From NCBI RefSeq assembly GCF_025685395.1, contig NZ_JAGSYA010000003.1, positions 806,001 through 870,000 of the forward strand: 64,000 bases of DNA, read 5' to 3'. A program made the translations under genes and the position numbers. Of this stretch, positions 1 to 64,000 are shown one piece after another; positions within the stretch are counted from its first letter, which is position 1, and every line of letters begins with the position of its first letter. The DNA is from Terriglobus tenax. Lineage in GTDB: Bacteria > Acidobacteriota > Terriglobia > Terriglobales > Acidobacteriaceae. The notes beneath the pieces are model-generated. The model had not been told where the DNA came from and did not search any database. It saw nothing but the letters and a program-made list of their open reading frames with translations.

Positions 1-1
1 G

Positions 2-1813
2 GCACAGCAGGCCGAGGAGGCAAAGCCTCATGCCCGCAGCTATGTACGGTCAGAGGCGATGATTCCCGTACGGGACGGCGTCAAGCTGCACGTCGTCATT
101 CTTCGTCCTGAAGGCTCGGAGAAATCCGGAGAAGCTCTCCCCATCCTGATCACGCGCACACCTTACGGCGCAGGCGGCAACTCCGACACGGTCAACGCCT
201 CCAAGCCCGAACTCGCCGCCAGCGGCTATATCTTCGTGCAGGCGGACATCCGCGGCCGTTACGGCTCCGAGGGCCAGTTCGTGATGAACCGCCCCCTGGT
301 GCATGTACCCGGCAACCGGACTGATCCGAAGCTGATCGACGAAAGTTCTGACACCTACGACACTGTTGCCTGGCTGCTCAACAACCTGCCCAACAACAAC
401 GGCCGCGTCGGGGTCTTCGGTGTCTCCTACCCCGGCTTCCTCTCCATGATGGCGGGTATTGACCATCATCCGGCGGTGAAGGCCATCTCGCCCCAGGCGC
501 CGATGACCAACATCTGGATCGGTGACGACTTCTTCCACAACGGAGCCTTCCGCCAGACTTACGGCTTCGACTACGTCCAGCAGTTGGAGCGCGCCAAGGA
601 CGACCAGCGCGTCTCCATGAGCGAGGACACCTTCGACTACTTCCTGAAGAACCGCAACTTCGAGGGAGCGGCAAAGACCGCGAAGATGGAGTCGCTGCCC
701 ACCGCGAAGGCCTTTCTTTCGCAACCCAGCTACACCAGGTTCTGGAAGGACATGGCCGTCGAGCCCCATCTCACACGGATTGAAGTCCCCACCCTCGAGG
801 TCGGCGGCTGGTGGGACCAGGAAGACATGTGGGGCACGCAGGCGGAGTATGCCGCGCTCCGCACGCATGACACCAAGCAGGACCCGCAGCACGCCGTCTT
901 TCTCGTCCTCGGCCCCTGGAACCATGGCGGCTGGGCAGGCCCGGGACGTAAGCTCGGCGCGGTCGACTTCGGTGCAAACACCGGCGAGCAGTATCGCCAG
1001 ACCATCGAAGCCCCCTTCTTCGAGTTCTATTTGAAAGACAAGCCCGGCTTCGACCTGCGTGACACCGCCAGCTTCCGCACCGGCGAAGACACGTGGCACC
1101 ACTACGACGTGTGGCCTCCGAAGACTGGCTTCAAGGCCGCAAAGCTCTACCTCGCTCCGCAGAAGGGGCTCAGCTTCACAGCTCCAAAAGGCGATGACAA
1201 GAGCTCGGTCGTCAGCTACGTTGCAGACCCCGCCGATCCTGTCCCATACCGTGCCCGTCCCATCCAGTCCACCTACGGCAACGGATCGAAGTGGCGTCCC
1301 TGGCTCGTCGAAGACCAGCGCTTTGTCACCAGCCGTAAAGACACCGCCGTCTTCCAGACCGCCGCCCTCGACAAGGACACCACCATCACCGGGGACATCG
1401 TTGCCGACCTCTTCGCCGCCACCACCGGCAGCGATGCTGACTGGATTGTGAAGCTGATCGACGTCTACCCGGACGACGCTCCCGCGCCCATGGCCGGCTA
1501 CCAGTTGATGATCGTCGATGAGATCTTCCGTGGCCGCTACAACAACAGTTTTGAAAAGCCCCAGGCCATCACGCCCAGCCAGGTCACCGAGTACAAGTGG
1601 AGCCTGCACGGTGCCGACCACACCTTCAGGAAGGGGCACCGTATCCTGGTGCAGGTGCAGTCCTCCTGGTTTCCGCTCTACGACCGCAACCCGCAGACCT
1701 TCGTCGAAAACATCATGACCGCCCCTGCCGATGCCTACAAGGCGCAAACGCAGAGCATCTACTTCTCAACGGCCCATCCCTCGCACCTTGAGGTGCTGGT
1801 GCCCGCCGAGTAA
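2..1813 (+). CDS. CocE/NonD family hydrolase (X-Pro dipeptidyl-peptidase-like), 5' end cut by window edge
   Basis: Serine hydrolase of the CocE/NonD family, which cleaves ester or amide bonds. The frame is open to the left window edge: residues AQQAEEAKPHARSYV precede the first in-window ATG at 59, and the family's usual N-terminal block (IPVRDGVKL) begins at that ATG, so the true start and probably a signal peptide lie outside. The nucleophile serine is in GVSYPG (codon 425-427). The family aspartate is likely the D of GGWWDQED, and the histidine is in GPWNHGGW. The last third has the beta-jelly-roll seen in the X-Pro dipeptidyl-peptidase C-terminal domain (around ITGDIVADLFA). The substrate cannot be told from sequence; cocaine esterase, glutaryl-acylase and peptidase members share these motifs. 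The next gene follows after 9 bases, so the two may be co-transcribed. Confidence 0.9.
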   Translation, partial: AQQAEEAKPHARSYVRSEAMIPVRDGVKLHVVILRPEGSEKSGEALPILITRTPYGAGGNSDTVNASKPELAASGYIFVQADIRGRYGSEGQFVMNRPLVHVPGNRTDPKLIDESSDTYDTVAWLLNNLPNNNGRVGVFGVSYPGFLSMMAGIDHHPAVKAISPQAPMTNIWIGDDFFHNGAFRQTYGFDYVQQLERAKDDQRVSMSEDTFDYFLKNRNFEGAAKTAKMESLPTAKAFLSQPSYTRFWKDMAVEPHLTRIEVPTLEVGGWWDQEDMWGTQAEYAALRTHDTKQDPQHAVFLVLGPWNHGGWAGPGRKLGAVDFGANTGEQYRQTIEAPFFEFYLKDKPGFDLRDTASFRTGEDTWHHYDVWPPKTGFKAAKLYLAPQKGLSFTAPKGDDKSSVVSYVADPADPVPYRARPIQSTYGNGSKWRPWLVEDQRFVTSRKDTAVFQTAALDKDTTITGDIVADLFAATTGSDADWIVKLIDVYPDDAPAPMAGYQLMIVDEIFRGRYNNSFEKPQAITPSQVTEYKWSLHGADHTFRKGHRILVQVQSSWFPLYDRNPQTFVENIMTAPADAYKAQTQSIYFSTAHPSHLEVLVPAE

Positions 1814-1822
1814 GGAGCCCGC

Positions 1823-2380
1823 TTGTCCATCAAGACCATCTCCTCGCGCGAGGTCTACCGCAATCCATGGACCCGCGTCCGCGAAGACATCATTGAGCGT
1901 CCCGGCGGCGTCCGCGGCGTCTACGGCGTCATCGAGAAAGACCCCGCCTGCATCATCATCCCGCTCGAACGCACCCCCGAAGGTGACTTCCTCTACCTGG
2001 TTGAGCAGTTCCGCTACACCGTCGGTGCGCGCTTCAAGGAGTTCCCCCAGGGCGGCTGGGAGACGGCAGAGATCATCCCCGAGGAGTTAGCTCGAGGCGA
2101 GCTGCAGGAAGAGACCGGCCTCATCGCCGGCAAGCTCACCCTCCTCAACGAAATGTGGATCGCCTACGGCGTCATGCACCAGCGCCACTACCTTTACCTT
2201 GCCGAAGACCTGACCCACGGAGACACAGATCCTGACACGGAAGAACACGACCTCGAACTCTTCCGTGTCTCCGTCGCCGACTTCGAACAGATGATCCTCC
2301 GCAGCGAAATCCAGGACAACTGCACCCTCGCCGCCTGGGGAGCCTACAAAGTCTGGCGGGAACACAATTTGCATTCATAA
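1823..2380 (+). CDS. Nudix hydrolase (ADP-ribose pyrophosphatase-like)
   Basis: Protein of 185 residues expected to hydrolyse a nucleoside diphosphate linked to another moiety. The Nudix box lies at about residues 73-98, with core GELQEETGL after an upstream G-x5-E. The usual Arg of REUxEE is Gly and the spacing is one residue longer than the textbook motif, but the metal-binding EE pair is intact. The layout (substrate strand EFPQGG before the box, AYGVMHQRHYLYLA after it) fits the ADP-ribose/GDP-mannose pyrophosphatase branch. TTG was chosen as start because AAGGAG (1812-1817) sits 5 bases upstream and overlaps the end of the previous gene. Probably co-transcribed with the CocE-type gene. 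The exact substrate is open. Confidence 0.85.
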   Translation: MSIKTISSREVYRNPWTRVREDIIERPGGVRGVYGVIEKDPACIIIPLERTPEGDFLYLVEQFRYTVGARFKEFPQGGWETAEIIPEELARGELQEETGLIAGKLTLLNEMWIAYGVMHQRHYLYLAEDLTHGDTDPDTEEHDLELFRVSVADFEQMILRSEIQDNCTLAAWGAYKVWREHNLHS

Positions 2381-2385
2381 AACCA

Positions 2386-2424
2386 ACCCGGGTGCCCCAC
2401 CCTCGCAACGCCAGGGTGGGTGGT
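2386..2424. repeat. Interspersed hairpin repeat (GGGTGCCCCA family), copy A
   Basis: A stem of eight perfect pairs, CCCACCCT (2396-2403) and AGGGTGGG (2413-2420), follows CCCGGGTGC. The same frame (CCCGGGTGCCCCA, variable arm, loop, complementary arm ending TGGG) recurs at 3701, 5081, 5983, 7294, 7356, 37292 and inside dnaX. It sits between the Nudix gene and thrC and could also act as an attenuator or RNA-end structure; no T-run follows. Confidence 0.7.
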
Positions 2425-2463
2425 GAGTCACTAGTCCGGAACCAATAGAAAGTAATCACGATC

Positions 2464-3630
2464 ATGCCTTCCATCCAACACCTCGAATGCTCCCGCTGCG
2501 GTCACACGGTCAGCGCCGATACACCCCGGAACGTCTGCCCCAAGTGCGCAGGCAGCTTCTACGTCCGCTACGACCTCTCAGCCGCCAAAGGCCTCGCCGC
2601 CCGCGACCGCGTCACGCAGGATTACCCCCGTTCCACCGGCATGTGGCGCTACCGCGACGTGCTCCCTTCCGTTGAGCCCGTCACCCTGGGCGAAGGCTGG
2701 ACGCCCATGCTTCCATCGCGCCGCTACAAACACGTCTGGACCAAGGAAGAAGGCGCGAACCCCACCGGCACCTTCAAGGCCCGCGGCATGGCCGCAGCGA
2801 TCTCCATGGCAAAGCACTACGGCATCACCAAGGTCGCTGCGCCCTCCGCAGGCAATGCCGGCGGAGCTATGGCAGCCTATGCCGCAGCCGCCGGCATTGA
2901 AGCCCATATCTTCATGCCGAAGGATGTTCCCCTCGCCAACCAGGTGGAGTGCAAGGTCCACGGCGCACACCTCACCCTCGTCAACGGCCTCATCTCCGAC
3001 TGCGGCAAGATCGTCGCCGAGCGCAAGGACGCCGAGGGCTGGTTCGACATGTCCACCCTGAAGGAGCCCTACCGCGTCGAAGGCAAGAAGACCATGGGCT
3101 ATGAACTGGTCGAGCAGCTCGGCTGGTGCTATCCCAAAGCCGTCTTCTACCCCACCGGCGGAGGCGTCGGCCTCATCGGCATGTGGAAGGCCTTTGAAGA
3201 GATGGAAGAGCTCGGCTGGGTCACTGGCGAGCGCCCGAAGATGATCGCCGTACAGGCCGCCGGCTGCGCCCCTATCCAGAAGGCCTACGACGAAGGCAAA
3301 GACGTCAGCGAGATGTTCCAGAACGCCGCCACCGATGCCGCCGGCCTCCGCGTCCCCAAGCCCTACGGCGACTACCTCATCCTCGACATCGTCCGCAAAA
3401 GTGGCGGCACGGTCATCTCCTGCACCGACGACGAAATCTTCGCCGCGCTCAAAGACTGGGGCACCCACGAAGGCCTCCTCCTCTCACCCGAAGGAGCATC
3501 CTCCATGGCTGCCTACGACAAGCTCATCGCCAACGGCTTCCTCAAACCCGAAGACGAAGTCGTTCTCTTCAACACCGGCTCCGGCAACAAGTACACTGAC
3601 GTTCTCAGCCGCCACTTTGGCCTGGTGTAG
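2464..3630 (+). CDS. thrC: Threonine synthase
   Basis: PLP-dependent enzyme of 388 residues making threonine from O-phosphohomoserine in the cytoplasm. The PLP lysine is K105 in PTGTFKARG; the phosphate-binding glycine-rich loop is near GGGVGLIG, and the C-terminal NTGSGNKY segment fits the fold-type II family. The N-terminus carries four cysteines (C9, C12, C25, C28) in a rubredoxin-like knuckle (CSRCGH...CPKC), as in the thermophile/actinobacterial class of threonine synthases. ATG at 2464 is the only start that keeps the knuckle. It is separated from the Nudix gene by a hairpin repeat, so it may have its own promoter. Other threonine pathway genes are not in the window. Confidence 0.9.
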   Translation: MPSIQHLECSRCGHTVSADTPRNVCPKCAGSFYVRYDLSAAKGLAARDRVTQDYPRSTGMWRYRDVLPSVEPVTLGEGWTPMLPSRRYKHVWTKEEGANPTGTFKARGMAAAISMAKHYGITKVAAPSAGNAGGAMAAYAAAAGIEAHIFMPKDVPLANQVECKVHGAHLTLVNGLISDCGKIVAERKDAEGWFDMSTLKEPYRVEGKKTMGYELVEQLGWCYPKAVFYPTGGGVGLIGMWKAFEEMEELGWVTGERPKMIAVQAAGCAPIQKAYDEGKDVSEMFQNAATDAAGLRVPKPYGDYLILDIVRKSGGTVISCTDDEIFAALKDWGTHEGLLLSPEGASSMAAYDKLIANGFLKPEDEVVLFNTGSGNKYTDVLSRHFGLV

Positions 3631-3647
3631 CTTTTGCCTTTTGCTTT

Positions 3648-3690
3648 GTCATCCAGAGCAAAGCGAAAGCCCTGCCTCTCTTCGCAGCAT
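3648..3690. repeat. GTCATCC-type interspersed repeat, degenerate copy
   Basis: The segment GTCATCCAGAGCAAAGCGAA followed by a CTGC-rich tail resembles the GTCATCC(T)GAGCGAAGCGAAGG element found in many Acidobacteria. Better copies lie at 9446 and inside dnaX (56895, 57147). It occupies the thrC to GH28 gap next to hairpin copy B. Confidence 0.5.
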
Positions 3691-3700
3691 GTAACCCTAA

Positions 3701-3737
3701 CCGAACCCGCTCTCGCAACCCCAGGGTGGGTTCGGTA
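3701..3737. repeat. Interspersed hairpin repeat, copy B
   Basis: A 9-bp perfect stem, ACCGAACCC (3701-3709) with GGGTTCGGT (3729-3737), encloses CTCGCAACCCCAGGGT, the same interior as copy A (CTCGCAACGCCAGGGT). It may also act as a terminator for thrC, although no T-run follows. Confidence 0.6.
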
Positions 3738-3761
3738 CCATAGCCCCACAGGAACCCACGG

Positions 3762-5072
3762 ATGCCCCACCAATACTCTCGCCGCACCTTTCTCTCGCTG
3801 ACGCTCTCCGCCTCCCTCGCGCACGCCGGAGCGCAGCTTCCCATCCTGCGTGGCAAGCGGGTATCCATCCTCGACCACGGCGCGAAGGCCGATGGCGCCA
3901 CCCTCAACACCCGCGCCATCCAGGCCACCATCGATAGCCTCGCCTCCACCGGCGGCGGCACCGTCGTCATACCGGCGGGCACCTTCATCAGCGGAGCTAT
4001 CTTCCTCAAGCGCGGAGTCCATCTCCACCTTGAGAAGGGAGCCGTCCTTCAGGCCTCCACCGATGTCGCCGCGAACTTCCCCGCGCAGCGCACCCGCATT
4101 GAAGGCCACTTCGAAGAGAAGTTCACCCCCGCCCTCATCAACGCCAAAAACTGCGACGGTCTGCGAATCACCGGCGAAGGCACCCTCGACGGCGCGGGCC
4201 GCCCCATCTGGGACCAGTTCTGGAAGATGCGCAACGCCGCGCCTGACCCGCACAACTTTCCCAACATCGGCCTGCCGCGCGCCCGCCTCGCCATCCTGGA
4301 GGAGTCGCGCAACATCACCGTCGAAGGCGTCACCTTCAAGGACTCGCAGTTCTGGAACCTCCATCTCTACAAGTGCGATGGTGTCACCGTTAAGAACGCC
4401 CGCTTCCAGGTGCCCGACGACTACAAGCAGGCGCCCAGCACCGACGGCATCGACCTCGACAGCTGCCGCAACGTCACCGTCGACGGCTGCTTCTTCTCCG
4501 TCACCGACGACTGCATCGCCGCCAAGGGCTCCAAAGGCCCCAACGCCGACAAGGACACCGCCAGCCCGCCCGTGGAGCACATCCGCGTCCGCAACTGCAC
4601 CTTCAAACGCGGCAACGGTATCGTCACCCTCGGCAGCGAAGCCACGCTTGTGCGCGACGTCCAAGTGGAGAACTGCAACGTCATCGGCGAGGTCAAAATC
4701 GCCGTCCTCAAGCTGCGCCCCGACACCCCGCAGCACTACGAAGACATCCACTTCCGCAACATCACCCTCAACGGCTCCCGCGCCCCCATGGTGCAGATCC
4801 AGCCCTGGTCGCAGTACTTTGACCTGAAGGGCAACACCCCGCCCAAATCCATCGTGCGCAACGTCACCATCACCGGAGTCAAAGGCCGCTTCGGTACCTT
4901 CGGCACCATCAAACCCAACCCAGGCCAGACGGAGATCGCGGACATCGTCTTCAAAGACATCAACGTCACCCTGCAGGACCCCAAGCTGAACACCGAGGGC
5001 GTCAAAGGTCTGAAGTTCGAAAACGTGATCATCAACGGGAAGAACATCACCTCAGCGGAATCGCTGGCATAA
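3762..5072 (+). CDS. Glycoside hydrolase family 28 (polygalacturonase-like), Tat-exported
   Basis: Protein of 436 residues with the right-handed beta-helix pattern of GH28 pectin-acting enzymes. A twin-arginine signal (SRRTFLSLT, RR at 7-8) followed by an AHA-type cleavage site suggests folded export. The pectate-lyase-3-like N-terminus (ILDHGAKADGATLNTRAIQ) is typical. Of the four GH28 signatures, the NTDG block is STDGIDLD (D228, D231) and the acid pair is intact (D249-D250). The GHG block reads GNG (284-286) and the RIK block reads VLKLR (315-319). Loss of the histidine suggests an altered substrate or mechanism, such as rhamnogalacturonan or a non-pectin glycan, rather than classical polygalacturonase. 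The start at the ATG before the Tat motif is clear. It is probably monocistronic between hairpin repeats. Confidence 0.85.
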   Translation: MPHQYSRRTFLSLTLSASLAHAGAQLPILRGKRVSILDHGAKADGATLNTRAIQATIDSLASTGGGTVVIPAGTFISGAIFLKRGVHLHLEKGAVLQASTDVAANFPAQRTRIEGHFEEKFTPALINAKNCDGLRITGEGTLDGAGRPIWDQFWKMRNAAPDPHNFPNIGLPRARLAILEESRNITVEGVTFKDSQFWNLHLYKCDGVTVKNARFQVPDDYKQAPSTDGIDLDSCRNVTVDGCFFSVTDDCIAAKGSKGPNADKDTASPPVEHIRVRNCTFKRGNGIVTLGSEATLVRDVQVENCNVIGEVKIAVLKLRPDTPQHYEDIHFRNITLNGSRAPMVQIQPWSQYFDLKGNTPPKSIVRNVTITGVKGRFGTFGTIKPNPGQTEIADIVFKDINVTLQDPKLNTEGVKGLKFENVIINGKNITSAESLA

Positions 5073-5080
5073 CCCATCAC

Positions 5081-5115
5081 CCGGGTCCCCATGTCCCGTT
5101 TCCGGGGCATGGGTG
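5081..5115. repeat. Interspersed hairpin repeat, copy C
   Basis: CCGGGTCCCCATG (5081-5093) pairs with CATGGG (5109-5114) across a CCC...GGGG inner stem, a divergent member of the GGGTGCCCCA family. The following gene could be read from GTG 5113 inside this repeat, but a better start is at 5182. Confidence 0.55.
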
Positions 5116-5181
5116 CTCGTGCGGAACTTTCCAGCAGCAGCGCTCGTAGCAACTCTCGCACCCGCCAGCCGTAGAGAGCCC

Positions 5182-5979
5182 ATGCCTGCTTTGTTACGAG
5201 CAACTCTGTTTCTATCGCTGCTGCCAGCCGGTATGCACGCAGCTCACGCGCAGGAAAACCCATCCGAGCCGCTGAAGAAGATGGCCGCCACCGCCGACCC
5301 TGACTTCGAGGTCGCCACCATCAAGCCCTCCGACCCCGCCGACCACAACCAGGGCTTCCGGCTGAAGGGCCGTCGGCTGCAGATAGAAGCCAATAACATG
5401 ACCGGCATTATCTGCTTCGCCTACTCCATCCAGAAGAGCCAGGTCATCAACGCCCCCAAATGGTTCGACGAACAGCGCTGGGACATCGAAGGCGTCCCCG
5501 ACGTGGAAGGTGCACCCAGCTGGCGTCAGTACCGCGGCATGCTGAAGAAGCTGCTCTCCAGCCGCTTCGGTATCCAGATGCACCAGGACAAACGCGAGCT
5601 CTCCGTCTACACCCTCACCCTTGCGAAGGACGGACCGAAGTTCAAGAAGAGCACCAGCGACCCCGACGCGCCCAGTGACCAGTCCGGCCACGGCATCGGC
5701 TCACAGCAGTATATGAAATTCACCAACGCCAGCATGACGGACTTCGCCCAGACCATGCAGCTGATGGTCGACAAACCTGTAGTCGACCAGACCAGCCTCT
5801 CAGGCCGCTTTGACTTTGAGCTGTTGTGGACGCCGGACATGCTCCGCCCCACGGAACCGAACCCGGCTCCGGCTCTCTTTACCGCGGTGCAGGAACAACT
5901 GGGGCTGAAACTGCAGGCGACTCGCACGCAGACCGATGTGCTGGTCATTGACACCGCAACCCCACCAACACAGAACTAA
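5182..5979 (+). CDS. TIGR03435 family protein (soil Acidobacteria family)
   Basis: Secreted protein of 265 residues belonging to the TIGR03435 family, which is expanded in Acidobacteria and has no assigned biochemical role. Visible landmarks are a signal peptide (residues 1-23, ending AAHA), the FEVATIKPSDP block, the AYSIQKSQVINAP segment, RFGIQMHQDKRELSVYTL, the hallmark VVDQTSLSGRFDFELLW, and the end FTAVQEQLGLKLQ...VLVIDTATPPTQN. ATG 5182 was preferred to the in-frame GTG at 5113 because 5113 lies in a repeat hairpin and the signal peptide begins at 5182. A paralogue lies at 11754-12554 on the other strand. Function is unknown. Confidence 0.85.
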   Translation: MPALLRATLFLSLLPAGMHAAHAQENPSEPLKKMAATADPDFEVATIKPSDPADHNQGFRLKGRRLQIEANNMTGIICFAYSIQKSQVINAPKWFDEQRWDIEGVPDVEGAPSWRQYRGMLKKLLSSRFGIQMHQDKRELSVYTLTLAKDGPKFKKSTSDPDAPSDQSGHGIGSQQYMKFTNASMTDFAQTMQLMVDKPVVDQTSLSGRFDFELLWTPDMLRPTEPNPAPALFTAVQEQLGLKLQATRTQTDVLVIDTATPPTQN

Positions 5980-5982
5980 AGC

Positions 5983-6022
5983 GGGTGCCCCATATCTGGC
6001 AGCCTCATCGCCAGATGTGGGA
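5983..6022. repeat. 40-bp hairpin repeat D, identical to the copy at 7294-7333
   Basis: It begins GGGTGCCCCATATCTGGC and ends GCCAGATGTGGGA. The arms CCCATATCTGGC (5989-6000) and GCCAGATGTGGG (6010-6021) pair over 12 bp with one mismatch. All 40 bases match the second copy in the same orientation. The pair brackets the DUF4272 gene. Confidence 0.85.
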
Positions 6023-6035
6023 CGAACCACCATCT

Positions 6036-7241
6036 CTATGTATCTGTCGGCGTATCCGCCCACAACCCGCTCTTTGAGCGCCCACAAAGCCAGTTGAAAG
6101 CCTTGTGCCGCTCCTGTGCGATGGAGGTCATTACGGCGAACTCATCCGAAGTAAGTTCACCATAGCTCTTTCCTAAAGCAGGGAAGTCTCCATTGATTGG
6201 CTGCCCAATATCGCCTTTATCCGCAGCTTTCGATGCCGTCATTGCGATGATCTGCGCAATCGTGAGACCACTGTACTGACCGTCAAGCTTTCCTTCTTCC
6301 TGAAGACGCCGAGTCCGCGCCCGCCAGTGCCATAATTCAGCAAGATTTCTCTGCTTCTCGATCTCGTCTTTGGGGCGGAGTTGCGCACGATTGACGGCCT
6401 CTTGAATCGAGGCTGCTTTGAACTCCTGTACAAGATCGCTGCCGGTCTCCTGATCATAGGGCGGTAACGATGGAATCATCTGCAGCGCCCACAGCAGGCA
6501 TGCAATCGATTCGGCCAGCCAGCTTGCGTCAATCCGTGCCTGATCGTTCTCTGATGAAAGGCCGCCCTGCAGAAACGCTCTCTCGCCTGCTTCCACATCA
6601 CGCCACAGGTCTGAGCTTTTGAGCTGTTCGACAATGGGCTGCGTGAATTCGCCGATATCTTTCTTGAACTGCTCGCTCTCTTCAGCACTCCATTGCGCCA
6701 TCATCTCCTGCAGAACATCCATCGGAGGAACGACGAGACCTGCGGCATAAATGGCCTTCAGAATAATGGCACGCTTCATCACCGCGCCTGCGTTTGGAGT
6801 TCCTTGTGAGAAGTAGGGCACATGAGCGTCATTTGACTGCGAAAGAATGTCACGAAGTAGAACTGCTGCACAGAAAACAGTTGCAGCGATGAGATAACCC
6901 CCAAGTGACAAATCCGCGAATTTTGGGAAGGCCTTTCTTATGGTGAAATCCCATGGATACTGAATCAAGGCAACCCCAATGCCGAGAGAAAGCGCCAGCA
7001 TTGCGCGAGGAGAATGGCTGGTTCGGCGGAGAAAAAACCTTCCCAGCAAAACAAGAAGCCCGGTTAGTCCGCCAATAATGAGACCGAACAGGACGCTCTC
7101 AAGGAACAGGCCAGCGAAGGCGGCATTCAAATGGCTCATTTGCTCCTGATCAACATCGTGGAGCAAATAGACAGAGATCGCAGCAATCAGTAGAGCTGTG
7201 CCCGAAAGTCCTGAGATGAGCAAGAATATGGAGCGTCGCAT
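6036..7241 (-). CDS. Four-TM membrane protein with C-terminal DUF4272-like domain
   Basis: Protein of 401 residues. Four hydrophobic segments lie at about 5-27, 43-70, 78-95 and 113-131. A soluble region follows (150-401) resembling DUF4272, with its landmarks AIILKAIYAAG, WLAESIACLLWAL (241-253), LPPYD and LWHWRARTRRLQEEG (303-317). The frame runs further upstream to 7361, but that extension is just translation of repeat copy E (KFPHLAMRLPDMGHP), so ATG 7241 before the first TM segment is the likely start. DUF4272 has no established activity. The gene stands alone, is less GC-rich than its neighbours, and lies between two identical hairpin repeats, which suggests it arrived as a unit. Confidence 0.75.
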   Translation of the reverse strand: MRRSIFLLISGLSGTALLIAAISVYLLHDVDQEQMSHLNAAFAGLFLESVLFGLIIGGLTGLLVLLGRFFLRRTSHSPRAMLALSLGIGVALIQYPWDFTIRKAFPKFADLSLGGYLIAATVFCAAVLLRDILSQSNDAHVPYFSQGTPNAGAVMKRAIILKAIYAAGLVVPPMDVLQEMMAQWSAEESEQFKKDIGEFTQPIVEQLKSSDLWRDVEAGERAFLQGGLSSENDQARIDASWLAESIACLLWALQMIPSLPPYDQETGSDLVQEFKAASIQEAVNRAQLRPKDEIEKQRNLAELWHWRARTRRLQEEGKLDGQYSGLTIAQIIAMTASKAADKGDIGQPINGDFPALGKSYGELTSDEFAVMTSIAQERHKAFNWLCGRSKSGLWADTPTDT

Positions 7242-7293
7242 GGGTGAAGAGGAAGTATAGCCGACACAAAAATGACACGGTGTTGAAGACACT

Positions 7294-7333
7294 GGGTGCC
7301 CCATATCTGGCAGCCTCATCGCCAGATGTGGGA
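7294..7333. repeat. 40-bp hairpin repeat E, identical to the copy at 5983-6022
   Basis: Same 40 bases and orientation as copy D, 1311 bases downstream on the + strand. It lies upstream of the DUF4272 gene's start. Confidence 0.85.
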
Positions 7334-7355
7334 ATTTCCATAGAACATCCTGCAA

Positions 7356-7391
7356 ACCCACATCTCAGAATCGAGATATAGGGCACACCGG
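7356..7391. repeat. Interspersed hairpin repeat F, inverted orientation
   Basis: Read on the minus strand it has the family frame (GTGCCCTATATCTC, loop, GAGATGTGGG). Arms are CCCACATCTC (7358-7367) and GAGATATAGGG (7373-7383). It is followed by a second small stem, ACACCGG (7385-7391) with CCGGTGT (7403-7409), just beyond the stop of the ABC exporter gene, where it could help end that transcript. Confidence 0.6.
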
Positions 7392-7410
7392 TTCATGGTG
7401 AGCCGGTGTT

Positions 7411-9363
7411 TTACGCCGTCAACGGCTGCGTCTCCCCAGCACCCGCACCCACAACCTCCTGGTCCTTGTACTGCAGCTGATACAGCTTCCAGTACAAGCC
7501 ACGCTGCGCGAGCAATTGCTGATGCGTGCCCTGCTCATGCAGGTGCCCCTTATGCATCACCAGGATGGTGTCCGCCTTCTGGATCGTCGACAACCGGTGC
7601 GCAATCATCACCGACGTCCGCCCCGTAATCATGCGGTCGACGGCTGAACGTACTAGCAGCTCGGTCTCGGTATCCACCGAACTCGTCGCTTCATCCAGAA
7701 TCAAAATGCCAGGCTTGTGCGCCAGCGCGCGTGCAAACGAAATCAACTGCTTCTGCCCGGTGGAGAAGGTTGCGCCGCGTTCCGTCACCGGCTCCTGCAA
7801 CCCGCCAGGAAGCTGGCGGATGAAGCCGCCGAGGTTCACATCCTCCACCGCCGCCTGCAGCTGCTCGTCGGTAATCCAGTCGCTGCCCAGGCGGATGTTC
7901 TGCGCGATGGTGCCGGTGAACAGGAACGGGTCCTGCAGCACCACGCCAAAGCGGCGGCGCAGCCGGTTCAAATCCTGCAGACGCACGTCGACACCGTCCA
8001 CCAGCACCTCACCGCGCTGCACGTCGTAGAAGCGCATCATCAGGCTGGTAATGGTCGTCTTGCCCGCCCCGGTGTGGCCAACGATGGCTGCGGTCTCGTC
8101 GGTGGCAATCACAAACGAAACGCCCTTCAGAATCCACTCAATCTGAGTGTCCGCGGCAAGCTCTTCCTCGCTGGCGGAGGAGACAAAGACCTGCTGTGCC
8201 TCAGTCAGTTTCTGGTAGGTGAACCACACATTGCGGAACTCCACCGTACCCGTCTGGTCGCCGGCAATCGGCTGCGCAGGGGACTCAATCTGGGGAGCTG
8301 TGTCCAGCAGCTTGAAGATGCGCTCGCTGGCCGCCATGGCCGACTGCAGGATGTTGTACTTCTCGCTCAGGTCCTGGATCGGCCGGAAGAATCGCTGCGC
8401 ATACTGCATAAAGGCGATCAGCACGCCGATGGTGACCGTGCCCGACAGAACACTGGCGCCGCCGCGCCAGATGACCAGGGCTATGGCCGTGGCGGACAGC
8501 AGTTCGACCGCCGGGTAGTACAGCGCATAGGCGAAGATCGCGTCCGTCCATGCGTCCTTGTTTTCCTTGTTGACGTTGGAGAAGTCGCGGAAGGCGCGCC
8601 GCTCGCGGTTGAACATCTGCACCACGCTCATGCCGGAGACATACTCCTGCGTGAACGAGTTGATATGCGCTGTTGCCGCTCTCTGCCTGCGGTAGCTGGA
8701 CCGCACGTGATCGCGGAACAGCTTCGTACAGTAAAAAATCGCCGGAATCACCGACAGGGTGATCAGCGCCAGCAGCGGACTCATCTGCACCATCATCATG
8801 ACGATGAACAGCAGCACGAAGATGTCTTCAAAAATGGCCAGCACGCCGGAGGTGAACATCTCATTCAGCGCGTCCACGTCGCTGGTCGCACGCGTTACCA
8901 GCCGGCCCACCGGGTTGTGGTCGTAGAAGCTGACATCCATCTTCTGCAGGTGGCGGAATATCTGGCTGCGCATGTCGAACATGATGCGCTGGCCGGTCCA
9001 CTGCATCAGATAGGTCTGCAGGAACTCAAGTCCATAGGTCAGCAGCAGGGCAACCAGGTAGATGCCCGCAAGCTGGGTAATACCGAGAATCGGGTCCGTG
9101 CTCAGGTAGCGGACAATCCACGCCGCTTTGTGGCCTGGCTCGTGGGCCATGTAGTTGTCCACGCCCACCTTCACCAGGTAGGGTCCGGCAACGTCCGCGC
9201 CTGCCTTCAGCAGGATCGCAAGGGCGGAGATCAACGCATGCCCCGTGTACGGCCTCAGATAGGTCAGCAGCCTCCGCATCAGGCGTGAGTCAAACGCTTT
9301 GCCCGCCGGGTCGTCGTCGTGCACCGGCTTCTTTTTCTTCTTGTCCTGATCGTTGTCGGCCAT
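7411..9363 (-). CDS. ABC transporter, fused membrane and ATP-binding domains (exporter type)
   Basis: Half-transporter of 650 residues: a lysine-rich N-terminal tail, a six-helix exporter domain (about 30-340) and a nucleotide-binding domain. Walker A is GHTGAGKTT (about 429-437) and Walker B is ILILDEATSSVD (about 551-562). The signature reads FSTGQKQL instead of LSGGQ. An extra segment of about 25 residues (KLTEAQQVFVSSASEEELAA) is inserted between the first strand and the LKGVSF strand of the ATPase domain. The arrangement fits the MsbA/LmrA/YheH multidrug or lipid exporter group. No partner half-transporter is adjacent, so it may be a homodimer. The substrate is unknown. Confidence 0.9.
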   Translation of the reverse strand: MADNDQDKKKKKPVHDDDPAGKAFDSRLMRRLLTYLRPYTGHALISALAILLKAGADVAGPYLVKVGVDNYMAHEPGHKAAWIVRYLSTDPILGITQLAGIYLVALLLTYGLEFLQTYLMQWTGQRIMFDMRSQIFRHLQKMDVSFYDHNPVGRLVTRATSDVDALNEMFTSGVLAIFEDIFVLLFIVMMMVQMSPLLALITLSVIPAIFYCTKLFRDHVRSSYRRQRAATAHINSFTQEYVSGMSVVQMFNRERRAFRDFSNVNKENKDAWTDAIFAYALYYPAVELLSATAIALVIWRGGASVLSGTVTIGVLIAFMQYAQRFFRPIQDLSEKYNILQSAMAASERIFKLLDTAPQIESPAQPIAGDQTGTVEFRNVWFTYQKLTEAQQVFVSSASEEELAADTQIEWILKGVSFVIATDETAAIVGHTGAGKTTITSLMMRFYDVQRGEVLVDGVDVRLQDLNRLRRRFGVVLQDPFLFTGTIAQNIRLGSDWITDEQLQAAVEDVNLGGFIRQLPGGLQEPVTERGATFSTGQKQLISFARALAHKPGILILDEATSSVDTETELLVRSAVDRMITGRTSVMIAHRLSTIQKADTILVMHKGHLHEQGTHQQLLAQRGLYWKLYQLQYKDQEVVGAGAGETQPLTA

Positions 9364-9445
9364 TTGGATAAATTGTAGATGCGCTGCGCACCGCTCCCGA
9401 TGCGTACTTTGCGCGCATCACGCCTTCTATTCCAGCCAGGACAAT

Positions 9446-9490
9446 TGTCATCTCGACCGCAGCGGAGCGGAGTGGAGAGACCTGCATTTC
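9446..9490. repeat. GTCATC-type interspersed repeat
   Basis: GTCATCTCGACCGCAGCGG followed by AGCGGAGTGGAGAGACCTGCATT is a clear copy of the element also found in antisense in dnaX at 57147-57185. It fills the gap between the divergent ABC exporter and hemW genes. Confidence 0.65.
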
Positions 9491-9524
9491 CAAGAGGACA
9501 AGGATTAAATGAAAGAATAGAGAT

Positions 9525-10676
9525 GTGACCTCAACCGGTGTCTACATCTCGGTCCCGTTTTGCCGCGCCAAGTGCAGCTACTGCAACTTCGCCTCCGATG
9601 CCTTCGGCCCCGCGCGTATGGACGCCTACGTCGACCGCCTGTGCCAGGAGATCGCCGCCGCGCCCGAAAGGGCGGAGAGGATGGGCGTTGCCAATAAGTG
9701 GCACGTGGATTCCATCTATTTCGGCGGAGGTACTCCGAGTCTGTTGTCAGAAGCGCACTTTAAGCGCATTTTTGACGCCTTTAAGCGCACCTTTTCGCTC
9801 CAAAACGATGCGGAATTCACCCTGGAATGCGCTCCCGGACAGCTTTCGGACGAGACCCTGGCCGAGCTGCAGCGCCACGGTCTGAACCGCGTCAGCCTGG
9901 GCGTACAGTCCTTCATCGACCAGGAATCCCGCGCCGTCGGCCGCTTCCACACACGGGAAGTCTGTTTGGAGGAGATTGCCCGGTTACGCTCCGCGGGGAT
10001 CGAAGAGATCAATGTCGACCTGATCGCCGGGCTTCCGCACCAGACGTTAGAAAGCTTTCAGGAATCGCTGCAAGTAGCTGTTGGAACAGGAGTTCCGCAT
10101 ACCAGCGTCTACATGCTGGAGGTGGATGAGGAGTCGCGCCTGGGCAAGGAGTTGATAGCCGGCGGCGTCCGCTACCACGCCCACCACGTGCCGGACGACG
10201 GTCTTGTGGCCGACATGTACCTGCAAGCCTGCGAGTTCTTCGGTCAGAACGGCATCCCACAGTACGAGATCTCCAACCTCGCCCGTCCCGGCCACGAATC
10301 GCGCCACAACCTCAAGTACTGGAAGCGCTTACCGTATTTAGGCCTGGGACTCGACGCCCACTCCATGCTCGGGAACTGGCGCTTCCAGAATACCGATAAC
10401 CTGACGGAGTACCTGGAGGGTAAGCCGGGGCCGGAACCGGAAGAGGTTTCGGCGGACGAAGCGTTTGAAGAGCGAATCTTCCTGGGATTGCGGCTGAATG
10501 AGGGGATTGAACTGGCAGTGCTTGGTGGCCACACCTCCCACCCGGTTATTAAGGCTCTTGAGGAGTTATCCAAGGATGGGCTGATCCGGATCGCCGATGG
10601 CCGGGCCGCGTTGACGGCGAAGGGGCGTCTGCTGTCGAACGACGTCTTCACGGAACTGCTGACCGCGACGGCCTGA
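9525..10676 (+). CDS. hemW: Radical SAM family heme chaperone HemW
   Basis: Protein of 383 residues with the radical-SAM cluster motif C13-x3-C17-x2-C20 (PFCRAKCSYCNF), the FGGGTPSLL SAM-binding loop, and a HemN/HemW-type C-terminal region (LEELSKDGLIRIADGRAALTAKGRLLSNDVF). HemW proteins bind heme and deliver it to target enzymes; they are often mis-annotated as oxygen-independent coproporphyrinogen oxidase. The extra N-terminal cysteine and residues typical of true HemN are not apparent, which favours HemW. The start is GTG 9525, immediately before the conserved YISVPFC. The threonine aldolase gene follows after 13 bases. Confidence 0.85.
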   Translation: MTSTGVYISVPFCRAKCSYCNFASDAFGPARMDAYVDRLCQEIAAAPERAERMGVANKWHVDSIYFGGGTPSLLSEAHFKRIFDAFKRTFSLQNDAEFTLECAPGQLSDETLAELQRHGLNRVSLGVQSFIDQESRAVGRFHTREVCLEEIARLRSAGIEEINVDLIAGLPHQTLESFQESLQVAVGTGVPHTSVYMLEVDEESRLGKELIAGGVRYHAHHVPDDGLVADMYLQACEFFGQNGIPQYEISNLARPGHESRHNLKYWKRLPYLGLGLDAHSMLGNWRFQNTDNLTEYLEGKPGPEPEEVSADEAFEERIFLGLRLNEGIELAVLGGHTSHPVIKALEELSKDGLIRIADGRAALTAKGRLLSNDVFTELLTATA

Positions 10677-10689
10677 GACAATACCTCTC

Positions 10690-11727
10690 ATGGAGATCAT
10701 CGAGCTTCGCAGCGACACCCTGACCAAGCCCACAGCCGCCATGCGCCAGGCCATGGCCACCGCCGAGGTTGGCGACGATGTCTACGGGGAAGACCCCACC
10801 ATCAACAAGCTGGAAGCGCGCGCGGCGCAGGTCTTCGGCAAGGAAGCCGCCATCTTTGTCCCTACCGGTTCCATGGGGAACCTGACCGGCATCATGGTGC
10901 ATGCCAGGCCGGGGCAGGAGGTTATCTGCGAGTCGCGAGCGCACATTCTCGACTGGGAGATGGGTTCGATGTGCTCGGTCGCGGGCACCATTCCGCGCAC
11001 GGTCTACGGCGACCGCGGCATCCTGACCTGGGCGCAGATCCGCGAGAAAATCACCCTCGATACAGCCGCCTACTATCGCGCCCGCACTGGTCTGATCGAG
11101 CTCGAGAACTCGCACAATATGGCGGGCGGAACGGTGACTCCTCTCGATGTGTATGAAGAAATTTGGGCAGGAGCGAAGGAGAACGGCGTTCCCACGCATC
11201 TGGACGGAGCCCGTGTCTTCAACGCGGCCACGGCGCTGGGTGTGTCGGTCTCTCGCCTGACCAGCGGCTTTGACACGGTGATGTTCTGCCTGTCGAAGGG
11301 GCTGTGCGCTCCGGTGGGTTCCATGCTGGTGGGCAGCAAGGCTTCCATTGAGCGCGCGCGGGTGATCCGTAAGACGCTGGGCGGAGGCATGCGCCAGGCC
11401 GGTGTTCTGGCGGCAGCGGGTTTGATCGCACTGGAAGAGATGTCCAAGCGTCTGGCCGAGGACCATGCCAATGCCCGCCTGCTGGCGGAGGCCATTGCGG
11501 CTTCTCCGGCTGCGGAGATCGATCTTGCGGGCGTGCAGACCAACATCGTGATCTTCCGGTTGAAAAACCAGGGCGATGCGGCAGGGCTGGTGAACCGTTT
11601 GGGCGCGAAGGGCATTCGCATGAGTGCGATTGGGCCCCATGCCGTGCGCCTGGTAACGCATAACGATGTGACGCGCGCGCAGTGCGAGACGGCGGCGAAG
11701 GTGATTGTGGAGGAGTTGGGCGCGTAA
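10690..11727 (+). CDS. ltaE: Low-specificity L-threonine aldolase
   Basis: PLP enzyme of 345 residues that splits L-threonine or allo-threonine into glycine and acetaldehyde. It begins with the family signature ELRSDTLTKPTAAMR; the PLP lysine is K203 in FCLSKGLCAPVGS, preceded by the HLDGAR aspartate block. Length and order match the beta-eliminating lyase/threonine aldolase family. It lies 13 bases after hemW, so the two are probably one transcript, though their functions are unrelated. It converges on the second TIGR03435 gene with a 26-base gap. Confidence 0.88.
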   Translation: MEIIELRSDTLTKPTAAMRQAMATAEVGDDVYGEDPTINKLEARAAQVFGKEAAIFVPTGSMGNLTGIMVHARPGQEVICESRAHILDWEMGSMCSVAGTIPRTVYGDRGILTWAQIREKITLDTAAYYRARTGLIELENSHNMAGGTVTPLDVYEEIWAGAKENGVPTHLDGARVFNAATALGVSVSRLTSGFDTVMFCLSKGLCAPVGSMLVGSKASIERARVIRKTLGGGMRQAGVLAAAGLIALEEMSKRLAEDHANARLLAEAIAASPAAEIDLAGVQTNIVIFRLKNQGDAAGLVNRLGAKGIRMSAIGPHAVRLVTHNDVTRAQCETAAKVIVEELGA

Positions 11728-11753
11728 GGTCGCGGTGTTGGAACAGCTCCCGG

Positions 11754-12554
11754 CTAATTGGGCGTGGGCCGTTCGATGCGGTCGATAACAAAAGTGTCGA
11801 TTGCTGTTTTGACCGGTTCGAACCTGAGCCCGAGCTGCTCCTTCAGTGCGGTAAACATGGTGGGGGCAGCATCTGGATCGGGGCTGGGTGCGTTGCCGTA
11901 AGAGTAGGTCAGCTTGAAGTCGTAGCGTCCCTGCAGACCGGTCTGGTCGACCAGTGGGCGATCAAGGAAGAGTTGCTTGTAGACGACAAAGTCTGCCATG
12001 GAACTACTCCGGAAGTTTTCCGTGCGCTCCCAGCCATGTCCTTGGCTCCATTCAAGTGGCTGCGCGTCAGCATCCGCTGCAGGCATCAGCTTTGGCTGAT
12101 CCTTGACTACCTGCAGAGCGTAGGCGGACATCTCGCGTTTTTCCCGGTGAAATTGCAGTCCGAAACGTTCTTTCAGGAGCTGGCGCAGTAACTGCTGCTG
12201 TTGAGGAAGAGTTGCGTCCTCGGTCAATGTGCTTATACCGCTGATGTCATAGTGGTCTTCTGAAGCCCATTCCGGGGCGTTCACAATCTGGCGTGCGTTC
12301 AAAGAATATGCAAAAGCGATCAGCTTCTGTATCGGCTGGTCCTCGAGATCGAAGCGGTTTTTGGAGAAGCTGAAATTATTGTGTTGCACCGTGGCTGGGT
12401 GAAGCTTCACCACGGAAACCTCAATGGACGCCTCGGTGATCCCGGTTGGCTGATTCTGGAGCGCGGTGTGCGTATCCTGCTGCGCATGCACGGAGGCAGA
12501 CGCAAATGCGAGTAAGAGAAGAGGCAGGCGACGGTTGAGTCGATCATGACGCAT
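11754..12554 (-). CDS. TIGR03435 family protein, second copy
   Basis: Secreted protein of 266 residues, paralogous to 5182-5979. It has a signal peptide (MRHDRLNRRLPLLLLAFASASVHA), the IEVSVVKLHP block, LIAFAYSLNARQIVNAPEW, RFGLQFHREKREMSAYAL, the hallmark LVDQTGLQGRYDFKLTYSY, and a C-terminus FTALKEQLGLRFEPVKT. The two copies are clearly diverged, so this is not a recent duplication. Base composition is somewhat lower in GC than its surroundings. Function is unknown. Confidence 0.85.
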   Translation of the reverse strand: MRHDRLNRRLPLLLLAFASASVHAQQDTHTALQNQPTGITEASIEVSVVKLHPATVQHNNFSFSKNRFDLEDQPIQKLIAFAYSLNARQIVNAPEWASEDHYDISGISTLTEDATLPQQQQLLRQLLKERFGLQFHREKREMSAYALQVVKDQPKLMPAADADAQPLEWSQGHGWERTENFRSSSMADFVVYKQLFLDRPLVDQTGLQGRYDFKLTYSYGNAPSPDPDAAPTMFTALKEQLGLRFEPVKTAIDTFVIDRIERPTPN

Positions 12555-12625
12555 CTTGAATCTCCGGAAAGGCGCGTTTTTTGATCTTTCATACGGCCAA
12601 AGCTGTGCTGCAGTTCCCTGGGCGA

Positions 12626-14404
12626 TTAGGCTTCCGGCTCATCTACATCGGCCACGAATTTGGCGGGCAGGGTGACTGTTACCCTAACGCCGCTTCCGTC
12701 AGGCAGGGCGGGGCTTTGGAGTGTGATGCTACCGCCATGCTTGCTCAGGATGCCGCGGCTGACCCACAGGCCAAGGCCGGTGCCTTTCTCCCCCTTGGTG
12801 GAGACAAAGGGCTGGAAGAGTTTCTCCTGGATCTGCGGGCTGACCGCCGGGCCGCTGTTGAGCAGCGTGATCTGTGCGCCGTCTTTCAGAGCAGTAAGCG
12901 TGAGGTGCAGGAAGCCTCCGCGGCCTGCGGCTTCATAGGCGTTCGTGATCAGGTTGGTGAAGACCTGCCGCAGCTCGGCGGGGTAGCCTTCCACGGTTAC
13001 ATCGGTGGGGAAGTCCTGTTTGAGGGTAACCTGGGCGCGGTGGATGTTGTGAGCCATCAGTGCCAGCAGGTCGTTGAGTGTCTCTCGCAGCTCGATAGGC
13101 ACAGGGGTGCGCGATTCGCGGTAGAGCGAGAGCATGGCGCGGCTGATCTGCGTGACGCGTGACAGCTCCTGGTCCGCCAGCTCCAGCAGGTGGGCGCGCT
13201 CTTCATCTCCGTATGAACCGGTGCGCAGCAGGTAAACAATGTTTGCCACCGAGTCCAGCGGGTTGTGGATTTCATGCGCGATGGTGGCGGCCAGCCGTCC
13301 TGCTACCGCCAGACGTTCATTGGAGATCAGGGCGCGCTGGGTCTGTTTCTCGTGGGTTACATCGCGGAAGACCATGACCACGCCGACCAGCTTTCCGTCT
13401 ACGTCACGGATGGGAGCGCCGGAGTCGTCAATGTTGATTTCACCGCCATCCCGGCGCAGCAGAATGGTATGGTTGGCCAGGCCAACGACGCGATCCAGCC
13501 GCTTGACCTTGGCGACCGGGTTTTCCACCGGCAGGCGAGACTCCTCGTTGACGATGTCGAAGACCTGTTCGATAGGGCGGCCAAAGGCTTCATCGATCGT
13601 CCATCCCGTCAGGTCGGAGGCGATGGGGTTCAACATGGTCACGCGTCCGTCCGCGTCTGTGACAATGACGCCGTCGCCGATGGAGACCAGTGTTGTCCGC
13701 AGCCTCTGCTCGGAATCAAACAGTTGGTCCGCGCGTTCCTGTACGGCCAGCAGGGAGGCCTGGAAGCTGACGGAGACACGGTGCAACTGGCGGCGCGTGT
13801 ACAGCGCAATCGCAAGACCGACGATGAGGGCCAGACCCAGGAGATAGATCCGCGTAATGCGGAGCTGGTTGTGCCAGGCGGTCACCTTCTGCTCCCGTTC
13901 CCGCTCTTCGGCGACCAGGATCTGGCCGATGCGGCGGCGAATGTCGTCCATCGCCAATTTGCCGCGCATGTTGCTCTCGGCGCCGCGATCAGCTTTGCCG
14001 GCCCGCAACAACTGGATTTCGTTATCTGCAAAGCCCTGCTTCCACTGCAGGTAAGCCACACGCAGGCCGCGGATGCGTTCCAGAAATTCCGTATTACCTT
14101 CCGTCGCTGCGTGGCTTTCATAGCGCATCAGGTTGTTAAGGACGGGTTCCTGGTGATTCCGATAGGGGGCAAGAAAGCGCTCATCGCCGGTGATCTGAAA
14201 TCCGCGGAGGCCGGTCTCCTGGTCGAGAATGAGCTTCTGGGTCTGTCCGATGAGCTTGAGATCTTCATCGACCTCCTGCACCTGTTCTACCGCGAGGTTG
14301 GCCAGATGAATCTGCCAATAAAGAACCGCGCTGACGGCCAGCAATGCCGCAATCGGTAGCAGGAAGGTGATAAGTAAAAGCTTGCGGAACTCTTGGAGCT
14401 TCAC
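12626..14404 (-). CDS. Membrane sensor histidine kinase with CHASE3 and PAS domains
   Basis: Protein of 592 residues. Two membrane helices (9-30 and 186-204) enclose a periplasmic CHASE3-type helical sensor (about 36-175; TQKLILDQETGLRGFQITGD). The cytoplasmic part has a short coiled linker, a PAS domain (about 232-350; DGVIVTDADGRVTMLNP), a HisKA helix with H377 (IAHEIHNPLDS), and a GHKL ATPase domain with the N-box NLITNAYEAAG and G-box GEKGTGLGLWVS. The kinase overlaps the upstream response regulator gene by 4 bases (start/stop overlap), so the two are translationally coupled partners. The CHASE3 ligand is unknown. The locus lies back to back with the Pho cluster, which has its own kinase. 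Confidence 0.88.
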   Translation of the reverse strand: MKLQEFRKLLLITFLLPIAALLAVSAVLYWQIHLANLAVEQVQEVDEDLKLIGQTQKLILDQETGLRGFQITGDERFLAPYRNHQEPVLNNLMRYESHAATEGNTEFLERIRGLRVAYLQWKQGFADNEIQLLRAGKADRGAESNMRGKLAMDDIRRRIGQILVAEEREREQKVTAWHNQLRITRIYLLGLALIVGLAIALYTRRQLHRVSVSFQASLLAVQERADQLFDSEQRLRTTLVSIGDGVIVTDADGRVTMLNPIASDLTGWTIDEAFGRPIEQVFDIVNEESRLPVENPVAKVKRLDRVVGLANHTILLRRDGGEINIDDSGAPIRDVDGKLVGVVMVFRDVTHEKQTQRALISNERLAVAGRLAATIAHEIHNPLDSVANIVYLLRTGSYGDEERAHLLELADQELSRVTQISRAMLSLYRESRTPVPIELRETLNDLLALMAHNIHRAQVTLKQDFPTDVTVEGYPAELRQVFTNLITNAYEAAGRGGFLHLTLTALKDGAQITLLNSGPAVSPQIQEKLFQPFVSTKGEKGTGLGLWVSRGILSKHGGSITLQSPALPDGSGVRVTVTLPAKFVADVDEPEA

Positions 14405-14802
14405 GGTTGCTGACCATCCTCAAGCGAATGACGATCCGGGAACGGGGTCTGAAAAAGGAGTTTCAGGTTTGCCAGCAGAGCCGGCGCTCCTTCACCTTTT
14501 GTCATGTACAGCGAAACATCCGAGGTTGCCTCAGGAGGCAGACCAACATAGGCAGAGAGTAACAAAATCGGCAGGTTGGGGCGCATGGCGCGCATCCGGC
14601 GAGCGACCTCGTCGCCATCCATGCCCGGCATGGAGTAATCGAGCACCACCGCTTCAACGGGATGAGCGGCCAGCATCTCCAGGCCGGAGGGACCATCCTG
14701 CGCGCAGAGCACGCGATATCCGGCACGTTCGAGCAACATGCGTCGGATGCGAAGCCCTACGGCTTCGTCGTCAACGCACAGAATTAAAGAAGGGTTCTGC
14801 AT
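14401..14802 (-). CDS. Single-domain response regulator (CheY-like receiver)
   Basis: Receiver domain of 133 residues without an output domain. The acid pocket is D11-D12, the phospho-acceptor is D55 (VVLDYSMPGMDG), Ser83 lies in LLLSAY, and the conserved lysine is K102 in MTKGEG, where the usual following proline is Gly. ATG 14802 was preferred to TTG 14820 because AGGG precedes it and the core fold starts there. It is co-transcribed with the CHASE3 kinase (4-base overlap) and is its likely phosphorylation target or part of a phosphorelay; with no DNA-binding domain it must act through protein contacts. Confidence 0.85.
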   Translation of the reverse strand: MQNPSLILCVDDEAVGLRIRRMLLERAGYRVLCAQDGPSGLEMLAAHPVEAVVLDYSMPGMDGDEVARRMRAMRPNLPILLLSAYVGLPPEATSDVSLYMTKGEGAPALLANLKLLFQTPFPDRHSLEDGQQP

Positions 14803-14885
14803 GCTTGGCCCTGTGTGCAAACTACACTATCCGCGCATGGAAGGTGCGTTAATCCGTTCGGAATCAACAGATCGCATTCCCGGAT

Positions 14886-14907
14886 TCACATTCTTTTTGC
14901 ATTCCCG
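14886..14907 (+). promoter_or_regulatory. Possible Pho box upstream of phoB
   Basis: Two TTC-centred half sites, ACATTC (14888-14893) and GCATTCC (14899-14905), are spaced 11 bases apart as PhoB sites are. A weak -10-like TAGCCT lies at 14922-14927. This fits autoregulation of phoBR, but the match to the known CTGTCAT half-site is weak. Confidence 0.25.
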
Positions 14908-14955
14908 GCAGCGGAGTGCGATAGCCTAAGGCCGAACACAGGAGAGAGGAACTCT

Positions 14956-15654
14956 GTGAGCCAGACGATTTTCCTGCTGGAAGACGATCTCGATATCCAG
15001 CGGCTGGTACAGTACCACCTTGAAGCGTCGGGCTTTGTCGTCCGCACCTTCACCGCGGCCACCAATGTGGCCACCGACGCAGAGCGGCAGCCCCCGGCCC
15101 TCTTCCTGCTGGACATTATGGTGCCCGGCGGCGACGGCCTTGATCTTTGCCGCCGTCTGCGTTCCAACCCCGTTCTTTCGACGATTCCCATCATCTTTCT
15201 GACGGCGCGCGCCAGCGAAAACGATCGCGTGCTTGGCCTGGAACTGGGTGCGGATGACTACATCACCAAGCCCTTTGGCACGCGCGAGCTGCTGGCCCGT
15301 GTAAAGGCCGTGCTGCGCCGCTTTGAGCGTCCTACCGCGCCCAGCATCGTGGCCTTTGACAACATTGAGATTGACCAGGCGGCCATGCAGTTGAAGGTCG
15401 GCGGGCATCTGCAGACCACCACGGCTACGGAGTTCCGCCTGCTGGATTACCTGGCACGGCACCCGGGACGTGTGTTTACACGTGATCAGCTTCTGGATGC
15501 TGTCTGGGGCGATGCGCGCTTCGTCACGCCGCGCTCGGTGGACGTGTATGTCCGCCGTATCCGCGAAAAGATTGAGGCTGACCCGGAGAACCCGCGTTAC
15601 CTTAAGACCATGCGCGGCGCGGGCTATCGTTTCGAGATGCCGAAGACCGCCTAG
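14956..15654 (+). CDS. phoB: Phosphate regulon response regulator PhoB (OmpR family)
   Basis: Protein of 232 residues: a receiver domain (acid pair D10-D11, phospho-acceptor D53 in LLDIMVPGGDG, T83, K105 in ITKPF) and an OmpR/PhoB winged helix (about 130-228, ending YLKTMRGAGYRFEMP). In low phosphate, PhoB phosphorylated by PhoR activates the pst and other Pho genes. The frame is open further upstream to 14815, but GTG 14956 is preceded by GGAGAGAGGA and starts exactly at the receiver fold. It is first in a co-oriented run phoB-phoR-pstSCAB-phoU, which supports the PhoB assignment over another OmpR-type regulator. Confidence 0.88.
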   Translation: MSQTIFLLEDDLDIQRLVQYHLEASGFVVRTFTAATNVATDAERQPPALFLLDIMVPGGDGLDLCRRLRSNPVLSTIPIIFLTARASENDRVLGLELGADDYITKPFGTRELLARVKAVLRRFERPTAPSIVAFDNIEIDQAAMQLKVGGHLQTTTATEFRLLDYLARHPGRVFTRDQLLDAVWGDARFVTPRSVDVYVRRIREKIEADPENPRYLKTMRGAGYRFEMPKTA

Positions 15655-15665
15655 AGGAAGACCCA

Positions 15666-17012
15666 TTGAAGCAGACGCTCACCGGGATTGTTGTGCTGTT
15701 GTGCATTGTTACGGCACTGGCAGCGTTCGGCGCCGGATGGGCCCTGTCGGGTTCGCCCGTGTGGCTGCGCTTTGCCACGCTGGCCGCCATTATGCTGGGC
15801 ATCGCCTTTGTTGCCATAGCGTTGATCAACGGCGCTCTGCGGCGCGATGCTTCCGGTTTGCGGCAGGCTATCCTCGCCGTGACTCCGGAGCAGCAGGAGA
15901 CCCGTCAGCAACTGGGCGACTTTGAAGACCTTTGGCCTGCCTTTGACGTGGCACGGCAGAAGATTCGCGCCCAGATTGCGGCTGTTGAAGAAGAACGCGC
16001 CAAGCTGGCCGCAGTGCTGGACTCCATGCAGGACCTGGTGGTGGCGGTGGACTCAGCCGGGCGGATTCAGTGGGCCAATGAGCCGATGCGGCGCGAGCTG
16101 GAAGGCGCTGTCCGCCATGGGCAGGCCATCGTGCATACCATCCGCGATCCTGAGGTTCTACTGTGCCTGCAGGTTGCTCTCGATGACGGTCTGCAGACAC
16201 AGCGGCGTTCTACCTCGCTGAAGCCGGGACGTATCTTTGAAGTGAACGCAGGTCCCATCCCCGGCGGCGGCGCTGTGGCTGTACTGCATGACCTGACGCG
16301 TATCGAGCAGGTGGAGCGCACGCAGCGCGAGTTTATCGCCAATGTAAGCCACGAACTGCGGACGCCGCTGACCTCCATCTCCGGCTACGTGGAGACGCTG
16401 CTGGACTTCGAGCGCAACCTGTCGCCGCAATCGCGGGAGTTCCTGGAGACGATCCTGAAGAATGCCACCCGTATGACGCGGCTGACCGAAGATCTGCTGG
16501 TGCTGGCGCGTGTGGAGAGCGGCGAGAACCCGATCCATCCCTCCGCGGTACTGGCCGACAAGCTGGTGCGGGATGCAGTGGCCTCCGTTCGCGGCATTGC
16601 GCGCGATGCCGGAGCGAAGCTGGACATGGGCACGCTGGATACGGTGAAAGTATTGGCCGATGGCGATGCCATCACGCAGGTGCTTTCAAACCTGATCGAG
16701 AATGCGACCAAGTACGGTCGCCCCACGACGGGAGAGCCGGCGCGTATTGAGGTCTCGGTTGAGATCAAAGGCGCGTATGCCCAGTTCCGGGTACGGGATT
16801 ACGGCGCGGGTATCGCTTCCGAACACCATGAGCGTATCTTTGAGCGGTTTTACCGCGTGGACAAGGCACGTTCGCGTGAGACGGGCGGTACCGGCCTGGG
16901 GCTGGCCATTGCGCGCCATATCGTCGTGCAGCACGGCGGCAAAATCTGGGTGGAGAGCCGCATGGGGCAGGGAAGCACCTTCGCGTTCACTTTGCCAGTG
17001 GTGCAGGGATGA
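15666..17012 (+). CDS. phoR: Phosphate regulon sensor histidine kinase PhoR
   Basis: Protein of 448 residues with two N-terminal membrane helices (about 5-27 and 33-56) and almost no periplasmic loop, as in PhoR proteins that read phosphate status through PstSCAB/PhoU rather than bind it. A PAS domain (about 105-210; DSMQDLVVAVDSAGRIQWAN) precedes the HisKA helix with H229 (ANVSHELRTPLTS) and the GHKL ATPase (NLIENATKYG; YGAGI; GGTGLGLAIA). The start is TTG 15666, 11 bases after phoB, with AGAGGAAG as ribosome-binding site. The stop is four bases before the pstS start, so it is in the same operon. Confidence 0.88.
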   Translation: MKQTLTGIVVLLCIVTALAAFGAGWALSGSPVWLRFATLAAIMLGIAFVAIALINGALRRDASGLRQAILAVTPEQQETRQQLGDFEDLWPAFDVARQKIRAQIAAVEEERAKLAAVLDSMQDLVVAVDSAGRIQWANEPMRRELEGAVRHGQAIVHTIRDPEVLLCLQVALDDGLQTQRRSTSLKPGRIFEVNAGPIPGGGAVAVLHDLTRIEQVERTQREFIANVSHELRTPLTSISGYVETLLDFERNLSPQSREFLETILKNATRMTRLTEDLLVLARVESGENPIHPSAVLADKLVRDAVASVRGIARDAGAKLDMGTLDTVKVLADGDAITQVLSNLIENATKYGRPTTGEPARIEVSVEIKGAYAQFRVRDYGAGIASEHHERIFERFYRVDKARSRETGGTGLGLAIARHIVVQHGGKIWVESRMGQGSTFAFTLPVVQG

Positions 17013-17016
17013 TAGG

Positions 17017-18066
17017 GTGAAACTCGTGCGCCCTGTCGTGCCCATCCTGCTCTCGTTTGCCTTGCTGGCCGGTTGCAAATCGCCGCAAAAGCCCGGTGTT
17101 GCCGCTGACCCCGGCGTGATGACCATCAACGGCGCCGGCGCCAGCTTTCCGAACCCTATTTATTCAAAGTGGTTTGCCGAGTATGGCCGCGTGCACCCGG
17201 AGGTGCGCGTCAACTACCAGCCCATTGGGTCCGGCGGCGGCATCCGCCAGGTCTCGCAGGGCATCGTCGACTTCGGCGCCTCCGATGGACCCATGTCGGA
17301 CGCGCAGTTGAAGCAGTCGCAGCAGAAGCTGCTGCATATTCCTACCGTGCTGGGTGCGGTGGTGCCGGTCTACAACCTGCCTGGAATCCAGGCGGAGATT
17401 CGGTTTGCACCGGAGGTCATCGCCGGAATCTACCTGGGCGATATCACCTTCTGGGATGATCCTCGGCTCGCCGCCGAGAACCCGGGTGTGAAGTTTCCGC
17501 ACGAGGAAATTCTGCCGGTCTACCGCTCGGATGGATCAGGCACGACCTTCATCTTTACCGACTACCTGTCCAAGGTAAGCCCCATCTGGGCGCAGAGTGT
17601 GGGGAAGTCGACCTCCGTGAAGTGGCCGGCGGGCATTGGGCAGAAGGGAAACGAAGGCGTTGCCGGCATGGTGCGCGAGGCTCCTTTTTCGTTTGGCTAC
17701 GTGGAGTTGGTCTATGCCATGCAGAACAAGATGACCTTTGGCCTGGTTCGCAATGGGGCAGGGCAGTGGATCAAGGCGAGCCCGGCGGCGGTGACCGCGG
17801 CGGCGGAGGCTCAGGCTGCAACCATCCCAGACGACTTCCGTGTCTCGCTGGCGAATGCAGGGGGCACATCCAGCTATCCCATATGCTCCTTTACCTGGCT
17901 GCTGATCCCGGAGACCTCGGCGAACCCGGCCAAGGGGAAACAGCTTCATGACTTCCTGTTGTGGATGCTTTCCGACGGGGAACCGCAGGCGGCTGCGATG
18001 GGCTACGCTCCGTTGCCCGCACCCGTGGCCGAGCGTCTGAAAGCCACGATTGCGAGAGTGAAATAA
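17017..18066 (+). CDS. pstS: Phosphate ABC transporter, phosphate-binding lipoprotein PstS
   Basis: Periplasmic phosphate-binding protein of 349 residues. The signal ends in a lipobox (FALLAGC, Cys20), so it is a lipoprotein as in many non-enteric PstS. Phosphate-contact segments are visible: GAGASFPNPIYSKWF, IGSGGGIRQV, DFGASDGPM and YRSDGSGTTFIFTDYL. GTG 17017 was chosen because it starts the signal peptide and lies just after the phoR stop; longer in-frame starts would overlap phoR. It delivers phosphate to PstCA. Confidence 0.92.
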   Translation: MKLVRPVVPILLSFALLAGCKSPQKPGVAADPGVMTINGAGASFPNPIYSKWFAEYGRVHPEVRVNYQPIGSGGGIRQVSQGIVDFGASDGPMSDAQLKQSQQKLLHIPTVLGAVVPVYNLPGIQAEIRFAPEVIAGIYLGDITFWDDPRLAAENPGVKFPHEEILPVYRSDGSGTTFIFTDYLSKVSPIWAQSVGKSTSVKWPAGIGQKGNEGVAGMVREAPFSFGYVELVYAMQNKMTFGLVRNGAGQWIKASPAAVTAAAEAQAATIPDDFRVSLANAGGTSSYPICSFTWLLIPETSANPAKGKQLHDFLLWMLSDGEPQAAAMGYAPLPAPVAERLKATIARVK

Positions 18067-18091
18067 CGCCTGCAACTCCTTGCGGATCAAT

Positions 18092-18126
18092 CTGTTCATT
18101 CCGCGTTCACACGCATTCCAGATACT
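18092..18126 (+). promoter_or_regulatory. Possible Pho box and internal promoter before pstC
   Basis: CTGTTCA (18092-18098) and GCGTTCA (18103-18109) are repeated with 11-base spacing, followed by a third weaker unit CATTCCA (18114-18120) and a -10-like GATACT (18121-18126). The 7+4 phasing matches PhoB binding sites. It would give pstCAB-phoU a second, phosphate-controlled promoter in the 82-base gap after pstS. Confidence 0.35.
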
Positions 18127-18148
18127 CTAGAGAGGGACCAACGACAGG

Positions 18149-19144
18149 GTGACGACACGCGAATCAGGGATGGAGAGAACGCGAGCAACCTCTGAGGTGC
18201 GCCGCTTTCTGGAGCAGCGCGGCAGCGGCGCCGTGGCTGACCGCACCTTTGCGGCCCTGATGCTGGGCTGCGCCCTGAGCATCTTCGCCATTGTCGCGCT
18301 CATTCTTGGCATCCTGATCCTGCGTTCGCGACTCAGCCTGCACGAGTTTGGCTTCAAGTTCTTCCTGCAGTCGGACTGGGATCCCGTCCGTGGCAGCTTT
18401 GGCGCTGTTCCGTTTATCTGGGGAACGCTGGCCTCGGCCTTCCTGTCTCTGCTGATCGCCGTTCCGCTGGCGCTGGGTGTGGCCATCTTCATCAATGAGA
18501 TGTGCCCGCGCGCCCTGCGTGCACCCATCGCCTTCCTGACGGAGCTTCTGGCGGCGATTCCTTCGGTGGTATATGGCCTGTGGGCCATCTTCGTGCTGGT
18601 GCCCATCATGCGGCGCAGCGTGGGGCCGTTCCTCAAAACCTTCTTCGGCTGGACGGGCCTGTTTCGCGGACCGAACTTCGGGATCGGGCTGCTGACCTCC
18701 AGCATCATCCTAGCCATCATGGTTCTTCCGGTTATCTCTTCCATCGCGCGGGACGTCATGAAAGCTGTGCCGAACACGCAGCGTGAGGGCGTGCTGGCGC
18801 TGGGCGCGACGCGTTGGGAGATGGTCCGCATCGGCGTTCTGCGCAACGCGCGCATCGGCATTGTGGGCGCGGTGATTCTCGGCCTGGGCCGTGCACTGGG
18901 CGAGACGATGGCCGTCACCATGGTGATCGGGAACCACGCCGCGATTCCGAAGAGCCTGTTTTCGCCGGCGTATACGCTGGCCTCAGTGATTGCGAACGAG
19001 TTTACGGAAGCGACCGGTGATCTGTACCTGAGCGCTCTGATTGAGATTGGCCTGGCGCTGTTCCTGGTCACCATCGTGGTGAATGCCATTGCACGCCTTC
19101 TGGTGTTCATGGTCACGCGCGGCAACACGGCGAGGGCGGTCTAA
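18149..19144 (+). CDS. pstC: Phosphate ABC transporter permease PstC
   Basis: Membrane permease of 331 residues with about six helices and the binding-protein-dependent transport EAA loop (RDVMKAVPNTQREGVLALGATRWE) that docks PstB. The FRGPNFGIGLLTSSIILAIMVLPVI segment is typical of PstC. GTG 18149 and ATG 18170 are both possible starts; the earlier one has AGAGAGG upstream, but the spacing is long. The next gene begins three bases after its stop. Confidence 0.92.
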   Translation: MTTRESGMERTRATSEVRRFLEQRGSGAVADRTFAALMLGCALSIFAIVALILGILILRSRLSLHEFGFKFFLQSDWDPVRGSFGAVPFIWGTLASAFLSLLIAVPLALGVAIFINEMCPRALRAPIAFLTELLAAIPSVVYGLWAIFVLVPIMRRSVGPFLKTFFGWTGLFRGPNFGIGLLTSSIILAIMVLPVISSIARDVMKAVPNTQREGVLALGATRWEMVRIGVLRNARIGIVGAVILGLGRALGETMAVTMVIGNHAAIPKSLFSPAYTLASVIANEFTEATGDLYLSALIEIGLALFLVTIVVNAIARLLVFMVTRGNTARAV

Positions 19145-19146
19145 CC

Positions 19147-20016
19147 ATGCCTCATCGCCCCTCGCGCATCAACGTTGGCCGCCGGCAGATTGCCAACCAC
19201 CTGTTTACCGGGCTGGCGGTGCTGAGCACCATCCTGGTGATCGCACCGCTGTTCGCCATCCTGGTGTACCTGCTGTTCCAGGGCGTGCGTTCGCTGAACG
19301 TGGCCTTCTTCACGCACCTTCCGCGGCCCGTGGGCGAGGCAGGCGGCGGCATGGCGAACTCCATTGCGGGTTCGGGCATCATTCTGTCGCTGGCCAGCCT
19401 CATCGGAATTCCGGTGGGCATTGGAGCAGGGATTTACCTGTACGAGTACGGCGGTGACCGGCCGCTGGCCAACATGATCCGCTTTACAGCCGATGTATTG
19501 AACGGCGTGCCGTCCATCGTGATGGGCATTGCGGCCTATTCGCTGATTGTTGTGCCGCAGAAGCACTTCTCGGCACTGGCCGCGGGCGTGGCGCTGGCCA
19601 TCATGATGGTGCCGACGGTGACACGCACCACCGAAGAGATGCTGGCGACGGTGCCCAATGCAATTCGCGAGGCAGCGCTGGGGCTTGGTATTCCCAAATG
19701 GCGCACGGTGATGACGGTCAGCCTGAAGACGGCTTCCCCGGGCATTATCACCGGCTGCATGCTGGCCTTTGCGCGTATCGCCGGTGAGACGGCTCCGCTG
19801 CTGTTTACTGCCTTTGGCAACCAGTTCTGGCCCAGCAGCCTGAATGAGCCGATTGCCGCGCTGCCGCTGCAGATTTTTGTCTATGCCGTCTCCCCCTACG
19901 ACGAGTGGCACCGGCTGGCATGGGCTGGCGCGCTGGTATTGATTGTGATGATCATGGTCTCAGTCACGCTGGTCCGTGTGGTGACCGGGCGTGGCATGCT
20001 CAAGGGAGGGCATTGA
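19147..20016 (+). CDS. pstA: Phosphate ABC transporter permease PstA
   Basis: Membrane permease of 289 residues with about six helices; it forms the channel with PstC. The EAA loop is VPNAIREAALGLGIPKWRTV, and GGMANSIAGSGIILSLASLIGIPVG is typical of PstA. Its stop touches the pstB start. The C-terminal helix ends VRVVTGRGMLKGGH. Confidence 0.92.
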   Translation: MPHRPSRINVGRRQIANHLFTGLAVLSTILVIAPLFAILVYLLFQGVRSLNVAFFTHLPRPVGEAGGGMANSIAGSGIILSLASLIGIPVGIGAGIYLYEYGGDRPLANMIRFTADVLNGVPSIVMGIAAYSLIVVPQKHFSALAAGVALAIMMVPTVTRTTEEMLATVPNAIREAALGLGIPKWRTVMTVSLKTASPGIITGCMLAFARIAGETAPLLFTAFGNQFWPSSLNEPIAALPLQIFVYAVSPYDEWHRLAWAGALVLIVMIMVSVTLVRVVTGRGMLKGGH

Positions 20017-20775
20017 GTGGGCGTTGGTATTGAAGTCGAAGACCTGCATGCGTGGTATGGACAGAACCACACGCTGAAGGGCATCAACCTGAAGATCCCC
20101 GCCAACTCGGCGACGGCGCTGATCGGGCCGTCGGGCTGTGGCAAGTCGACGTTTGTGCGCTGCCTGAACCGCATGCATGAGACCAACCCCGTTGCCCGCG
20201 CGGAAGGCACTGTGCGCGTAGGTGGCGTGGACATCTACAACGATGCGTCGCCGGTGGAGATTCGCCGCCGCATCGGCATGGTGTTTCAACGCCCCAATCC
20301 ATTTCCAACCATGTCGATCTACGACAACGTGGCCAGCGGCCTGAAGCTGAACGGCTTCCGCAACAAGCGCGTGCTGGATGAGGTGGTGGAGCGCAGCCTG
20401 CGCCAGGCAGCATTGTGGGACGAAGTGAAAGACCATCTCAAGTCCAAGAGTGGGGCCTCGCTCTCCGGCGGACAACAGCAGCGTCTTTGCATTGCGCGTG
20501 CCATCGCCGTGGATCCCGAAGTCCTGCTGATGGACGAGCCGGCTTCGGCGCTTGACCCGGTATCAACCTCGAAGATTGAAGACCTGATCTTCCAGCTCAA
20601 GGACGAGTACACCATCGTCATCGTGACGCACAACATGCAGCAGGCAGCACGTGTGGCGGAGAAGACAGGCTTCTTTTTGAGCGGGCATCTTGTCGAGTTC
20701 GATTCGACTCACAAAATCTTTACAAACCCGAGCGATAAACGGACCGAAGATTACATTACGGGCAGGTTCGGCTGA
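20017..20775 (+). CDS. pstB: Phosphate ABC transporter ATP-binding protein PstB
   Basis: ATPase of 252 residues powering phosphate import. Walker [10 protein letters not shown] is at 37-45, Q-loop [16 protein letters not shown] is characteristic of PstB, the signature LSGGQQQR is at about 149-156, and Walker [14 protein letters not shown] follows. GTG 20017 directly follows the pstA TGA, with AAGGGAGGG upstream. Its TGA overlaps the phoU ATG by one base. It ends [10 protein letters not shown], as PstB proteins do. Confidence 0.94.
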
Positions 20776-21440
20776 TGCGCATACGGTTTCATCAAAGTCT
20801 CGACGAGTTGAAGGAAAAGCTGCTGGTGATGGCGGGTATGGCGGAACAGGCCATCCAGCGTTCCATTGAGGCGTATCGCACGCGTGATCTTGAGATCTGC
20901 GAACTGGTCTTCAAGTCCGAGCCGGCGATTAATCGCCTGGAGCGCGAGATCGACCAGGCGGCTCTGGATCTGCTGGCGATGGAACAGCCCATGGCCATCG
21001 ACCTGCGCTTCATCATCTCGGTCATTCGCATCAATGCCGACCTGGAGCGCGTCGGCGATCAGGCTGTGAACATCGCCGTGCGCGTGCGCGAGATGGGCGC
21101 GTATTCGAACGTCGATCTGCCGGTAGATATTCCTCGCGCGGCATCGCTGGCCTCGGCCATGGTGCGCAAGGCGCTGCAAGCCTTCATTGAGGGCGATGCG
21201 GAGCTGGCGCGCAGCGTGCTGGCGATGGACGACGAAGTGGATGCGATGAACGATGCGGCCTTTACTGCCCTGAGCAACCTGATCAAGCGGCAGCCGGAGC
21301 TGACACCACAGGCGCTGAATGCCCTGATCATCTCGCGCAACCTGGAGCGCGTGGGCGACCATGCGACCAACGTTGCCGAGGACGTGATCTTCTGGGTGCA
21401 TGGCGCGGATGTGCGCCATAAGGGCTCCTTCGCCAGCTAA
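20775..21440 (+). CDS. phoU: Phosphate transport system regulator PhoU
   Basis: All-helical protein of 221 residues made of two PhoU repeats, each with the E/DxxxD metal-binding pattern (DLRFIISVIRINADLERVGDQAVNIA and TPQALNALIISRNLERVGDHATNVAED). PhoU bridges PstB and the PhoR PAS domain and holds PhoR inactive when phosphate is plentiful. The ATG overlaps the pstB stop, so translation is coupled. It is the last recognisable gene of the Pho module. Confidence 0.93.
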   Translation: MRIRFHQSLDELKEKLLVMAGMAEQAIQRSIEAYRTRDLEICELVFKSEPAINRLEREIDQAALDLLAMEQPMAIDLRFIISVIRINADLERVGDQAVNIAVRVREMGAYSNVDLPVDIPRAASLASAMVRKALQAFIEGDAELARSVLAMDDEVDAMNDAAFTALSNLIKRQPELTPQALNALIISRNLERVGDHATNVAEDVIFWVHGADVRHKGSFAS

Positions 21441-21451
21441 CATCGTCATCA

Positions 21452-21937
21452 GTGCTTGATTCTGCCCAACGCGACCGGCTTCTGCGGCGCATCCGCGTCT
21501 GGACGGTCGTGTTTATTGCCGGACTTGTCCTTAGCGGCGTGACGGCCTTTCCTCTCGTTGCGGAACTTCGCTGGCTTGACGGTGTCTTCATGGATCATGG
21601 GCTTCCATTTGCCGCATGGATCCATCGCGTCAGTCTTGCGCTGGCTGCAACCGATGCGCAGTATCCTTTCCTGGCGTATGGCACAGACTGGCTGGCCTTC
21701 GGGCACCTGGTTATCGCCGTGGCTTTCGTCGGAGCGTATATCGACCCGGTGCGTAACCAGTGGCTTTTTACCTGGGGACTGATCGCGTGTGCCGGTGTGC
21801 TGCCGCTGGCGCTGATTGCCGGTCCTCTGCGGCAGATCCCGCTGTATCACCGGCTGATCGACTGCAGCTTCGGTATTTTCGGTGCTATCCCCTTGATTCT
21901 ATGTCCCAAGGCAGCGCGCCGTTTACAGGCCGGATAA
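21452..21937 (+). CDS. Small four-TM membrane protein of unknown function
   Basis: Protein of 161 residues, not assigned to a family. Four hydrophobic stretches are visible: VWTVVFIAGLVLSGVTAFPL, WLAFGHLVIAVAFVGAYI, LFTWGLIACAGVLPLALIAG and CSFGIFGAIPLIL. An arginine-rich N-terminus (QRDRLLRRIR) should stay in the cytoplasm. The start is GTG 21452, 11 bases after phoU, so it may be read from the Pho operon; whether it has a phosphate-related role is open. Confidence 0.7.
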   Translation: MLDSAQRDRLLRRIRVWTVVFIAGLVLSGVTAFPLVAELRWLDGVFMDHGLPFAAWIHRVSLALAATDAQYPFLAYGTDWLAFGHLVIAVAFVGAYIDPVRNQWLFTWGLIACAGVLPLALIAGPLRQIPLYHRLIDCSFGIFGAIPLILCPKAARRLQAG

Positions 21938-21971
21938 CCAACGGCCCTCCTGATAACTCTAAGGAAACAGC

Positions 21972-24410
21972 ATGAGCAAGCTTGTACGACTTCTCTCCCT
22001 GGCCTCACTCTGTGCCGCCTCTGCGGTCCAGGCCGACCCCGCGCGCTTTGATCTGACCGGGCCGAAGGTGGATATCCGTGTGACCCGCGGTAACCGCACG
22101 CTGCCCATTGCGCAGGTGGCGAACCTGCAGCCGGGCGATCGCCTGTGGCTGCACCCTGACCTGCCGGAAACGCAGTCCGTTCACCTGCTCCTGATTGCGG
22201 CCTTCCTGCGCGGCACGACCAATCCGCCGCCGGATGAGTGGTTCATAAAGATTGAGAGCTGGAACAAGAAGGTGAAGGCCGAGGGCGTGTTTGTCACCGT
22301 GCCGAAAGATGCACAGCAGGCGCTGCTGTTCCTGGCCCCGGAGACGGGCGGCGACTACAGCACGTTGAAGTCGGCGGTAAAGGGAAGGCCGGGCACCTTT
22401 GTGCGCGCCTCGCAGGACCTGACCGAGCTTGGCTTTGAGCAGGCACGGATTGAGCGTTACCTGGGTGGAATGCGGCAGATTCCGCAGACCAATGACGCGA
22501 AGGTGCTCTCAGACCACTCGGAGAAGCTGGCACGCACGCTGGCGCTGAAGCCCAATGCCGATTGCTTCAAGCAGGCGGTGGATCAGCAGGTGGTATGCCT
22601 GACGCAGACGGGGAACCAGACCGTTCTCGATGACGGCCATGGAGCCAGCATTGTGACCGAAGTCGCCAACAACGGTGGCGCCGATCTGGCAGCGGCAGCG
22701 GCTTCTACAGCGCCCATGGGCGGCGGAGCCTACAGCGCCTATGTGGGCGCCGTGGTCGACCTGACCAAGCTGCTGACCAACCTGCACACGGCGCAGTACC
22801 AGTACATTCCGGCCGTGGCCTTTCCGGATGCGGAACACTTCAATCTGCGTTTGAATGCGGCGCCGTCGTTCCATAATCCAAAGTCGGTAATCGTGATTGC
22901 GCTGCCGGCCATCCAGGAGGCGAAGCTGCCTCCACTGCAGCCGGTCAATCCCAAGGAAGTGACCTGCATGTTGAAGCCGGAGGTGGTGCTGAATGTGCAG
23001 AACGCACCTCTGGTCTTTTCGACAGCGCTGGCGCATGACATGGTGCTGCATGTGAACTCGGCCGAAGGTAAGGACATTCCCCTGGTGGCCGATGCTTCTA
23101 AAGGTGGACTGGTGTTGACCTCCGCTGCAGAAGGACGCCACGCGATGGAAGCCGCTCCTGTGGCGGAGAAGAGCGCTCCTGACGCGACGGACGGGCTGAC
23201 GGGAACGATTCGCGGACAGTGGGGTTTTGATCCCTTTGAAGGTCCCACGCTGAAGCTGCAGAACGAGCCCGGCAAGGGCTGGAAGCTGGTCTCAGAGGGC
23301 GCCGTGATTGTGGGCCGCGAGGATACCTTTACGCTGGCCTCAAGCGGCGTAGGATGCGTGGAGAAGGTGCAGGTTGCCAGCGGTCCGAAGAGGATCAACG
23401 CCGACTTCCATCCTGATGAGAAGCCGCGGCAGCTTGTTGCCAGGGCGCTACTGAAGGATGTGAACCCCGGTGATCTTCGCCTGGAAGTGGCACAGTTCGG
23501 CGAACAGCAGCCCGAGCAGGTGGAGACCAAGGCCTACACTGAGGCCGCGAAGCTTTCCGCTTTCAAGATTCATGCGGGCGACTCGACTGCCATCGTGGAA
23601 GGCACCTCGCTGGACCAGGTGCAGTCGGTGGAGATGAACGGTGTGATCTTCACCCCGAGCGGTGACCCCGGGCGCATTCTGAACCTGGGCCTGCAGAAGG
23701 ATGCGAAGGCTCCTGAGTTGAAGGCAGGCACGACATCCACCGCGCATGCCCATCTGAAGGACGGTCGCACAGTCGATGTTCCGGCGACGGTTCTTGAGGC
23801 TCGTCCCACGGTCACGCTGGTCAACAAGCATGTCACCGCGCCGAACGGCGGCGCGCCATCGCTGCGGCTTTCCAACAAGGACGACCTGCCGCTGTCAGAC
23901 AAGCTGACCTTCTTCCTGAAGGCCAACGGCAGCTTCCCGCGCAACCAGAAGATTGAGGTTGCAACGCTGGATGGCTCACTGAAGACGATGCTGAGCTTTG
24001 ACGACGGCACACTGGTGCTGCAGGATGCTTCGACGGCTATTGCTAATTTTGATCCGTCGAAGTCGCTGGGAGCTTCGGCCTTCGGCAAGCTGCAGTTCCG
24101 TCCTGTAGGCGCCGACGGAGCGCAGGGCGACTGGCAGCCGCTGGCCACGCTGGTACGGACGCCGCAGTTGAAGGAGATACGCTGCCCGGTGGACGAAAGT
24201 AAGCCTTGCCACCTGGTAGGCAGCAACCTGTACCTGCTGAAGTCAGTTGCGGCGACCAGCAAGTTCGACAACGCGAAGGAAGTGCCTCCGGGCTTTGGCG
24301 ACAGCCAGCTTGAGGTGCCGCGTCCGTATGGAACGGTGCTGTTTGTGAAGCTGCTGGATGATGCCGAGAGCGTGAACGCCGTGGCTCTGCCGGTTACGCC
24401 GGAGTTCTAG
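21972..24410 (+). CDS. Large secreted protein of unknown function
   Basis: Protein of 812 residues with a signal peptide (MSKLVRLLSLASLCAASAVQA) and no family I can name. The sequence looks like a series of beta-rich segments with alternating hydrophobic residues (PKVDIRVTRGNRTLPIAQVANL, TLKLQNEPGKGWKLVSEGAV, AKLSAFKIHAGDSTAIVEG), a region rich in Gly and Ala (about 235-262) that might lie at or in a membrane, and paired cysteines (IRCPVDESKPCHL) near the end. It begins 34 bases after the four-TM gene, perhaps as one transcript, and ends at a strong terminator. A periplasmic or surface location is an inference from the signal peptide. Confidence 0.75.
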   Translation: MSKLVRLLSLASLCAASAVQADPARFDLTGPKVDIRVTRGNRTLPIAQVANLQPGDRLWLHPDLPETQSVHLLLIAAFLRGTTNPPPDEWFIKIESWNKKVKAEGVFVTVPKDAQQALLFLAPETGGDYSTLKSAVKGRPGTFVRASQDLTELGFEQARIERYLGGMRQIPQTNDAKVLSDHSEKLARTLALKPNADCFKQAVDQQVVCLTQTGNQTVLDDGHGASIVTEVANNGGADLAAAAASTAPMGGGAYSAYVGAVVDLTKLLTNLHTAQYQYIPAVAFPDAEHFNLRLNAAPSFHNPKSVIVIALPAIQEAKLPPLQPVNPKEVTCMLKPEVVLNVQNAPLVFSTALAHDMVLHVNSAEGKDIPLVADASKGGLVLTSAAEGRHAMEAAPVAEKSAPDATDGLTGTIRGQWGFDPFEGPTLKLQNEPGKGWKLVSEGAVIVGREDTFTLASSGVGCVEKVQVASGPKRINADFHPDEKPRQLVARALLKDVNPGDLRLEVAQFGEQQPEQVETKAYTEAAKLSAFKIHAGDSTAIVEGTSLDQVQSVEMNGVIFTPSGDPGRILNLGLQKDAKAPELKAGTTSTAHAHLKDGRTVDVPATVLEARPTVTLVNKHVTAPNGGAPSLRLSNKDDLPLSDKLTFFLKANGSFPRNQKIEVATLDGSLKTMLSFDDGTLVLQDASTAIANFDPSKSLGASAFGKLQFRPVGADGAQGDWQPLATLVRTPQLKEIRCPVDESKPCHLVGSNLYLLKSVAATSKFDNAKEVPPGFGDSQLEVPRPYGTVLFVKLLDDAESVNAVALPVTPEF

Positions 24411-24442
24411 CACGCGGACAGTCTTGTCATCTCAAACAAAAA

Positions 24443-24476
24443 GACAGAGGGCATGGCGATGGCCATGCCCTCTGTC
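24443..24476. terminator. Bidirectional intrinsic terminator
   Basis: A perfect 15-bp stem, GACAGAGGGCATGGC (24443-24457) with GCCATGCCCTCTGTC (24462-24476) and a 4-base loop. On the minus strand it is followed by TTTTTGTTT, so it should end nrdR transcripts; it also separates nrdR from the convergent 812-residue gene. Confidence 0.85.
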
Positions 24477-24491
24477 GTATCTGCATGATCG

Positions 24492-24956
24492 CTACCGCTT
24501 TTCGCGGTGAAGTAGAAGCTGCTCGAGTTCTTCCTTGAACTCTCGTACGTCGGTGAAGTCGCGGTAGACGCTGGCGAAGCGGATGTAGGCAACCGTGTCC
24601 AGTTCCTTCAGGCGTGCCATGATCAGTGCGCCCACCTCGGCGGTGCTGCGCTCGCGTTCGGGTGAGTCCACCACGTAGGCTTCCGTCTCATCGACAATGC
24701 GTTCCAGCTTGGCGGCGGGAACGGGACGCTTTTCGCAGGCGCGCAGAATGCCGGAGAGGACCTTCTGGCGATCGAACTTCTCGCGGCGGCCGTCTTTCTT
24801 GACGACCATGTAAGGAATTTCGTCGATGCGCTCGTAGGTGGTAAAGCGCTTATTGCAACGTTCACACTCGCGACGGCGACGAATCGAGTCGGCTTCTTTG
24901 CTTTCGCGGGAGTCAACGACTTTGTCTTGCGTAAATCCGCAGTAGGGGCACTTCAT
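24492..24956 (-). CDS. nrdR: Transcriptional repressor NrdR
   Basis: Protein of 154 residues with the invariant N-terminal zinc ribbon (MKCPYCG, C3/C6; CERC, C31/C34), the RRRRECERCNKRFTTYER hinge, and an ATP-cone domain (about 49-139). NrdR senses ATP/dATP and represses ribonucleotide reductase genes. Length and motifs match the family throughout. No nrd genes are in the window. It is separated by 18 bases from the upstream flippase-fold gene on the same strand. Confidence 0.95.
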   Translation of the reverse strand: MKCPYCGFTQDKVVDSRESKEADSIRRRRECERCNKRFTTYERIDEIPYMVVKKDGRREKFDRQKVLSGILRACEKRPVPAAKLERIVDETEAYVVDSPERERSTAEVGALIMARLKELDTVAYIRFASVYRDFTDVREFKEELEQLLLHREKR

Positions 24957-24974
24957 TGGAATAGCTCGATTCTA

Positions 24975-26012
24975 TCAAGCGGAGGCTTCGGCCACATGCT
25001 CACTCTCCTCGGCCACCTTGCCGATGGAGACATGCTCGATGCGTGCGAAGACCAGACCAGGCAGGATGATGCTGAGCGAGGTGACGATCAGCAGCAGGGC
25101 GCCGCAGGCCGTGGCGGCCTCAATCGGTGCTTTGTAGATGGCCTGCATGGCCGCGGCGGTGGCGGCAATCTGCGTAAACCAGCCGATGATGGGAAGCTGC
25201 AGCAGGGATCCACCCAGCGATGCGGCCATCAGCAGCATGATGCTGGCAAAGCTCAGCGTGGCCAGTTCCGGCGTCTGCACAAAGGCATGCGCGGTCTGCA
25301 GATAGGCCCCGGCGATCATCGTCCACATCAGCAGCGAGATCAGTACGGTGACCACCAGTGAGCTGAGGCTGGGAATGGCCATCATGCCCTCGCGGAAGCC
25401 GAGGATTTTATGCGCGACAGCTTCGCCCAGGCCGTCGGAAAGCTTGCCAAGAATGGCGCGGGCCAGGGCCGCCAGTGCCGGACCGGCAAGCCGGATGGCA
25501 ATGGCGAAGATGGCGATAGCCAGCGTTGCAGCCAGGGAGAAGGCTCCGACGCGGAGAAAGATGCCGCGGTTGGGCATGTCGCGGGGAAGGAAGAGCAGGG
25601 CGGTGGAGAAGACCATGGCCGCAGCGCCCAGGTCGAACATGCGTTCCAGCGTGTAGATGGCGATCTGCGGAGCGATCTGGGTGCGTGTGCGCTTGGCCAC
25701 GATGTAGGGCCGCGACAGGTCCGCCAGGCGGCCGAAGATTGCAACGGCGGTAAAGCCAATAAACTGCGAGCCAGTGAGCGAGAGTGGGGAGACCTTGCGG
25801 ATCTTTTTGAGAAGGATGCTCCAGCGCCAGGAGCGGCACAGGTAGGTGGCCCAGATCAGGCCGCAGCCGGCTGCGATGTGGCGATAGTCGATCAGACCGA
25901 GCTGGCGCACGAAGAGCGCGAAATCAAAGTGGATCTTCGAGCGGAAGACGAAGACCAGCACCGCAAGAATGGCGATGACCGCCAGTGCGAGAGGAGTTTT
26001 TTTGTCCTTCAT
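24975..26012 (-). CDS. YbhN/UPF0104 family flippase-fold membrane protein
   Basis: Integral membrane protein of 345 residues with about eight helices and the lysylphosphatidylglycerol synthase TM-region pattern (RSWRWSILLKKI near 65-76; FTAVAIFGRLADLSRPYIVAKR at about 95-118; YTLERMFDLGAAAMVF). Relatives include AglD, MprF N-terminal domains and putative lipid flippases. No synthetase domain is fused, so a lipid-handling role is only inferred. The stop of the upstream lytic transglycosylase overlaps its start by 4 bases, so the two are translationally coupled; both act at the envelope. Confidence 0.82.
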   Translation of the reverse strand: MKDKKTPLALAVIAILAVLVFVFRSKIHFDFALFVRQLGLIDYRHIAAGCGLIWATYLCRSWRWSILLKKIRKVSPLSLTGSQFIGFTAVAIFGRLADLSRPYIVAKRTRTQIAPQIAIYTLERMFDLGAAAMVFSTALLFLPRDMPNRGIFLRVGAFSLAATLAIAIFAIAIRLAGPALAALARAILGKLSDGLGEAVAHKILGFREGMMAIPSLSSLVVTVLISLLMWTMIAGAYLQTAHAFVQTPELATLSFASIMLLMAASLGGSLLQLPIIGWFTQIAATAAAMQAIYKAPIEAATACGALLLIVTSLSIILPGLVFARIEHVSIGKVAEESEHVAEASA

Positions 26013-26686
26013 TGAGCCTGCGCCGTGATGTTGTTCTGGGCTTCCAGCTTGCGCCGGTTGAACTCGCGGATGACTCTTGCCACGTAGGCACGTGTCTCAC
26101 GATAGGGAGGTATGCCGTGGTAGCGGTCCACGGCGCCGGGGCCGGCGTTGTAGGCGGCCAGGGCCATCGCCATGTTGTCGTGGTAGCGGGTCAACAGGGT
26201 GTCCAGGTAGGCGGAACCGCCGTTGACGTTGTCGCTGGGGCGGAAGCTGTCCTGCACGCCCAGTTCGCGCGCGGTGCCGGGCATCAGCTGCATCAGCCCC
26301 TGCGCTCCGGCGCGGGAGACCGCCGTTGGCCGGTTGTTGCTTTCGGCGCGGACAACGGCGGCAAGCAGGTCGGCGTCCACACGGTGCGCCGCGCCTGCAG
26401 TCGTTAGAATCTGCCGCAGCTCGGCGGCGGTGGGTTGGATATTGTTGGTCACCGGTGTCTTCTCAGCAGGAATAGACGGTGCCGCGGGCTCGAAGAACTC
26501 AGCCTGGACAATGGCATTGGGCTCGACCTCGATATAGCTCTGCTCGCTGGTGAACAGGCGCACGCGGCCGGTCTCCGCGATCTCGCGGCGGACACAGTCC
26601 AGCGTGAAGCCATTACGCAGGGTGATGTGCTCGGCGGCAAAGGCCGTTGCGCTGAGCAGACAGAGACTTAGGGCGCGGAACAACAC
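26009..26686 (-). CDS. Lytic transglycosylase (SLT domain)
   Basis: Secreted peptidoglycan-cleaving enzyme. The SLT fold shows the catalytic Glu in AAVVRAESNNRPTAVS, then GAQGLMQLMPGTARELG, NVNGGSAYLDTLL and MALAAYNAGPGAV, all in family order. A short beta segment (HITLRNGFTLDCVRREI) precedes the domain, as in LysM-less Slt/MltE relatives. The frame is open to about 26794, but the hydrophobic signal peptide (LFRALSLCLLSATAFAA) begins at GTG 26686 with AAGG upstream, so the shorter form is proposed. It is coupled to the flippase-fold gene downstream. Confidence 0.82.
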   Translation of the reverse strand: MLFRALSLCLLSATAFAAEHITLRNGFTLDCVRREIAETGRVRLFTSEQSYIEVEPNAIVQAEFFEPAAPSIPAEKTPVTNNIQPTAAELRQILTTAGAAHRVDADLLAAVVRAESNNRPTAVSRAGAQGLMQLMPGTARELGVQDSFRPSDNVNGGSAYLDTLLTRYHDNMAMALAAYNAGPGAVDRYHGIPPYRETRAYVARVIREFNRRKLEAQNNITAQAQ

Positions 26687-26800
26687 TGCCTTAAGCGTAC
26701 CGGATTTCCATGCAAAACGCCGTTTTGTAAAGAGGTCAATCAACCGAGAAAAATCGTGTCTCCTCAAATTGGCAAATAATGAATGTCTGCACACCCTGCA

Positions 26801-27781
26801 TCATGGTTTCGAGCCTACAAAGATACCTACGCTGTCGCCTTGGTCGAGCTGTTTCGAGGCCGAGTCAAATCTCGCCGTGACTCTGATATTTATATTCTTC
26901 AATGCATCAAAAACGATGCCGCCATAGGTGACCGCTGACGTTTCAGGAAGCAATATGGTGCCGTCGTGATTGTCAATAATAGGAACTACGGAAACGACTG
27001 TGAGCAATACACCTGGATCGGGAAGCGTTTTAATTTGCACAACTTCAGGGACTGTCCATCCCGCATCTTGCAATAGCTTTCGAAGATCATCCGCAAACGA
27101 TAGCGATTCCGAATCCCCCATCAGGCAACGGATGTTTATCCTTTCCCGCCGGGCCTTTCCTCTGACCAAATCAAGAAACTTCTTTCGCTGTTCTTCGCTA
27201 ATGTAGCGACCTCGAATTTTTTCTTTGAATTCGAGAAGATTCTTTTCAGCAGTAGCCGCTCGTATCTTGGCTTCTTCAACTTGAGATTCAGCTTGTGTTG
27301 CGGCAAGTTTTGCAGCAAGAATGTCTTTCTCGAAGCTGTCTGCTTCTTTGCGTGCAGTATTAGCGAGTGCGGAAGCGTTTTTGGCAGAATCATTTGCGCT
27401 AGATGCAGCACTAGACGCTTCTAGAGCAGAGCTTCTTGCAATTCCAGCCTCAAGCTCGGCTTCTCGGAGAAGGACGCTATTAAGTGTTTGGAGCAGCGCT
27501 TCGTATCGGGATACCCAATGCTCAAAAGCCAATTCTCCAGCAACGCCTAGAATAACCAATAACAACCCAAAGCTGGATAACAACTTGGTGCGACTAATCC
27601 AGTTTTCTGGAAACACTTTTGGCCAGTGTTCGGCCACCAACTCAGGCACTTCTATTGCACAACCGATTACTACAGCGAATGTGGACCAGAAAACAAAGGT
27701 TGAAAAGAGATCCCGCCAAGATTCCATATCCATGCGAGCGAGTTCATCTAACGAACGCACGAAATCGGGGGAAATAGACAC
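26801..27781 (-). CDS. Two-TM protein with long coiled coil and C-terminal globular domain
   Basis: Protein of 326 residues with no family name I can give. Two membrane helices lie at about 27-44 and 67-84, a continuous helical Ala/Glu/Lys-rich coiled coil at about 95-190, and a globular end (about 195-326; INIRCLMGDSESLSFADDLRKLL, ending GDSVGIFVGSKP). The C-terminal part looks like a small alpha/beta domain that could bind a ligand. The gene is noticeably richer in A and T than its neighbours and uses codons they avoid, pointing to transfer. It sits alone between the lytic transglycosylase and a ZIP transporter, with a short AT-rich leader upstream (27782-27887). Confidence 0.75.
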   Translation of the reverse strand: MSISPDFVRSLDELARMDMESWRDLFSTFVFWSTFAVVIGCAIEVPELVAEHWPKVFPENWISRTKLLSSFGLLLVILGVAGELAFEHWVSRYEALLQTLNSVLLREAELEAGIARSSALEASSAASSANDSAKNASALANTARKEADSFEKDILAAKLAATQAESQVEEAKIRAATAEKNLLEFKEKIRGRYISEEQRKKFLDLVRGKARRERINIRCLMGDSESLSFADDLRKLLQDAGWTVPEVVQIKTLPDPGVLLTVVSVVPIIDNHDGTILLPETSAVTYGGIVFDALKNINIRVTARFDSASKQLDQGDSVGIFVGSKP

Positions 27782-27887
27782 AGTTATCGCAGAGTCTTTT
27801 AGGGATATCTATCTAAAACACAATTTAGGCTGTATACCCTCAGTCTAGCAACTGGTTTGGGCTAATACTAATGCGCAGAACCTGTTT

Positions 27888-28613
27888 TCAACTAGCCAGG
27901 GTCCGCAGCAGGAAGAAGACGGCTACCCCGGCAAAAAAGACCAGGGCCATACGGATGCCGGGCTCGCGGTTGACCTCCGGCACCAGGTCGGTGGCGGCAA
28001 CGTAGATGGTGACACCGGCTGAGACCGGCAGGCCGATATGCACCCACGAGGGGAAGATGTTGATCAGCAGGACGCCGGCAAGCGTCGCCAGACCCAGCAG
28101 CAACGCGGAGTTCAGTGCGGTTTTGCGGGACTGTCCGCTGGCCAGCATGACGGAGGCGACCGTGAAGCCTTCCGGCAGCTTGTGCAGGAAGACCGCCAGG
28201 AAGACGATGTATCCGAGCCAGTGCGAGATGATGAAGCCGGAGGCGATGGCCACGCCGTCGAACAGCGTGTGTACGGCCAGTCCCATCAGCACGGAGTAGG
28301 ACTTGTAGCGCGCAATGAACTCGTGGTGATGGGTCTCTTCGCCGAAGTGGAAGTGCGGCGTAATGGTGTGCTCAATCAGGTGAACACCGCAGTAGCCGAC
28401 CAGCACAAGCAATGGAGCCCACTTGGGGGCCAGCACCAGGCTTTCCGGCAGCATCTCCAGGACAGCGGCGGCCAGCATGAAGCCGGAGCCGAGCGCGACA
28501 AAATAGCGCAGCGAACGCGTGGTGGGCGACCGGCGCACCAGCAGAAGGCCGCCGAGAAAGTCGGCGAGACCGGCAAGGGTTCCAAGGGCAATACTGAGGG
28601 CGAGAGGAGACAT
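27888..28613 (-). CDS. ZIP family divalent metal transporter
   Basis: Membrane protein of 241 residues with about eight helices. Helix 4 carries HTLFDGVAIASGF (H115) and helix 5 carries HKLPEGFTVASVM (144-156), the paired metal-binding signatures of ZIP transporters, and a His-rich loop HFHFGEETHHHE lies at about 88-99. It likely imports zinc or a similar ion into the cytoplasm. The start ATG begins directly at the first helix. The next gene upstream on the same strand is 88 bases away. Confidence 0.9.
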   Translation of the reverse strand: MSPLALSIALGTLAGLADFLGGLLLVRRSPTTRSLRYFVALGSGFMLAAAVLEMLPESLVLAPKWAPLLVLVGYCGVHLIEHTITPHFHFGEETHHHEFIARYKSYSVLMGLAVHTLFDGVAIASGFIISHWLGYIVFLAVFLHKLPEGFTVASVMLASGQSRKTALNSALLLGLATLAGVLLINIFPSWVHIGLPVSAGVTIYVAATDLVPEVNREPGIRMALVFFAGVAVFFLLRTLAS

Positions 28614-28701
28614 CAGGCGAGTACGTTCTGGGCCGTTTCCTTAAATTCTTTCCGCTCCATAGTCTCTCATTGGATGGAGAACGGTGCGGAAAGGGTTCAG
28701 T

Positions 28702-29214
28702 CTAAACGGCTTTTGGCAGGTCCTCGGTGGCTACGGCAAGGGTAACGCCAAGGGCGCAGAGCAGAACAATCTGCTCCAGCCGGGTGGAAAGTTCGTGCTT
28801 GCGGTCAAAGTCGGCGCGCTCGGGATTGGTGAGCGGCAGGTTGGTGAAGTCGCCCCCTACCAGTTCACGGTCATGCTCCATCAGCGGCATGACGTGGAAG
28901 CCAATGTACAGGGTCAGGCACAGCATCAGGGCGGTGAGCGCCACGATGGCATACATCTGCATCCGGTTGCGGCCGCTGCGCTGGTAGAGCAGGACAGTCG
29001 TCAGGATCAGGACGATGCCGCAACCCAGACCCACCCAGTGCAGGCGCGTCAGGCTCAAACCCACAATGATGCCGGGGATGTGCGTGCTGCCGTGCGTCAG
29101 TTCCAGGACCTGCGGCGAAAAGATGGCCGGGGCGGCGATGGCGCCAAAGAAGACGATGCCGCCCATCCAGGCGATAAGCGAGAGCAGACGCAGCGAGCGC
29201 AGAAACGCAACCAT
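28702..29214 (-). CDS. DUF4149 domain-containing membrane protein
   Basis: Membrane protein of 170 residues with four helices: LLSLIAWMGGIVFFGAIAAPAIF, LHWVGLGCGIVLILTTVLL, YAIVALTALMLCLTLYIGFHVMP and a last helix near LEQIVLLCALGVTLAVA. The WMGGIVFFGAIAAPAIF opening and the conserved H-x-x-S/T before the last helix (FDRKHELSTRLE) fit DUF4149, whose role is not known. It lies 9 bases after htpX on the same strand and is probably co-transcribed with it. Confidence 0.8.
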   Translation of the reverse strand: MVAFLRSLRLLSLIAWMGGIVFFGAIAAPAIFSPQVLELTHGSTHIPGIIVGLSLTRLHWVGLGCGIVLILTTVLLYQRSGRNRMQMYAIVALTALMLCLTLYIGFHVMPLMEHDRELVGGDFTNLPLTNPERADFDRKHELSTRLEQIVLLCALGVTLAVATEDLPKAV

Positions 29215-29223
29215 GCAAATAGT

Positions 29224-30078
29224 TTAGAGACTTTCGCGGCCAATCAGGCGCTGAATCCGCTTTTCCATGGGCGGATGCGTGCTGAACAGCCCCGCCAGGT
29301 CGCTGGCGCGCAGCCGGGGAGCGGAGATGAACAGGTGCGCCGTGGAGGGCGAGGCGTCCATCGGCAGACGGCGGGCGGAGGCATCAATCTTCTGCAGAGC
29401 GCGGGCCAGGGCATGCGGGTCCCCGGTCATCTGCGCGGCAGAGGCATCCGCGGCATACTCACGGGAACGCGAGACCGCCAGCTGGATAAGCATGGCGGCA
29501 ATGGGCGCGAGAATCAGCATGAACAGCGCTCCGATGCCGCCGCCGTTGCGGTCACGGTCGTCGCGTCCGCCATAGCCCCCAAACATCATGGCGAAGCGGC
29601 CCATGTGGGCCAGCATGGTGATCGCTCCGGCCAGCGTGGCGGCGATGGAGCTGGTCAGGATGTCGCGGTTGCGGACGTGGCCCAACTCGTGTGCCAGAAC
29701 GCCTTCCAGCTCCTCGTCGTCCAGAAGGTCCAGGATGCCGGCCGTCACGGCCACCGACGCATGTTTCGGGTTGCGACCGGTGGCAAAGGCGTTGGCCGAC
29801 GGCGTGGGCAGCAGGTAGATCTTCGGCATCGGCAGCCCCTGCTTGTAGGTCAGTTGCTCCACCAGCGAGTAGACGCGCGGAAGCTGCTCGCGCGTGGTGG
29901 GCTGGGCGCGGTTCATGGCCAGCGCAATCTTGTCCGAATAGAAGTAGCTGACAAAGTTCATGACGGCGGCCAGCGCAAAGGCCAGCACCATTCCGTTCTG
30001 TCCGCCGAAGTACTCGCCGACAAACATCATCAACAGGGTCAGGGAGGTGAGCAGGGCGGCAGTCTTCAAAGTATTCAT
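29224..30078 (-). CDS. htpX: Zinc metalloprotease HtpX
   Basis: M48 membrane protease of 284 residues that degrades misfolded inner-membrane proteins. Two N-terminal helices (5-21, 29-46) precede the catalytic HELGH (130-134) with the third zinc ligand in REYAADASAAQMTGDP. A second pair of hydrophobic segments lies between them, as in E. coli HtpX. It ends THPPMEKRIQRLIGRESL, the usual family end. It is co-oriented with the DUF4149 gene. Confidence 0.93.
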   Translation of the reverse strand: MNTLKTAALLTSLTLLMMFVGEYFGGQNGMVLAFALAAVMNFVSYFYSDKIALAMNRAQPTTREQLPRVYSLVEQLTYKQGLPMPKIYLLPTPSANAFATGRNPKHASVAVTAGILDLLDDEELEGVLAHELGHVRNRDILTSSIAATLAGAITMLAHMGRFAMMFGGYGGRDDRDRNGGGIGALFMLILAPIAAMLIQLAVSRSREYAADASAAQMTGDPHALARALQKIDASARRLPMDASPSTAHLFISAPRLRASDLAGLFSTHPPMEKRIQRLIGRESL

Positions 30079-30175
30079 ACGGATCAGTCTTTCCTTCTGG
30101 ATATTAGACGTAACAGCCTTTGCCGGGATGCTGGAGTCATCGCGCGTTCATCCGGGAGTGATATAAAGGCGGGCT

Positions 30176-31195
30176 ATGGATACCCAGAACCTGAATCGCC
30201 GCCGCTTTCTGCGGCAGAGCTTTGCCTTCAGTGCGGCTGCGCTGTGGGCCTCCCGCAATGGTCTAGCCGCCACGCCGAAGATCGACCACGATGCCGCCGA
30301 ACTTCTGATGCTCGGCGATTGGGGATATCTGGACCCTGCCGCGCAGAAGGTCGTAGCCAAGGGAATGGCGGATTACACGCTGAAGGAAAAGCTGAAGCCG
30401 CAGGCTCTGCTGATGCTGGGCGACAACTGGTATGAAGCGCTGGAAGGCGGCGTGGACTCGGACCGCTGGCGCACTGGCTTTGAGGAGATGTATCCCAGGA
30501 GCGTTTTCGACTGCACCGCCTATGCGCTGCTGGGCAACCACGACTACCAGTACTTCCCGGAGAGCAAGGTCGACGCCGAGCTTGCCTATGCGAAGAAGGG
30601 CCATAGCCGCTGGACGATGCCCGCCAAGTGGTACAGCTTCGAGTTCCCGAAGAAGAATCCGCTGATCACCTTCATCGCCCTGGACAGCAACATGCCGCAT
30701 CCTATTGCGCCGAACAAGGATGGCTCACGCAACCGCAACTTTACGCTGACCGAAGCCGAACGCGTGGAGCAGTTGTCATGGCTGGAAAATGAGCTGAAGA
30801 AGAAGCGCACCACGCCCTTCACCATCGTGATTGCGCATCACCCGGTCTACTCCGATGGACCGCATGGCGATCACGCGATGCTGATCCGCGACTGGGACCC
30901 GTTGTTCAAGCAGTACGGCGTCCATGCCTACTTCGCCGGACATGATCATGACCTGCAGCACCTGGAGTTCGAGGGGCATCCGACGACCCACTTCCTGTCA
31001 GGTGGCGGCGGAGCGGACCTGTACGACCTGAAGGTCAACCAGTCGGACCGTGGACCGTATGCGCAGAAGGTGCACGGCTTCAGCCGGTTGTCGGTCACGA
31101 AGAAGAAGCTGACGCTGCAACATCTGGATGGCGACGGACGCCTGCTGCACGCCATTGAGAAGACGCCCGAGGGCAAGATGACTGTGCTGGGATAG
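30176..31195 (+). CDS. Tat-exported metallophosphoesterase (purple acid phosphatase-like)
   Basis: Protein of 339 residues with a twin-arginine signal (NRRRFLRQSF, then AAALWAS). All calcineurin-like metal motifs are present in order: LGDWGY (D48), MLGDNWYEAL, LLGNHDYQY, VIAHHPVYSDGPHG and FAGHDHDLQHLE. The LGDWGY Tyr resembles the purple acid phosphatase tyrosine ligand (GDWG-Y/GxxGxD), which points to that branch. It likely hydrolyses phosphate esters in the periplasm; the Pho module is 9 kb away, so co-regulation is untested. A strong terminator follows. Confidence 0.88.
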   Translation: MDTQNLNRRRFLRQSFAFSAAALWASRNGLAATPKIDHDAAELLMLGDWGYLDPAAQKVVAKGMADYTLKEKLKPQALLMLGDNWYEALEGGVDSDRWRTGFEEMYPRSVFDCTAYALLGNHDYQYFPESKVDAELAYAKKGHSRWTMPAKWYSFEFPKKNPLITFIALDSNMPHPIAPNKDGSRNRNFTLTEAERVEQLSWLENELKKKRTTPFTIVIAHHPVYSDGPHGDHAMLIRDWDPLFKQYGVHAYFAGHDHDLQHLEFEGHPTTHFLSGGGGADLYDLKVNQSDRGPYAQKVHGFSRLSVTKKKLTLQHLDGDGRLLHAIEKTPEGKMTVLG

Positions 31196-31207
31196 GCACA
31201 TCAGGGA

Positions 31208-31245
31208 AACGCAAAAGGGCTGCCTGTGGGCAGCCCTTTTGCGTT
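31208..31245. terminator. Bidirectional intrinsic terminator
   Basis: A perfect 17-bp stem, AACGCAAAAGGGCTGCC (31208-31224) with GGCAGCCCTTTTGCGTT (31229-31245) and a 4-base loop. A- and T-tracts lie inside the stem in both directions. It separates the convergent phosphoesterase and 417-residue genes. Confidence 0.85.
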
Positions 31246-31258
31246 GCATGGAGGATGC

Positions 31259-32512
31259 TTAAGAGCGGTTCAGAGCGCGTTTCAGCACGGTTTCGAGAGC
31301 CGCCTTCTGCTCCAGGTAGTCGGCCTCGGAGAGCTTACCTGTCGCACGGTCGGTTTCCAGGGCGAAAAGCTCGTCCTTAAGGGTCTGCAGCAACGGCGGA
31401 GCCGAAGGCGTAGCAGGCGCTGCCGCGACCGGCGTCTGGTTGGGCTTGCCGCTCAGGAAGAAGCCCGCGGCGATGGCCAGCAGCAGCGCGAGGCCGCTCA
31501 GAATCCACCACTTGTACTTGGTCAGCGGGTCGGGGGTGTCGATCGGCGTGCCCAGGCCGCCGCCGGGCTTGGTGTCGGTGGCAGCGGAACCGCCGCCCAT
31601 GGCCGGCTGTTCGCCGCCGGCAGCGGGGCCTGCGGTGGGCTGGCCGTCCGCGCCGGTCTGGGCTGTGTCGCGCGGGAGCTGGCCGGTGCCGGAGACGGTG
31701 AAGCCCAGCTTTGCGCCCGGCGCGATGTCGCGGGCCACATAAGTCTGTGCGTTCAATTCTTCCACCTGGTTGTAGGGCGCGCCTGTGGCTTCAAACTCGA
31801 AAGACTTCGGCATCATCAGAGCGATGGTGCCGGTCTTCATCGTCGGACGCGGGCTCAGGGTAACGGAACCGTTGTACGGCACCTCGTAGGAGACCTGGAA
31901 GCGCGTCTCACCGGGACGGATGGGGAAGACGAAGGCGTAGTGCCCCTTCTCCTCCAGCGGCATGGGAGAGGACTGCACCGGCATTCCGCCAGGGCCAAGC
32001 GCGGCCGAGCCGGAGATGGTGGCGTCCGTGGGCAGCCAGAAGTCGAAAGGGCGGTCAGAGAACTGCGTCTTGGCCGGGCTCGACTCGTTCTTGACGAAGA
32101 AGTTCTCGACCACGCGCAGGCGCTTGCCGCTCTCATCGGTCTGCAGACGCATCACGTCGGCCTCCCACGTAATGCCGCTCACCTTGGGAGCGGCGTCGTA
32201 GACCTCCAGCTCCACGGACTCGGTTCCCGGAGGCGCCGGGCGGAAGTATGGGGTCTTGTCGTGGGTGGCGCGTACCAGGTGGATGCCGGGGTCCGGTACC
32301 TGCAGGGTGAAGTTGCCCTTGGCGTCAGTCTTGGTCTTGGTGGACTCCTGCATGCCCTGCTGCAGGCGGATCAGCGTGATCTCATCGCCGGCCGCGGGCT
32401 TGCCGGTGGTCTTGTTGATGACGGTGCCGGTAATGGTTCCCTGGGCGACGGCGAAGACAGGGACGGCGAGAAGCAGGGAGGCGCTGAGGCGCAGGAAATT
32501 AGTGGAAGTCAC
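31259..32512 (-). CDS. Carboxypeptidase-regulatory-like domain protein with CcmI-like tail
   Basis: Membrane-anchored protein of 417 residues: signal peptide (1-24), a carboxypeptidase-regulatory/transthyretin-like beta domain (about 25-105; GTITGTVINKTTGKPAAGDEITLI), a long beta-rich middle, a Pro/Gly linker, one membrane helix (about 335-354) and a cytoplasmic tail (373-417; LKDELFALETDRATGKLSEADYLEQKAALE). The tail resembles the soluble part of the 88-residue CcmI-like protein at 36538-36804 (same G-K-x-x-E-x-D-Y core). Together with the ccm genes upstream on the same strand, this suggests a link to cytochrome c maturation, but that is inference. A terminator-like hairpin separates it from the penicillin acylase gene. 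Confidence 0.75.
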   Translation of the reverse strand: MTSTNFLRLSASLLLAVPVFAVAQGTITGTVINKTTGKPAAGDEITLIRLQQGMQESTKTKTDAKGNFTLQVPDPGIHLVRATHDKTPYFRPAPPGTESVELEVYDAAPKVSGITWEADVMRLQTDESGKRLRVVENFFVKNESSPAKTQFSDRPFDFWLPTDATISGSAALGPGGMPVQSSPMPLEEKGHYAFVFPIRPGETRFQVSYEVPYNGSVTLSPRPTMKTGTIALMMPKSFEFEATGAPYNQVEELNAQTYVARDIAPGAKLGFTVSGTGQLPRDTAQTGADGQPTAGPAAGGEQPAMGGGSAATDTKPGGGLGTPIDTPDPLTKYKWWILSGLALLLAIAAGFFLSGKPNQTPVAAAPATPSAPPLLQTLKDELFALETDRATGKLSEADYLEQKAALETVLKRALNRS

Positions 32513-32533
32513 GTTCTAAGGATAAAACGGACT

Positions 32534-32567
32534 GGGCGGGATGCACGGTATTCGTACATTCCCGCCC
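32534..32567 (-). terminator. Probable terminator after the penicillin acylase family gene
   Basis: Stem GGGCGGGA (32534-32541) with TCCCGCCC (32560-32567) around an 18-base loop. On the minus strand it follows the stop of the acylase gene and is trailed by CAGTCCGTTTTATCC. Confidence 0.5.
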
Positions 32568-32586
32568 CGGTTGTTTGCGGAAACAG

Positions 32587-34857
32587 CTATTTGAGCGTGT
32601 CGCGGACTTCCAGGTTGGCTTCAATGTCCTTCCGGCTAAGCCAAAGGTCGCGCCACTGCTTGTCGCGCATCAGCGGAAGCTGGTCCGTATGGTGCTTGCA
32701 TCCGGGCTGCGAACAGTTGCCGTAGCTGACGAAGACCTTGGCGTGCGGTTTGCTGGTGAACTCCACGGCCATGACGATGGTGTCGCCATGCACCGGTGTT
32801 TTCACGCCGTCTTTCATGGGGCCGAAGGTTATCACGCGGAAGATGCCCAGGTTGCCATAGCCGCCGTTGCCGGGCAGGTCGACCCCGTCAATCGGAGCAC
32901 CGCGCTCGGCCGCGGTGTTGCCGTCGGACTGGCCGTTGATCTGGAAGCGCATTACCTCGCCCCACGGGCGATCCACTGCGCCATAGGTCTTGGTGGTCTC
33001 GTCCACGGCCTCGTCCAGAAGCTGCGCGGCGTACTTCGGATCCTTCAGGCCGCGTGGCGTCGTCAGCGGCTCGTCCATTTTGTACGGCACCGCGAAGTTC
33101 TTCGAGCCGGCCGCGGTAGAGACGGTAAGAGCCGTATTGGTGAACTTCTGTGCCCAGACGTAGAAGAGCAGCGCGGCTTTGCTGTTGGCCTCGGCATTGC
33201 GGTCCCAGCTCTTCAGCAGTTCAGCGGCCTTCTTTGCCTTGTCTGTGCCGTACTGATTCACGGCCTCCAGCAGTTCCGGCAGCATGCGGTCGGCCAGCTC
33301 CATGTGGGTGGAGAGCTTCTTGCTCAACAGCATGTCGAAGCTGATCTTCTTGTCTTCGCTCAGCATGCGCAGGGCTCGATCGGAGCGGAAGTGCGGCCAC
33401 GACGGAGCAACATAGGCGGGATAATCCGCCGGGTTGATCATCGTGGGCCAGGCTGCGTCCCACGGTGGCTCGTTGGAGTTCTGCACGTAGCCCGATGGCG
33501 GGTCAATCACCTTCGGCAGCTTCTCGTAGGGCAGAACTTCCGTCCATAGATACTTGGACTGGTCGCCAGGAACCGTACCGCTCCAGAAGGAGAAGTTGCC
33601 TTCGCTGCGCTTGGGCAGGTTCGAGGCGAAGAAGTACATGATGTGCCCGTCGCGGTCGGCATAGATGACGTTGTACATGGGCAGTTGCAGGCGCTTCAGC
33701 TGCGTCTCGTACTCGGCGAAGGTATGCGCCGTGTCCATGTGCCAGTACTGGTCCAGCATGTAAGGCTTGTCCAGGCCGGCGACGCGGATGGCGATGGGCG
33801 ATCCGTTATCCGTACGGATGATGGGACCGTGCACCGTGGACTTGATGGTGAGTTCCTGATCCTTGAAGCTCCCGTCGGCCTGACGGATCTTGAAGGTGTG
33901 GGTCTCGGTCTTGAAGGGCAGCACCTTGCCGTCGTACAGGTAGCCATCGTCCTTGGGAACGATCTTGAACAGGTCGGTGCTGTCGTTGGTGTTCACCGTG
34001 TTGGTAATGGCGTTGTAGGGCGAGAAGCTGAAGCGCAGCACGGGCAGGCCGATCTGCGTTGCTCCGGAAAGGTCGATCCCCGGAGCTGTCAGGTGCACCT
34101 GGAAGTAGGTCTGCTGGCCGGCCCAGGCAAGGTGCGGATTCATCAACAGCATGGCTTTGCCGCTGGCCGAATGCGAGGGAGCGATGGCCCATCCGTTGGA
34201 ACCATCTTCCATGTCCAGGTTCGGAGCGTCCGGGTTATAGGTGAACGGCGCCATGCGCGGATCAAGGGCGGCTTCCGTGGCGGCTGCTCCACCGCGTGGC
34301 TGTGCAAGCCGGGGGCTGGCCACGAAGGTGAAGTTGACGAACTTTTCTTCGTGCGTGATGACGTCGAGTGTCGTGACGGGCAATACGCGCTTTGCTTCTT
34401 CGCTCAGTTTGTCAGCATGGGCTGCGGCATACGCGTTGATGCCGGCGGCAAAGGCGTCCAGGTACTTGCGGAACTCCCGTGTCTGCGCTGCCAGCCATTC
34501 TTCGCCACGTTGTGGAATGGAGTTGGTCCAGACCCATGTGTCGTTGGCAATGTTGTTTTCGGCCGCATCCACCGGCGTGCCTTTGGCTCCCCAGTACTCG
34601 CTGGCACGGCCTCGTGAGTTGCCGTAGACGGTCAGCAGCAGGTTGCCGTGGGCAGCGGTCTGTGCCCATCCATAGGCATAGAACATATCCGGCGTGGACT
34701 TCGCATAGATGTGGGGAACGCCCCACTTGTCCCACAGAATCTCAGTCCCTTTTTGAGGGGTGTACTTCGGCGGGGCCGGCGCCTCATGGCCGGCGGCCAG
34801 CAGAGGTGAGGAGAGGAGCGAAGACACGACCAGCAAAGCAATGCGGCGCAGACTCAC
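32587..34857 (-). CDS. Penicillin acylase family protein (Ntn hydrolase)
   Basis: Exported precursor of 756 residues (signal peptide ending AAGHEA) of the penicillin/acyl-homoserine lactone acylase type. The proenzyme is expected to cut itself before the N-terminal nucleophile Ser220 in DGSNGWAIAPSHSASGKAML, splitting it into alpha and beta chains. Also typical are LLMNPHLAWAGQQTYFQVHL and MYNVIYADRDGHIMYFFASNLP. Substrates in this family range from penicillin G to AHL signals and bile acids, so a specific activity cannot be called. Two C-terminal cysteines (GNCSQPGCKHH) may form a disulfide. Confidence 0.9.
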   Translation of the reverse strand: MSLRRIALLVVSSLLSSPLLAAGHEAPAPPKYTPQKGTEILWDKWGVPHIYAKSTPDMFYAYGWAQTAAHGNLLLTVYGNSRGRASEYWGAKGTPVDAAENNIANDTWVWTNSIPQRGEEWLAAQTREFRKYLDAFAAGINAYAAAHADKLSEEAKRVLPVTTLDVITHEEKFVNFTFVASPRLAQPRGGAAATEAALDPRMAPFTYNPDAPNLDMEDGSNGWAIAPSHSASGKAMLLMNPHLAWAGQQTYFQVHLTAPGIDLSGATQIGLPVLRFSFSPYNAITNTVNTNDSTDLFKIVPKDDGYLYDGKVLPFKTETHTFKIRQADGSFKDQELTIKSTVHGPIIRTDNGSPIAIRVAGLDKPYMLDQYWHMDTAHTFAEYETQLKRLQLPMYNVIYADRDGHIMYFFASNLPKRSEGNFSFWSGTVPGDQSKYLWTEVLPYEKLPKVIDPPSGYVQNSNEPPWDAAWPTMINPADYPAYVAPSWPHFRSDRALRMLSEDKKISFDMLLSKKLSTHMELADRMLPELLEAVNQYGTDKAKKAAELLKSWDRNAEANSKAALLFYVWAQKFTNTALTVSTAAGSKNFAVPYKMDEPLTTPRGLKDPKYAAQLLDEAVDETTKTYGAVDRPWGEVMRFQINGQSDGNTAAERGAPIDGVDLPGNGGYGNLGIFRVITFGPMKDGVKTPVHGDTIVMAVEFTSKPHAKVFVSYGNCSQPGCKHHTDQLPLMRDKQWRDLWLSRKDIEANLEVRDTLK

Positions 34858-34917
34858 GGCAGGGGACTCCTGGTATTCGATTGTGTGGCTTAACAGGAAT
34901 GTAACACCGTGACGCCC

Positions 34918-35277
34918 CTAAAGGGGCTGGCCGAAGGTGATCCAGAAGCGGTTGCAGTCGCGCAGGATGAACTCGCGCATGCCGTACTCCGTGTCGTGCG
35001 GTGCTTCTATAATCTCCACCTCACCGAGCAGTCGCTGGTAAAGCGCCTCCAGCCCCGGGGTAAAGATGTACAGGTCCACCTCTCGGCGGTGCGCATCGCT
35101 GGAGCGGCCGTTGATGTTCAGCATGAACTCTCCGTTGCCGTAACGGAGCCGCGCCCACAGCATCTGGCCGCAGTCGATATGTTCGCCGGTCAGCGTGAAA
35201 CCCAGGGTGGAGATGTACCACTCCGCCGTGGCCTGCACATCCGGAACGTGGATCATGGGGACGATGGTTTGTGCCAT
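34918..35277 (-). CDS. VOC family protein (glyoxalase/bleomycin resistance fold)
   Basis: Protein of 119 residues with one pair of VOC beta-alpha-beta-beta-beta modules: IHVPDVQATAEWYISTLGF opens it and ILRDCNRFWITFGQPL closes it, the usual end of this family. VOC proteins bind a metal or small molecule for lyase, dioxygenase or sequestration roles; the substrate cannot be told. ATG 35277 was chosen because GGAGGCAGT stands just upstream on the minus strand; the longer in-frame start would run into the neighbour's 5' region. It is divergent from a second VOC gene 43 bases away. Confidence 0.83.
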   Translation of the reverse strand: MAQTIVPMIHVPDVQATAEWYISTLGFTLTGEHIDCGQMLWARLRYGNGEFMLNINGRSSDAHRREVDLYIFTPGLEALYQRLLGEVEIIEAPHDTEYGMREFILRDCNRFWITFGQPL

Positions 35278-35320
35278 ACTGCCTCCGCGCGTGCAAACCA
35301 TGCTAACGCTGGAGGCTATT

Positions 35321-35707
35321 GTGCCGAATTTTTTCCGCATCACTCCGTTTCTTTATGTCACGGACATGGACGAGGCAAAGCGTTTCTTCATCGACCTGCT
35401 GGGGTGTGAGTGCTGGGGCGAACATCTGCCCAGCTATGCCTACTTCTGGCGGGAGAAGATGGCCTTCCGCGTCCTGCGCGTGGACCCTGATGAAAAAGCG
35501 CAGGTTCTGCGGCCCGGCGAATGGAGCAGCTACGTCGATTGCGAAGACGTAGCTGCCGTCGTGGCGGAGCTTGCGCCCAGGCTGAGTGCATGGCCCAACA
35601 TGCGGACGCACGGTCCGGTCGACCAGGCCTACGGACAAAGGGAATACATGATCACACTGCCGGATGGCCATGTACTGGTTTTTGGGCAGGAGATCAGAAA
35701 GCATTGA
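35321..35707 (+). CDS. VOC family protein (glyoxalase/bleomycin resistance fold)
   Basis: Protein of 128 residues with VOC features: FRITPFLYVTDMDEAKRFFIDLLG at the start and REYMITLPDGHVLVFGQE at the end. The start is GTG 35321, supported by GGAGG at 35311-35315 with five bases spacing; an ATG at 35300 is possible but has no ribosome-binding site. It is divergent from the VOC gene at 34918-35277, and the two proteins share only fold-level similarity. A shared regulatory region is likely in the 43-base gap. Confidence 0.82.
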   Translation: MPNFFRITPFLYVTDMDEAKRFFIDLLGCECWGEHLPSYAYFWREKMAFRVLRVDPDEKAQVLRPGEWSSYVDCEDVAAVVAELAPRLSAWPNMRTHGPVDQAYGQREYMITLPDGHVLVFGQEIRKH

Positions 35708-35714
35708 GCGCCTG

Positions 35715-36464
35715 CTAGCGGAAGCGCAGGTAGCCCCACATCTCCGGGATGTGCATGTTCACGGCGCCCTGCTGCGACCACACCCAGTTGTCTTCCTTCG
35801 GCTGGCCGGCCTTCCACTCCACACGGCTGAAGTTGACGCGCCACTCGGTGCCCGGCTTCGGGCGTTCCACGGGGAGCCGTGAGCCGAAGGCCGTCCAGGG
35901 AATGGCGATCTCGACGGTCCACCCCTTGTCGGTGTCGTCGCTCTTGTTCAGGGTGCCGTTCAGCGCAACGGCCGTCTTCAGGCCGGGGATATCCCAGGAG
36001 TTGTCGGCTTTTCCGCCCTCGCGGTAGGGCTTGTTCAGGTAGAGATCCCACGAGGTGTTCAATGCGTTGATCTCAAACTCAAAGTAGCCCGGCTGGCCGG
36101 TGGTCGGCTTCAGGAAGAGCTCGAAGTCGTTGTCATGGAAGATGACGGAGTCGTGCTCGGTAAGCTTTGCCTTGATATCGGGCTCGTCCAGCTCCGCGCC
36201 AAGGTAGAGATAGGTATCGTCCCACAGCATCTTCATGCGCGTGCGGAAGCGCGGCTTCGGTTTGGCATCGCCTTCGATATCGACAAAGTCCGTGGTCCAG
36301 GGTGCGGACTTCCATGCACGGTCATCCAGCTTGCCGTCGATGATCAGCGGTTTCGCGGCGCGTCTGCAGTCATAGTGTTGCGGGGCTTGTGCGGCGGCCA
36401 AGGGAAGCGCGAGAGCAAGGGAACCGGCGGAGAGGGTGCGTGCGCAAAACGAAGGGATGCCCAT
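35715..36464 (-). CDS. CBM9-like exported carbohydrate-binding protein
   Basis: Secreted protein of 249 residues. A signal peptide (MGIPSFCARTLSAGSLALALPLAAAQA) leads into a CBM9-like beta-sandwich: PLIIDGKLDDRAWKSAPWTTDFVDIEG, MLWDDTYLYLGAELDEPDIKA, HDNDFELFLKPTTG, YFEFEINALNTSWDLYLNKPY, GWTVEIAIPWTAFG and RVNFSRVEW. These are the hallmark strands of stand-alone CBM9-like proteins common in Acidobacteria and Bacteroidetes. No catalytic domain is attached. ATG 36464 starts the signal; an ATG eight codons upstream is equally possible. It lies downstream of the ccm genes on the same strand. Confidence 0.8.
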   Translation of the reverse strand: MGIPSFCARTLSAGSLALALPLAAAQAPQHYDCRRAAKPLIIDGKLDDRAWKSAPWTTDFVDIEGDAKPKPRFRTRMKMLWDDTYLYLGAELDEPDIKAKLTEHDSVIFHDNDFELFLKPTTGQPGYFEFEINALNTSWDLYLNKPYREGGKADNSWDIPGLKTAVALNGTLNKSDDTDKGWTVEIAIPWTAFGSRLPVERPKPGTEWRVNFSRVEWKAGQPKEDNWVWSQQGAVNMHIPEMWGYLRFR

Positions 36465-36537
36465 GAGATTGGAGTCATCATAGGGCATCCCTGTTGTGTG
36501 TGGCCTCGGTCAAACTACCTACTTCCATCGCAGCAGG

Positions 36538-36804
36538 TCAGGCGCGTTCCAGCGTATCCATCTCGGCCATGATGTTGGCCGCTTCGTTCTCCAGAAGGCC
36601 TCGCTGGGTGGCGTAGTCCTCCTCGGGATACTTGCCAGCCTTGTACTCGAAGTTCAGGTCGCGCAGGTTTTCGTAGATGGCGTCCTTCCGTTCGCGCAGG
36701 TAGTCCAGGCGCGACTTGGCGCGCTGCGAGAAGGAGTTCTCCGATGGCCAGAAGATATAGGCCAGTGAGGCGATGGTCAGAATGGCGGCAGCGACAAGAC
36801 CCAT
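36538..36804 (-). CDS. Short CcmI-like membrane protein
   Basis: Protein of 88 residues: one N-terminal membrane helix (LVAAAILTIASLAYIFW) and a charged helical tail (RLDYLRERKDAIYENLRDLNFEYKAGKYPEEDYATQR) like the N-terminal part of cytochrome c biogenesis CcmI/CycH, but without the TPR domain. It starts right after the ccmH stop (adjacent codons), in the order ccmF-ccmH-this gene. Full CcmI helps present apocytochrome c to the heme ligation machinery; this truncated form probably acts as a small CcmF/H partner. Confidence 0.75.
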   Translation of the reverse strand: MGLVAAAILTIASLAYIFWPSENSFSQRAKSRLDYLRERKDAIYENLRDLNFEYKAGKYPEEDYATQRGLLENEAANIMAEMDTLERA

Positions 36805-37347
36805 TTAGTACTCCGTCTCCCGGCGGATGCGCTCGCGCACCGCGTCCTGTTTTGCCTGCTCCCCGGCGGGCAGCTCCACTACGATTCCTTCCGCGGTCGT
36901 GAGCGTGTTGTTGCGGCGGCGCACCCAGGCGCGGACGATCAGCGCCGTGCCAACGGTGGCCAGCAGGAAGACCACGACCGGCATGACCCAGGCCACGGTG
37001 TCGAAGCCGCCGCGGATGGGCGCGGCCAGTACGGTGGGGCCATACTTTGACGCGAACCAGTTGTAGATGGGCGTATCCCCGTCACCGCTGGCAAGCCGCG
37101 TGCGCAACTCGCCGATCATGCGGTCGGAGTCCGGACAGCCGACGTGGTTGCACTCCAGCAGAATCTGCCCGCAGCCGCAGACGCACATCATGCCGTGGCC
37201 GATCTTGTTGAAGCGTGTTCCAGTGTCGTCGGCGGCCATCAGAAGAATCATGCCGAAGAGGACAACGCCAAGCTGGAAATAGCGATGACTCAACCCACGT
37301 CTCAAAGACGAGACATGGGGTACCCGGATCTGTGACAGAATGCGCAT
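36805..37347 (-). CDS. ccmH: Cytochrome c-type biogenesis protein CcmH/NrfF
   Basis: Protein of 180 residues of the CcmH/Ccl2 family, which reduces apocytochrome cysteines for heme attachment. The redox motif region reads CVCGCGQILLECNHVGCPDS, richer in Cys than the classic LRCxxC. It is flanked by an N-terminal hydrophobic segment (FQLGVVLFGMILLMA) and a second helix (VAWVMPVVVFLLATVGTALIV). Its ATG overlaps the ccmF TAA by one base. Residues about 7-18 (IRVPHVSSLRRG) are encoded by an interspersed hairpin repeat, so the N-terminus is lengthened or altered by it. It is in operon with ccmF and the CcmI-like gene. Confidence 0.85.
   Translation of the reverse strand: MRILSQIRVPHVSSLRRGLSHRYFQLGVVLFGMILLMAADDTGTRFNKIGHGMMCVCGCGQILLECNHVGCPDSDRMIGELRTRLASGDGDTPIYNWFASKYGPTVLAAPIRGGFDTVAWVMPVVVFLLATVGTALIVRAWVRRRNNTLTTAEGIVVELPAGEQAKQDAVRERIRRETEY
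37292..37327. repeat. Interspersed hairpin repeat G, inside the ccmH coding sequence
   Basis: Arms CCCACGTCTC (37294-37303) and GAGACATGGG (37310-37319) pair with one mismatch, followed by GGTACCCGG. On the minus strand the GGGTACCCCA frame of the family is clear. It lies in frame at codons about 7-18 of ccmH. Confidence 0.7.
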
Positions 37348-39398
37348 TAGTCTCCGCTCCCTACTGCGATCGCTTCGCGAGCCGGTACGCGGGAGGTGGC
37401 CAGGGCCGGCTTGATGGCCGGAGCCAGGGCGACAAAGGTGCCGAAGATGATGATGGCCACGCCGATCCAGATCCAGGCGATCAGCGGGTTCAGGAAGACC
37501 TTGATGATGGGCCGGCCCGTCTCCGGGTTCTTGCCTTCATAGATCACATACAGGTCATGCTGCAGCGTCGACCGGTTGGCCACGATGGTGGAGTTGGTCT
37601 GGCTGGCGGCATAGAAACGGTGCTCCGGCGAGAGCTGGGTGACGTACTTGCCGCGCTTGAAGACATCCAGCAGTGCGTACTCCGTGTCGTAGTTCGCGTT
37701 CGAGTCCTGGGTGTAGGACTGGCAGCGCAGCTCGTACGGCCCAATGCCGATCTTGTCTCCAAAGCCCACTTCCTGCTCGGTGGATTGGTTGAAGGCTCCA
37801 CCGGCAATGCCGATGATGATGACCACGACGCCGAAGTGGACGATGTAGCCGCCATAGCGGCGCGTGTTGCGCTGGATGAGCTGCAGCGACGCGCTGAACA
37901 GGTTCTTGCCGGTCTGCACGCGTACGACATTGGCTCCACGAAGGAACTCGGAAAGAATGGCCGTCGTGACGCCGGCGCCCAGCGAGAAGGCCATCAGCGA
38001 ATAGAGCTGCGACTGGTCTTCCCAGGGGCGGATGTGCGCCAGCATCAGGCCGGCGGCGGTAGCCACCGTGGCGATGCCGGGCAGAATGAAGTTGCGGCGG
38101 ATGGTGCGCAGGGTCGTGGAACGCCAGGCCAGCAGCGGTCCCACTCCCGTAAGGAATAGCAGGAACAGGCCGATGGGCAGGGCGACGCGGTTGTAGAACG
38201 GAGCTCCGACCGTGGCTTTGGAGCCCTGGACATACTCGCTCAGAACCGGAAACAGCGTGCCCCACAGAACGGTGAAGCAGGCGACCAGCAGGATGAGGTT
38301 ATTGAACAGGAAGCTCGATTCACGGCTGACGATCGATTCCAGCTTGTTCTCGGTCTTCAGGTGATCTTTCTGGCGGAAGAAGACAAACAGGCAGACGCAG
38401 AAGACGACGATCAGGAAGCCATAGAACCAGCTTCCAATGCTGGACTGCGCGAAGGCGTGGACCGAGCTGACGATGCCCGAGCGGGTCAGAAGAGTGCCCA
38501 GCACGGTGAGCATGAAGGTGGAGAAGATAAGCCAGACGTTCCAGCTTTTCATCATGCCGCGCTTCTCCTGCATCATGACGGAGTGCAGAAAGGCGGTGCC
38601 GGTCAGCCAGGGCATCAGGCTGGCATTTTCCACGGGGTCCCAGCCCCAGTAGCCGCCCCAGCCCAGGACCGAGTATGCCCAGTGAGCGCCCAGGAAGATG
38701 CCGCAGGTCAGAAACAGCCAGGTGACCATGGTCCAGCGACGGGTAATGTGGATCCACTTTTCACCGGGATAGCGCATGATCAGCGCGCCCAGTGCGAAGG
38801 CGAATGGAACGGTGAAGCCCACATAGCCCAGGTACAGCATCGGCGGATGGATGACCATCTCCGGGTACTGCAGCAGGGGATTGAGGCCGAAACCGTCCTG
38901 CGGAATCACGCCGGGCTGGATGGAAAACGGGGGCGCGGCGAAGACCAGCAGAAGCAGGAAGAAAACCTGTACACCGGCCAGAATGGCGGAGGCATGGGCC
39001 GAAAGGCGGACATCGACCTTGTGGCGCAGGCGCAGCACGAAACCGTAACCGGCCAGCAGCCAGCTCCAAAGCAGCAGCGAACCCTCCTGGCCGGACCAGA
39101 GTGCGGAGAACTTGTAGGCCGGGTTCAGGTCGCGGTTGGTGTGGTGCAGGATGTAGGCGACGGAATAGTCGTTGGTAAAGGCTGCCCACACCAGGCAAAA
39201 TGCAGCGCAGGAGACGGCGGCAAAGCTCATGATGCCGGCGCGGCGGGCGGTCTCAGAGAGGCGTTCCGGGGCGATGCGGCCTGAGCGGCCGGTTGCCATC
39301 TGCCACAGCGAAGCTGCGCCGATGAGCAGGGAATACATGGCGAGCACGAGAGCCAGCAGCAGGGAAAAGCTGCCGAAGGTGGGCATAGGATGCGGCAT
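37347..39398 (-). CDS. ccmF: Heme lyase / cytochrome c-type biogenesis protein CcmF
   Basis: Integral membrane protein of 683 residues with about fourteen helices. It carries the tryptophan-rich heme-handling motif WGGYWGWDPVENASLMPWL and conserved histidines around it (VIHPPMLYLGY; LLTRSGIVSSVHAF). CcmF with CcmH attaches heme to apocytochrome c in the periplasm. ATG 39398 was chosen because GTGGAG precedes it with 6-8 bases spacing; GTG 39410 is an alternative. It is the first recognised gene of the leftward ccm run; ccmA-E are not in the window. Confidence 0.93.
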   Translation of the reverse strand: MPHPMPTFGSFSLLLALVLAMYSLLIGAASLWQMATGRSGRIAPERLSETARRAGIMSFAAVSCAAFCLVWAAFTNDYSVAYILHHTNRDLNPAYKFSALWSGQEGSLLLWSWLLAGYGFVLRLRHKVDVRLSAHASAILAGVQVFFLLLLVFAAPPFSIQPGVIPQDGFGLNPLLQYPEMVIHPPMLYLGYVGFTVPFAFALGALIMRYPGEKWIHITRRWTMVTWLFLTCGIFLGAHWAYSVLGWGGYWGWDPVENASLMPWLTGTAFLHSVMMQEKRGMMKSWNVWLIFSTFMLTVLGTLLTRSGIVSSVHAFAQSSIGSWFYGFLIVVFCVCLFVFFRQKDHLKTENKLESIVSRESSFLFNNLILLVACFTVLWGTLFPVLSEYVQGSKATVGAPFYNRVALPIGLFLLFLTGVGPLLAWRSTTLRTIRRNFILPGIATVATAAGLMLAHIRPWEDQSQLYSLMAFSLGAGVTTAILSEFLRGANVVRVQTGKNLFSASLQLIQRNTRRYGGYIVHFGVVVIIIGIAGGAFNQSTEQEVGFGDKIGIGPYELRCQSYTQDSNANYDTEYALLDVFKRGKYVTQLSPEHRFYAASQTNSTIVANRSTLQHDLYVIYEGKNPETGRPIIKVFLNPLIAWIWIGVAIIIFGTFVALAPAIKPALATSRVPAREAIAVGSGD

Positions 39399-39475
39399 GA
39401 GGGGCTCCACCGCTCATTTTCTCAGGCTATAGGCATGGCGGGCAATGGACCTGCGCGGTTAGCGGACGACTTCTC

Positions 39476-39871
39476 TCAGGCGATGTCCCGGTTTTCCTGG
39501 GCGTCGGCTCCATGGATCAGCTGGTGGACGCTGGCCAGAAGGTTATCCGGTAGAAGGGGCTTCAGGCGGAAACTGATATTCAGTCCCGCATATTCCTCTT
39601 CCGCTTCCTCCATCCCGCTGATGACCAGAACCGGCAGTTCGGGGGAAAAAGTGCGGAGTTCCCGGACAAACTGGGCGCCTGTCATGCCGGGCATGATGTG
39701 GTCAGTGATGACCAGGTCAATGGGGGAAGGGAATTCGTTGGCCAGGAACTGCTCCAGAGCGCGCTGAGGATTCAGAACGGGAATGACAAAATAGCCGGCC
39801 CGCTTCAGGATCGTCTGGCGTGTGGCCGCCTGTACCGCATTATCGTCCAGCAATAGAACCGTAGGCTGCAT
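39476..39871 (-). CDS. Single-domain response regulator
   Basis: Receiver-only protein of 131 residues. Acidic pair D9-D10 (LLLDDN), phospho-acceptor in DLVITDHIMPGMTG, switch Ser in VLVISGM, and conserved Lys-Pro in RLKPLLPDN. The mid-helix segment EEAEEEYAG is unusually acidic. No kinase is adjacent (the next genes are ccmF downstream and a divergent symporter), so the partner is an orphan kinase elsewhere. Confidence 0.83.
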   Translation of the reverse strand: MQPTVLLLDDNAVQAATRQTILKRAGYFVIPVLNPQRALEQFLANEFPSPIDLVITDHIMPGMTGAQFVRELRTFSPELPVLVISGMEEAEEEYAGLNISFRLKPLLPDNLLASVHQLIHGADAQENRDIA

Positions 39872-40143
39872 AGGTTTGTTCGGCAGGAAAAGCTCAAGAA
39901 TGACAGGTCTTTCAGAAATGGTTCCCGAATGGCATGGGCTCCCAAGCTACATGTTAGCCTGACCGGCGAGCGCTTCCAGTGGACGCGTGACGACAGCCGA
40001 ACTCTCCTGATTAACGGGGTAGATGCGTTCCCCCCGCCCGAAGGTTGCCGCTGCCAGGGAAAGCAATCCGTAGGGTGTTCCCAAACGGGTAGAATGAGCG
40101 CGATGACGATGCGGCTCCAAATCGTCAGGACAGGACTGCGGAC

Positions 40144-41919
40144 GTGAACCTGACCTTCATTGACTGGCTGATCATGCTGGTCTATTTCGTTTTCGTGCTG
40201 GGCATCGGCGTAACGCTGAAGCGCTACATGCGCACCAGTAACGATTTTTTCCTTGCCGGCCGGTCCATTCCGGCCTGGATCTGCGGCCTGGCCTTTATTT
40301 CCGCCAATTTAGGCGCACAGGAAGTCATCGGCATGGGCGCCTCCGGCGCCAAGTACGGCATCGCCACCAGCCACTTTTACTGGATTGGCGCCGTCCCGGC
40401 CATGGTTTTTGTCGGCATCTTTATGATGCCGTTTTATTACGGCTCCAAGGCCCGGTCGGTGCCGGAGTATCTGCGGATGCGCTTCGATGAGAAGACGCGC
40501 GCCGTCAACGCCTTCAGCTTTGCCATCATGACGGTCTTCAGCTCCGGCATTTCCATGTACGCCATGGCGTTGCTGATCCAGACGCTGGGCCTGTTCAAGG
40601 GCATCATTCCGGACCCGTATATCTTCCATGTCTCGGTGCTGCTGAGTGCGGTCATCGTCCTGGCGTACATCTTCCTGGGCGGGTTGACCTCGGCTATCTA
40701 TAACGAGGTACTGCAGTTCTTCCTGATTGTGGCCGGCTTCGCGCCGCTGGTCTGGGTAGGGCTGAAGAACGTCGGCGGCTGGGCGGGGATCCAGAAAAAC
40801 CTTCCCGGACCGATGACACACTCATGGCAGGGCATGACGCATGCCAACACCAATCCACTTGGCGTGGAGTGGTTCGGCCTGGTCATGGGCCTGGGCTTCG
40901 TGCTGAGCTTCGGCTACTGGTGCACGGACTTCCTGGTGGTACAGCGTGCCATGGCAGCCAACTCGGAAGAGAGCGCCCGCCGCGTGCCGCTGATCGCCTC
41001 CATTCCCAAGATGTTCTTCCCGTTCCTGGTCATCCTGCCGGGCCTGATCGCTGTCAGCGTTCCTGCGGTGCAGAACGCGGCGGCTACCCACATGGCGGGA
41101 ACCAGCGCCTCGGGCTCAACCCTTGGCATTATTCCGCAGAAGGTGAACCCGGTCAGCGGAGCTCCCATGGTGGACGACGCGGGCAAGCCGGTCTACAACT
41201 ACGACCTGGCGATTCCCGCGCTTCTGCTGCACTACTTTCCCTCGGGCATTCTCGGCCTGGGACTCACGGCGCTGCTGGCCAGCTTCATGTCCGGCATGGC
41301 GGGCAATGTGACGGCCTTCAATACCGTCTGGACCTATGACATCTACCAGAGCTACATCAAGAAAAACGGGACAGATGCCCATTACCTGATGATGGGGAGA
41401 CTGGCGACGGTGGGCGGCATCATCCTGTCGATCGGCGCGGCTTATGCGGCCACCAGCTTTAACAACATCATGGACGCCCTGCAGCTGGTCTTCAGCTTCG
41501 TGAATGCTCCGCTGTTTGCCACCTTCCTGCTGGGCATGTTCTGGAAGCGCACTACCGGCCACGGAGCCTTCAGCGGCCTGATCCTGGGCACCGGTGCAGC
41601 CCTGCTGCACCATGGGCTTACTCTGCCGCAGGACGCTGTTCCCGGACTGCACGGAGCATGGATCACGCTGGTGCACACCTATCCCAGCGACATGGCGCAG
41701 AACTTCTGGACGGCTATCTTCGCCTTCTCAGTGAACCTGGTCGTGACCGTTGCCGTCAGCCTGGTGACCAAACCACGGCCGGAGACCGAACTGGTAGGCC
41801 TGGTTTACTCGCTGACACCCAAGCCGATTGAAGAGCATCTTTCCTGGTGGCAGAAACCCGGCACGCTGGCCATCGCCGTGCTGGCCATTCTGGTCATCCT
41901 CAACCTGGTGTTTGCATAA
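40144..41919 (+). CDS. Sodium/solute symporter (SSS family)
   Basis: Membrane protein of 591 residues with about thirteen to fourteen helices. SSS landmarks are RTSNDFFLAGRSIPAWICGLAFISANLGAQEVIGMGASGAKYG near the start, FIFLGGLTSAIYNEVLQFFLI in the middle, and the GLGLTALLASFMSGMAGNVTAFNTVWTYDIYQ signature region. This is the SGLT/sialic acid/sugar-like branch; an extended loop (AGTSASGSTLGIIPQKVNPV) lies near 320-345. It imports an organic solute with Na+; the solute is not identifiable. The start is GTG 40144. The next small membrane gene follows after 12 bases. Confidence 0.88.
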   Translation: MNLTFIDWLIMLVYFVFVLGIGVTLKRYMRTSNDFFLAGRSIPAWICGLAFISANLGAQEVIGMGASGAKYGIATSHFYWIGAVPAMVFVGIFMMPFYYGSKARSVPEYLRMRFDEKTRAVNAFSFAIMTVFSSGISMYAMALLIQTLGLFKGIIPDPYIFHVSVLLSAVIVLAYIFLGGLTSAIYNEVLQFFLIVAGFAPLVWVGLKNVGGWAGIQKNLPGPMTHSWQGMTHANTNPLGVEWFGLVMGLGFVLSFGYWCTDFLVVQRAMAANSEESARRVPLIASIPKMFFPFLVILPGLIAVSVPAVQNAAATHMAGTSASGSTLGIIPQKVNPVSGAPMVDDAGKPVYNYDLAIPALLLHYFPSGILGLGLTALLASFMSGMAGNVTAFNTVWTYDIYQSYIKKNGTDAHYLMMGRLATVGGIILSIGAAYAATSFNNIMDALQLVFSFVNAPLFATFLLGMFWKRTTGHGAFSGLILGTGAALLHHGLTLPQDAVPGLHGAWITLVHTYPSDMAQNFWTAIFAFSVNLVVTVAVSLVTKPRPETELVGLVYSLTPKPIEEHLSWWQKPGTLAIAVLAILVILNLVFA

Positions 41920-41931
41920 GGAGACGCGCTC

Positions 41932-42180
41932 ATGGGACTTGATATTCGCTTTCCGCTTGGCTTGATGTTCCTGGTGACCGGCGGCCTGATGACCGTCTAC
42001 GGCTTCTTCACGCGCGGTTCGGCCATCTACCAGAAGTCGCTGGGTGACAACCTGAACCTGCAGTGGGGGCTGGTCATGTTCGTCTTCGGCGCAGTGATGC
42101 TGTACTTCGGCAAGCGTCAGAGCTGGAAGAACGACCCGGTAAATCCGCGCCCGTGGGAGCGGCCTGGATATCCGCGGTAG
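41932..42180 (+). CDS. Small two-TM membrane protein paired with the SSS symporter
   Basis: Protein of 82 residues with two membrane helices (PLGLMFLVTGGLMTVYGFF and WGLVMFVFGAVMLYFG) and a proline-rich tail (NDPVNPRPWERPGYPR). AAGGAG stands 7 bases before the ATG. Its position right behind the symporter suggests a small partner or stabiliser of it; no family name can be given. Confidence 0.75.
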   Translation: MGLDIRFPLGLMFLVTGGLMTVYGFFTRGSAIYQKSLGDNLNLQWGLVMFVFGAVMLYFGKRQSWKNDPVNPRPWERPGYPR

Positions 42181-42327
42181 AAGGTATTTGCAAATTAATC
42201 GTTGCAGGTCATAAGGATGCGCACGGGAGAATGATGTTTCCTCCGCCAGGGCTGCGCTTTCATAACTTGCAATGTTCAACTTTTAACAGCCTCTCTCCTT
42301 CCACAGCCCGCTTGCGATAATGAAGGC

Positions 42328-44790
42328 ATGAAGCAACGCCAGATCGAGCAATATGAGATCGTCCGGAAGCTGGGAGCGGGCGGCTCCGGCGTCGTGTATC
42401 TCTCCACAGACACGCTGCTGCAGCGTCCGGTCGTTCTCAAGCTCATCAAGCGCGGCGCTCTGACTGCGGAGCAGATCCGATCGACGGTTTTGCGCGAGGC
42501 ACGTCTGGCCTCCGCCATCGACCATCCCAACGTCTGCGCCATCTATGACACCGGCGAAATTGACGATGAAGCCTTCATCGTCATGCAGTACATCCCCGGC
42601 AAGAGCCTGGACAAGGTGATCTCCGAGGGCCCGGCCAGCCTGCAACTGATTCTTTCCGCCGGTATGCAGATGGCCGACGGTCTGGCCGCTGCGCACGCGC
42701 TCGGCATCTTCCATCGCGACCTGAAGCCCGCCAACGTCATGCTGACCGACGGTGGCCTGATCAAGATCCTGGACTTCGGCCTGGCGCGGCGGCTTTCTGC
42801 CGATGACATGCATTTTGATCCGGTCAAACCCGGCGATAAACGCGATGTGAATGCGCCGGCTGGTCCCACCTATACCGCGCGCGGCGGAACCGTCGCCTAC
42901 ATGGCGCCGGAGCAGTTCGTCACCGGCCAGTCCAGTGTGCAGAGCGATATCTTCGCCCTCGGACTCATCCTGTATGAGCTTGCCGCCGGACGCCATCCGT
43001 TCCATCGGCCGGATGCGCCGGAGTTCCAATCCATCCGGGCCATCCAGTTCTCTGATCCGCCGCCTCTCCGCGAGATTGCGCCATCGTTGCCGCAGGAGCT
43101 TGAGAGCGTGATTCTGCGCTGCCTGGAGAAGCAGCCCTCGGCGCGTTTTGCCTCCGCCGTGGAACTGCGCGAGAGCCTGAAGACCATCCTGACCACCATG
43201 CAGCTTGAGGCCGTCGTGGTGCCGGGCGGCAACCTGCTGGCGCGTGCCATTGAAACGCCGCAGGAAGAGGAGAAGAGGTCGACCGGCATCCTCTCCATGC
43301 TGGCGGAGCGTTTCCGTGACAGCGCGGAGAACCATCCGAAAGAGAACTCGATCGTGGTTCTGCCTTTTGTCAGCTTCGCCCCGGCAGGCGATGTCTCGCC
43401 GCTGTACGGCCATGCTTTGGCTGATGCGATCTCGGCCCGCCTGGCGCGTATCTCCGGCCTTGTGGTGCGGCCGACCAGCGCCCTGATGAACGTGCCTGTC
43501 CACCAGCTTGACCCGTTGGCCATTGGCCGCAAGCTGCTGGTGCAGTTTGTGCTGGCGGGTAACTTCCTCCGCTCGGACAAGGGCTTTGACATGAACTGGC
43601 AGCTGCTGGATGTCGCCGGGCAGAGCGTACTTGCCGGCGGCGCCATCAGTGTGGCCTCGTTTGACCTGGTGGCCGTGCAGACTGAGATCTCAAACGAGGT
43701 CTTTGCATCGCTGCAGGGATTCGGCGGATTGAAGCGTCAGCGCAACACCGCTGCTCCGGTTGCTCCCATGAGCGACGAGACCTCGGAGGACTACCTGCAG
43801 GGCCGCGCCATCCTCTCCACGTTCATGCAGAGCACCGGCTCGCGCGACGACCTGGACCGTGCCCTGGTGCTGCTGGAAGGCGTGGTCAAGCGCAATCCGA
43901 ACTTTGCCGCAGGCTGGAGCGGACTGGGCATCGCGCAACTGCAGTACGCCCGCCACGGGCTCGGCGGACAGATACACCTGCTGGAGGCGCGCCGCGCCTT
44001 TGACAAGGCCCTGACGCTCGACCCCGGCTCTACCGAGGCGAACCTTTACCGTGTCTACATGCTGCTGTCGCGCGGTGAGAAGGAGAGCGTCCGTCACGGC
44101 ATTGAAAACCTGCTGCAGACGGCTGGCAATGAGTGGAACGTCCACACGATTGCCGGCATTACGCTGCGGCTGGACGGCATGTACGAAGAGGCGCTGAGCC
44201 AGTTTTCGACCGCGCTGCGACTGAATCCCTCCGGCGCACCCAATGTCTACAACCACCGCGCCCGCGTCTACCAGTACCAGAACCAGTTGGAGCTGGCGGG
44301 GGATGAGATCCAGAAGGGGTTGACCCTGCAGCCGGACCACGCCCTTCTGCGCATCACGCAGGGCTACCAGCTCATGCGTCAGGGGGAGTTGCAGAAAGCA
44401 GTCGAGACCATGGAGTCGGTTGTCGCCGACGATCCATCCCTGCGTATCATTTCGCCCACCATCGCCATGTGCTACGTTCAGCTCGGCGACCGCGAGAAGG
44501 CGTCGACCTTCATTCTGGATGAGACGCTGTCGGCCGCCGAAGCGGATTCCGAGATGGCCTACCGCCTGGCTACCTACTTCGCCGTGGAAGGCGACGAGAG
44601 CGAAGCTCTGCACTGGCTGCGCCGCGCCATTTACCTGGGCAATGAGAACTACCCGTGGTTCTCCATCAACCCGGCCTGGAGCAAGCTGCGCGGTCATTCC
44701 GACTTTGAGCGGATTCTGGAAGACCTGAAGAAGAGCTTCCGCAAAAACCAGAAGAACTGGAAGCGGCTGCTGAGTAACGTACGGAATTAG
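42328..44790 (+). CDS. Eukaryote-like Ser/Thr protein kinase with TPR region
   Basis: Protein of 820 residues. The kinase domain (about 9-285) has the glycine loop LGAGGSGVVYLS, ATP-binding K38, catalytic HRDLKPANV (D131), DFG (149-151) and APEQ. There follows a region that resembles a TolB-like or adenylate-cyclase-associated domain (about 340-480; IVVLPFVSFAPAGDVSPLYGHALADAISARLARI), then a run of TPR-like helical repeats (about 490-790; NPNFAAGWSGLGIAQLQYA, NPSGAPNVYNHRARVYQYQ). I see no membrane helix, unlike many bacterial STKs, so it is probably cytoplasmic. Acidobacteria are rich in such kinases; substrates are unknown. Confidence 0.88.
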   Translation: MKQRQIEQYEIVRKLGAGGSGVVYLSTDTLLQRPVVLKLIKRGALTAEQIRSTVLREARLASAIDHPNVCAIYDTGEIDDEAFIVMQYIPGKSLDKVISEGPASLQLILSAGMQMADGLAAAHALGIFHRDLKPANVMLTDGGLIKILDFGLARRLSADDMHFDPVKPGDKRDVNAPAGPTYTARGGTVAYMAPEQFVTGQSSVQSDIFALGLILYELAAGRHPFHRPDAPEFQSIRAIQFSDPPPLREIAPSLPQELESVILRCLEKQPSARFASAVELRESLKTILTTMQLEAVVVPGGNLLARAIETPQEEEKRSTGILSMLAERFRDSAENHPKENSIVVLPFVSFAPAGDVSPLYGHALADAISARLARISGLVVRPTSALMNVPVHQLDPLAIGRKLLVQFVLAGNFLRSDKGFDMNWQLLDVAGQSVLAGGAISVASFDLVAVQTEISNEVFASLQGFGGLKRQRNTAAPVAPMSDETSEDYLQGRAILSTFMQSTGSRDDLDRALVLLEGVVKRNPNFAAGWSGLGIAQLQYARHGLGGQIHLLEARRAFDKALTLDPGSTEANLYRVYMLLSRGEKESVRHGIENLLQTAGNEWNVHTIAGITLRLDGMYEEALSQFSTALRLNPSGAPNVYNHRARVYQYQNQLELAGDEIQKGLTLQPDHALLRITQGYQLMRQGELQKAVETMESVVADDPSLRIISPTIAMCYVQLGDREKASTFILDETLSAAEADSEMAYRLATYFAVEGDESEALHWLRRAIYLGNENYPWFSINPAWSKLRGHSDFERILEDLKKSFRKNQKNWKRLLSNVRN

Positions 44791-44814
44791 CTGCGCCGCG
44801 GAATGACAAAGCAG

Positions 44815-44842
44815 GAAGGGCCGGGATCTCTCCCGGCCCTTC
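44815..44842. terminator. Bidirectional intrinsic terminator
   Basis: A perfect 12-bp stem, GAAGGGCCGGGA (44815-44826) with TCCCGGCCCTTC (44831-44842) and loop TCTC, followed on the + strand by GCTTTTCC. It lies between the convergent kinase gene and the glycine-zipper gene. Confidence 0.8.
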
Positions 44843-44870
44843 GCTTTTCCTTACAACTGATAACTGAGAA

Positions 44871-45755
44871 CTAATTGTGCAGAGGCGTGGTCATCATCGG
44901 CACGCTCAGCGCGAAGTCGATAGTGGAGTCCTTGACCAGTGTGAGCTGGCGGTCCTGCTTGAGCCATACGGCGGTGGAGGCTGCTGCTCCAACACCTGCG
45001 CCGACCACGGCTCCTACGCCGCCGCCCAGCATTGCTCCGGCAGCGGTGGCGCCGCCTGTGGTCAGGGCCATGGCAGCCAGGGTGCCCTTGGCGTGGTCGC
45101 GGCGGACGATGTTGCCTTCGCTGCCAATACGGGTCGTGTCGAGCTGGTCCGTATCAATCACCTGCGCGTGCAGCACGAAGTGCGTGCCGTCGGGCAGATT
45201 GATCTGCTGCGGCTCCAGGTGAATCAGGGCTGCTCCTCGGATGCGCTTGCCGCCACGGACCTCGGTAACGCGGCCGACCATCTCGGCGCCGGCGGGAATG
45301 ACAACGCGGCCATCGCGGGTGACGTCCTGTGCCAGGCGGGCGTGGAACGGCGCGCCGAGCGGCGTGTTGATGGTCGAAATTTCATCCTCAAGATGCACGC
45401 GGATCACCGTGCCCTGGGGCAGCTCTCCCTTGGGAGAAGGAACATAGGTGACCACGCCGCTGTCAGGGTCGGCGTCGGGGTGCGATTTCAGCTCCGCAAT
45501 GCGGGTGGGCTCGGGCGTCGCAGCCGGTGGCGGAGGCACAGCCGCGGCGGGCACCACGGCAGCCGGTGCGGGGGCCGGCTGTTCCACACCCAAGGCCGGA
45601 GGCACGGAGGCCATCGGCTTGGCTGCGCTGGGCTTCTGTGGCGCGTCCTGCGTGTAGTCCTCCCTGGGAGGAACGGAGACCCCGTTCTGCTGTGCGAACA
45701 CCGGCGCAATGGTCAACAGCAGGGCAGCGGCGGATACAGAGTGTTTGACAGACAT
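44871..45755 (-). CDS. Exported protein with glycine-zipper segment, unknown function
   Basis: Protein of 294 residues: signal peptide (MSVKHSVSAAALLLTIAPVFAQQ), a Pro/Ala-rich linker (about 35-85), a beta-rich region (about 95-205; PQGTVIRVHLEDEISTINTPLG, RDGRVVIPAGAEMVGRVTEV) similar to VirB10/TrbI-type beta strands, and a glycine-zipper hydrophobic segment (ATAAGAMLGGGVGAVVGAGVG) that could enter a membrane. ATG 45755 has GAGG upstream; a longer in-frame start exists at 45782. No conjugation genes are nearby, so a stand-alone envelope role is likely. Confidence 0.72.
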   Translation of the reverse strand: MSVKHSVSAAALLLTIAPVFAQQNGVSVPPREDYTQDAPQKPSAAKPMASVPPALGVEQPAPAPAAVVPAAAVPPPPAATPEPTRIAELKSHPDADPDSGVVTYVPSPKGELPQGTVIRVHLEDEISTINTPLGAPFHARLAQDVTRDGRVVIPAGAEMVGRVTEVRGGKRIRGAALIHLEPQQINLPDGTHFVLHAQVIDTDQLDTTRIGSEGNIVRRDHAKGTLAAMALTTGGATAAGAMLGGGVGAVVGAGVGAAASTAVWLKQDRQLTLVKDSTIDFALSVPMMTTPLHN

Positions 45756-47372
<1,617 letters not shown>

Positions 47373-47399
47373 GCCGCAAGAACCATCAAGGGACCGTGG

Positions 47400-47954
47400 A
47401 TGTTTGCCAGACTCTCCATTGCTGTTTTGTGCGGCGCTTGCAGCCTGAGCGCCGCCGCGCAAACATCCGCGGTGCCTCCGCCTCCTGTTGCACCCACCGC
47501 TGAGGTGCACATACGGCCCGCGCACCCGGCTACCGAAGCGCAGATCCGGGAATACTTCGCGCTGACCCACCTGGACCAGTCCATGAAGACCCTGATGACG
47601 CAGATGGTCAGCACCTACCGTGCGACCTCCGCGCCGTATTTCCCGGAGAGCTTCTGGGAAGACATGAACAGGACTCTTGGCAGCTTCGACTTCCTTGGCA
47701 AGCTGGTTCCGGTCTACCAGGAGTACATCTCGGAAGACGATCTGGGGACTGTGATCGCGTTCTACAAGACCACGGCCGGCCGGCATCTTCTGGAGGCTCA
47801 GCCCCTGATGATGGCGGAGACCCAGAAGCGCTTCCGTGAGATGGGGCAGCAGCTTGGCCTGGAAGTGGCGATGCGGCACAAGGACGAGATTGCCGCTGCC
47901 CAGAAAAAATACGAAGAAGAGATTGCCGCCAGGCAGAACAGCTCGAAGAAGTAG
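47400..47954 (+). CDS. DUF2059 domain-containing exported protein
   Basis: Protein of 184 residues with a signal peptide (MFARLSIAVLCGACSLSAAAQ) and the DUF2059 core: EAQIREYFALTHLDQSMKTLMTQM, then LVPVYQEYISEDDLGTVIAFYKTTAGRHLLEAQPLMMAE. The domain is all helical and its role is unknown; the end (KKYEEEIAARQNSSKK) is strongly charged. It follows enolase by 27 bases on the same strand and may share its transcript. Confidence 0.82.
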   Translation: MFARLSIAVLCGACSLSAAAQTSAVPPPPVAPTAEVHIRPAHPATEAQIREYFALTHLDQSMKTLMTQMVSTYRATSAPYFPESFWEDMNRTLGSFDFLGKLVPVYQEYISEDDLGTVIAFYKTTAGRHLLEAQPLMMAETQKRFREMGQQLGLEVAMRHKDEIAAAQKKYEEEIAARQNSSKK

Positions 47955-47957
47955 CCG

Positions 47958-49127
47958 CTACGAGATTCCCGCCGTATCCAGCTCTGCCACCTCTGCCCCG
48001 GAGCGTCCGGTCAGACGGTGCCACAGCTTTACCGGCCAGTGCGGGTCCATGCAGGGACGTTCAATCAGCACAAAGTAGGTGATGCACAGCAGCAGTACCG
48101 GTGGCGTCAGCACCAGTACCTGCGTGCTCAGGTTTGCGACGTAGTCGTCAAAGACCACCAGCCGGCGCGTCACCTTGAAGAGCACTGCGACCAGGACCAG
48201 GTGCATCAGGTAGATGCTGTAGCACATGCCGCCCAGCACGGCGACCCACTCCAGCCGCATGATCTTGCGGAAGACCATGCTCTTGAGCGCGGCCAGGCAC
48301 AGGAAGGGAAGCAGCAACGGCAGTGCGATATGGGCATAGAGCGCGTCATGCGGAAGTTCATACATTGCCGCCAGCACCAGAACGGCAATGGCATCCCAGC
48401 GCAGCGACTCGCGAAGCCCGGCCAGGTCCAGCACGTAAATGTCAGCCAGCAGAAGCCCTGCCAGGAAGTACTGTACATAGTAGGCAATGCTGATGCGGCC
48501 GCGTGCGCTGAGCAGAACAGGCCCCTGCAGCAGGCCGATGCCCAGGATGGCCAGGGCCAGCAGGGTACGCCGCAGATGTTTTCCCGGGATACGGAAGACC
48601 TGCATGAACAGCGGCGCCAGCAGGTAGAACTGGATCTCCACCTCCAGGCTCCAGGTCACCATGTTGACCGGGCTGATGTCGGCATAGATCAGGTTGTGCA
48701 GGTAGAAGAGGCTGGCCAGCGCATGCCGCAGAAAGTCAGCCGTAATGCCGTGGCTGTACACGCCAAACAGTACGGTAAACAGGATGACGGACAGAATATA
48801 AGGCGGTTCAAGCCGTGTGACACGGCGCAGGTAGAACTTCCGCAGGGAAACCGGCTTCTCCCGCGCCAGAAGGTGCCGCGCAAAGGGCAGCGCCAGGATA
48901 AAGCCGCTGATGACAAAAAACAGCCGCACGCCACGGTCGAAGTTGCTGATGATCCAGGTCAATGCGCTGTAGCGCGACTGAATGGCCACCGGATGCCCGG
49001 CCCGCGCTACGGTCTCTCCGGCAATATGGAACAGGTAGACCGAGGCGATGGCGATAAAACGCAGGCCATCAATCTCCGGTATCCACTTTCCATCGCGGGT
49101 AATGCGGCGAAGCTGCGGTAATTTCAT
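47958..49127 (-). CDS. Acyltransferase 3 family membrane protein (OafA/YrhL-like)
   Basis: Integral membrane O-acyltransferase of 389 residues with about ten helices. The family opening IPEIDGLRFIAIASVYLFHI carries the conserved Asp and the His after helix 1 (YLFH), and RGVRLFFVISGFILALPFARH is the R-x-x-FFxxSGF motif. Such enzymes acetylate or succinylate surface sugars. ATG 49127 starts the family motif; a longer in-frame extension to 49499 would overlap the divergent gpmI coding region and is rejected. It is divergent from gpmI with a 30-base gap. Confidence 0.88.
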   Translation of the reverse strand: MKLPQLRRITRDGKWIPEIDGLRFIAIASVYLFHIAGETVARAGHPVAIQSRYSALTWIISNFDRGVRLFFVISGFILALPFARHLLAREKPVSLRKFYLRRVTRLEPPYILSVILFTVLFGVYSHGITADFLRHALASLFYLHNLIYADISPVNMVTWSLEVEIQFYLLAPLFMQVFRIPGKHLRRTLLALAILGIGLLQGPVLLSARGRISIAYYVQYFLAGLLLADIYVLDLAGLRESLRWDAIAVLVLAAMYELPHDALYAHIALPLLLPFLCLAALKSMVFRKIMRLEWVAVLGGMCYSIYLMHLVLVAVLFKVTRRLVVFDDYVANLSTQVLVLTPPVLLLCITYFVLIERPCMDPHWPVKLWHRLTGRSGAEVAELDTAGIS

Positions 49128-49157
49128 GGTGGGCGCGCATAGTTTATAACGGGAAGT

Positions 49158-50771
49158 ATGGCCTCTCGCACCAATAAGCCGCTTGTCCTCACCATTCTGG
49201 ATGGTTGGGGTATCCGTCAGGAAACCAAAGGCAACGCCATTGCGCTTGCCCGTAAGCCCAACTACGACCGCCTGCTGGCGGAATATCCGAATACAACTAT
49301 CCGCGCCAGCGATCATTATGTGGGGTTGCCGGATGGACAGATGGGCAACTCCGAGGTGGGCCACCTGAACATCGGCGCCGGCCGCATTGTCCGCATGGAC
49401 ATCGTGCGCATTGACGAGGCCGTGACCAAGGGCGAGTTCTTCACCGATCCCACTCTGGTGAAGGCAATGCATGTGGCGGCCAATGGACGCGCGCTGCACC
49501 TGGTTGGCCTGCTGTCAGACGGCGGCGTGCACTCGCACCAGCGGCATTTGTATTCGCTGCTGAAGATGGCCGCGCAGCAGGGCGTGCAGAACGTCTACGT
49601 GCATGCCTTTATGGATGGCCGAGACACGATGCCCAGTTCCGGTGCGGGTTACCTGGAAGAGCTCTTCCAGAAGTTCCGCGAGTATGGCGTGGGCAAGCTG
49701 GCCTCCGTCAGCGGTCGTTATTTTGCCATGGACCGCGATCTGCGCTGGGAGCGCGAGGCCAAGGCCTTCAACGCCATGGTGAAGGGGCAGGCCGAGGGCG
49801 GAGCTTACGAAGATCCGGTTGCTCGTGTCCGCGAGGGCTATAACAACGGTGTGACGGACGAGTTTATTGAGCCCTTCGTCGTCACCGAGGGCGGCAAGCC
49901 GGTTGCGACGATCCAGGACGAAGATGCGGTCATCTGCTTCAACTACCGTGCCGACCGCGTCCGCCAGATCATCCGCGTTCTCGCTCGCAACTCGCACCTT
50001 ACGGCGAACGGTGGCCTGGAGCTGCCGAAGGCCGCTGAACTGGACCTTGAGATTCCGCGTCCTACCGTGCCGAAGAACCTGCACATCGTCACCATGACGC
50101 AGTATGACAAGAACTTCTCGCTGCCCATGTACCTGCTGCCGGAGAGCATGGACAACCTGCTGGCCAACGTGATGGGCAACGCAGAACTGCGTAACCTGCG
50201 CGTTGCCGAGACCGAAAAGTACGCGCACGTCACCTACTTCTTCAACGGCGGCATTGAAAAGCCGTTCGCCGGAGAAGAGCGCGAGATGGTGCAGTCGAAG
50301 AAGGTCGCAACCTACGACCTGGCTCCGGAGATGTCCGCCGAGGGCATTGCGGATGTGGTCGAGAAGGCTGTCAACGACACCGCCTTCGACGTGATCGTCG
50401 TCAACTTCGCGAACGCCGACATGGTGGGTCACTCCGGCAAGATCGAACCGACGGTCAAGGGTGTCGAGGTCGTCGATCACTGCCTGGGACGCCTTTACAA
50501 GGCCATCAAGGCACGCGAGGGCGCGTGGATCATCACCGCCGACCACGGCAACGCCGAAATGCTGATTGACCCGGTCACCGGCGGCCCGCACACGGCGCAC
50601 ACCACCAACCCTGTGCCGTTCATCCTGGTCACCGACCAGGGCAGGAAGATCGGCGTCCGCGAAGGCGGATCCCTGCGCGACATCTCCCCGACCATCCTCG
50701 GTCTGTTGGGCATTCCGCAGCCGAAGGAGATGACCGGCGGCGACATGCGTGTGCTGCCCAAGGCCGAGTAG
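49158..50771 (+). CDS. gpmI: 2,3-bisphosphoglycerate-independent phosphoglycerate mutase
   Basis: Enzyme of 537 residues interconverting 3- and 2-phosphoglycerate with two Mn2+ ions. Metal aspartate D15 is in ILDGWGIR; the phosphoserine S65 is in [16 protein letters not shown]; further metal sites are in [10 protein letters not shown] and ADHGNAEML. The order and length match the iPGM family. Enolase, which takes the next step, is 1.8 kb upstream on the same strand but separated by an opposed gene. A hairpin ends it. Confidence 0.96.
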
Positions 50772-50826
50772 GTTCTGTTTGCGGGCCTACCGCTACTTTC
50801 GAGTGGAGGTAGGCCACGCCAGAACC
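50771..50826 (+). terminator. Probable terminator after gpmI
   Basis: Nested inverted repeats: an outer GGTTCTG (50771-50777) with CAGAACC (50820-50826) and an inner GCCTACC (50785-50791) with GGTAGGC (50808-50814). No T-run follows, so it may act as an RNA-end or Rho-type structure. Confidence 0.5.
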
Positions 50827-50927
50827 ACATAGATCTCTTCGGCAGTGCTTGCCGTTCTCGGGGCGCTGTTTTAGTCTCTGTTTGTCCCACTGAAAATCCT
50901 GACTCTCACAACAGTTGAGGTAGAGCC

Positions 50928-53312
50928 TTGCCCCGTCTCTCTTCCCGTCTCGCGGGAACTGTACGTCTGCTTCTGTGCCTTGGTTTGAGTGCCGTTTCTG
51001 TTGTCCCCGCGTTGTGCCAGGAACCAGCCCAGCCGCAGGCTGGTGCGTCTGCACGTGTCTACAATGAGTCGACTCAACGTGGAGCGGCCCTGCGTGTCCG
51101 CGTGCCGAAAGTGGACCGGGTACCCACGCTGGATGACGTTGCCGCGATGAAGGCCGATGACTGGATGCGCAAGCGTATGGTGCGGCTCAGCAACTTTGTG
51201 CAGAGCGCTCCCTTTGACGGCAAACCTGCCACGGAGATGACCTTCGTCTGGCTGGGCCGGACTGACAGCACCTTCTTTGCTGTTTTTATCTGTTACGACC
51301 ACCGGCCGGATCAGCTCCGCAGCCACCTGGCCCGCCGCGAGAACATCACCACGGACGACGTTGTCGGCCTTTGGCTCGATCCCTTCCAGGACCGCCGCCG
51401 CGGGCTGCTCTTCCAGGTAAACCCTGAAGGCGTGCAGGCCGATGCCAACTGGACTGAGCCCGGAAGCACTGATTACAGCTACGACCTGGTCTGGAACAGC
51501 GATGCCCGCCGCACCTCGCAGGGCTGGGTCGCCATCATGGAGATCCCTTTCCGCAGCATCCGTTCGCGCGCCAAAGACCCGGAGTGGGGCGTGGTGGTGA
51601 ACCGCAGCATGCCGCGCAACAGTGAGACCTCTTACTGGCCGCGCGTTACGCCCTCCATCAGCGGTCTGCTCACGCAGGAGGGCTCGATTCTGGGTATGGA
51701 AGGCGCGTCGTCGCGCAACATCCAGATCAACCCCTACATGATCGGTCACAAGATAAAGCAGCTCAACCAGAACGACCCGAATAACCCGTTCTTCAGCAAC
51801 CGCAACTTCAGTGGGACCGCGGGCGGCGACATCAAGGCGGTCGTGAAGGATTCCATCGTGCTGGACGGAACTATCAACCCGGACTTCAGCCAGGTGGAGA
51901 GCGACCAGCCACAGTTCAGCATCAATCAGCGGTATGCACTGTTCTATCCGGAGTTGCGCCCGTTCTTCCTGGAGAACTCAAGCTACTTCGAATCGGTGGT
52001 CACGCAGCTGTACACGCGCACCATCGGCAACCCGGAGTTTGGAGCGCGCGCGACCGGTAAGATTCAGCACACCAACATCGGCTTTCTGGCCATCGATGAC
52101 CGGGCTCCAGGCATCTACGTCGCGCCTACTGATCCGTTGAAAGGAAAGCGTGCCTTCACTGTCGCATCCCGCGTTGCTCAGGATCTTGGGCCATTCTCAA
52201 ACATCGGCCTGATGTACGTGCAAAGGACGTTGGCTGGCGGAAGCAATCGTACCGGAGGAGTTGATTTCAACTGGCGTATGAACCGCCACTGGACGCTGCA
52301 GGGTGGCCAGGTCTTCAGCTCCACGCATCGCCGCGATGGCAGCTATGCTGCCGGCCCAGCGCGCAGGTTCGTCCTGACCCGCAGCGGCCGCAGCTTCTAC
52401 CTGCAGGAGCAGTTCCGCGACTTCTCGCAGAACTTCCAGACCGACGCCGGCTATGTCTCCGTGCCCCGGGTACGCCAGAGCAACGTGCAGATGAACGTCC
52501 ACTGGTATCCCACCGGAACCACCGCGAAAAAACTGCATGTACAGTCCTATGGTGTTGACACCAACCTGCGCATGGCCTGGGACCGTAAATGGCGGCGCGT
52601 CTTTCGCTACACCACGGACGACTTCTTCCTCGCATTCAGTCGCGGAACATCGATCTCTGCCGTCTTCGTCGGCAACTCTGACACGCTCCGGCCCGAGGAC
52701 TATCCGGCTCTGCCCCGTGAATCCAATTTTGCGGAGAACAAGGGGGGTATCGCCTTTCACACGGCGCCTGTCCCGCAGCTCTCCATGAATGTGCAGGCCT
52801 ACCATGGGGCGACGGTGAACTATAACCCGGTCAGCGGAGCTGCGCCGACACTGCTGACGGACGACACAGTGAACGCAGCCATCACGCTGCAGCCCATCTC
52901 CCGCCTGACGGTCGACAATACCTACCTGCTGGACCGTGCCGCCGAAGCCCGCACGCAGGAGCAGGTCTATGAGAGCCAGACGATGCGGACCAAGATCAAC
53001 TACCAGTTCTCGCGTCCGCTCTCGCTCCGCGCCATTGTGCAGTACAGCTCGGTGATGCCCAACAACGACCTGAGCGCGCTGGCCCGCACCAAGGACATCA
53101 GCACGCAAGTGCTCTTTACCTGGCTGCCGCATCCGGGCACGGCCATCTACGCCGGATATAACAGCAACCTGCAGAACCTGAGCCATGAGCTGTGCACAAG
53201 GCTTGCCTCAGGCGAGTGCGATACCACGCAGCCGATCCTGCCCCGCGGCACGGACTACCTGAACGACGGTCGCGAGTTCTTCATCAAAGCTTCGTACCTG
53301 CTGCGGTTTTAG
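50928..53312 (+). CDS. DUF5916 family outer-membrane protein with CBM9-like domain
   Basis: Exported protein of 794 residues. A signal peptide (ending VVPALCQ) is followed by a CBM9-like beta-sandwich (about 65-225; DSTFFAVFICYDHRPDQLRSH, DVVGLWLDPFQDRRRGLLFQVNPEGVQAD, QGWVAIMEIPFRSIR) and a long C-terminal region that looks like an outer-membrane beta barrel, with alternating residues and aromatic ends (IVQYSSVMPNNDLSALARTKDIS) and a final YLLRF. TTG 50928 has GAGG upstream. DUF5916 proteins are common in Acidobacteria and probably bind or import sugars or peptides. The last codon lies just before the end of the convergent LRR gene. Confidence 0.87.
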   Translation: MPRLSSRLAGTVRLLLCLGLSAVSVVPALCQEPAQPQAGASARVYNESTQRGAALRVRVPKVDRVPTLDDVAAMKADDWMRKRMVRLSNFVQSAPFDGKPATEMTFVWLGRTDSTFFAVFICYDHRPDQLRSHLARRENITTDDVVGLWLDPFQDRRRGLLFQVNPEGVQADANWTEPGSTDYSYDLVWNSDARRTSQGWVAIMEIPFRSIRSRAKDPEWGVVVNRSMPRNSETSYWPRVTPSISGLLTQEGSILGMEGASSRNIQINPYMIGHKIKQLNQNDPNNPFFSNRNFSGTAGGDIKAVVKDSIVLDGTINPDFSQVESDQPQFSINQRYALFYPELRPFFLENSSYFESVVTQLYTRTIGNPEFGARATGKIQHTNIGFLAIDDRAPGIYVAPTDPLKGKRAFTVASRVAQDLGPFSNIGLMYVQRTLAGGSNRTGGVDFNWRMNRHWTLQGGQVFSSTHRRDGSYAAGPARRFVLTRSGRSFYLQEQFRDFSQNFQTDAGYVSVPRVRQSNVQMNVHWYPTGTTAKKLHVQSYGVDTNLRMAWDRKWRRVFRYTTDDFFLAFSRGTSISAVFVGNSDTLRPEDYPALPRESNFAENKGGIAFHTAPVPQLSMNVQAYHGATVNYNPVSGAAPTLLTDDTVNAAITLQPISRLTVDNTYLLDRAAEARTQEQVYESQTMRTKINYQFSRPLSLRAIVQYSSVMPNNDLSALARTKDISTQVLFTWLPHPGTAIYAGYNSNLQNLSHELCTRLASGECDTTQPILPRGTDYLNDGREFFIKASYLLRF

Positions 53313-53314
53313 CT

Positions 53315-55216
53315 TCAGGCCGAGTAATACACCTGCACCTGCGGAAGAAAGACTCTCGTACCATTCAGGGTCACTCCGGGCAGACCATCGAGATGCACCT
53401 CCTGCAGGCGCGGCAGCTTTGCCAGGAAAGGCAATCCTGCATCGGTAATCTTCAGGCACTCATACAATTCCACCTGTTCCAGGCTCTTCATCTTTCCCAG
53501 GACCTCAAGACTATAGTCGGTGATCTGGGTAAGTCCCGCGTGGTAGAACCTGATCGACAGCTCTCCGAGAGCTTCCGTTGCCGCATCGCCTGTCTCGCGG
53601 CAGTACATGCAACTCAGACGTTCAAGCATGGCGCAGCGGCTAATGTGTTTGAAGCCATCATCGTTGAAGTCGATCGGCGTCAGTTCACGTAGCGCAGGGA
53701 ACTCCGGCAGGGTGCTCAGCACGGCATCGTCAACATTGCGGCACCCGATGCCCATGGTCCGCAGGCGAGGCATCTTCGAGAACGCGAGAAAGCCGCGGTT
53801 GCCGAAGTGAGGACTGACACGACCCCACACGTTTTCAATTGTCTGGGATTTCGCCAGGGCCTCAAACCCATCATCGCTCGCTATCGATTCCTGGATCCTT
53901 ACACGCTTCAGCTTTGGAAGCATTCCCATGTGACGCATCGCGATGTCGTCACTCAGCTTGCCATCGCAGCCAAGAAACTCAAGGTTCGACATCTGTCGCA
54001 GATGAACGAACCCATCTGTCGTGATCTGGCTAACATGCCAGAACAGGTCGAGTTCGGTGACTCCGTCGAGACCTGCAAACATCGCAAGACCGGCATTGGT
54101 AATCGGTCCATCCAGCAGCAACCGGAATCCCATGCCTGTCTTTGTTTTCATCTGTGGGAATTGATGCAGTAAGGGAATGGCCGCATCTGTCAGCAGCCTG
54201 CCTGTACTCAGCCGGCGAAGCTTCGCTTTCCCTTGCAGCGCTTCCACCACGCCGTCTCCTGTTGGAGATCCCATCAAGTCGACAATCTCAAGCTGGTCAC
54301 AGAAACGAAGGTTGGATCCGCCCTGGTCAGTAATGCCTGACTGCCAGGTCATCTCAAACTCGCGCAACGCAGGAAGATGCCGAAGCACTTCCATTCCACG
54401 GTCCGTCAGCTTCCCGCCTGGATACTCACTCAGGTTCAGGCGCTGCAATTGAGGCATCTGCGCAAGCTGCAGCAGGCCGTCATCGCTAAGTTCGCGCGAT
54501 CCGCCAAGATCAAGACTAGTGACGAAGTCCAGCTTGGCAATCTTCGCCAGCGCAGCATCGGTCATCATTCCGTTTGCTGTCAGGCGAGGGATACGCCGTT
54601 CCTTCATCACGCCGATCAACTGGTCCCAGTCAGACTCCGACATGCGGCGACGAGAGCCAATCCCGTTTTTCTTCGTATCCAGGACGTATGGCGCTCCCTG
54701 CGGAGGCCGCCCCTCTTCAAGAGCACGCAGCAATTTCTCCCAACTCCCAAATCCCGCGTCCTGCGCCAGCAGAAGCTGTGCCTCTGCAAGAGGGAAATAG
54801 TTCTCTGGCACCCTGCTGGATCGCTGGCGAAAGGCATAGTCGCGCCGCCAGATCTCCGCCTTTAGATCATTGAGATCAAAAACTCGCTTGTAGAAATGGT
54901 TCAGATTCTCCAGCGCCCCTATATCGCCTTTGTAGGCATCCACGAAGTGCTGCGCTGCCTGCTGGTAGGTTTCGATGGTGCGCGATACCGCTTCACGCTG
55001 GATTGCGGACTTGAGCTCCTTCCAGTTTTCGAACGCAAACTCGCACGCCAAGGCATGTTGCAGGTCGCGTAAGACTGGTTCTCCAGCGTGTTTGGGATAA
55101 GCCCGCTGAAAACGCTCGTGTGCGGCAGCGTCATTTTGCCGCAGAGCATTCAACCAGCGGCGTGCTTCCCGTTTCAAGTTGTCAAGGGTGGTCGTAGAAG
55201 TGAGCTGTCTTGGCAT
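53315..55216 (-). CDS. Leucine-rich-repeat protein with N-terminal helical domain
   Basis: Protein of 633 residues. The N-terminal part (about 8-180) is helical, with motifs TLDNLKREARRWLNALRQND and FENWKELKSAIQREA that resemble the start of ankyrin-type proteins in Acidobacteria. From about 195 onward come roughly fifteen LRR units of the cysteine-containing, F-box-like type (LTDRGMEVLRHLPALREFEMTW, ITDYSLEVLGKMKSLEQVELYECLKITDAGLPFLAKLPRLQEVHLDGL). No signal peptide is seen, so it is probably cytoplasmic. LRRs bind proteins; no partner is known. It converges on the DUF5916 gene. Confidence 0.8.
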   Translation of the reverse strand: MPRQLTSTTTLDNLKREARRWLNALRQNDAAAHERFQRAYPKHAGEPVLRDLQHALACEFAFENWKELKSAIQREAVSRTIETYQQAAQHFVDAYKGDIGALENLNHFYKRVFDLNDLKAEIWRRDYAFRQRSSRVPENYFPLAEAQLLLAQDAGFGSWEKLLRALEEGRPPQGAPYVLDTKKNGIGSRRRMSESDWDQLIGVMKERRIPRLTANGMMTDAALAKIAKLDFVTSLDLGGSRELSDDGLLQLAQMPQLQRLNLSEYPGGKLTDRGMEVLRHLPALREFEMTWQSGITDQGGSNLRFCDQLEIVDLMGSPTGDGVVEALQGKAKLRRLSTGRLLTDAAIPLLHQFPQMKTKTGMGFRLLLDGPITNAGLAMFAGLDGVTELDLFWHVSQITTDGFVHLRQMSNLEFLGCDGKLSDDIAMRHMGMLPKLKRVRIQESIASDDGFEALAKSQTIENVWGRVSPHFGNRGFLAFSKMPRLRTMGIGCRNVDDAVLSTLPEFPALRELTPIDFNDDGFKHISRCAMLERLSCMYCRETGDAATEALGELSIRFYHAGLTQITDYSLEVLGKMKSLEQVELYECLKITDAGLPFLAKLPRLQEVHLDGLPGVTLNGTRVFLPQVQVYYSA

Positions 55217-55397
55217 GATCCTTCCTTCCGATAGCGCCCAGGTCCGCTGAGCTCAGGGCCGGATGAAAGGGCCTTGCAGTCTACTGATCAGAAGGCTGGG
55301 TGGGAGTACTCTCCCTTGCCGCGGACAGGAGGCGCCCCAGAAGCGCTCTGAAAGCAAGGTGTCATGCGCTTATGGCGGCTGTCAAGATTGCCGCAGG

Positions 55398-55997
55398 CTA
55401 CATCTGGCGGCGATTGTCGAGCGCACGGGTTAGGGTGATCTCGTCGGCGTACTCAATATCACTGCCGGCAGGCACGCCGGTGGCGATGCGGGTGACAGCG
55501 AGCTGCGGTGCGATGCGGTGAATCTCCTGCGCCAGGTAGTGGCTTGTAGCCTCTCCCTCGACGGTTGGAGAAAGTGCGAGTATTACTTCTTCTGTATCGG
55601 CTAAGCGATTGAAAAGATTGGTAGTTCTGATTTGTTCCGGGCCGATGCCGTTGACCGGCGAAAGCGTGCCGTGCAGTACGTGGAAGACGCCGTTCCAAGT
55701 CCGAGTCTTCTCAATGGCGCCAATATTGGTCGGCTCCTCCACCACGCAGATCAGGCGCTGGTTGCGCGTGGGGTTGGAGCAGATGGAGCAGGGATCGATG
55801 TCGGTGATGTTGTTGCACCGCGAGCAGAGGCGCAGGCTGGCCTTCAGTTGCAGGATCGCCTTTGAGAGCGCCTCGGCGTCCGTGGTGCTGGCGCGCAGGA
55901 TATGGAAGGCGAGCCGCTGGGCGGACTTGGTGCCGATGCCGGGCAGCTTGCGCAGCTCCTCGATCAGCCGCGCCATGGGTTCTGCGAAGCGGGCCAT
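55398..55997 (-). CDS. recR: Recombination protein RecR
   Basis: Protein of 199 residues acting with RecO/RecF in gap repair. A helix-hairpin-helix (LPGIGTKSAQRLAFHIL), a four-cysteine zinc finger (C58, C61, C70, C73), and a TOPRIM domain (LICVVEEPTNIGAIEKTR; ILALSPTVEGEATSHYL) are in family order. It ends in RALDNRRQM. The stop of the preceding ybaB gene is adjacent to its start, in the classic dnaX-ybaB-recR order. Confidence 0.94.
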   Translation of the reverse strand: MARFAEPMARLIEELRKLPGIGTKSAQRLAFHILRASTTDAEALSKAILQLKASLRLCSRCNNITDIDPCSICSNPTRNQRLICVVEEPTNIGAIEKTRTWNGVFHVLHGTLSPVNGIGPEQIRTTNLFNRLADTEEVILALSPTVEGEATSHYLAQEIHRIAPQLAVTRIATGVPAGSDIEYADEITLTRALDNRRQM

Positions 55998-56330
55998 CTA
56001 GGTCAGTCCGGGGATGTTCAGGCCGCCAAGCGCGGACTGCACGCCCTGCTTGATCAGTTCATCGGCCTTTCGGCCGGCCTCGTTGATGGCCGCCTTGATC
56101 AGGTCTTCCAGCAGCTCAATGTCAGCCGGGGTGCCCATGCCGGAGGAGAAGGCCGTCGGGTCGATCTTGAGGGCCAGCAGCTCCTTCTTGCCGTTCATCT
56201 TCGCGGTGACCATGCCGCCGCCGGAGCTGGCTTCGACCACCGTCTGCTGGAGCCGCTGCTCCATCTGGTCCTGCATCTGACGGGCCTGGCCCATCATGTC
56301 TTTCATCTTCGCAATGTCGGAGAAGTTCAT
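55998..56330 (-). CDS. ybaB: YbaB/EbfC family nucleoid-associated protein
   Basis: Small DNA-binding protein of 110 residues: MMGQARQMQDQMEQRLQQTVVEASSGGGMVTAKMNGKKELLALKID and LLEDLIKAAINEAGRKADELIKQ are the diagnostic segments of this dimeric nucleoid protein. It lies between dnaX and recR on the same strand, the usual order in bacteria, and is co-transcribed with recR. A GGTTGGATGG-rich stretch fills the 41-base gap to dnaX. Confidence 0.94.
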   Translation of the reverse strand: MNFSDIAKMKDMMGQARQMQDQMEQRLQQTVVEASSGGGMVTAKMNGKKELLALKIDPTAFSSGMGTPADIELLEDLIKAAINEAGRKADELIKQGVQSALGGLNIPGLT

Positions 56331-56371
56331 AAATAGTTGGATGGTTGGATAGTCATCTGGTTGGATGGTTT

Positions 56372-58432
56372 CTATTTTTCCCGCAGGTCAATCACGGTGC
56401 GGACCTCGGCGTTGAACAGCTTCTGCGCCTGCTGCACGATGGGATGCTCCATGGCTGCGGCCTTGATGGAGCCGGCGGCAGCTGGACGGTCTTTCTTTGC
56501 GGCAGCGTTGGCGGCTGAGCCGGGAAGGAGGATGAGCTTCAGGTCGCCGGCGCCGTTCAGCCGCAGCGAGGTCTTGATGATCTTCTCGGCTTCGGCGTTG
56601 ATCAGCAGCTTCAGCATGCCGGCCGAGAGCGTGGTCTGGATGCGGAGCTCGTTGCCTTCGATGCTGAAGGTGAACTCGTCAAGCTGTTCGGCGGCAGAGC
56701 TGTGGCCCTTGGAGGCGGAGAGCTCATTGACGATGGCGTTTTGCAGGGCGGCAACATCGTAGGAGCCGGTTGGCTGGATGGCTGGTTGGCTGGATGGCTC
56801 GTCTTCAGAAACCAGGGTTTCAGTGGCGGAGCTGTCTACCCCTTGCTGCGCAAGGGATGGGCCACCCGGGGTCGTGGCTGTTTCAGGAGCAGGAGGTCCT
56901 TCGCTGTCGCTCAGGATGACAGGAGATATTTCAGTGGCGGGCTCTCCCACATCTGCTTTTGCCAGATATGGGGCACCCGGTTCCTTGACTGGCAGCACCG
57001 GTTCCGGGGCCAGGGCCAGGTTGCCAGCGGTCTGGTCAATGGGGATGACGTTGTTCAGCGTCGGCCGGGTGGACATCTCCGTCTTACGAGACCGATCGGT
57101 CTCAAAGGGGGAGAAGGCCGGCTTGGCCGGGGCGGCTGGCGATGCCGATCCCTCCACTCCGCTGCGCTCCGGTCGGGATGACAGGCCCGGAGTGGGGCGC
57201 GCGGGAGGTGGCGTGGGGCGTGGGGATGCAGGGGCAACACCCGGCTTTGCGGCGCTGGTCGGAAGGGCGCTGAGCAGGTCTTCGACCGGGAGCAGGCGCT
57301 GCAGGTGGACCAGTTTCAGAAGGCCCAATTCGAGATGGAAACGCGGTTCCTGACGGAAGCCGAGGTCGTCAAATGTCCGAAGTATAACTTGAAGAAATCT
57401 CGTTAACTCTTCTTCTGAAAAGAGTTGTGCGCTGCGAGCAGCCCGTTTGCGTTCGTCCACGCTGATCTGCAGGAGGTCGGTCTGGTTGTTCTCTTCGGTC
57501 AGGTTGGCGATCTTGGCGACGACGCAGTTGCGCAGGTAGCGGACGAACTGGCGGGAGATCTGCGTGGGCGAGTTTCCGGCGTCCAAAAGGCGGGCAGCGG
57601 TCTGGATGACCACGGCTGACTGGTTGGCACTGACGGCTTCAAGGATCTCTTCAAAGACGGTGTTGGGTACCGAGCCCATCAGGTCGCGGATCTGGGAGCC
57701 GTCGAGGACGGGCTTGCCGTCGGCGATCGGGGCGGAGGCGATGGCCTGGTCCATGATGGACAGGGCGTCGCGCATGGAGCCGTCGCCGGCCTCGGCCAGC
57801 AGGGCAAGCGCGGTGTCATCGGCAATGACACCTTCGTGCTGGGCGATGCCGCGCAGCTCGGCCAGGATGTCGTCATGCTTCACGGCGTGGAAGCTGAAAT
57901 GCTGGCAGCGGGAGCGGATGGTCTGCGGGATGTTCTCCGGCTCGGTGGTCGCCATCATGAAGACGATGTGGTCAGGTGGCTCCTCCAGCGTCTTGAGAAG
58001 GGCATTGAAGGCGGCATCGGTGATCTGGTGCGCCTCATCGAGGATGTAGATCTTGAACTTGTCGCGGGCCGGGCGGTAGCGGGCGGCGTCGCGCAGCTCG
58101 CGGATCTCGTCGATGCCGCGGTTGGTAGCCGCGTCGATTTCGATGACATCGACGGCGTTACCCTGGCGGATTTCGATGCAGGAGTCGCATTGCAGGCAGG
58201 GCTCGGCGGTGGGCCGTTCGGCGGAGCCGATGGTGTTACGGCAGTTCAGCGCGGAGGCCAGGATGCGGGCGATGGTCGTCTTCCCGATGCCGCGATGGCC
58301 CGAGAAGATGTAGCCGTGGGCGATGCGCTGCTGCTCGAGCGCATTGATCAGCGTCCGGGTGACGTGGTCCTGTCCGGCCACGTCGGCAAAGCGGAGAGGG
58401 CGATACTTTCGGGCGAGAACCTGGTAGGCCAT
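56372..58432 (-). CDS. dnaX: DNA polymerase III subunit gamma/tau, linker carrying in-frame repeats
   Basis: Clamp-loader ATPase of 686 residues. Walker A GHRGIGKTT (45-53), zinc-binding cysteines (C64, C79, C82, C85), DEAH box (132-135) and the SRC arginine segment (SRCQHFSF) are intact, then the lid and collar domains to about 385. The region about 390-545 is a low-complexity linker rich in Pro, Ser, Ala and Glu; it contains at least four interspersed repeats in frame at about residues 416-429, 484-496, 504-513 and 522-532. Beyond it comes the tau C-terminal domain. The ATG is certain from MAYQVLARKYRPLRF. Confidence 0.95.
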   Translation of the reverse strand: MAYQVLARKYRPLRFADVAGQDHVTRTLINALEQQRIAHGYIFSGHRGIGKTTIARILASALNCRNTIGSAERPTAEPCLQCDSCIEIRQGNAVDVIEIDAATNRGIDEIRELRDAARYRPARDKFKIYILDEAHQITDAAFNALLKTLEEPPDHIVFMMATTEPENIPQTIRSRCQHFSFHAVKHDDILAELRGIAQHEGVIADDTALALLAEAGDGSMRDALSIMDQAIASAPIADGKPVLDGSQIRDLMGSVPNTVFEEILEAVSANQSAVVIQTAARLLDAGNSPTQISRQFVRYLRNCVVAKIANLTEENNQTDLLQISVDERKRAARSAQLFSEEELTRFLQVILRTFDDLGFRQEPRFHLELGLLKLVHLQRLLPVEDLLSALPTSAAKPGVAPASPRPTPPPARPTPGLSSRPERSGVEGSASPAAPAKPAFSPFETDRSRKTEMSTRPTLNNVIPIDQTAGNLALAPEPVLPVKEPGAPYLAKADVGEPATEISPVILSDSEGPPAPETATTPGGPSLAQQGVDSSATETLVSEDEPSSQPAIQPTGSYDVAALQNAIVNELSASKGHSSAAEQLDEFTFSIEGNELRIQTTLSAGMLKLLINAEAEKIIKTSLRLNGAGDLKLILLPGSAANAAAKKDRPAAAGSIKAAAMEHPIVQQAQKLFNAEVRTVIDLREK
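56768..56799. repeat. 16-bp tandem repeat inside dnaX
   Basis: GGTTGGCTGGATGGCT occurs twice in perfect tandem (56768-56783 and 56784-56799). It codes on the minus strand for part of the dnaX linker (SSQPAIQPTG). Similar GGTTGGATGG words lie at 56338-56370 between dnaX and ybaB. Confidence 0.75.
56837..56869. repeat. Hairpin repeat within dnaX, type CCCTTGC/GCAAGGG
   Basis: Arms CCCTTGC (56840-56846) and GCAAGGG (56850-56856), followed by ATGGGCCACCCGG. On the coding strand this gives GGPSLAQQGV of the DnaX linker. A TTTCAGTGGCGG segment precedes it and recurs 111 bases away before the next copy. Confidence 0.65.
56895..56922. repeat. GTCATCC-type repeat within dnaX
   Basis: The minus strand reads CTGTCATCCTGAGCGACAGC then GAAGGACC, a near-exact member of the GTCATCCTGAGCGAAGCGAAGG element. 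It codes for PVILSDSEGP in the linker. Confidence 0.75.
56946..56981. repeat. GGGTGCCCCA hairpin repeat within dnaX
   Basis: Arms CCCACATCTG (56946-56955) and CAGATATGGG (56963-56972), then GCACCCGG. Read in the coding direction it is GGGTGCCCCATATCTGGC, the same 18 bases as copies D and E. It codes for GAPYLAKADVGE. Confidence 0.85.
57147..57185. repeat. GTCATCCCG-type repeat within dnaX
   Basis: The minus strand reads GTCATCCCGACCGGAGCGCA then GCGGAGTGGAGGGATC, matching the intergenic copy at 9446-9490. It codes for LSSRPERSGVEGSA in the linker. Confidence 0.8.
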
Positions 58433-58543
58433 TACTGGCGTTGATTGTATCGCCGCACGGGGTGTGGAGAGGTGGGGACAGAAGTTGCGGGGTGTGGGAT
58501 GAGTCAGGGAGCGGATAGAATTTCGCGGAAGACGGGTGGCGGA

Positions 58544-60055
58544 ATGCAGGTAACGCGAAGGAAGTTTCTTGGATTGACGATGGCGGCGGTTGCGATGCCA
58601 TCGTGGGCAAGTCTGACTCCGGTGGTGGCGAAGACGCAGGCAGGAGAGGTCGAGGGAGTCCTGGAGGGAGGAGTGCGTGTCTTCCGCGGGGTTCCGTTTG
58701 CCGAGCCTCCGGTTGGCACATTGCGTTTCCGGCCTCCGGTGCCGGTGAAGCCATGGAAGGGGGTACGGCAGGCAAAGTCATTTGCAGCGGCGGCCATGCA
58801 ACCCGGCAGCGGAGTCAGCGAAGATTGCCTGTACCTGAATGTGTGGGCTCCGGCAGAGAAAAGACCACATCCGGTCTATGTGTGGATCCATGGCGGCGGC
58901 ATGACCGGGGGACGGTCTTCCGACCCGATGTTTGATGGCCGCGACTTTGCAAGGGAAGGCGTGGTGGTGGTCACGATCGCCTACCGGCTGGGCGTCTTCG
59001 GGTTCCTGGAGATGGAGCCGATGCTCGGCAAGGCTTATCGTGGCAGCGCGAATAACGGTCTCCGGGACGCAATTGAGGCGCTGCGCTGGGTGAAGACGAA
59101 TATCGCGGCCTTTGGCGGCGATCCGTCACGGGTGACCATTGGTGGCGAATCGGCTGGGGCCAAGATCGTGGACCTGCTGTTGGCCAGCGAGCAGGCGACG
59201 GGGTTGTTCCGGCAGGCGATCTCGCAGAGCGGAGGGGAAGACCGCTGCTTCAGTCTGGAGGCTTCGCACAAGGTAGGCGAGGAGTTCGGGGCGTTCTGGG
59301 ACAAGAGCGGCGAGGATGAGATTGGAACCGTGGAAAGCGGGAAGCTTCTGGCGCGGCAGACGGCATTTCTCGCGCAGTGGCCGGGGTGGAAGTATCCGCT
59401 GCGGGCGCAGGCCGATGGGATGCTTCTCCCCATTGTTCCCCTGGAGGGAGTGGAGCGGCTGGCCAAAGGACGCCGGGTGCTGATTGGTACGAATCGCGAT
59501 GAGAGCGCGGCCTTTATCGGAGCGCATCCCGGCAAGGAGCCAGTGCAGGCGGAGCTGTCGAACCTGTCCCTGGAAAGGTTTGCGCCCGTCTATGGACGGT
59601 ATGAAGCGGTGTATCCGCAGATGGAGACGGATGCCCGGCATGTGCGGGCGGTGACGGCGGAAGAGTACTGGGTGCCGACTGTGCGTGTGGCCGAGGCTGT
59701 CGCGCGTGGCGGCGCGGAGGTCTATATGTACCGGCTGGACTACCCGCAGACGGGCGGGGCTTTGGCGGGAACCTCTCCCCATGGGTTTGATCTGCATCTC
59801 ACGTGGGAGCGTCCGCAGGCGAACAATGTGGATGCGGCGGTGGATGCCGCGATGGCACAGCGGGTGCATGCCGCCTGGCTTGGCTTTATTCGCGGAGAGA
59901 CGCCGAAGCTGGAAGGTGCACCCCTGTGGCCGGGGTTCGAGGTGAGGGAGAGGAAGACGATGGTGCTGGATGTGGCCAGCCGCGTGGAGACGATGCCGCA
60001 GGAAAAGGAACTGAGCCTGTGGGAAGGGCTGCTGGAGGGAGCGCCGGCGGGGTAA
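58544..60055 (+). CDS. Tat-exported type-B carboxylesterase
   Basis: Carboxylesterase/lipase family enzyme of 503 residues. A twin-arginine signal (TRRKFLGLTMAAVA) leads to the family opening GEVEGVLEGGVRVFRGVPFAEPPVG, the SEDCLYLNVWAP block, the oxyanion HGGGM, the nucleophile elbow GGESAGA (Ser203), and later DLHLTWERPQ near the catalytic His. Such enzymes cleave carboxylic esters in the periplasm or outside. ATG 58544 sits just before the Tat motif; an in-frame ATG at 58499 adds 15 residues. It is divergent from dnaX. Confidence 0.9.
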   Translation: MQVTRRKFLGLTMAAVAMPSWASLTPVVAKTQAGEVEGVLEGGVRVFRGVPFAEPPVGTLRFRPPVPVKPWKGVRQAKSFAAAAMQPGSGVSEDCLYLNVWAPAEKRPHPVYVWIHGGGMTGGRSSDPMFDGRDFAREGVVVVTIAYRLGVFGFLEMEPMLGKAYRGSANNGLRDAIEALRWVKTNIAAFGGDPSRVTIGGESAGAKIVDLLLASEQATGLFRQAISQSGGEDRCFSLEASHKVGEEFGAFWDKSGEDEIGTVESGKLLARQTAFLAQWPGWKYPLRAQADGMLLPIVPLEGVERLAKGRRVLIGTNRDESAAFIGAHPGKEPVQAELSNLSLERFAPVYGRYEAVYPQMETDARHVRAVTAEEYWVPTVRVAEAVARGGAEVYMYRLDYPQTGGALAGTSPHGFDLHLTWERPQANNVDAAVDAAMAQRVHAAWLGFIRGETPKLEGAPLWPGFEVRERKTMVLDVASRVETMPQEKELSLWEGLLEGAPAG

Positions 60056-60106
60056 GGGGGAGGGTACCCGCAGGGAGGAATGCGGATTACCTTCACGTAC
60101 AGTCCC

Positions 60107-60130
60107 TAAAAGTTGTAATTACAAATTTTA
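60107..60130. promoter_or_regulatory. 24-bp near-perfect palindrome, candidate operator
   Basis: Left arm TAAAAGTTGTAA and right arm TTACAAATTTTA pair at 11 of 12 positions with no loop. It lies 133 bases before the winged-helix gene and 51 bases after the carboxylesterase stop, in an AT-rich stretch that stands out from the GC-rich background. Its length and symmetry fit a dimeric transcription factor site, possibly the neighbouring regulator. Confidence 0.55.
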
Positions 60131-60263
60131 ATCTTTCCCGGTAGGATGATCTTCCAAAATGGGATGGACTACTCCGCGTCTTGAAAAGTGGGGAAGTCTT
60201 TCGTGAACGAGAACTGACAGCGAATGTAGAGAAATAAATTGCAGTCTTTTCCTGGAGTTTGTT

Positions 60264-60740
60264 ATGCACGGAACAACCTACTTCTTTGGGGACTATGTCT
60301 TCGAGGCAGAGACGAGATCCTTGACAAGCAAGGGAAGCAAAGTCAAAGCGACTTCGCGGCAGCTTGACCTGTTGCATGCATTGCTTCGTGCTGACGGCAA
60401 GATCGTCAGTAAAACAGGCCTGATGAATGAGGTCTGGAAGGATGTCTGCGTCGAGGAGCACACCCTGTTGCAAACCATGTTTACCCTGCGGCGCACTCTC
60501 GGCAAGCTGGCGAGCGGGGAAGAGTACATCGAGACGGTTCCCCGGCTTGGATACCGGATCGCCGCCGAAGCGTACTGCTCCATCTCGGAGAAATCTTTGA
60601 AAAAGCGTCCGCCACAACGGGTGCAAATATCTGTTGCGGCAGGGCAGCTCGAGGAAGCAGACCGCCAGGGGACGATTCGCGCCTGGTGGAGCAGGATGAG
60701 TCTGGCGCTTCAGGCCTACACGCGGATGCGCGTAGGCTAG
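60264..60740 (+). CDS. Stand-alone OmpR/CadC-type winged-helix protein
   Basis: Protein of 158 residues with a trans-regulatory C-terminal winged-helix domain at its N-terminus (about 6-100; YFFGDYVFEAETRSLTSKG, LDLLHALLRADGKIVSKTGLMNEVWKD, LLQTMFTLRRTLGKL, YIETVPRLGYRIAAE). It lacks a receiver domain and membrane helix. The rest is charged, without a recognisable domain. The domain start matches CadC/ToxR-type proteins, but here there is no membrane sensor, so it may bind DNA as a simple regulator. CTGGAG lies 9 bases before the ATG. It ends in a GCCTAC/GTAGGC hairpin shared with the convergent SET gene. Confidence 0.8.
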   Translation: MHGTTYFFGDYVFEAETRSLTSKGSKVKATSRQLDLLHALLRADGKIVSKTGLMNEVWKDVCVEEHTLLQTMFTLRRTLGKLASGEEYIETVPRLGYRIAAEAYCSISEKSLKKRPPQRVQISVAAGQLEEADRQGTIRAWWSRMSLALQAYTRMRVG

Positions 60741-60744
60741 AGCG

Positions 60745-61209
60745 TCAGGCTCTGGCTACTTTGGCCATGCGACGGGCTGCGAGGCGTTTGCGGCGCTTGA
60801 CCTCTTCTTCGCTGAACATGGTGCCGCGGCAGTTGGTGGCGCTGCAGTAGCAGGGCTGTTCCTCGTCGTCGGAGTCATAGAGGTTGTACTCGTAGGTCAG
60901 TTCTTCTCCCGCGGCGATATTGCGCAGCGCCACGACGAAGACGCGCTCGTCCTCCTCCTGCGTCTCGCAGTTGGGATTGCAGGAGTGATTGATGAACATG
61001 GCCGCGCCAAAGCCGTCGATGACGGTATTGCGATCACCTACACCGAACAGATACGTGACAAAGCGGTCGGCATAGCGTTCGTCAGCGAGATCTTTGCTGA
61101 TGCGTGGGCCGTCGTACTCGCAGACACGCGCGCCCTTGCGGATGGGCGTGGTGGTGTAACAACCGGCGGCGTGGATAGAGCTGGAGCGAATGAGAAGCGT
61201 CGCTGGCAT
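60745..61209 (-). CDS. SET domain protein lysine methyltransferase
   Basis: Protein of 154 residues with the SET fold: IRSSSIHAAGCYTTTPIRKGARVCEYDG at the start, the AdoMet and substrate pocket in FINHSCNPNCE, and the catalytic tyrosine in GEELTYEYNLYD. It is followed by a post-SET-like cysteine cluster CYCSATNCRG. These three elements are the complete SET core, so it probably methylates a lysine of some protein, using S-adenosylmethionine. In eukaryotes SET enzymes act on histones; the bacterial targets are unknown. The tail is very basic (KRRKRLAARRMAKVARA), as if to touch nucleic acid. Confidence 0.87.
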   Translation of the reverse strand: MPATLLIRSSSIHAAGCYTTTPIRKGARVCEYDGPRISKDLADERYADRFVTYLFGVGDRNTVIDGFGAAMFINHSCNPNCETQEEDERVFVVALRNIAAGEELTYEYNLYDSDDEEQPCYCSATNCRGTMFSEEEVKRRKRLAARRMAKVARA

Positions 61210-61330
61210 AGATCGTTTGAGGTGTCCCCGTTGGGAGAGAGTAGCACGGTTTTATGGCGCGGTGGTGTCACGCTGCATTGGGCAACGGAAGCAGTAGCGT
61301 GACAGGCGTTTGTAGCGTCTAATTTCTTGT

Positions 61331-62077
61331 ATGCGTTGGATGGTTCTGAGTTCGGTGATGGTGTTGAGCAGTGCCTGCTGGGCGCAACAGCCGCAGCCTG
61401 CCAGGCCCTGCCAGGATGCGGCAGGCAAGCCGGTGGCGTGCGAGGATGCGAAGCCGAAGACGGGTACTCCGCAATCGCCGAAGGATGTGAAGCAGGCCTT
61501 TCCCTTCCCCGAGGATGAGTCGCGTAAGGCAGCCGAGGGCAAGGACACGGATGCTCCGCAGGCTGATGCTCCTTCGGCCCGGAAGCCGGCGACGACTCCG
61601 GCGGATGTAAAGAAGAGCTTTCCGTTCCCCGGAGAGGATGCTCCAACGCCGGGCGACGCGCCTTCTTCCTCGTCTTCAGCGCCGGCGGGTGAGAGTTCGA
61701 GCAACCCGAACAATTCGAATGCTTCGCCCGAGGATGAAGATGCCGGCCCGGCGACTCCGACGGGCATCAAGTTGAAGGACATGGGCAGCCGTGGTGAGAT
61801 TACCAAGAAGCTGACTCCGGAACAGCGGTTTGACGAGGACCTGAAGGTCGCGGATTTCTACCGCAAGGATGGCAACTTCGAGGGAGCGTATGGCCGTTAC
61901 CTGGACGCGCTGGAGCAGTTCTCCGATGACCCGGAAGCTCATCTTGGCGCCGGGGACATGGCGCGAAAGCTGGGCAAGAAGGATGAGGCGAAGCAGCACT
62001 ACGAGGCCGTGTTGAAGGCTGATGCCGAGCCGAAGGACAAGAAGGCTGCACAGAAGGCACTGGCGGAGTTGAAGTAG
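61331..62077 (+). CDS. Exported TPR-like protein with repeated FPFP motif
   Basis: Protein of 248 residues: signal peptide (MRWMVLSSVMVLSSACWAQ), a long disordered Pro/Ser/Asp-rich stretch (about 20-145) and a C-terminal TPR-like helical part (about 165-248; DLKVADFYRKDGNFEGAYGRYLDALEQFSDDPEAHLGAGDMARKLGKKDEAKQHYEAVL). In the disordered part, KDVKQAFPFPEDE (51-63) and ADVKKSFPFPGED (91-103) repeat at exactly 40 residues spacing. The protein should sit in the periplasm and bind a partner; none is known. Confidence 0.75.
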   Translation: MRWMVLSSVMVLSSACWAQQPQPARPCQDAAGKPVACEDAKPKTGTPQSPKDVKQAFPFPEDESRKAAEGKDTDAPQADAPSARKPATTPADVKKSFPFPGEDAPTPGDAPSSSSSAPAGESSSNPNNSNASPEDEDAGPATPTGIKLKDMGSRGEITKKLTPEQRFDEDLKVADFYRKDGNFEGAYGRYLDALEQFSDDPEAHLGAGDMARKLGKKDEAKQHYEAVLKADAEPKDKKAAQKALAELK

Positions 62078-62088
62078 GCCGGCTGCGG

Positions 62089-62517
62089 CTAACTTTTTGT
62101 CTCTGCCGTCGCGGGGTCTTCGAAGTCTTCTTCGATATTGAGGTAGCGGCGCATGTAGCGCAGTGGTTCTTCAGCCATGGCCATCTCGCGCAGGTGGTAC
62201 TTCCAGGCGTCGGAACGGGCTGAGCGGCGGGTGTAGGGCTTGCGATTGACCGTGCCGATGGTTCCGTCGGCCATGCGGCGCTGGAAGCTTTGCGAGGGCA
62301 CCTGGAAGGTGATGGGCTCCCCGGGCTTCCAGAAGGCGTGCGCGAACTCGTGTGAGAAGAGCAGTGCGTAGTAGCGGCGCTGTTCACACAGGGTGGCTAT
62401 GGCGTCGTCGCCACCGGTCCATGGCAGACCGAGGCGGCTGGAGTACCACTTTCGAAAAGGGAAACCGTTGGTACGGGCTTTCCCCACAAGCAAAGTCAGC
62501 AATTCAAACCGCGTCAT
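62089..62517 (-). CDS. Hypothetical protein with SHEFAHAFW segment
   Basis: Protein of 142 residues from ATG 62517, not assigned to a family. The compact N-terminal half contains LLTLLVGKARTNGFPFRKWYSSRLGLPWTGGDDAIATLCEQRRYYALLFSHEFAHAFWKPG. The HEFAH string matches the HExxH zinc-protease pattern, but it lies just after a helix start and no other protease signature is visible. The C-terminal half is rich in Arg, Tyr and acidic residues (HLREMAMAEEPLRYMRRYLNIEEDFED). It is convergent with the TPR-like gene. Confidence 0.68.
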   Translation of the reverse strand: MTRFELLTLLVGKARTNGFPFRKWYSSRLGLPWTGGDDAIATLCEQRRYYALLFSHEFAHAFWKPGEPITFQVPSQSFQRRMADGTIGTVNRKPYTRRSARSDAWKYHLREMAMAEEPLRYMRRYLNIEEDFEDPATAETKS

Positions 62518-62608
62518 ATGGGCAGAAGGTGCGTCCAACTACAGGTACGGCAATGCCCCTAACCCTAGGCCGCCCGCAGTGGATGGTCAAGACAAAAAGG
62601 CGTGTTTG

Positions 62609-63838
62609 ATGATGAGATGGAGTCTGATGAGCGTGCGCAACGTGGTGGCAAGTGTAGCAGCGGTATGTGTCCTGGCGATATCGCAGTCCGGGTGGTCGCA
62701 GACCTATCACACCAACCCATTGAATCTTGATCCGACGGTACGGGAAGGGTTCCAGGCGTTCTACAACCTGGACTACGATACCGCTTTGCAGCGGTTCGAC
62801 AAGGTTCAGGAGGCGCACCAGGACGACCCGATGGCTGTCGGGTACCAGTTGCTGGTCACGCTGTACCGCGAGCTGTACCGGCAGGACCTGCTGGACACGA
62901 CGTATTACGCGCACGACAGCTTTATCTTCAACAAGCGTGAGACCAATGTGAGCCCGGCGGCGCGGCAGCGGATTGAAGAGCTGACCAGCAAGGCTGTGGA
63001 CCTCGCCGATCGCCGTCTCAAGGCGAATCCCCGGGACAAGGACGCCCTGTTTGCGCGCGGCTATGCCCGGGGAATGCATGCTTCGTTTGCGACGCTGGTG
63101 GACCACTCCTTTACCAAGGCGGCGAAAGAGGGGCTATCGTCCCGTTCGGACTCTGAGGATGTGCTGAAGATCGATCCGCAGTACGTGGACGCGAAGATGG
63201 CGATGGGGATTCAGCAGTTTGCCGTGGCCAGCCTGCCTCGCTTTGTCCGGATTATGGTGGGTGTGTTCGGTGTGGGCGGCAACAAGGAAAAAGGGCTGGA
63301 TATGCTTCGCGACTGCGCGGCGCATGGCACGGTGACCAGCGTGGAGTCCCGCACGGCGCTCAGCCTTTTTCTACGGCACGATGGCCGCTATGCCGAGGCA
63401 CTGGGGGTAACGCAGACCCTGGTGACGCAGTATCCGCATGACTACCTGTTCCGGCTGGAAGAAGCCAACCTGCTGAAGGATGGCGGCACCGGCATGCGCG
63501 CCGTGGAGTCCTACCGTACGGTGATTGCCGATGCGAACAAGAAGGGCTACTTCAATGAGCCGCGGCTGCACATGGCGTACTACGGCATGGCCGAGGCCGA
63601 GCGCGGGCAGAACCTGGTTCAGAATGCGGCGGACCACTACCTGGCCGCGGCATCGACCAATGGCGTCAGCGACTGGGTGAAGAAGCGTGCGGAGCTCAAC
63701 GCGGGCCAGATGCTGGACTTGCTGGGGCGTCGCGCGGACGCCGTGCGGCAGTATCAACTGGCGTCAGCCCCGGTGGGCGACCAGACGCAGGCCGACGATG
63801 CGCGGAAGTATCTGAAGAAGCCGTTCACCGGGAAGTAG
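62609..63838 (+). CDS. Exported TPR-like repeat protein
   Basis: Protein of 409 residues with a signal peptide (MRNVVASVAAVCVLAISQSGWSQ region) and several helical hairpins that look like TPR units (LNLDPTVREGFQAFYNLDYDTALQRFDKVQEAHQDDP; TALSLFLRHDGRYAEALGVTQTLVTQYPHDYLFRLEEANLLKDGG; RAELNAGQMLDLLGRRADAVRQYQLASA). A conserved middle block, VGVFGVGGNKEKGLDMLRDCAAHG, suggests a specific family I cannot name. ATG 62609, after AAAAAGG, is the likely start; the frame is open upstream but has no protein-like features. Confidence 0.75.
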   Translation: MMRWSLMSVRNVVASVAAVCVLAISQSGWSQTYHTNPLNLDPTVREGFQAFYNLDYDTALQRFDKVQEAHQDDPMAVGYQLLVTLYRELYRQDLLDTTYYAHDSFIFNKRETNVSPAARQRIEELTSKAVDLADRRLKANPRDKDALFARGYARGMHASFATLVDHSFTKAAKEGLSSRSDSEDVLKIDPQYVDAKMAMGIQQFAVASLPRFVRIMVGVFGVGGNKEKGLDMLRDCAAHGTVTSVESRTALSLFLRHDGRYAEALGVTQTLVTQYPHDYLFRLEEANLLKDGGTGMRAVESYRTVIADANKKGYFNEPRLHMAYYGMAEAERGQNLVQNAADHYLAAASTNGVSDWVKKRAELNAGQMLDLLGRRADAVRQYQLASAPVGDQTQADDARKYLKKPFTGK

Positions 63839-63855
63839 AACTCAGCCGATACGCT

Positions 63856-64000
63856 CTAGGCGGAGATGTGTTCGTGTGCCTCGCTGCGTACGCGCTTGAT
63901 CAGCTTGTAGATGCCCCATGCGGACGCGACGATGATGACCGCCCAGAGAGCAATCAGCAGGGGCATGGACCATTCCCGGGAAAATTTTGTCCATACATGC
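63856..64000 (-). CDS. C-terminal end of a small membrane protein, cut by window edge
   Basis: The frame is open from the stop at 63856-63858 to the right edge. The visible residues include the hydrophobic helix MPLLIALWAVIIVASAWGIY followed by a basic/acidic tail (KLIKRVRSEAHEHISA). If it starts at ATG 63966 it is a 36-residue peptide; otherwise it is the end of a larger membrane protein. Nothing else can be said. Confidence 0.4.
   Translation of the reverse strand, partial: HVWTKFSREWSMPLLIALWAVIIVASAWGIYKLIKRVRSEAHEHISA

Follow-up and report, generated by a model that had tools for sequence, protein, structure and literature searches.

REP elements are short repeats that form hairpins as single strands and are mobilised by RAYT/TnpA-REP transposases of the Y1/HUH type (REPtrons; PMC2817692, PMC8266576, PMC6006769), and around RAYT genes new REPs form preferentially close to existing copies (Nunvar 2010; PMC2817692). 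Two large described superfamilies are marked by the end tags GTAG and CGTC, which are no requirement for REP status (PMC3733652). REPs also occur as inverted doublets with a short spacer, known as REPINs or BIME-1 (Bertels and Rainey 2011; PMC3116915), and in E. coli, 24% of the sequenced cases of rearrangement junctions lie at REPs (PMC3161906). Another described layout, one gene between identical short repeats, is that of the composite transposon or MITE-bounded passenger module.

The window analysed here, a stretch of 64,000 nucleotides from Terriglobus tenax, contains a locus that resembles such a module and was read as one in the initial annotation. Two direct repeats on the + strand, D (5983-6022; 45.6 bits with flank) and E (7294-7333; 50.4 bits), enclose a single ORF on the − strand (6036-7241), which encodes a 401-aa protein with a DUF4272 domain. 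The reported identity of D and E over 40 bases was confirmed (40/40 nt); the two lie 1311 bases apart, and the identity ends with the repeat at either side. Within three mismatches, the 40-mer occurs in the 4.36-Mb genome at D and E alone, the nearest other copies being C4:2477783 (95%) and C3:579053 (88%). D starts 4 nt after the stop codon of a TIGR03435/DUF3738 family gene (5113-5979, +) and consists of the head GGGTGCC, the stem CCCATATCTGGC/GCCAGATGTGGG and the loop AGCCTCATC. A third, inverted member, which the initial annotation placed just beyond E, is indeed present (7356-7390, − strand, 41.9 bits), 21 nt from the stop codon of an ABC transporter gene, but it belongs to another stem subtype (TATATCTCGATTCTGAGATGTGGG) and is about 68% similar to D/E. 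The analysis below points to usual REP behaviour next to a gene that was recently gained, with no cross-species sign that the REPs carried the gene between them.

The claim that D and E are non-autonomous hairpin repeats was borne out by the fold and its conservation. The D/E hairpin has a 12-bp stem and is bettered by only 1 of 200 shuffled sequences, with folding energies of −22.1 kcal/mol as RNA (z = −3.4) and −10.8 kcal/mol as DNA (z = −2.9). When 18 genome copies were aligned with the hairpin imposed, 96.7% of the stem cells were paired, and two-sided stem changes were found in 34 cells vs. 12 in shuffles, a signal that was lost when the partners were slid. A covariance model made from these 18 copies gave 127 raw matches in the genome and 98 at E 0.01 in a stricter run; some raw matches hit a palindrome a second time, on its other strand, and 94 distinct places were taken for analysis, the family size in T. 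tenax being about 95 copies. The head GGGTGCCCCA and the tail GTGGG are common to all copies, which differ in their stem sequence, and the family consensus consists of the fixed head GGGTGCCCC, the covarying 12-bp stem and the tail GTGGGA. REPs as a class lie mainly outside genes; here, copies outside the crude ORF calls, which overpredict, number 63 of 94, and positions after stop codons are common; some REPs are truly intragenic, e.g., the two in frame in metG described below. Across the genus, the copy number ranges from 5 to 144 per genome, with 98-144 copies in each of the richest (T. tenax itself, i.e., G000, and G002, G007, G009, G012, G013 and G016), and the family is rare or absent outside the taxonomic family of the window. 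Within the window, members that the initial annotation did not list are found 5′ of a thrS-like gene (2388-2421, +, 29.0 bits), in the spacer between a GH28-type gene and the TIGR03435 gene (5081-5114, +, 24.3 bits, diverged), and at 37293-37327, 56834-56869 and 56945-56980.

A link to a transposase was found in a relative, G010, whose contig C81 carries a RAYT gene of 147 aa (NCBIfam NF047646, E = 1.4e-31, 109 bits) with three family REPs directly upstream, within about 275 nt. The hairpin, the covariation, the spread over the genus and this RAYT gene with its upstream members identify D and E as REP elements of a common genus-wide, RAYT-linked family. With described REP/RAYT systems (PMC2817692, PMC8266576, PMC6006769), the family shares an imperfect palindrome of 34-42 nt, a number of about 95 copies, a covarying stem and family members beside a RAYT gene, as well as a CT just 5′ of the element, which directly precedes E and about half of the family copies and marks the place where cleavage is reported to occur in E. 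coli and S. maltophilia. It differs from them in its head, GGGTGCCCC in the consensus, which is neither the GTAG nor the CGTC tag, and in that no RAYT is detectable in T. tenax, i.e., no match to PF01797 at E 0.001, a search that does not extend to divergent class 3 enzymes. The REPs of this genome thus look like remnants of a lost enzyme, or rely on an enzyme too diverged to detect. E and the REP at 7356-7390 form an inverted doublet with a short spacer like a REPIN or BIME-1, while D is a singlet, and the same two subtypes are paired again as a doublet at C3:579051/579121; inverted doublets 52-70 bp apart number four among the 94 copies. In contrast to REPINs, linked REPs here mostly share one orientation (40 direct and 8 inverted pairs at distances below 5 kb), and the doublet members are of different stem subtypes.

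The enclosed gene was probably acquired recently, is low in GC and is specific to this species. Its description as a less GC-rich membrane gene agrees with a GC content of 52.8% (GC3 55.7%) vs. 60.6-63.8% (GC3 76-87%) in its neighbours, and with a product whose N-terminal half is hydrophobic and whose C-terminal residues 153-316 match Pfam DUF4272 (E = 4.6e-16). No full-length relative was found among 18 other genomes of the same genus or 396 genomes of the phylum, the gene matched neither a defence family nor a known NCBIfam family, and none of the papers in the collection searched names DUF4272. Partial relatives do exist: residues 1-150 match a stand-alone 144-aa ORF beside hscB in G018 (48%; L087:4548-4982), and residues 143-401 correspond to a separate DUF4272 protein of 265 aa (43%; L088:3367-4164), so that the gene in the window joins two parts that occur apart. 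Neither relative is bracketed by REPs, and a DUF4272 gene between such repeats was found at no other site or genome.

The gene belongs to a three-gene block of 3.8 kb (3631-7410) that runs from the thrS-like stop to the ABC stop and also contains the GH28-type gene (3762-5072, +; best NCBIfam model rhamnogalacturonidase, below the cut-off) and the TIGR03435/DUF3738 gene. In G002, G009, G013 and G016, where the ABC transporter is about 90% identical, the thrS-like and ABC genes stand tail to tail with a gap of about 10-14 nt, and all three genes and any REP are absent from this site; in more distant genus members, the neighbourhood is not conserved. Relatives of the GH28 gene have 65-67% identity and are restricted, within the family sample, to two genera other than this one, and relatives of the DUF4272 gene are likewise rare in the genus and family, which, in a comparison of one genome per species, favours, rather than proves, a gain of the block in this genome over its loss elsewhere. 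A GH28-neighbour locus with a single REP was considered and rejected, as the loci in relatives are from other genera only and have no REP. The initial annotation proposed to look for an empty site with a single repeat, which would support insertion or deletion through the repeats; instead, four relatives lack the whole block together with all REPs, so that the segment that changed is not delimited by the REPs. The locus shares with a composite transposon or MITE-bounded module one gene between identical short repeats, but it differs in having no one-repeat empty site, no target duplication at the ends and no repeated mobilisation of the same gene.

The identity of D and E had been taken as a sign of recent copying or recombination, and this idea holds up genome-wide, as near REPs are unusually alike, pointing to local copying or homogenisation. 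Among the 48 pairs less than 5 kb apart, three are identical vs. 0.2 expected and seven are at least 95% alike vs. 0.66 expected (permutation, p about 0.002 or less). The three identical pairs, all direct, are D/E, a pair around greB (C4:2417118/2417913) and a pair in metG (C4:2727284/2727530). The metG pair, 246 bp apart, lies in frame within a 737-aa methionyl-tRNA synthetase (C4:2727284-2727569; L192:1206-3419), where each REP adds GAPSTPQSGVGG to the protein, which therefore carries it twice. The metG genes of relatives have no REPs, and that of T. tenax exceeds theirs by 45 and 51 nt at the two sites, the insertion points being approximate because the loops vary. This pair carries no gene, showing that identical direct REP pairs form without cargo; together with the empty site in relatives, it leaves the view of the repeats as the ends of a passenger module unsupported. 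At the same metG loop, two other genus members (L208 and L214) have different inserts. A less similar pair (94%, 599 bp apart; C4:2737447 and C4:2738046, L192) is colinear with G002 and falls within coding sequence by crude calls. Tandem gene duplication was rejected as the origin of the identical pairs, since the flanks of D/E, greB and metG are non-homologous beyond a few bases. In 800 kb of G002, the picture differs: most near pairs are inverted, and apart from one pair at 97% and one at 94% they are not unduly alike, so that direct copying over short distances may belong to this genome and not to the REP family as such.

The explanation that best accommodates these data, with a probability of roughly 0.72, is that the gene was acquired on its own and that, next to it, a REP gave rise to a second copy about 1.3 kb away on the same strand. 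One of D and E would have been copied, or the two would have been homogenised, either while a RAYT, undetectable today, was still present or by recombination, and the DUF4272 gene would have been gained separately, with or into the three-gene accessory block between the thrS and ABC genes. The bracketing of the gene would follow from the habit of REPs to settle in spacers just 3′ of stop codons, as every spacer of the block bears a REP. The copying agent (presumably a RAYT), the older of the two copies and the order of events are parts of a reconstruction. The restriction of the 40-mer subtype to D and E would also fit a duplication specific to this unit and counts against local copying.

The alternative closest to the initial annotation is that a unit of REP plus DUF4272 gene, imported as a circle or in linear form, recombined with a lone REP after the TIGR03435 gene to give REP-gene-REP, an arrangement from which recombination of the 40-bp repeats with each other could remove the gene again. 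Such a capture fits the exact direct repeats around one atypical gene, and with the DUF4272 gene taken out, D/E would reduce to a single REP in the canonical position, 4 nt past the TIGR03435 stop, next to the inverted REP that follows the ABC gene. The search for other genes between identical copies, which the initial annotation had proposed, did yield one: greB (L184:4595-5191) is bracketed by identical direct REPs (C4:2417118-2417946) and adjoins hemB in T. tenax, while its neighbourhood differs between G002/G013, G009 and T. tenax, with no REPs at greB in those relatives. REPs of this family might then serve as landing or exchange points for single genes: by recombination between its own REP and a resident one, a gene would come to lie between two identical direct copies, as would be the case for both DUF4272 and greB in this genome. 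This generalisation is as doubtful as the capture itself. However, the empty site of relatives lacks the entire 3.8-kb block and REPs, cargo-free identical pairs are known from metG and also from an intergenic cluster (C4:2029285-2029564), and none of the 12 REP sites colinear with G002 on both flanks has gained a gene, the spacer excess in T. tenax being at most about 250 bp. In addition, L088, the sole relative of the DUF4272 gene with a nearby REP, has a single REP, which is of another subtype and follows the stop codon of the upstream gene. Capture is thus unlikely, and retains some weight because of the greB layout, the canonical single-REP position that remains without the DUF4272 gene, and the role of REPs as known rearrangement junctions in E. 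coli (PMC3161906).

Somewhat less probable still is that two REPs of one subtype were inserted independently, one as a singlet behind the TIGR03435 gene and one as part of a REPIN (E plus 7356-7390) behind the ABC gene, and are identical owing to a common recent source; the recurrence of the doublet at C3:579051/579121 and the frequency of REPs behind stop codons agree with this, but the subtype has just two copies in the genome, 1.3 kb apart, and the similarity of near pairs significantly exceeds expectation. That the hairpins are held identical by an RNA-level role, i.e., 3′ end protection or termination for convergent genes, is very improbable in spite of the strong RNA fold, the position of D between convergent genes and the hairpin near the ABC stop, since E sits on the 5′ side of the DUF4272 gene and stems differ freely among copies with pairing kept, so that an RNA function would need no sequence identity.

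Local copying of REPs beside an acquired gene most likely accounts for what is tempting to read as a gene cassette, and it calls for caution in REP-rich genomes, where identical direct repeats around a single gene are to be expected from local REP copying. In addition, an acidobacterial lineage is found to have a RAYT-linked REP family with the head GGGTGCC that spans the genus, and the paired in-frame REPs of the essential gene metG offer datable, cargo-free insertion sites. Should REP-mediated capture be true for DUF4272 or greB, it would provide a simple route to the gain and loss of single genes.

Several further observations concern the family at large. Contig L088 (PMQB01000056.1), labelled Bryobacterales, has a REP of a family otherwise found mainly in the window's own family, and its bin assignment may be wrong. 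On C1 of G002, some REPs have the loop swapped for a second hairpin (CCAACGAAC...GTTCGTTGGGG), i.e., a repeat nested within a REP, as at 5728071, 5802351, 5969410, 6317524 and 6373575. In T. tenax, the orientation of a REP predicts the sign of the local GC skew, the head being on the C-rich strand in 85 of 94 copies and 61 of 66 clusters; the link is seen genome-wide and, within the window, at 0-8 kb and 56-64 kb. Gene orientation was rejected as the driver of REP orientation, as it showed a weak trend only, with crude gene calls. In G002, the link is weak (24/43). The median |skew| is 0.107 at REP sites vs. 0.038 in 20 chosen REP-free stretches of 20 kb, and the thrS-like gene has a skew of −0.153 in T. 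tenax vs. +0.04 to +0.06 in three relatives.
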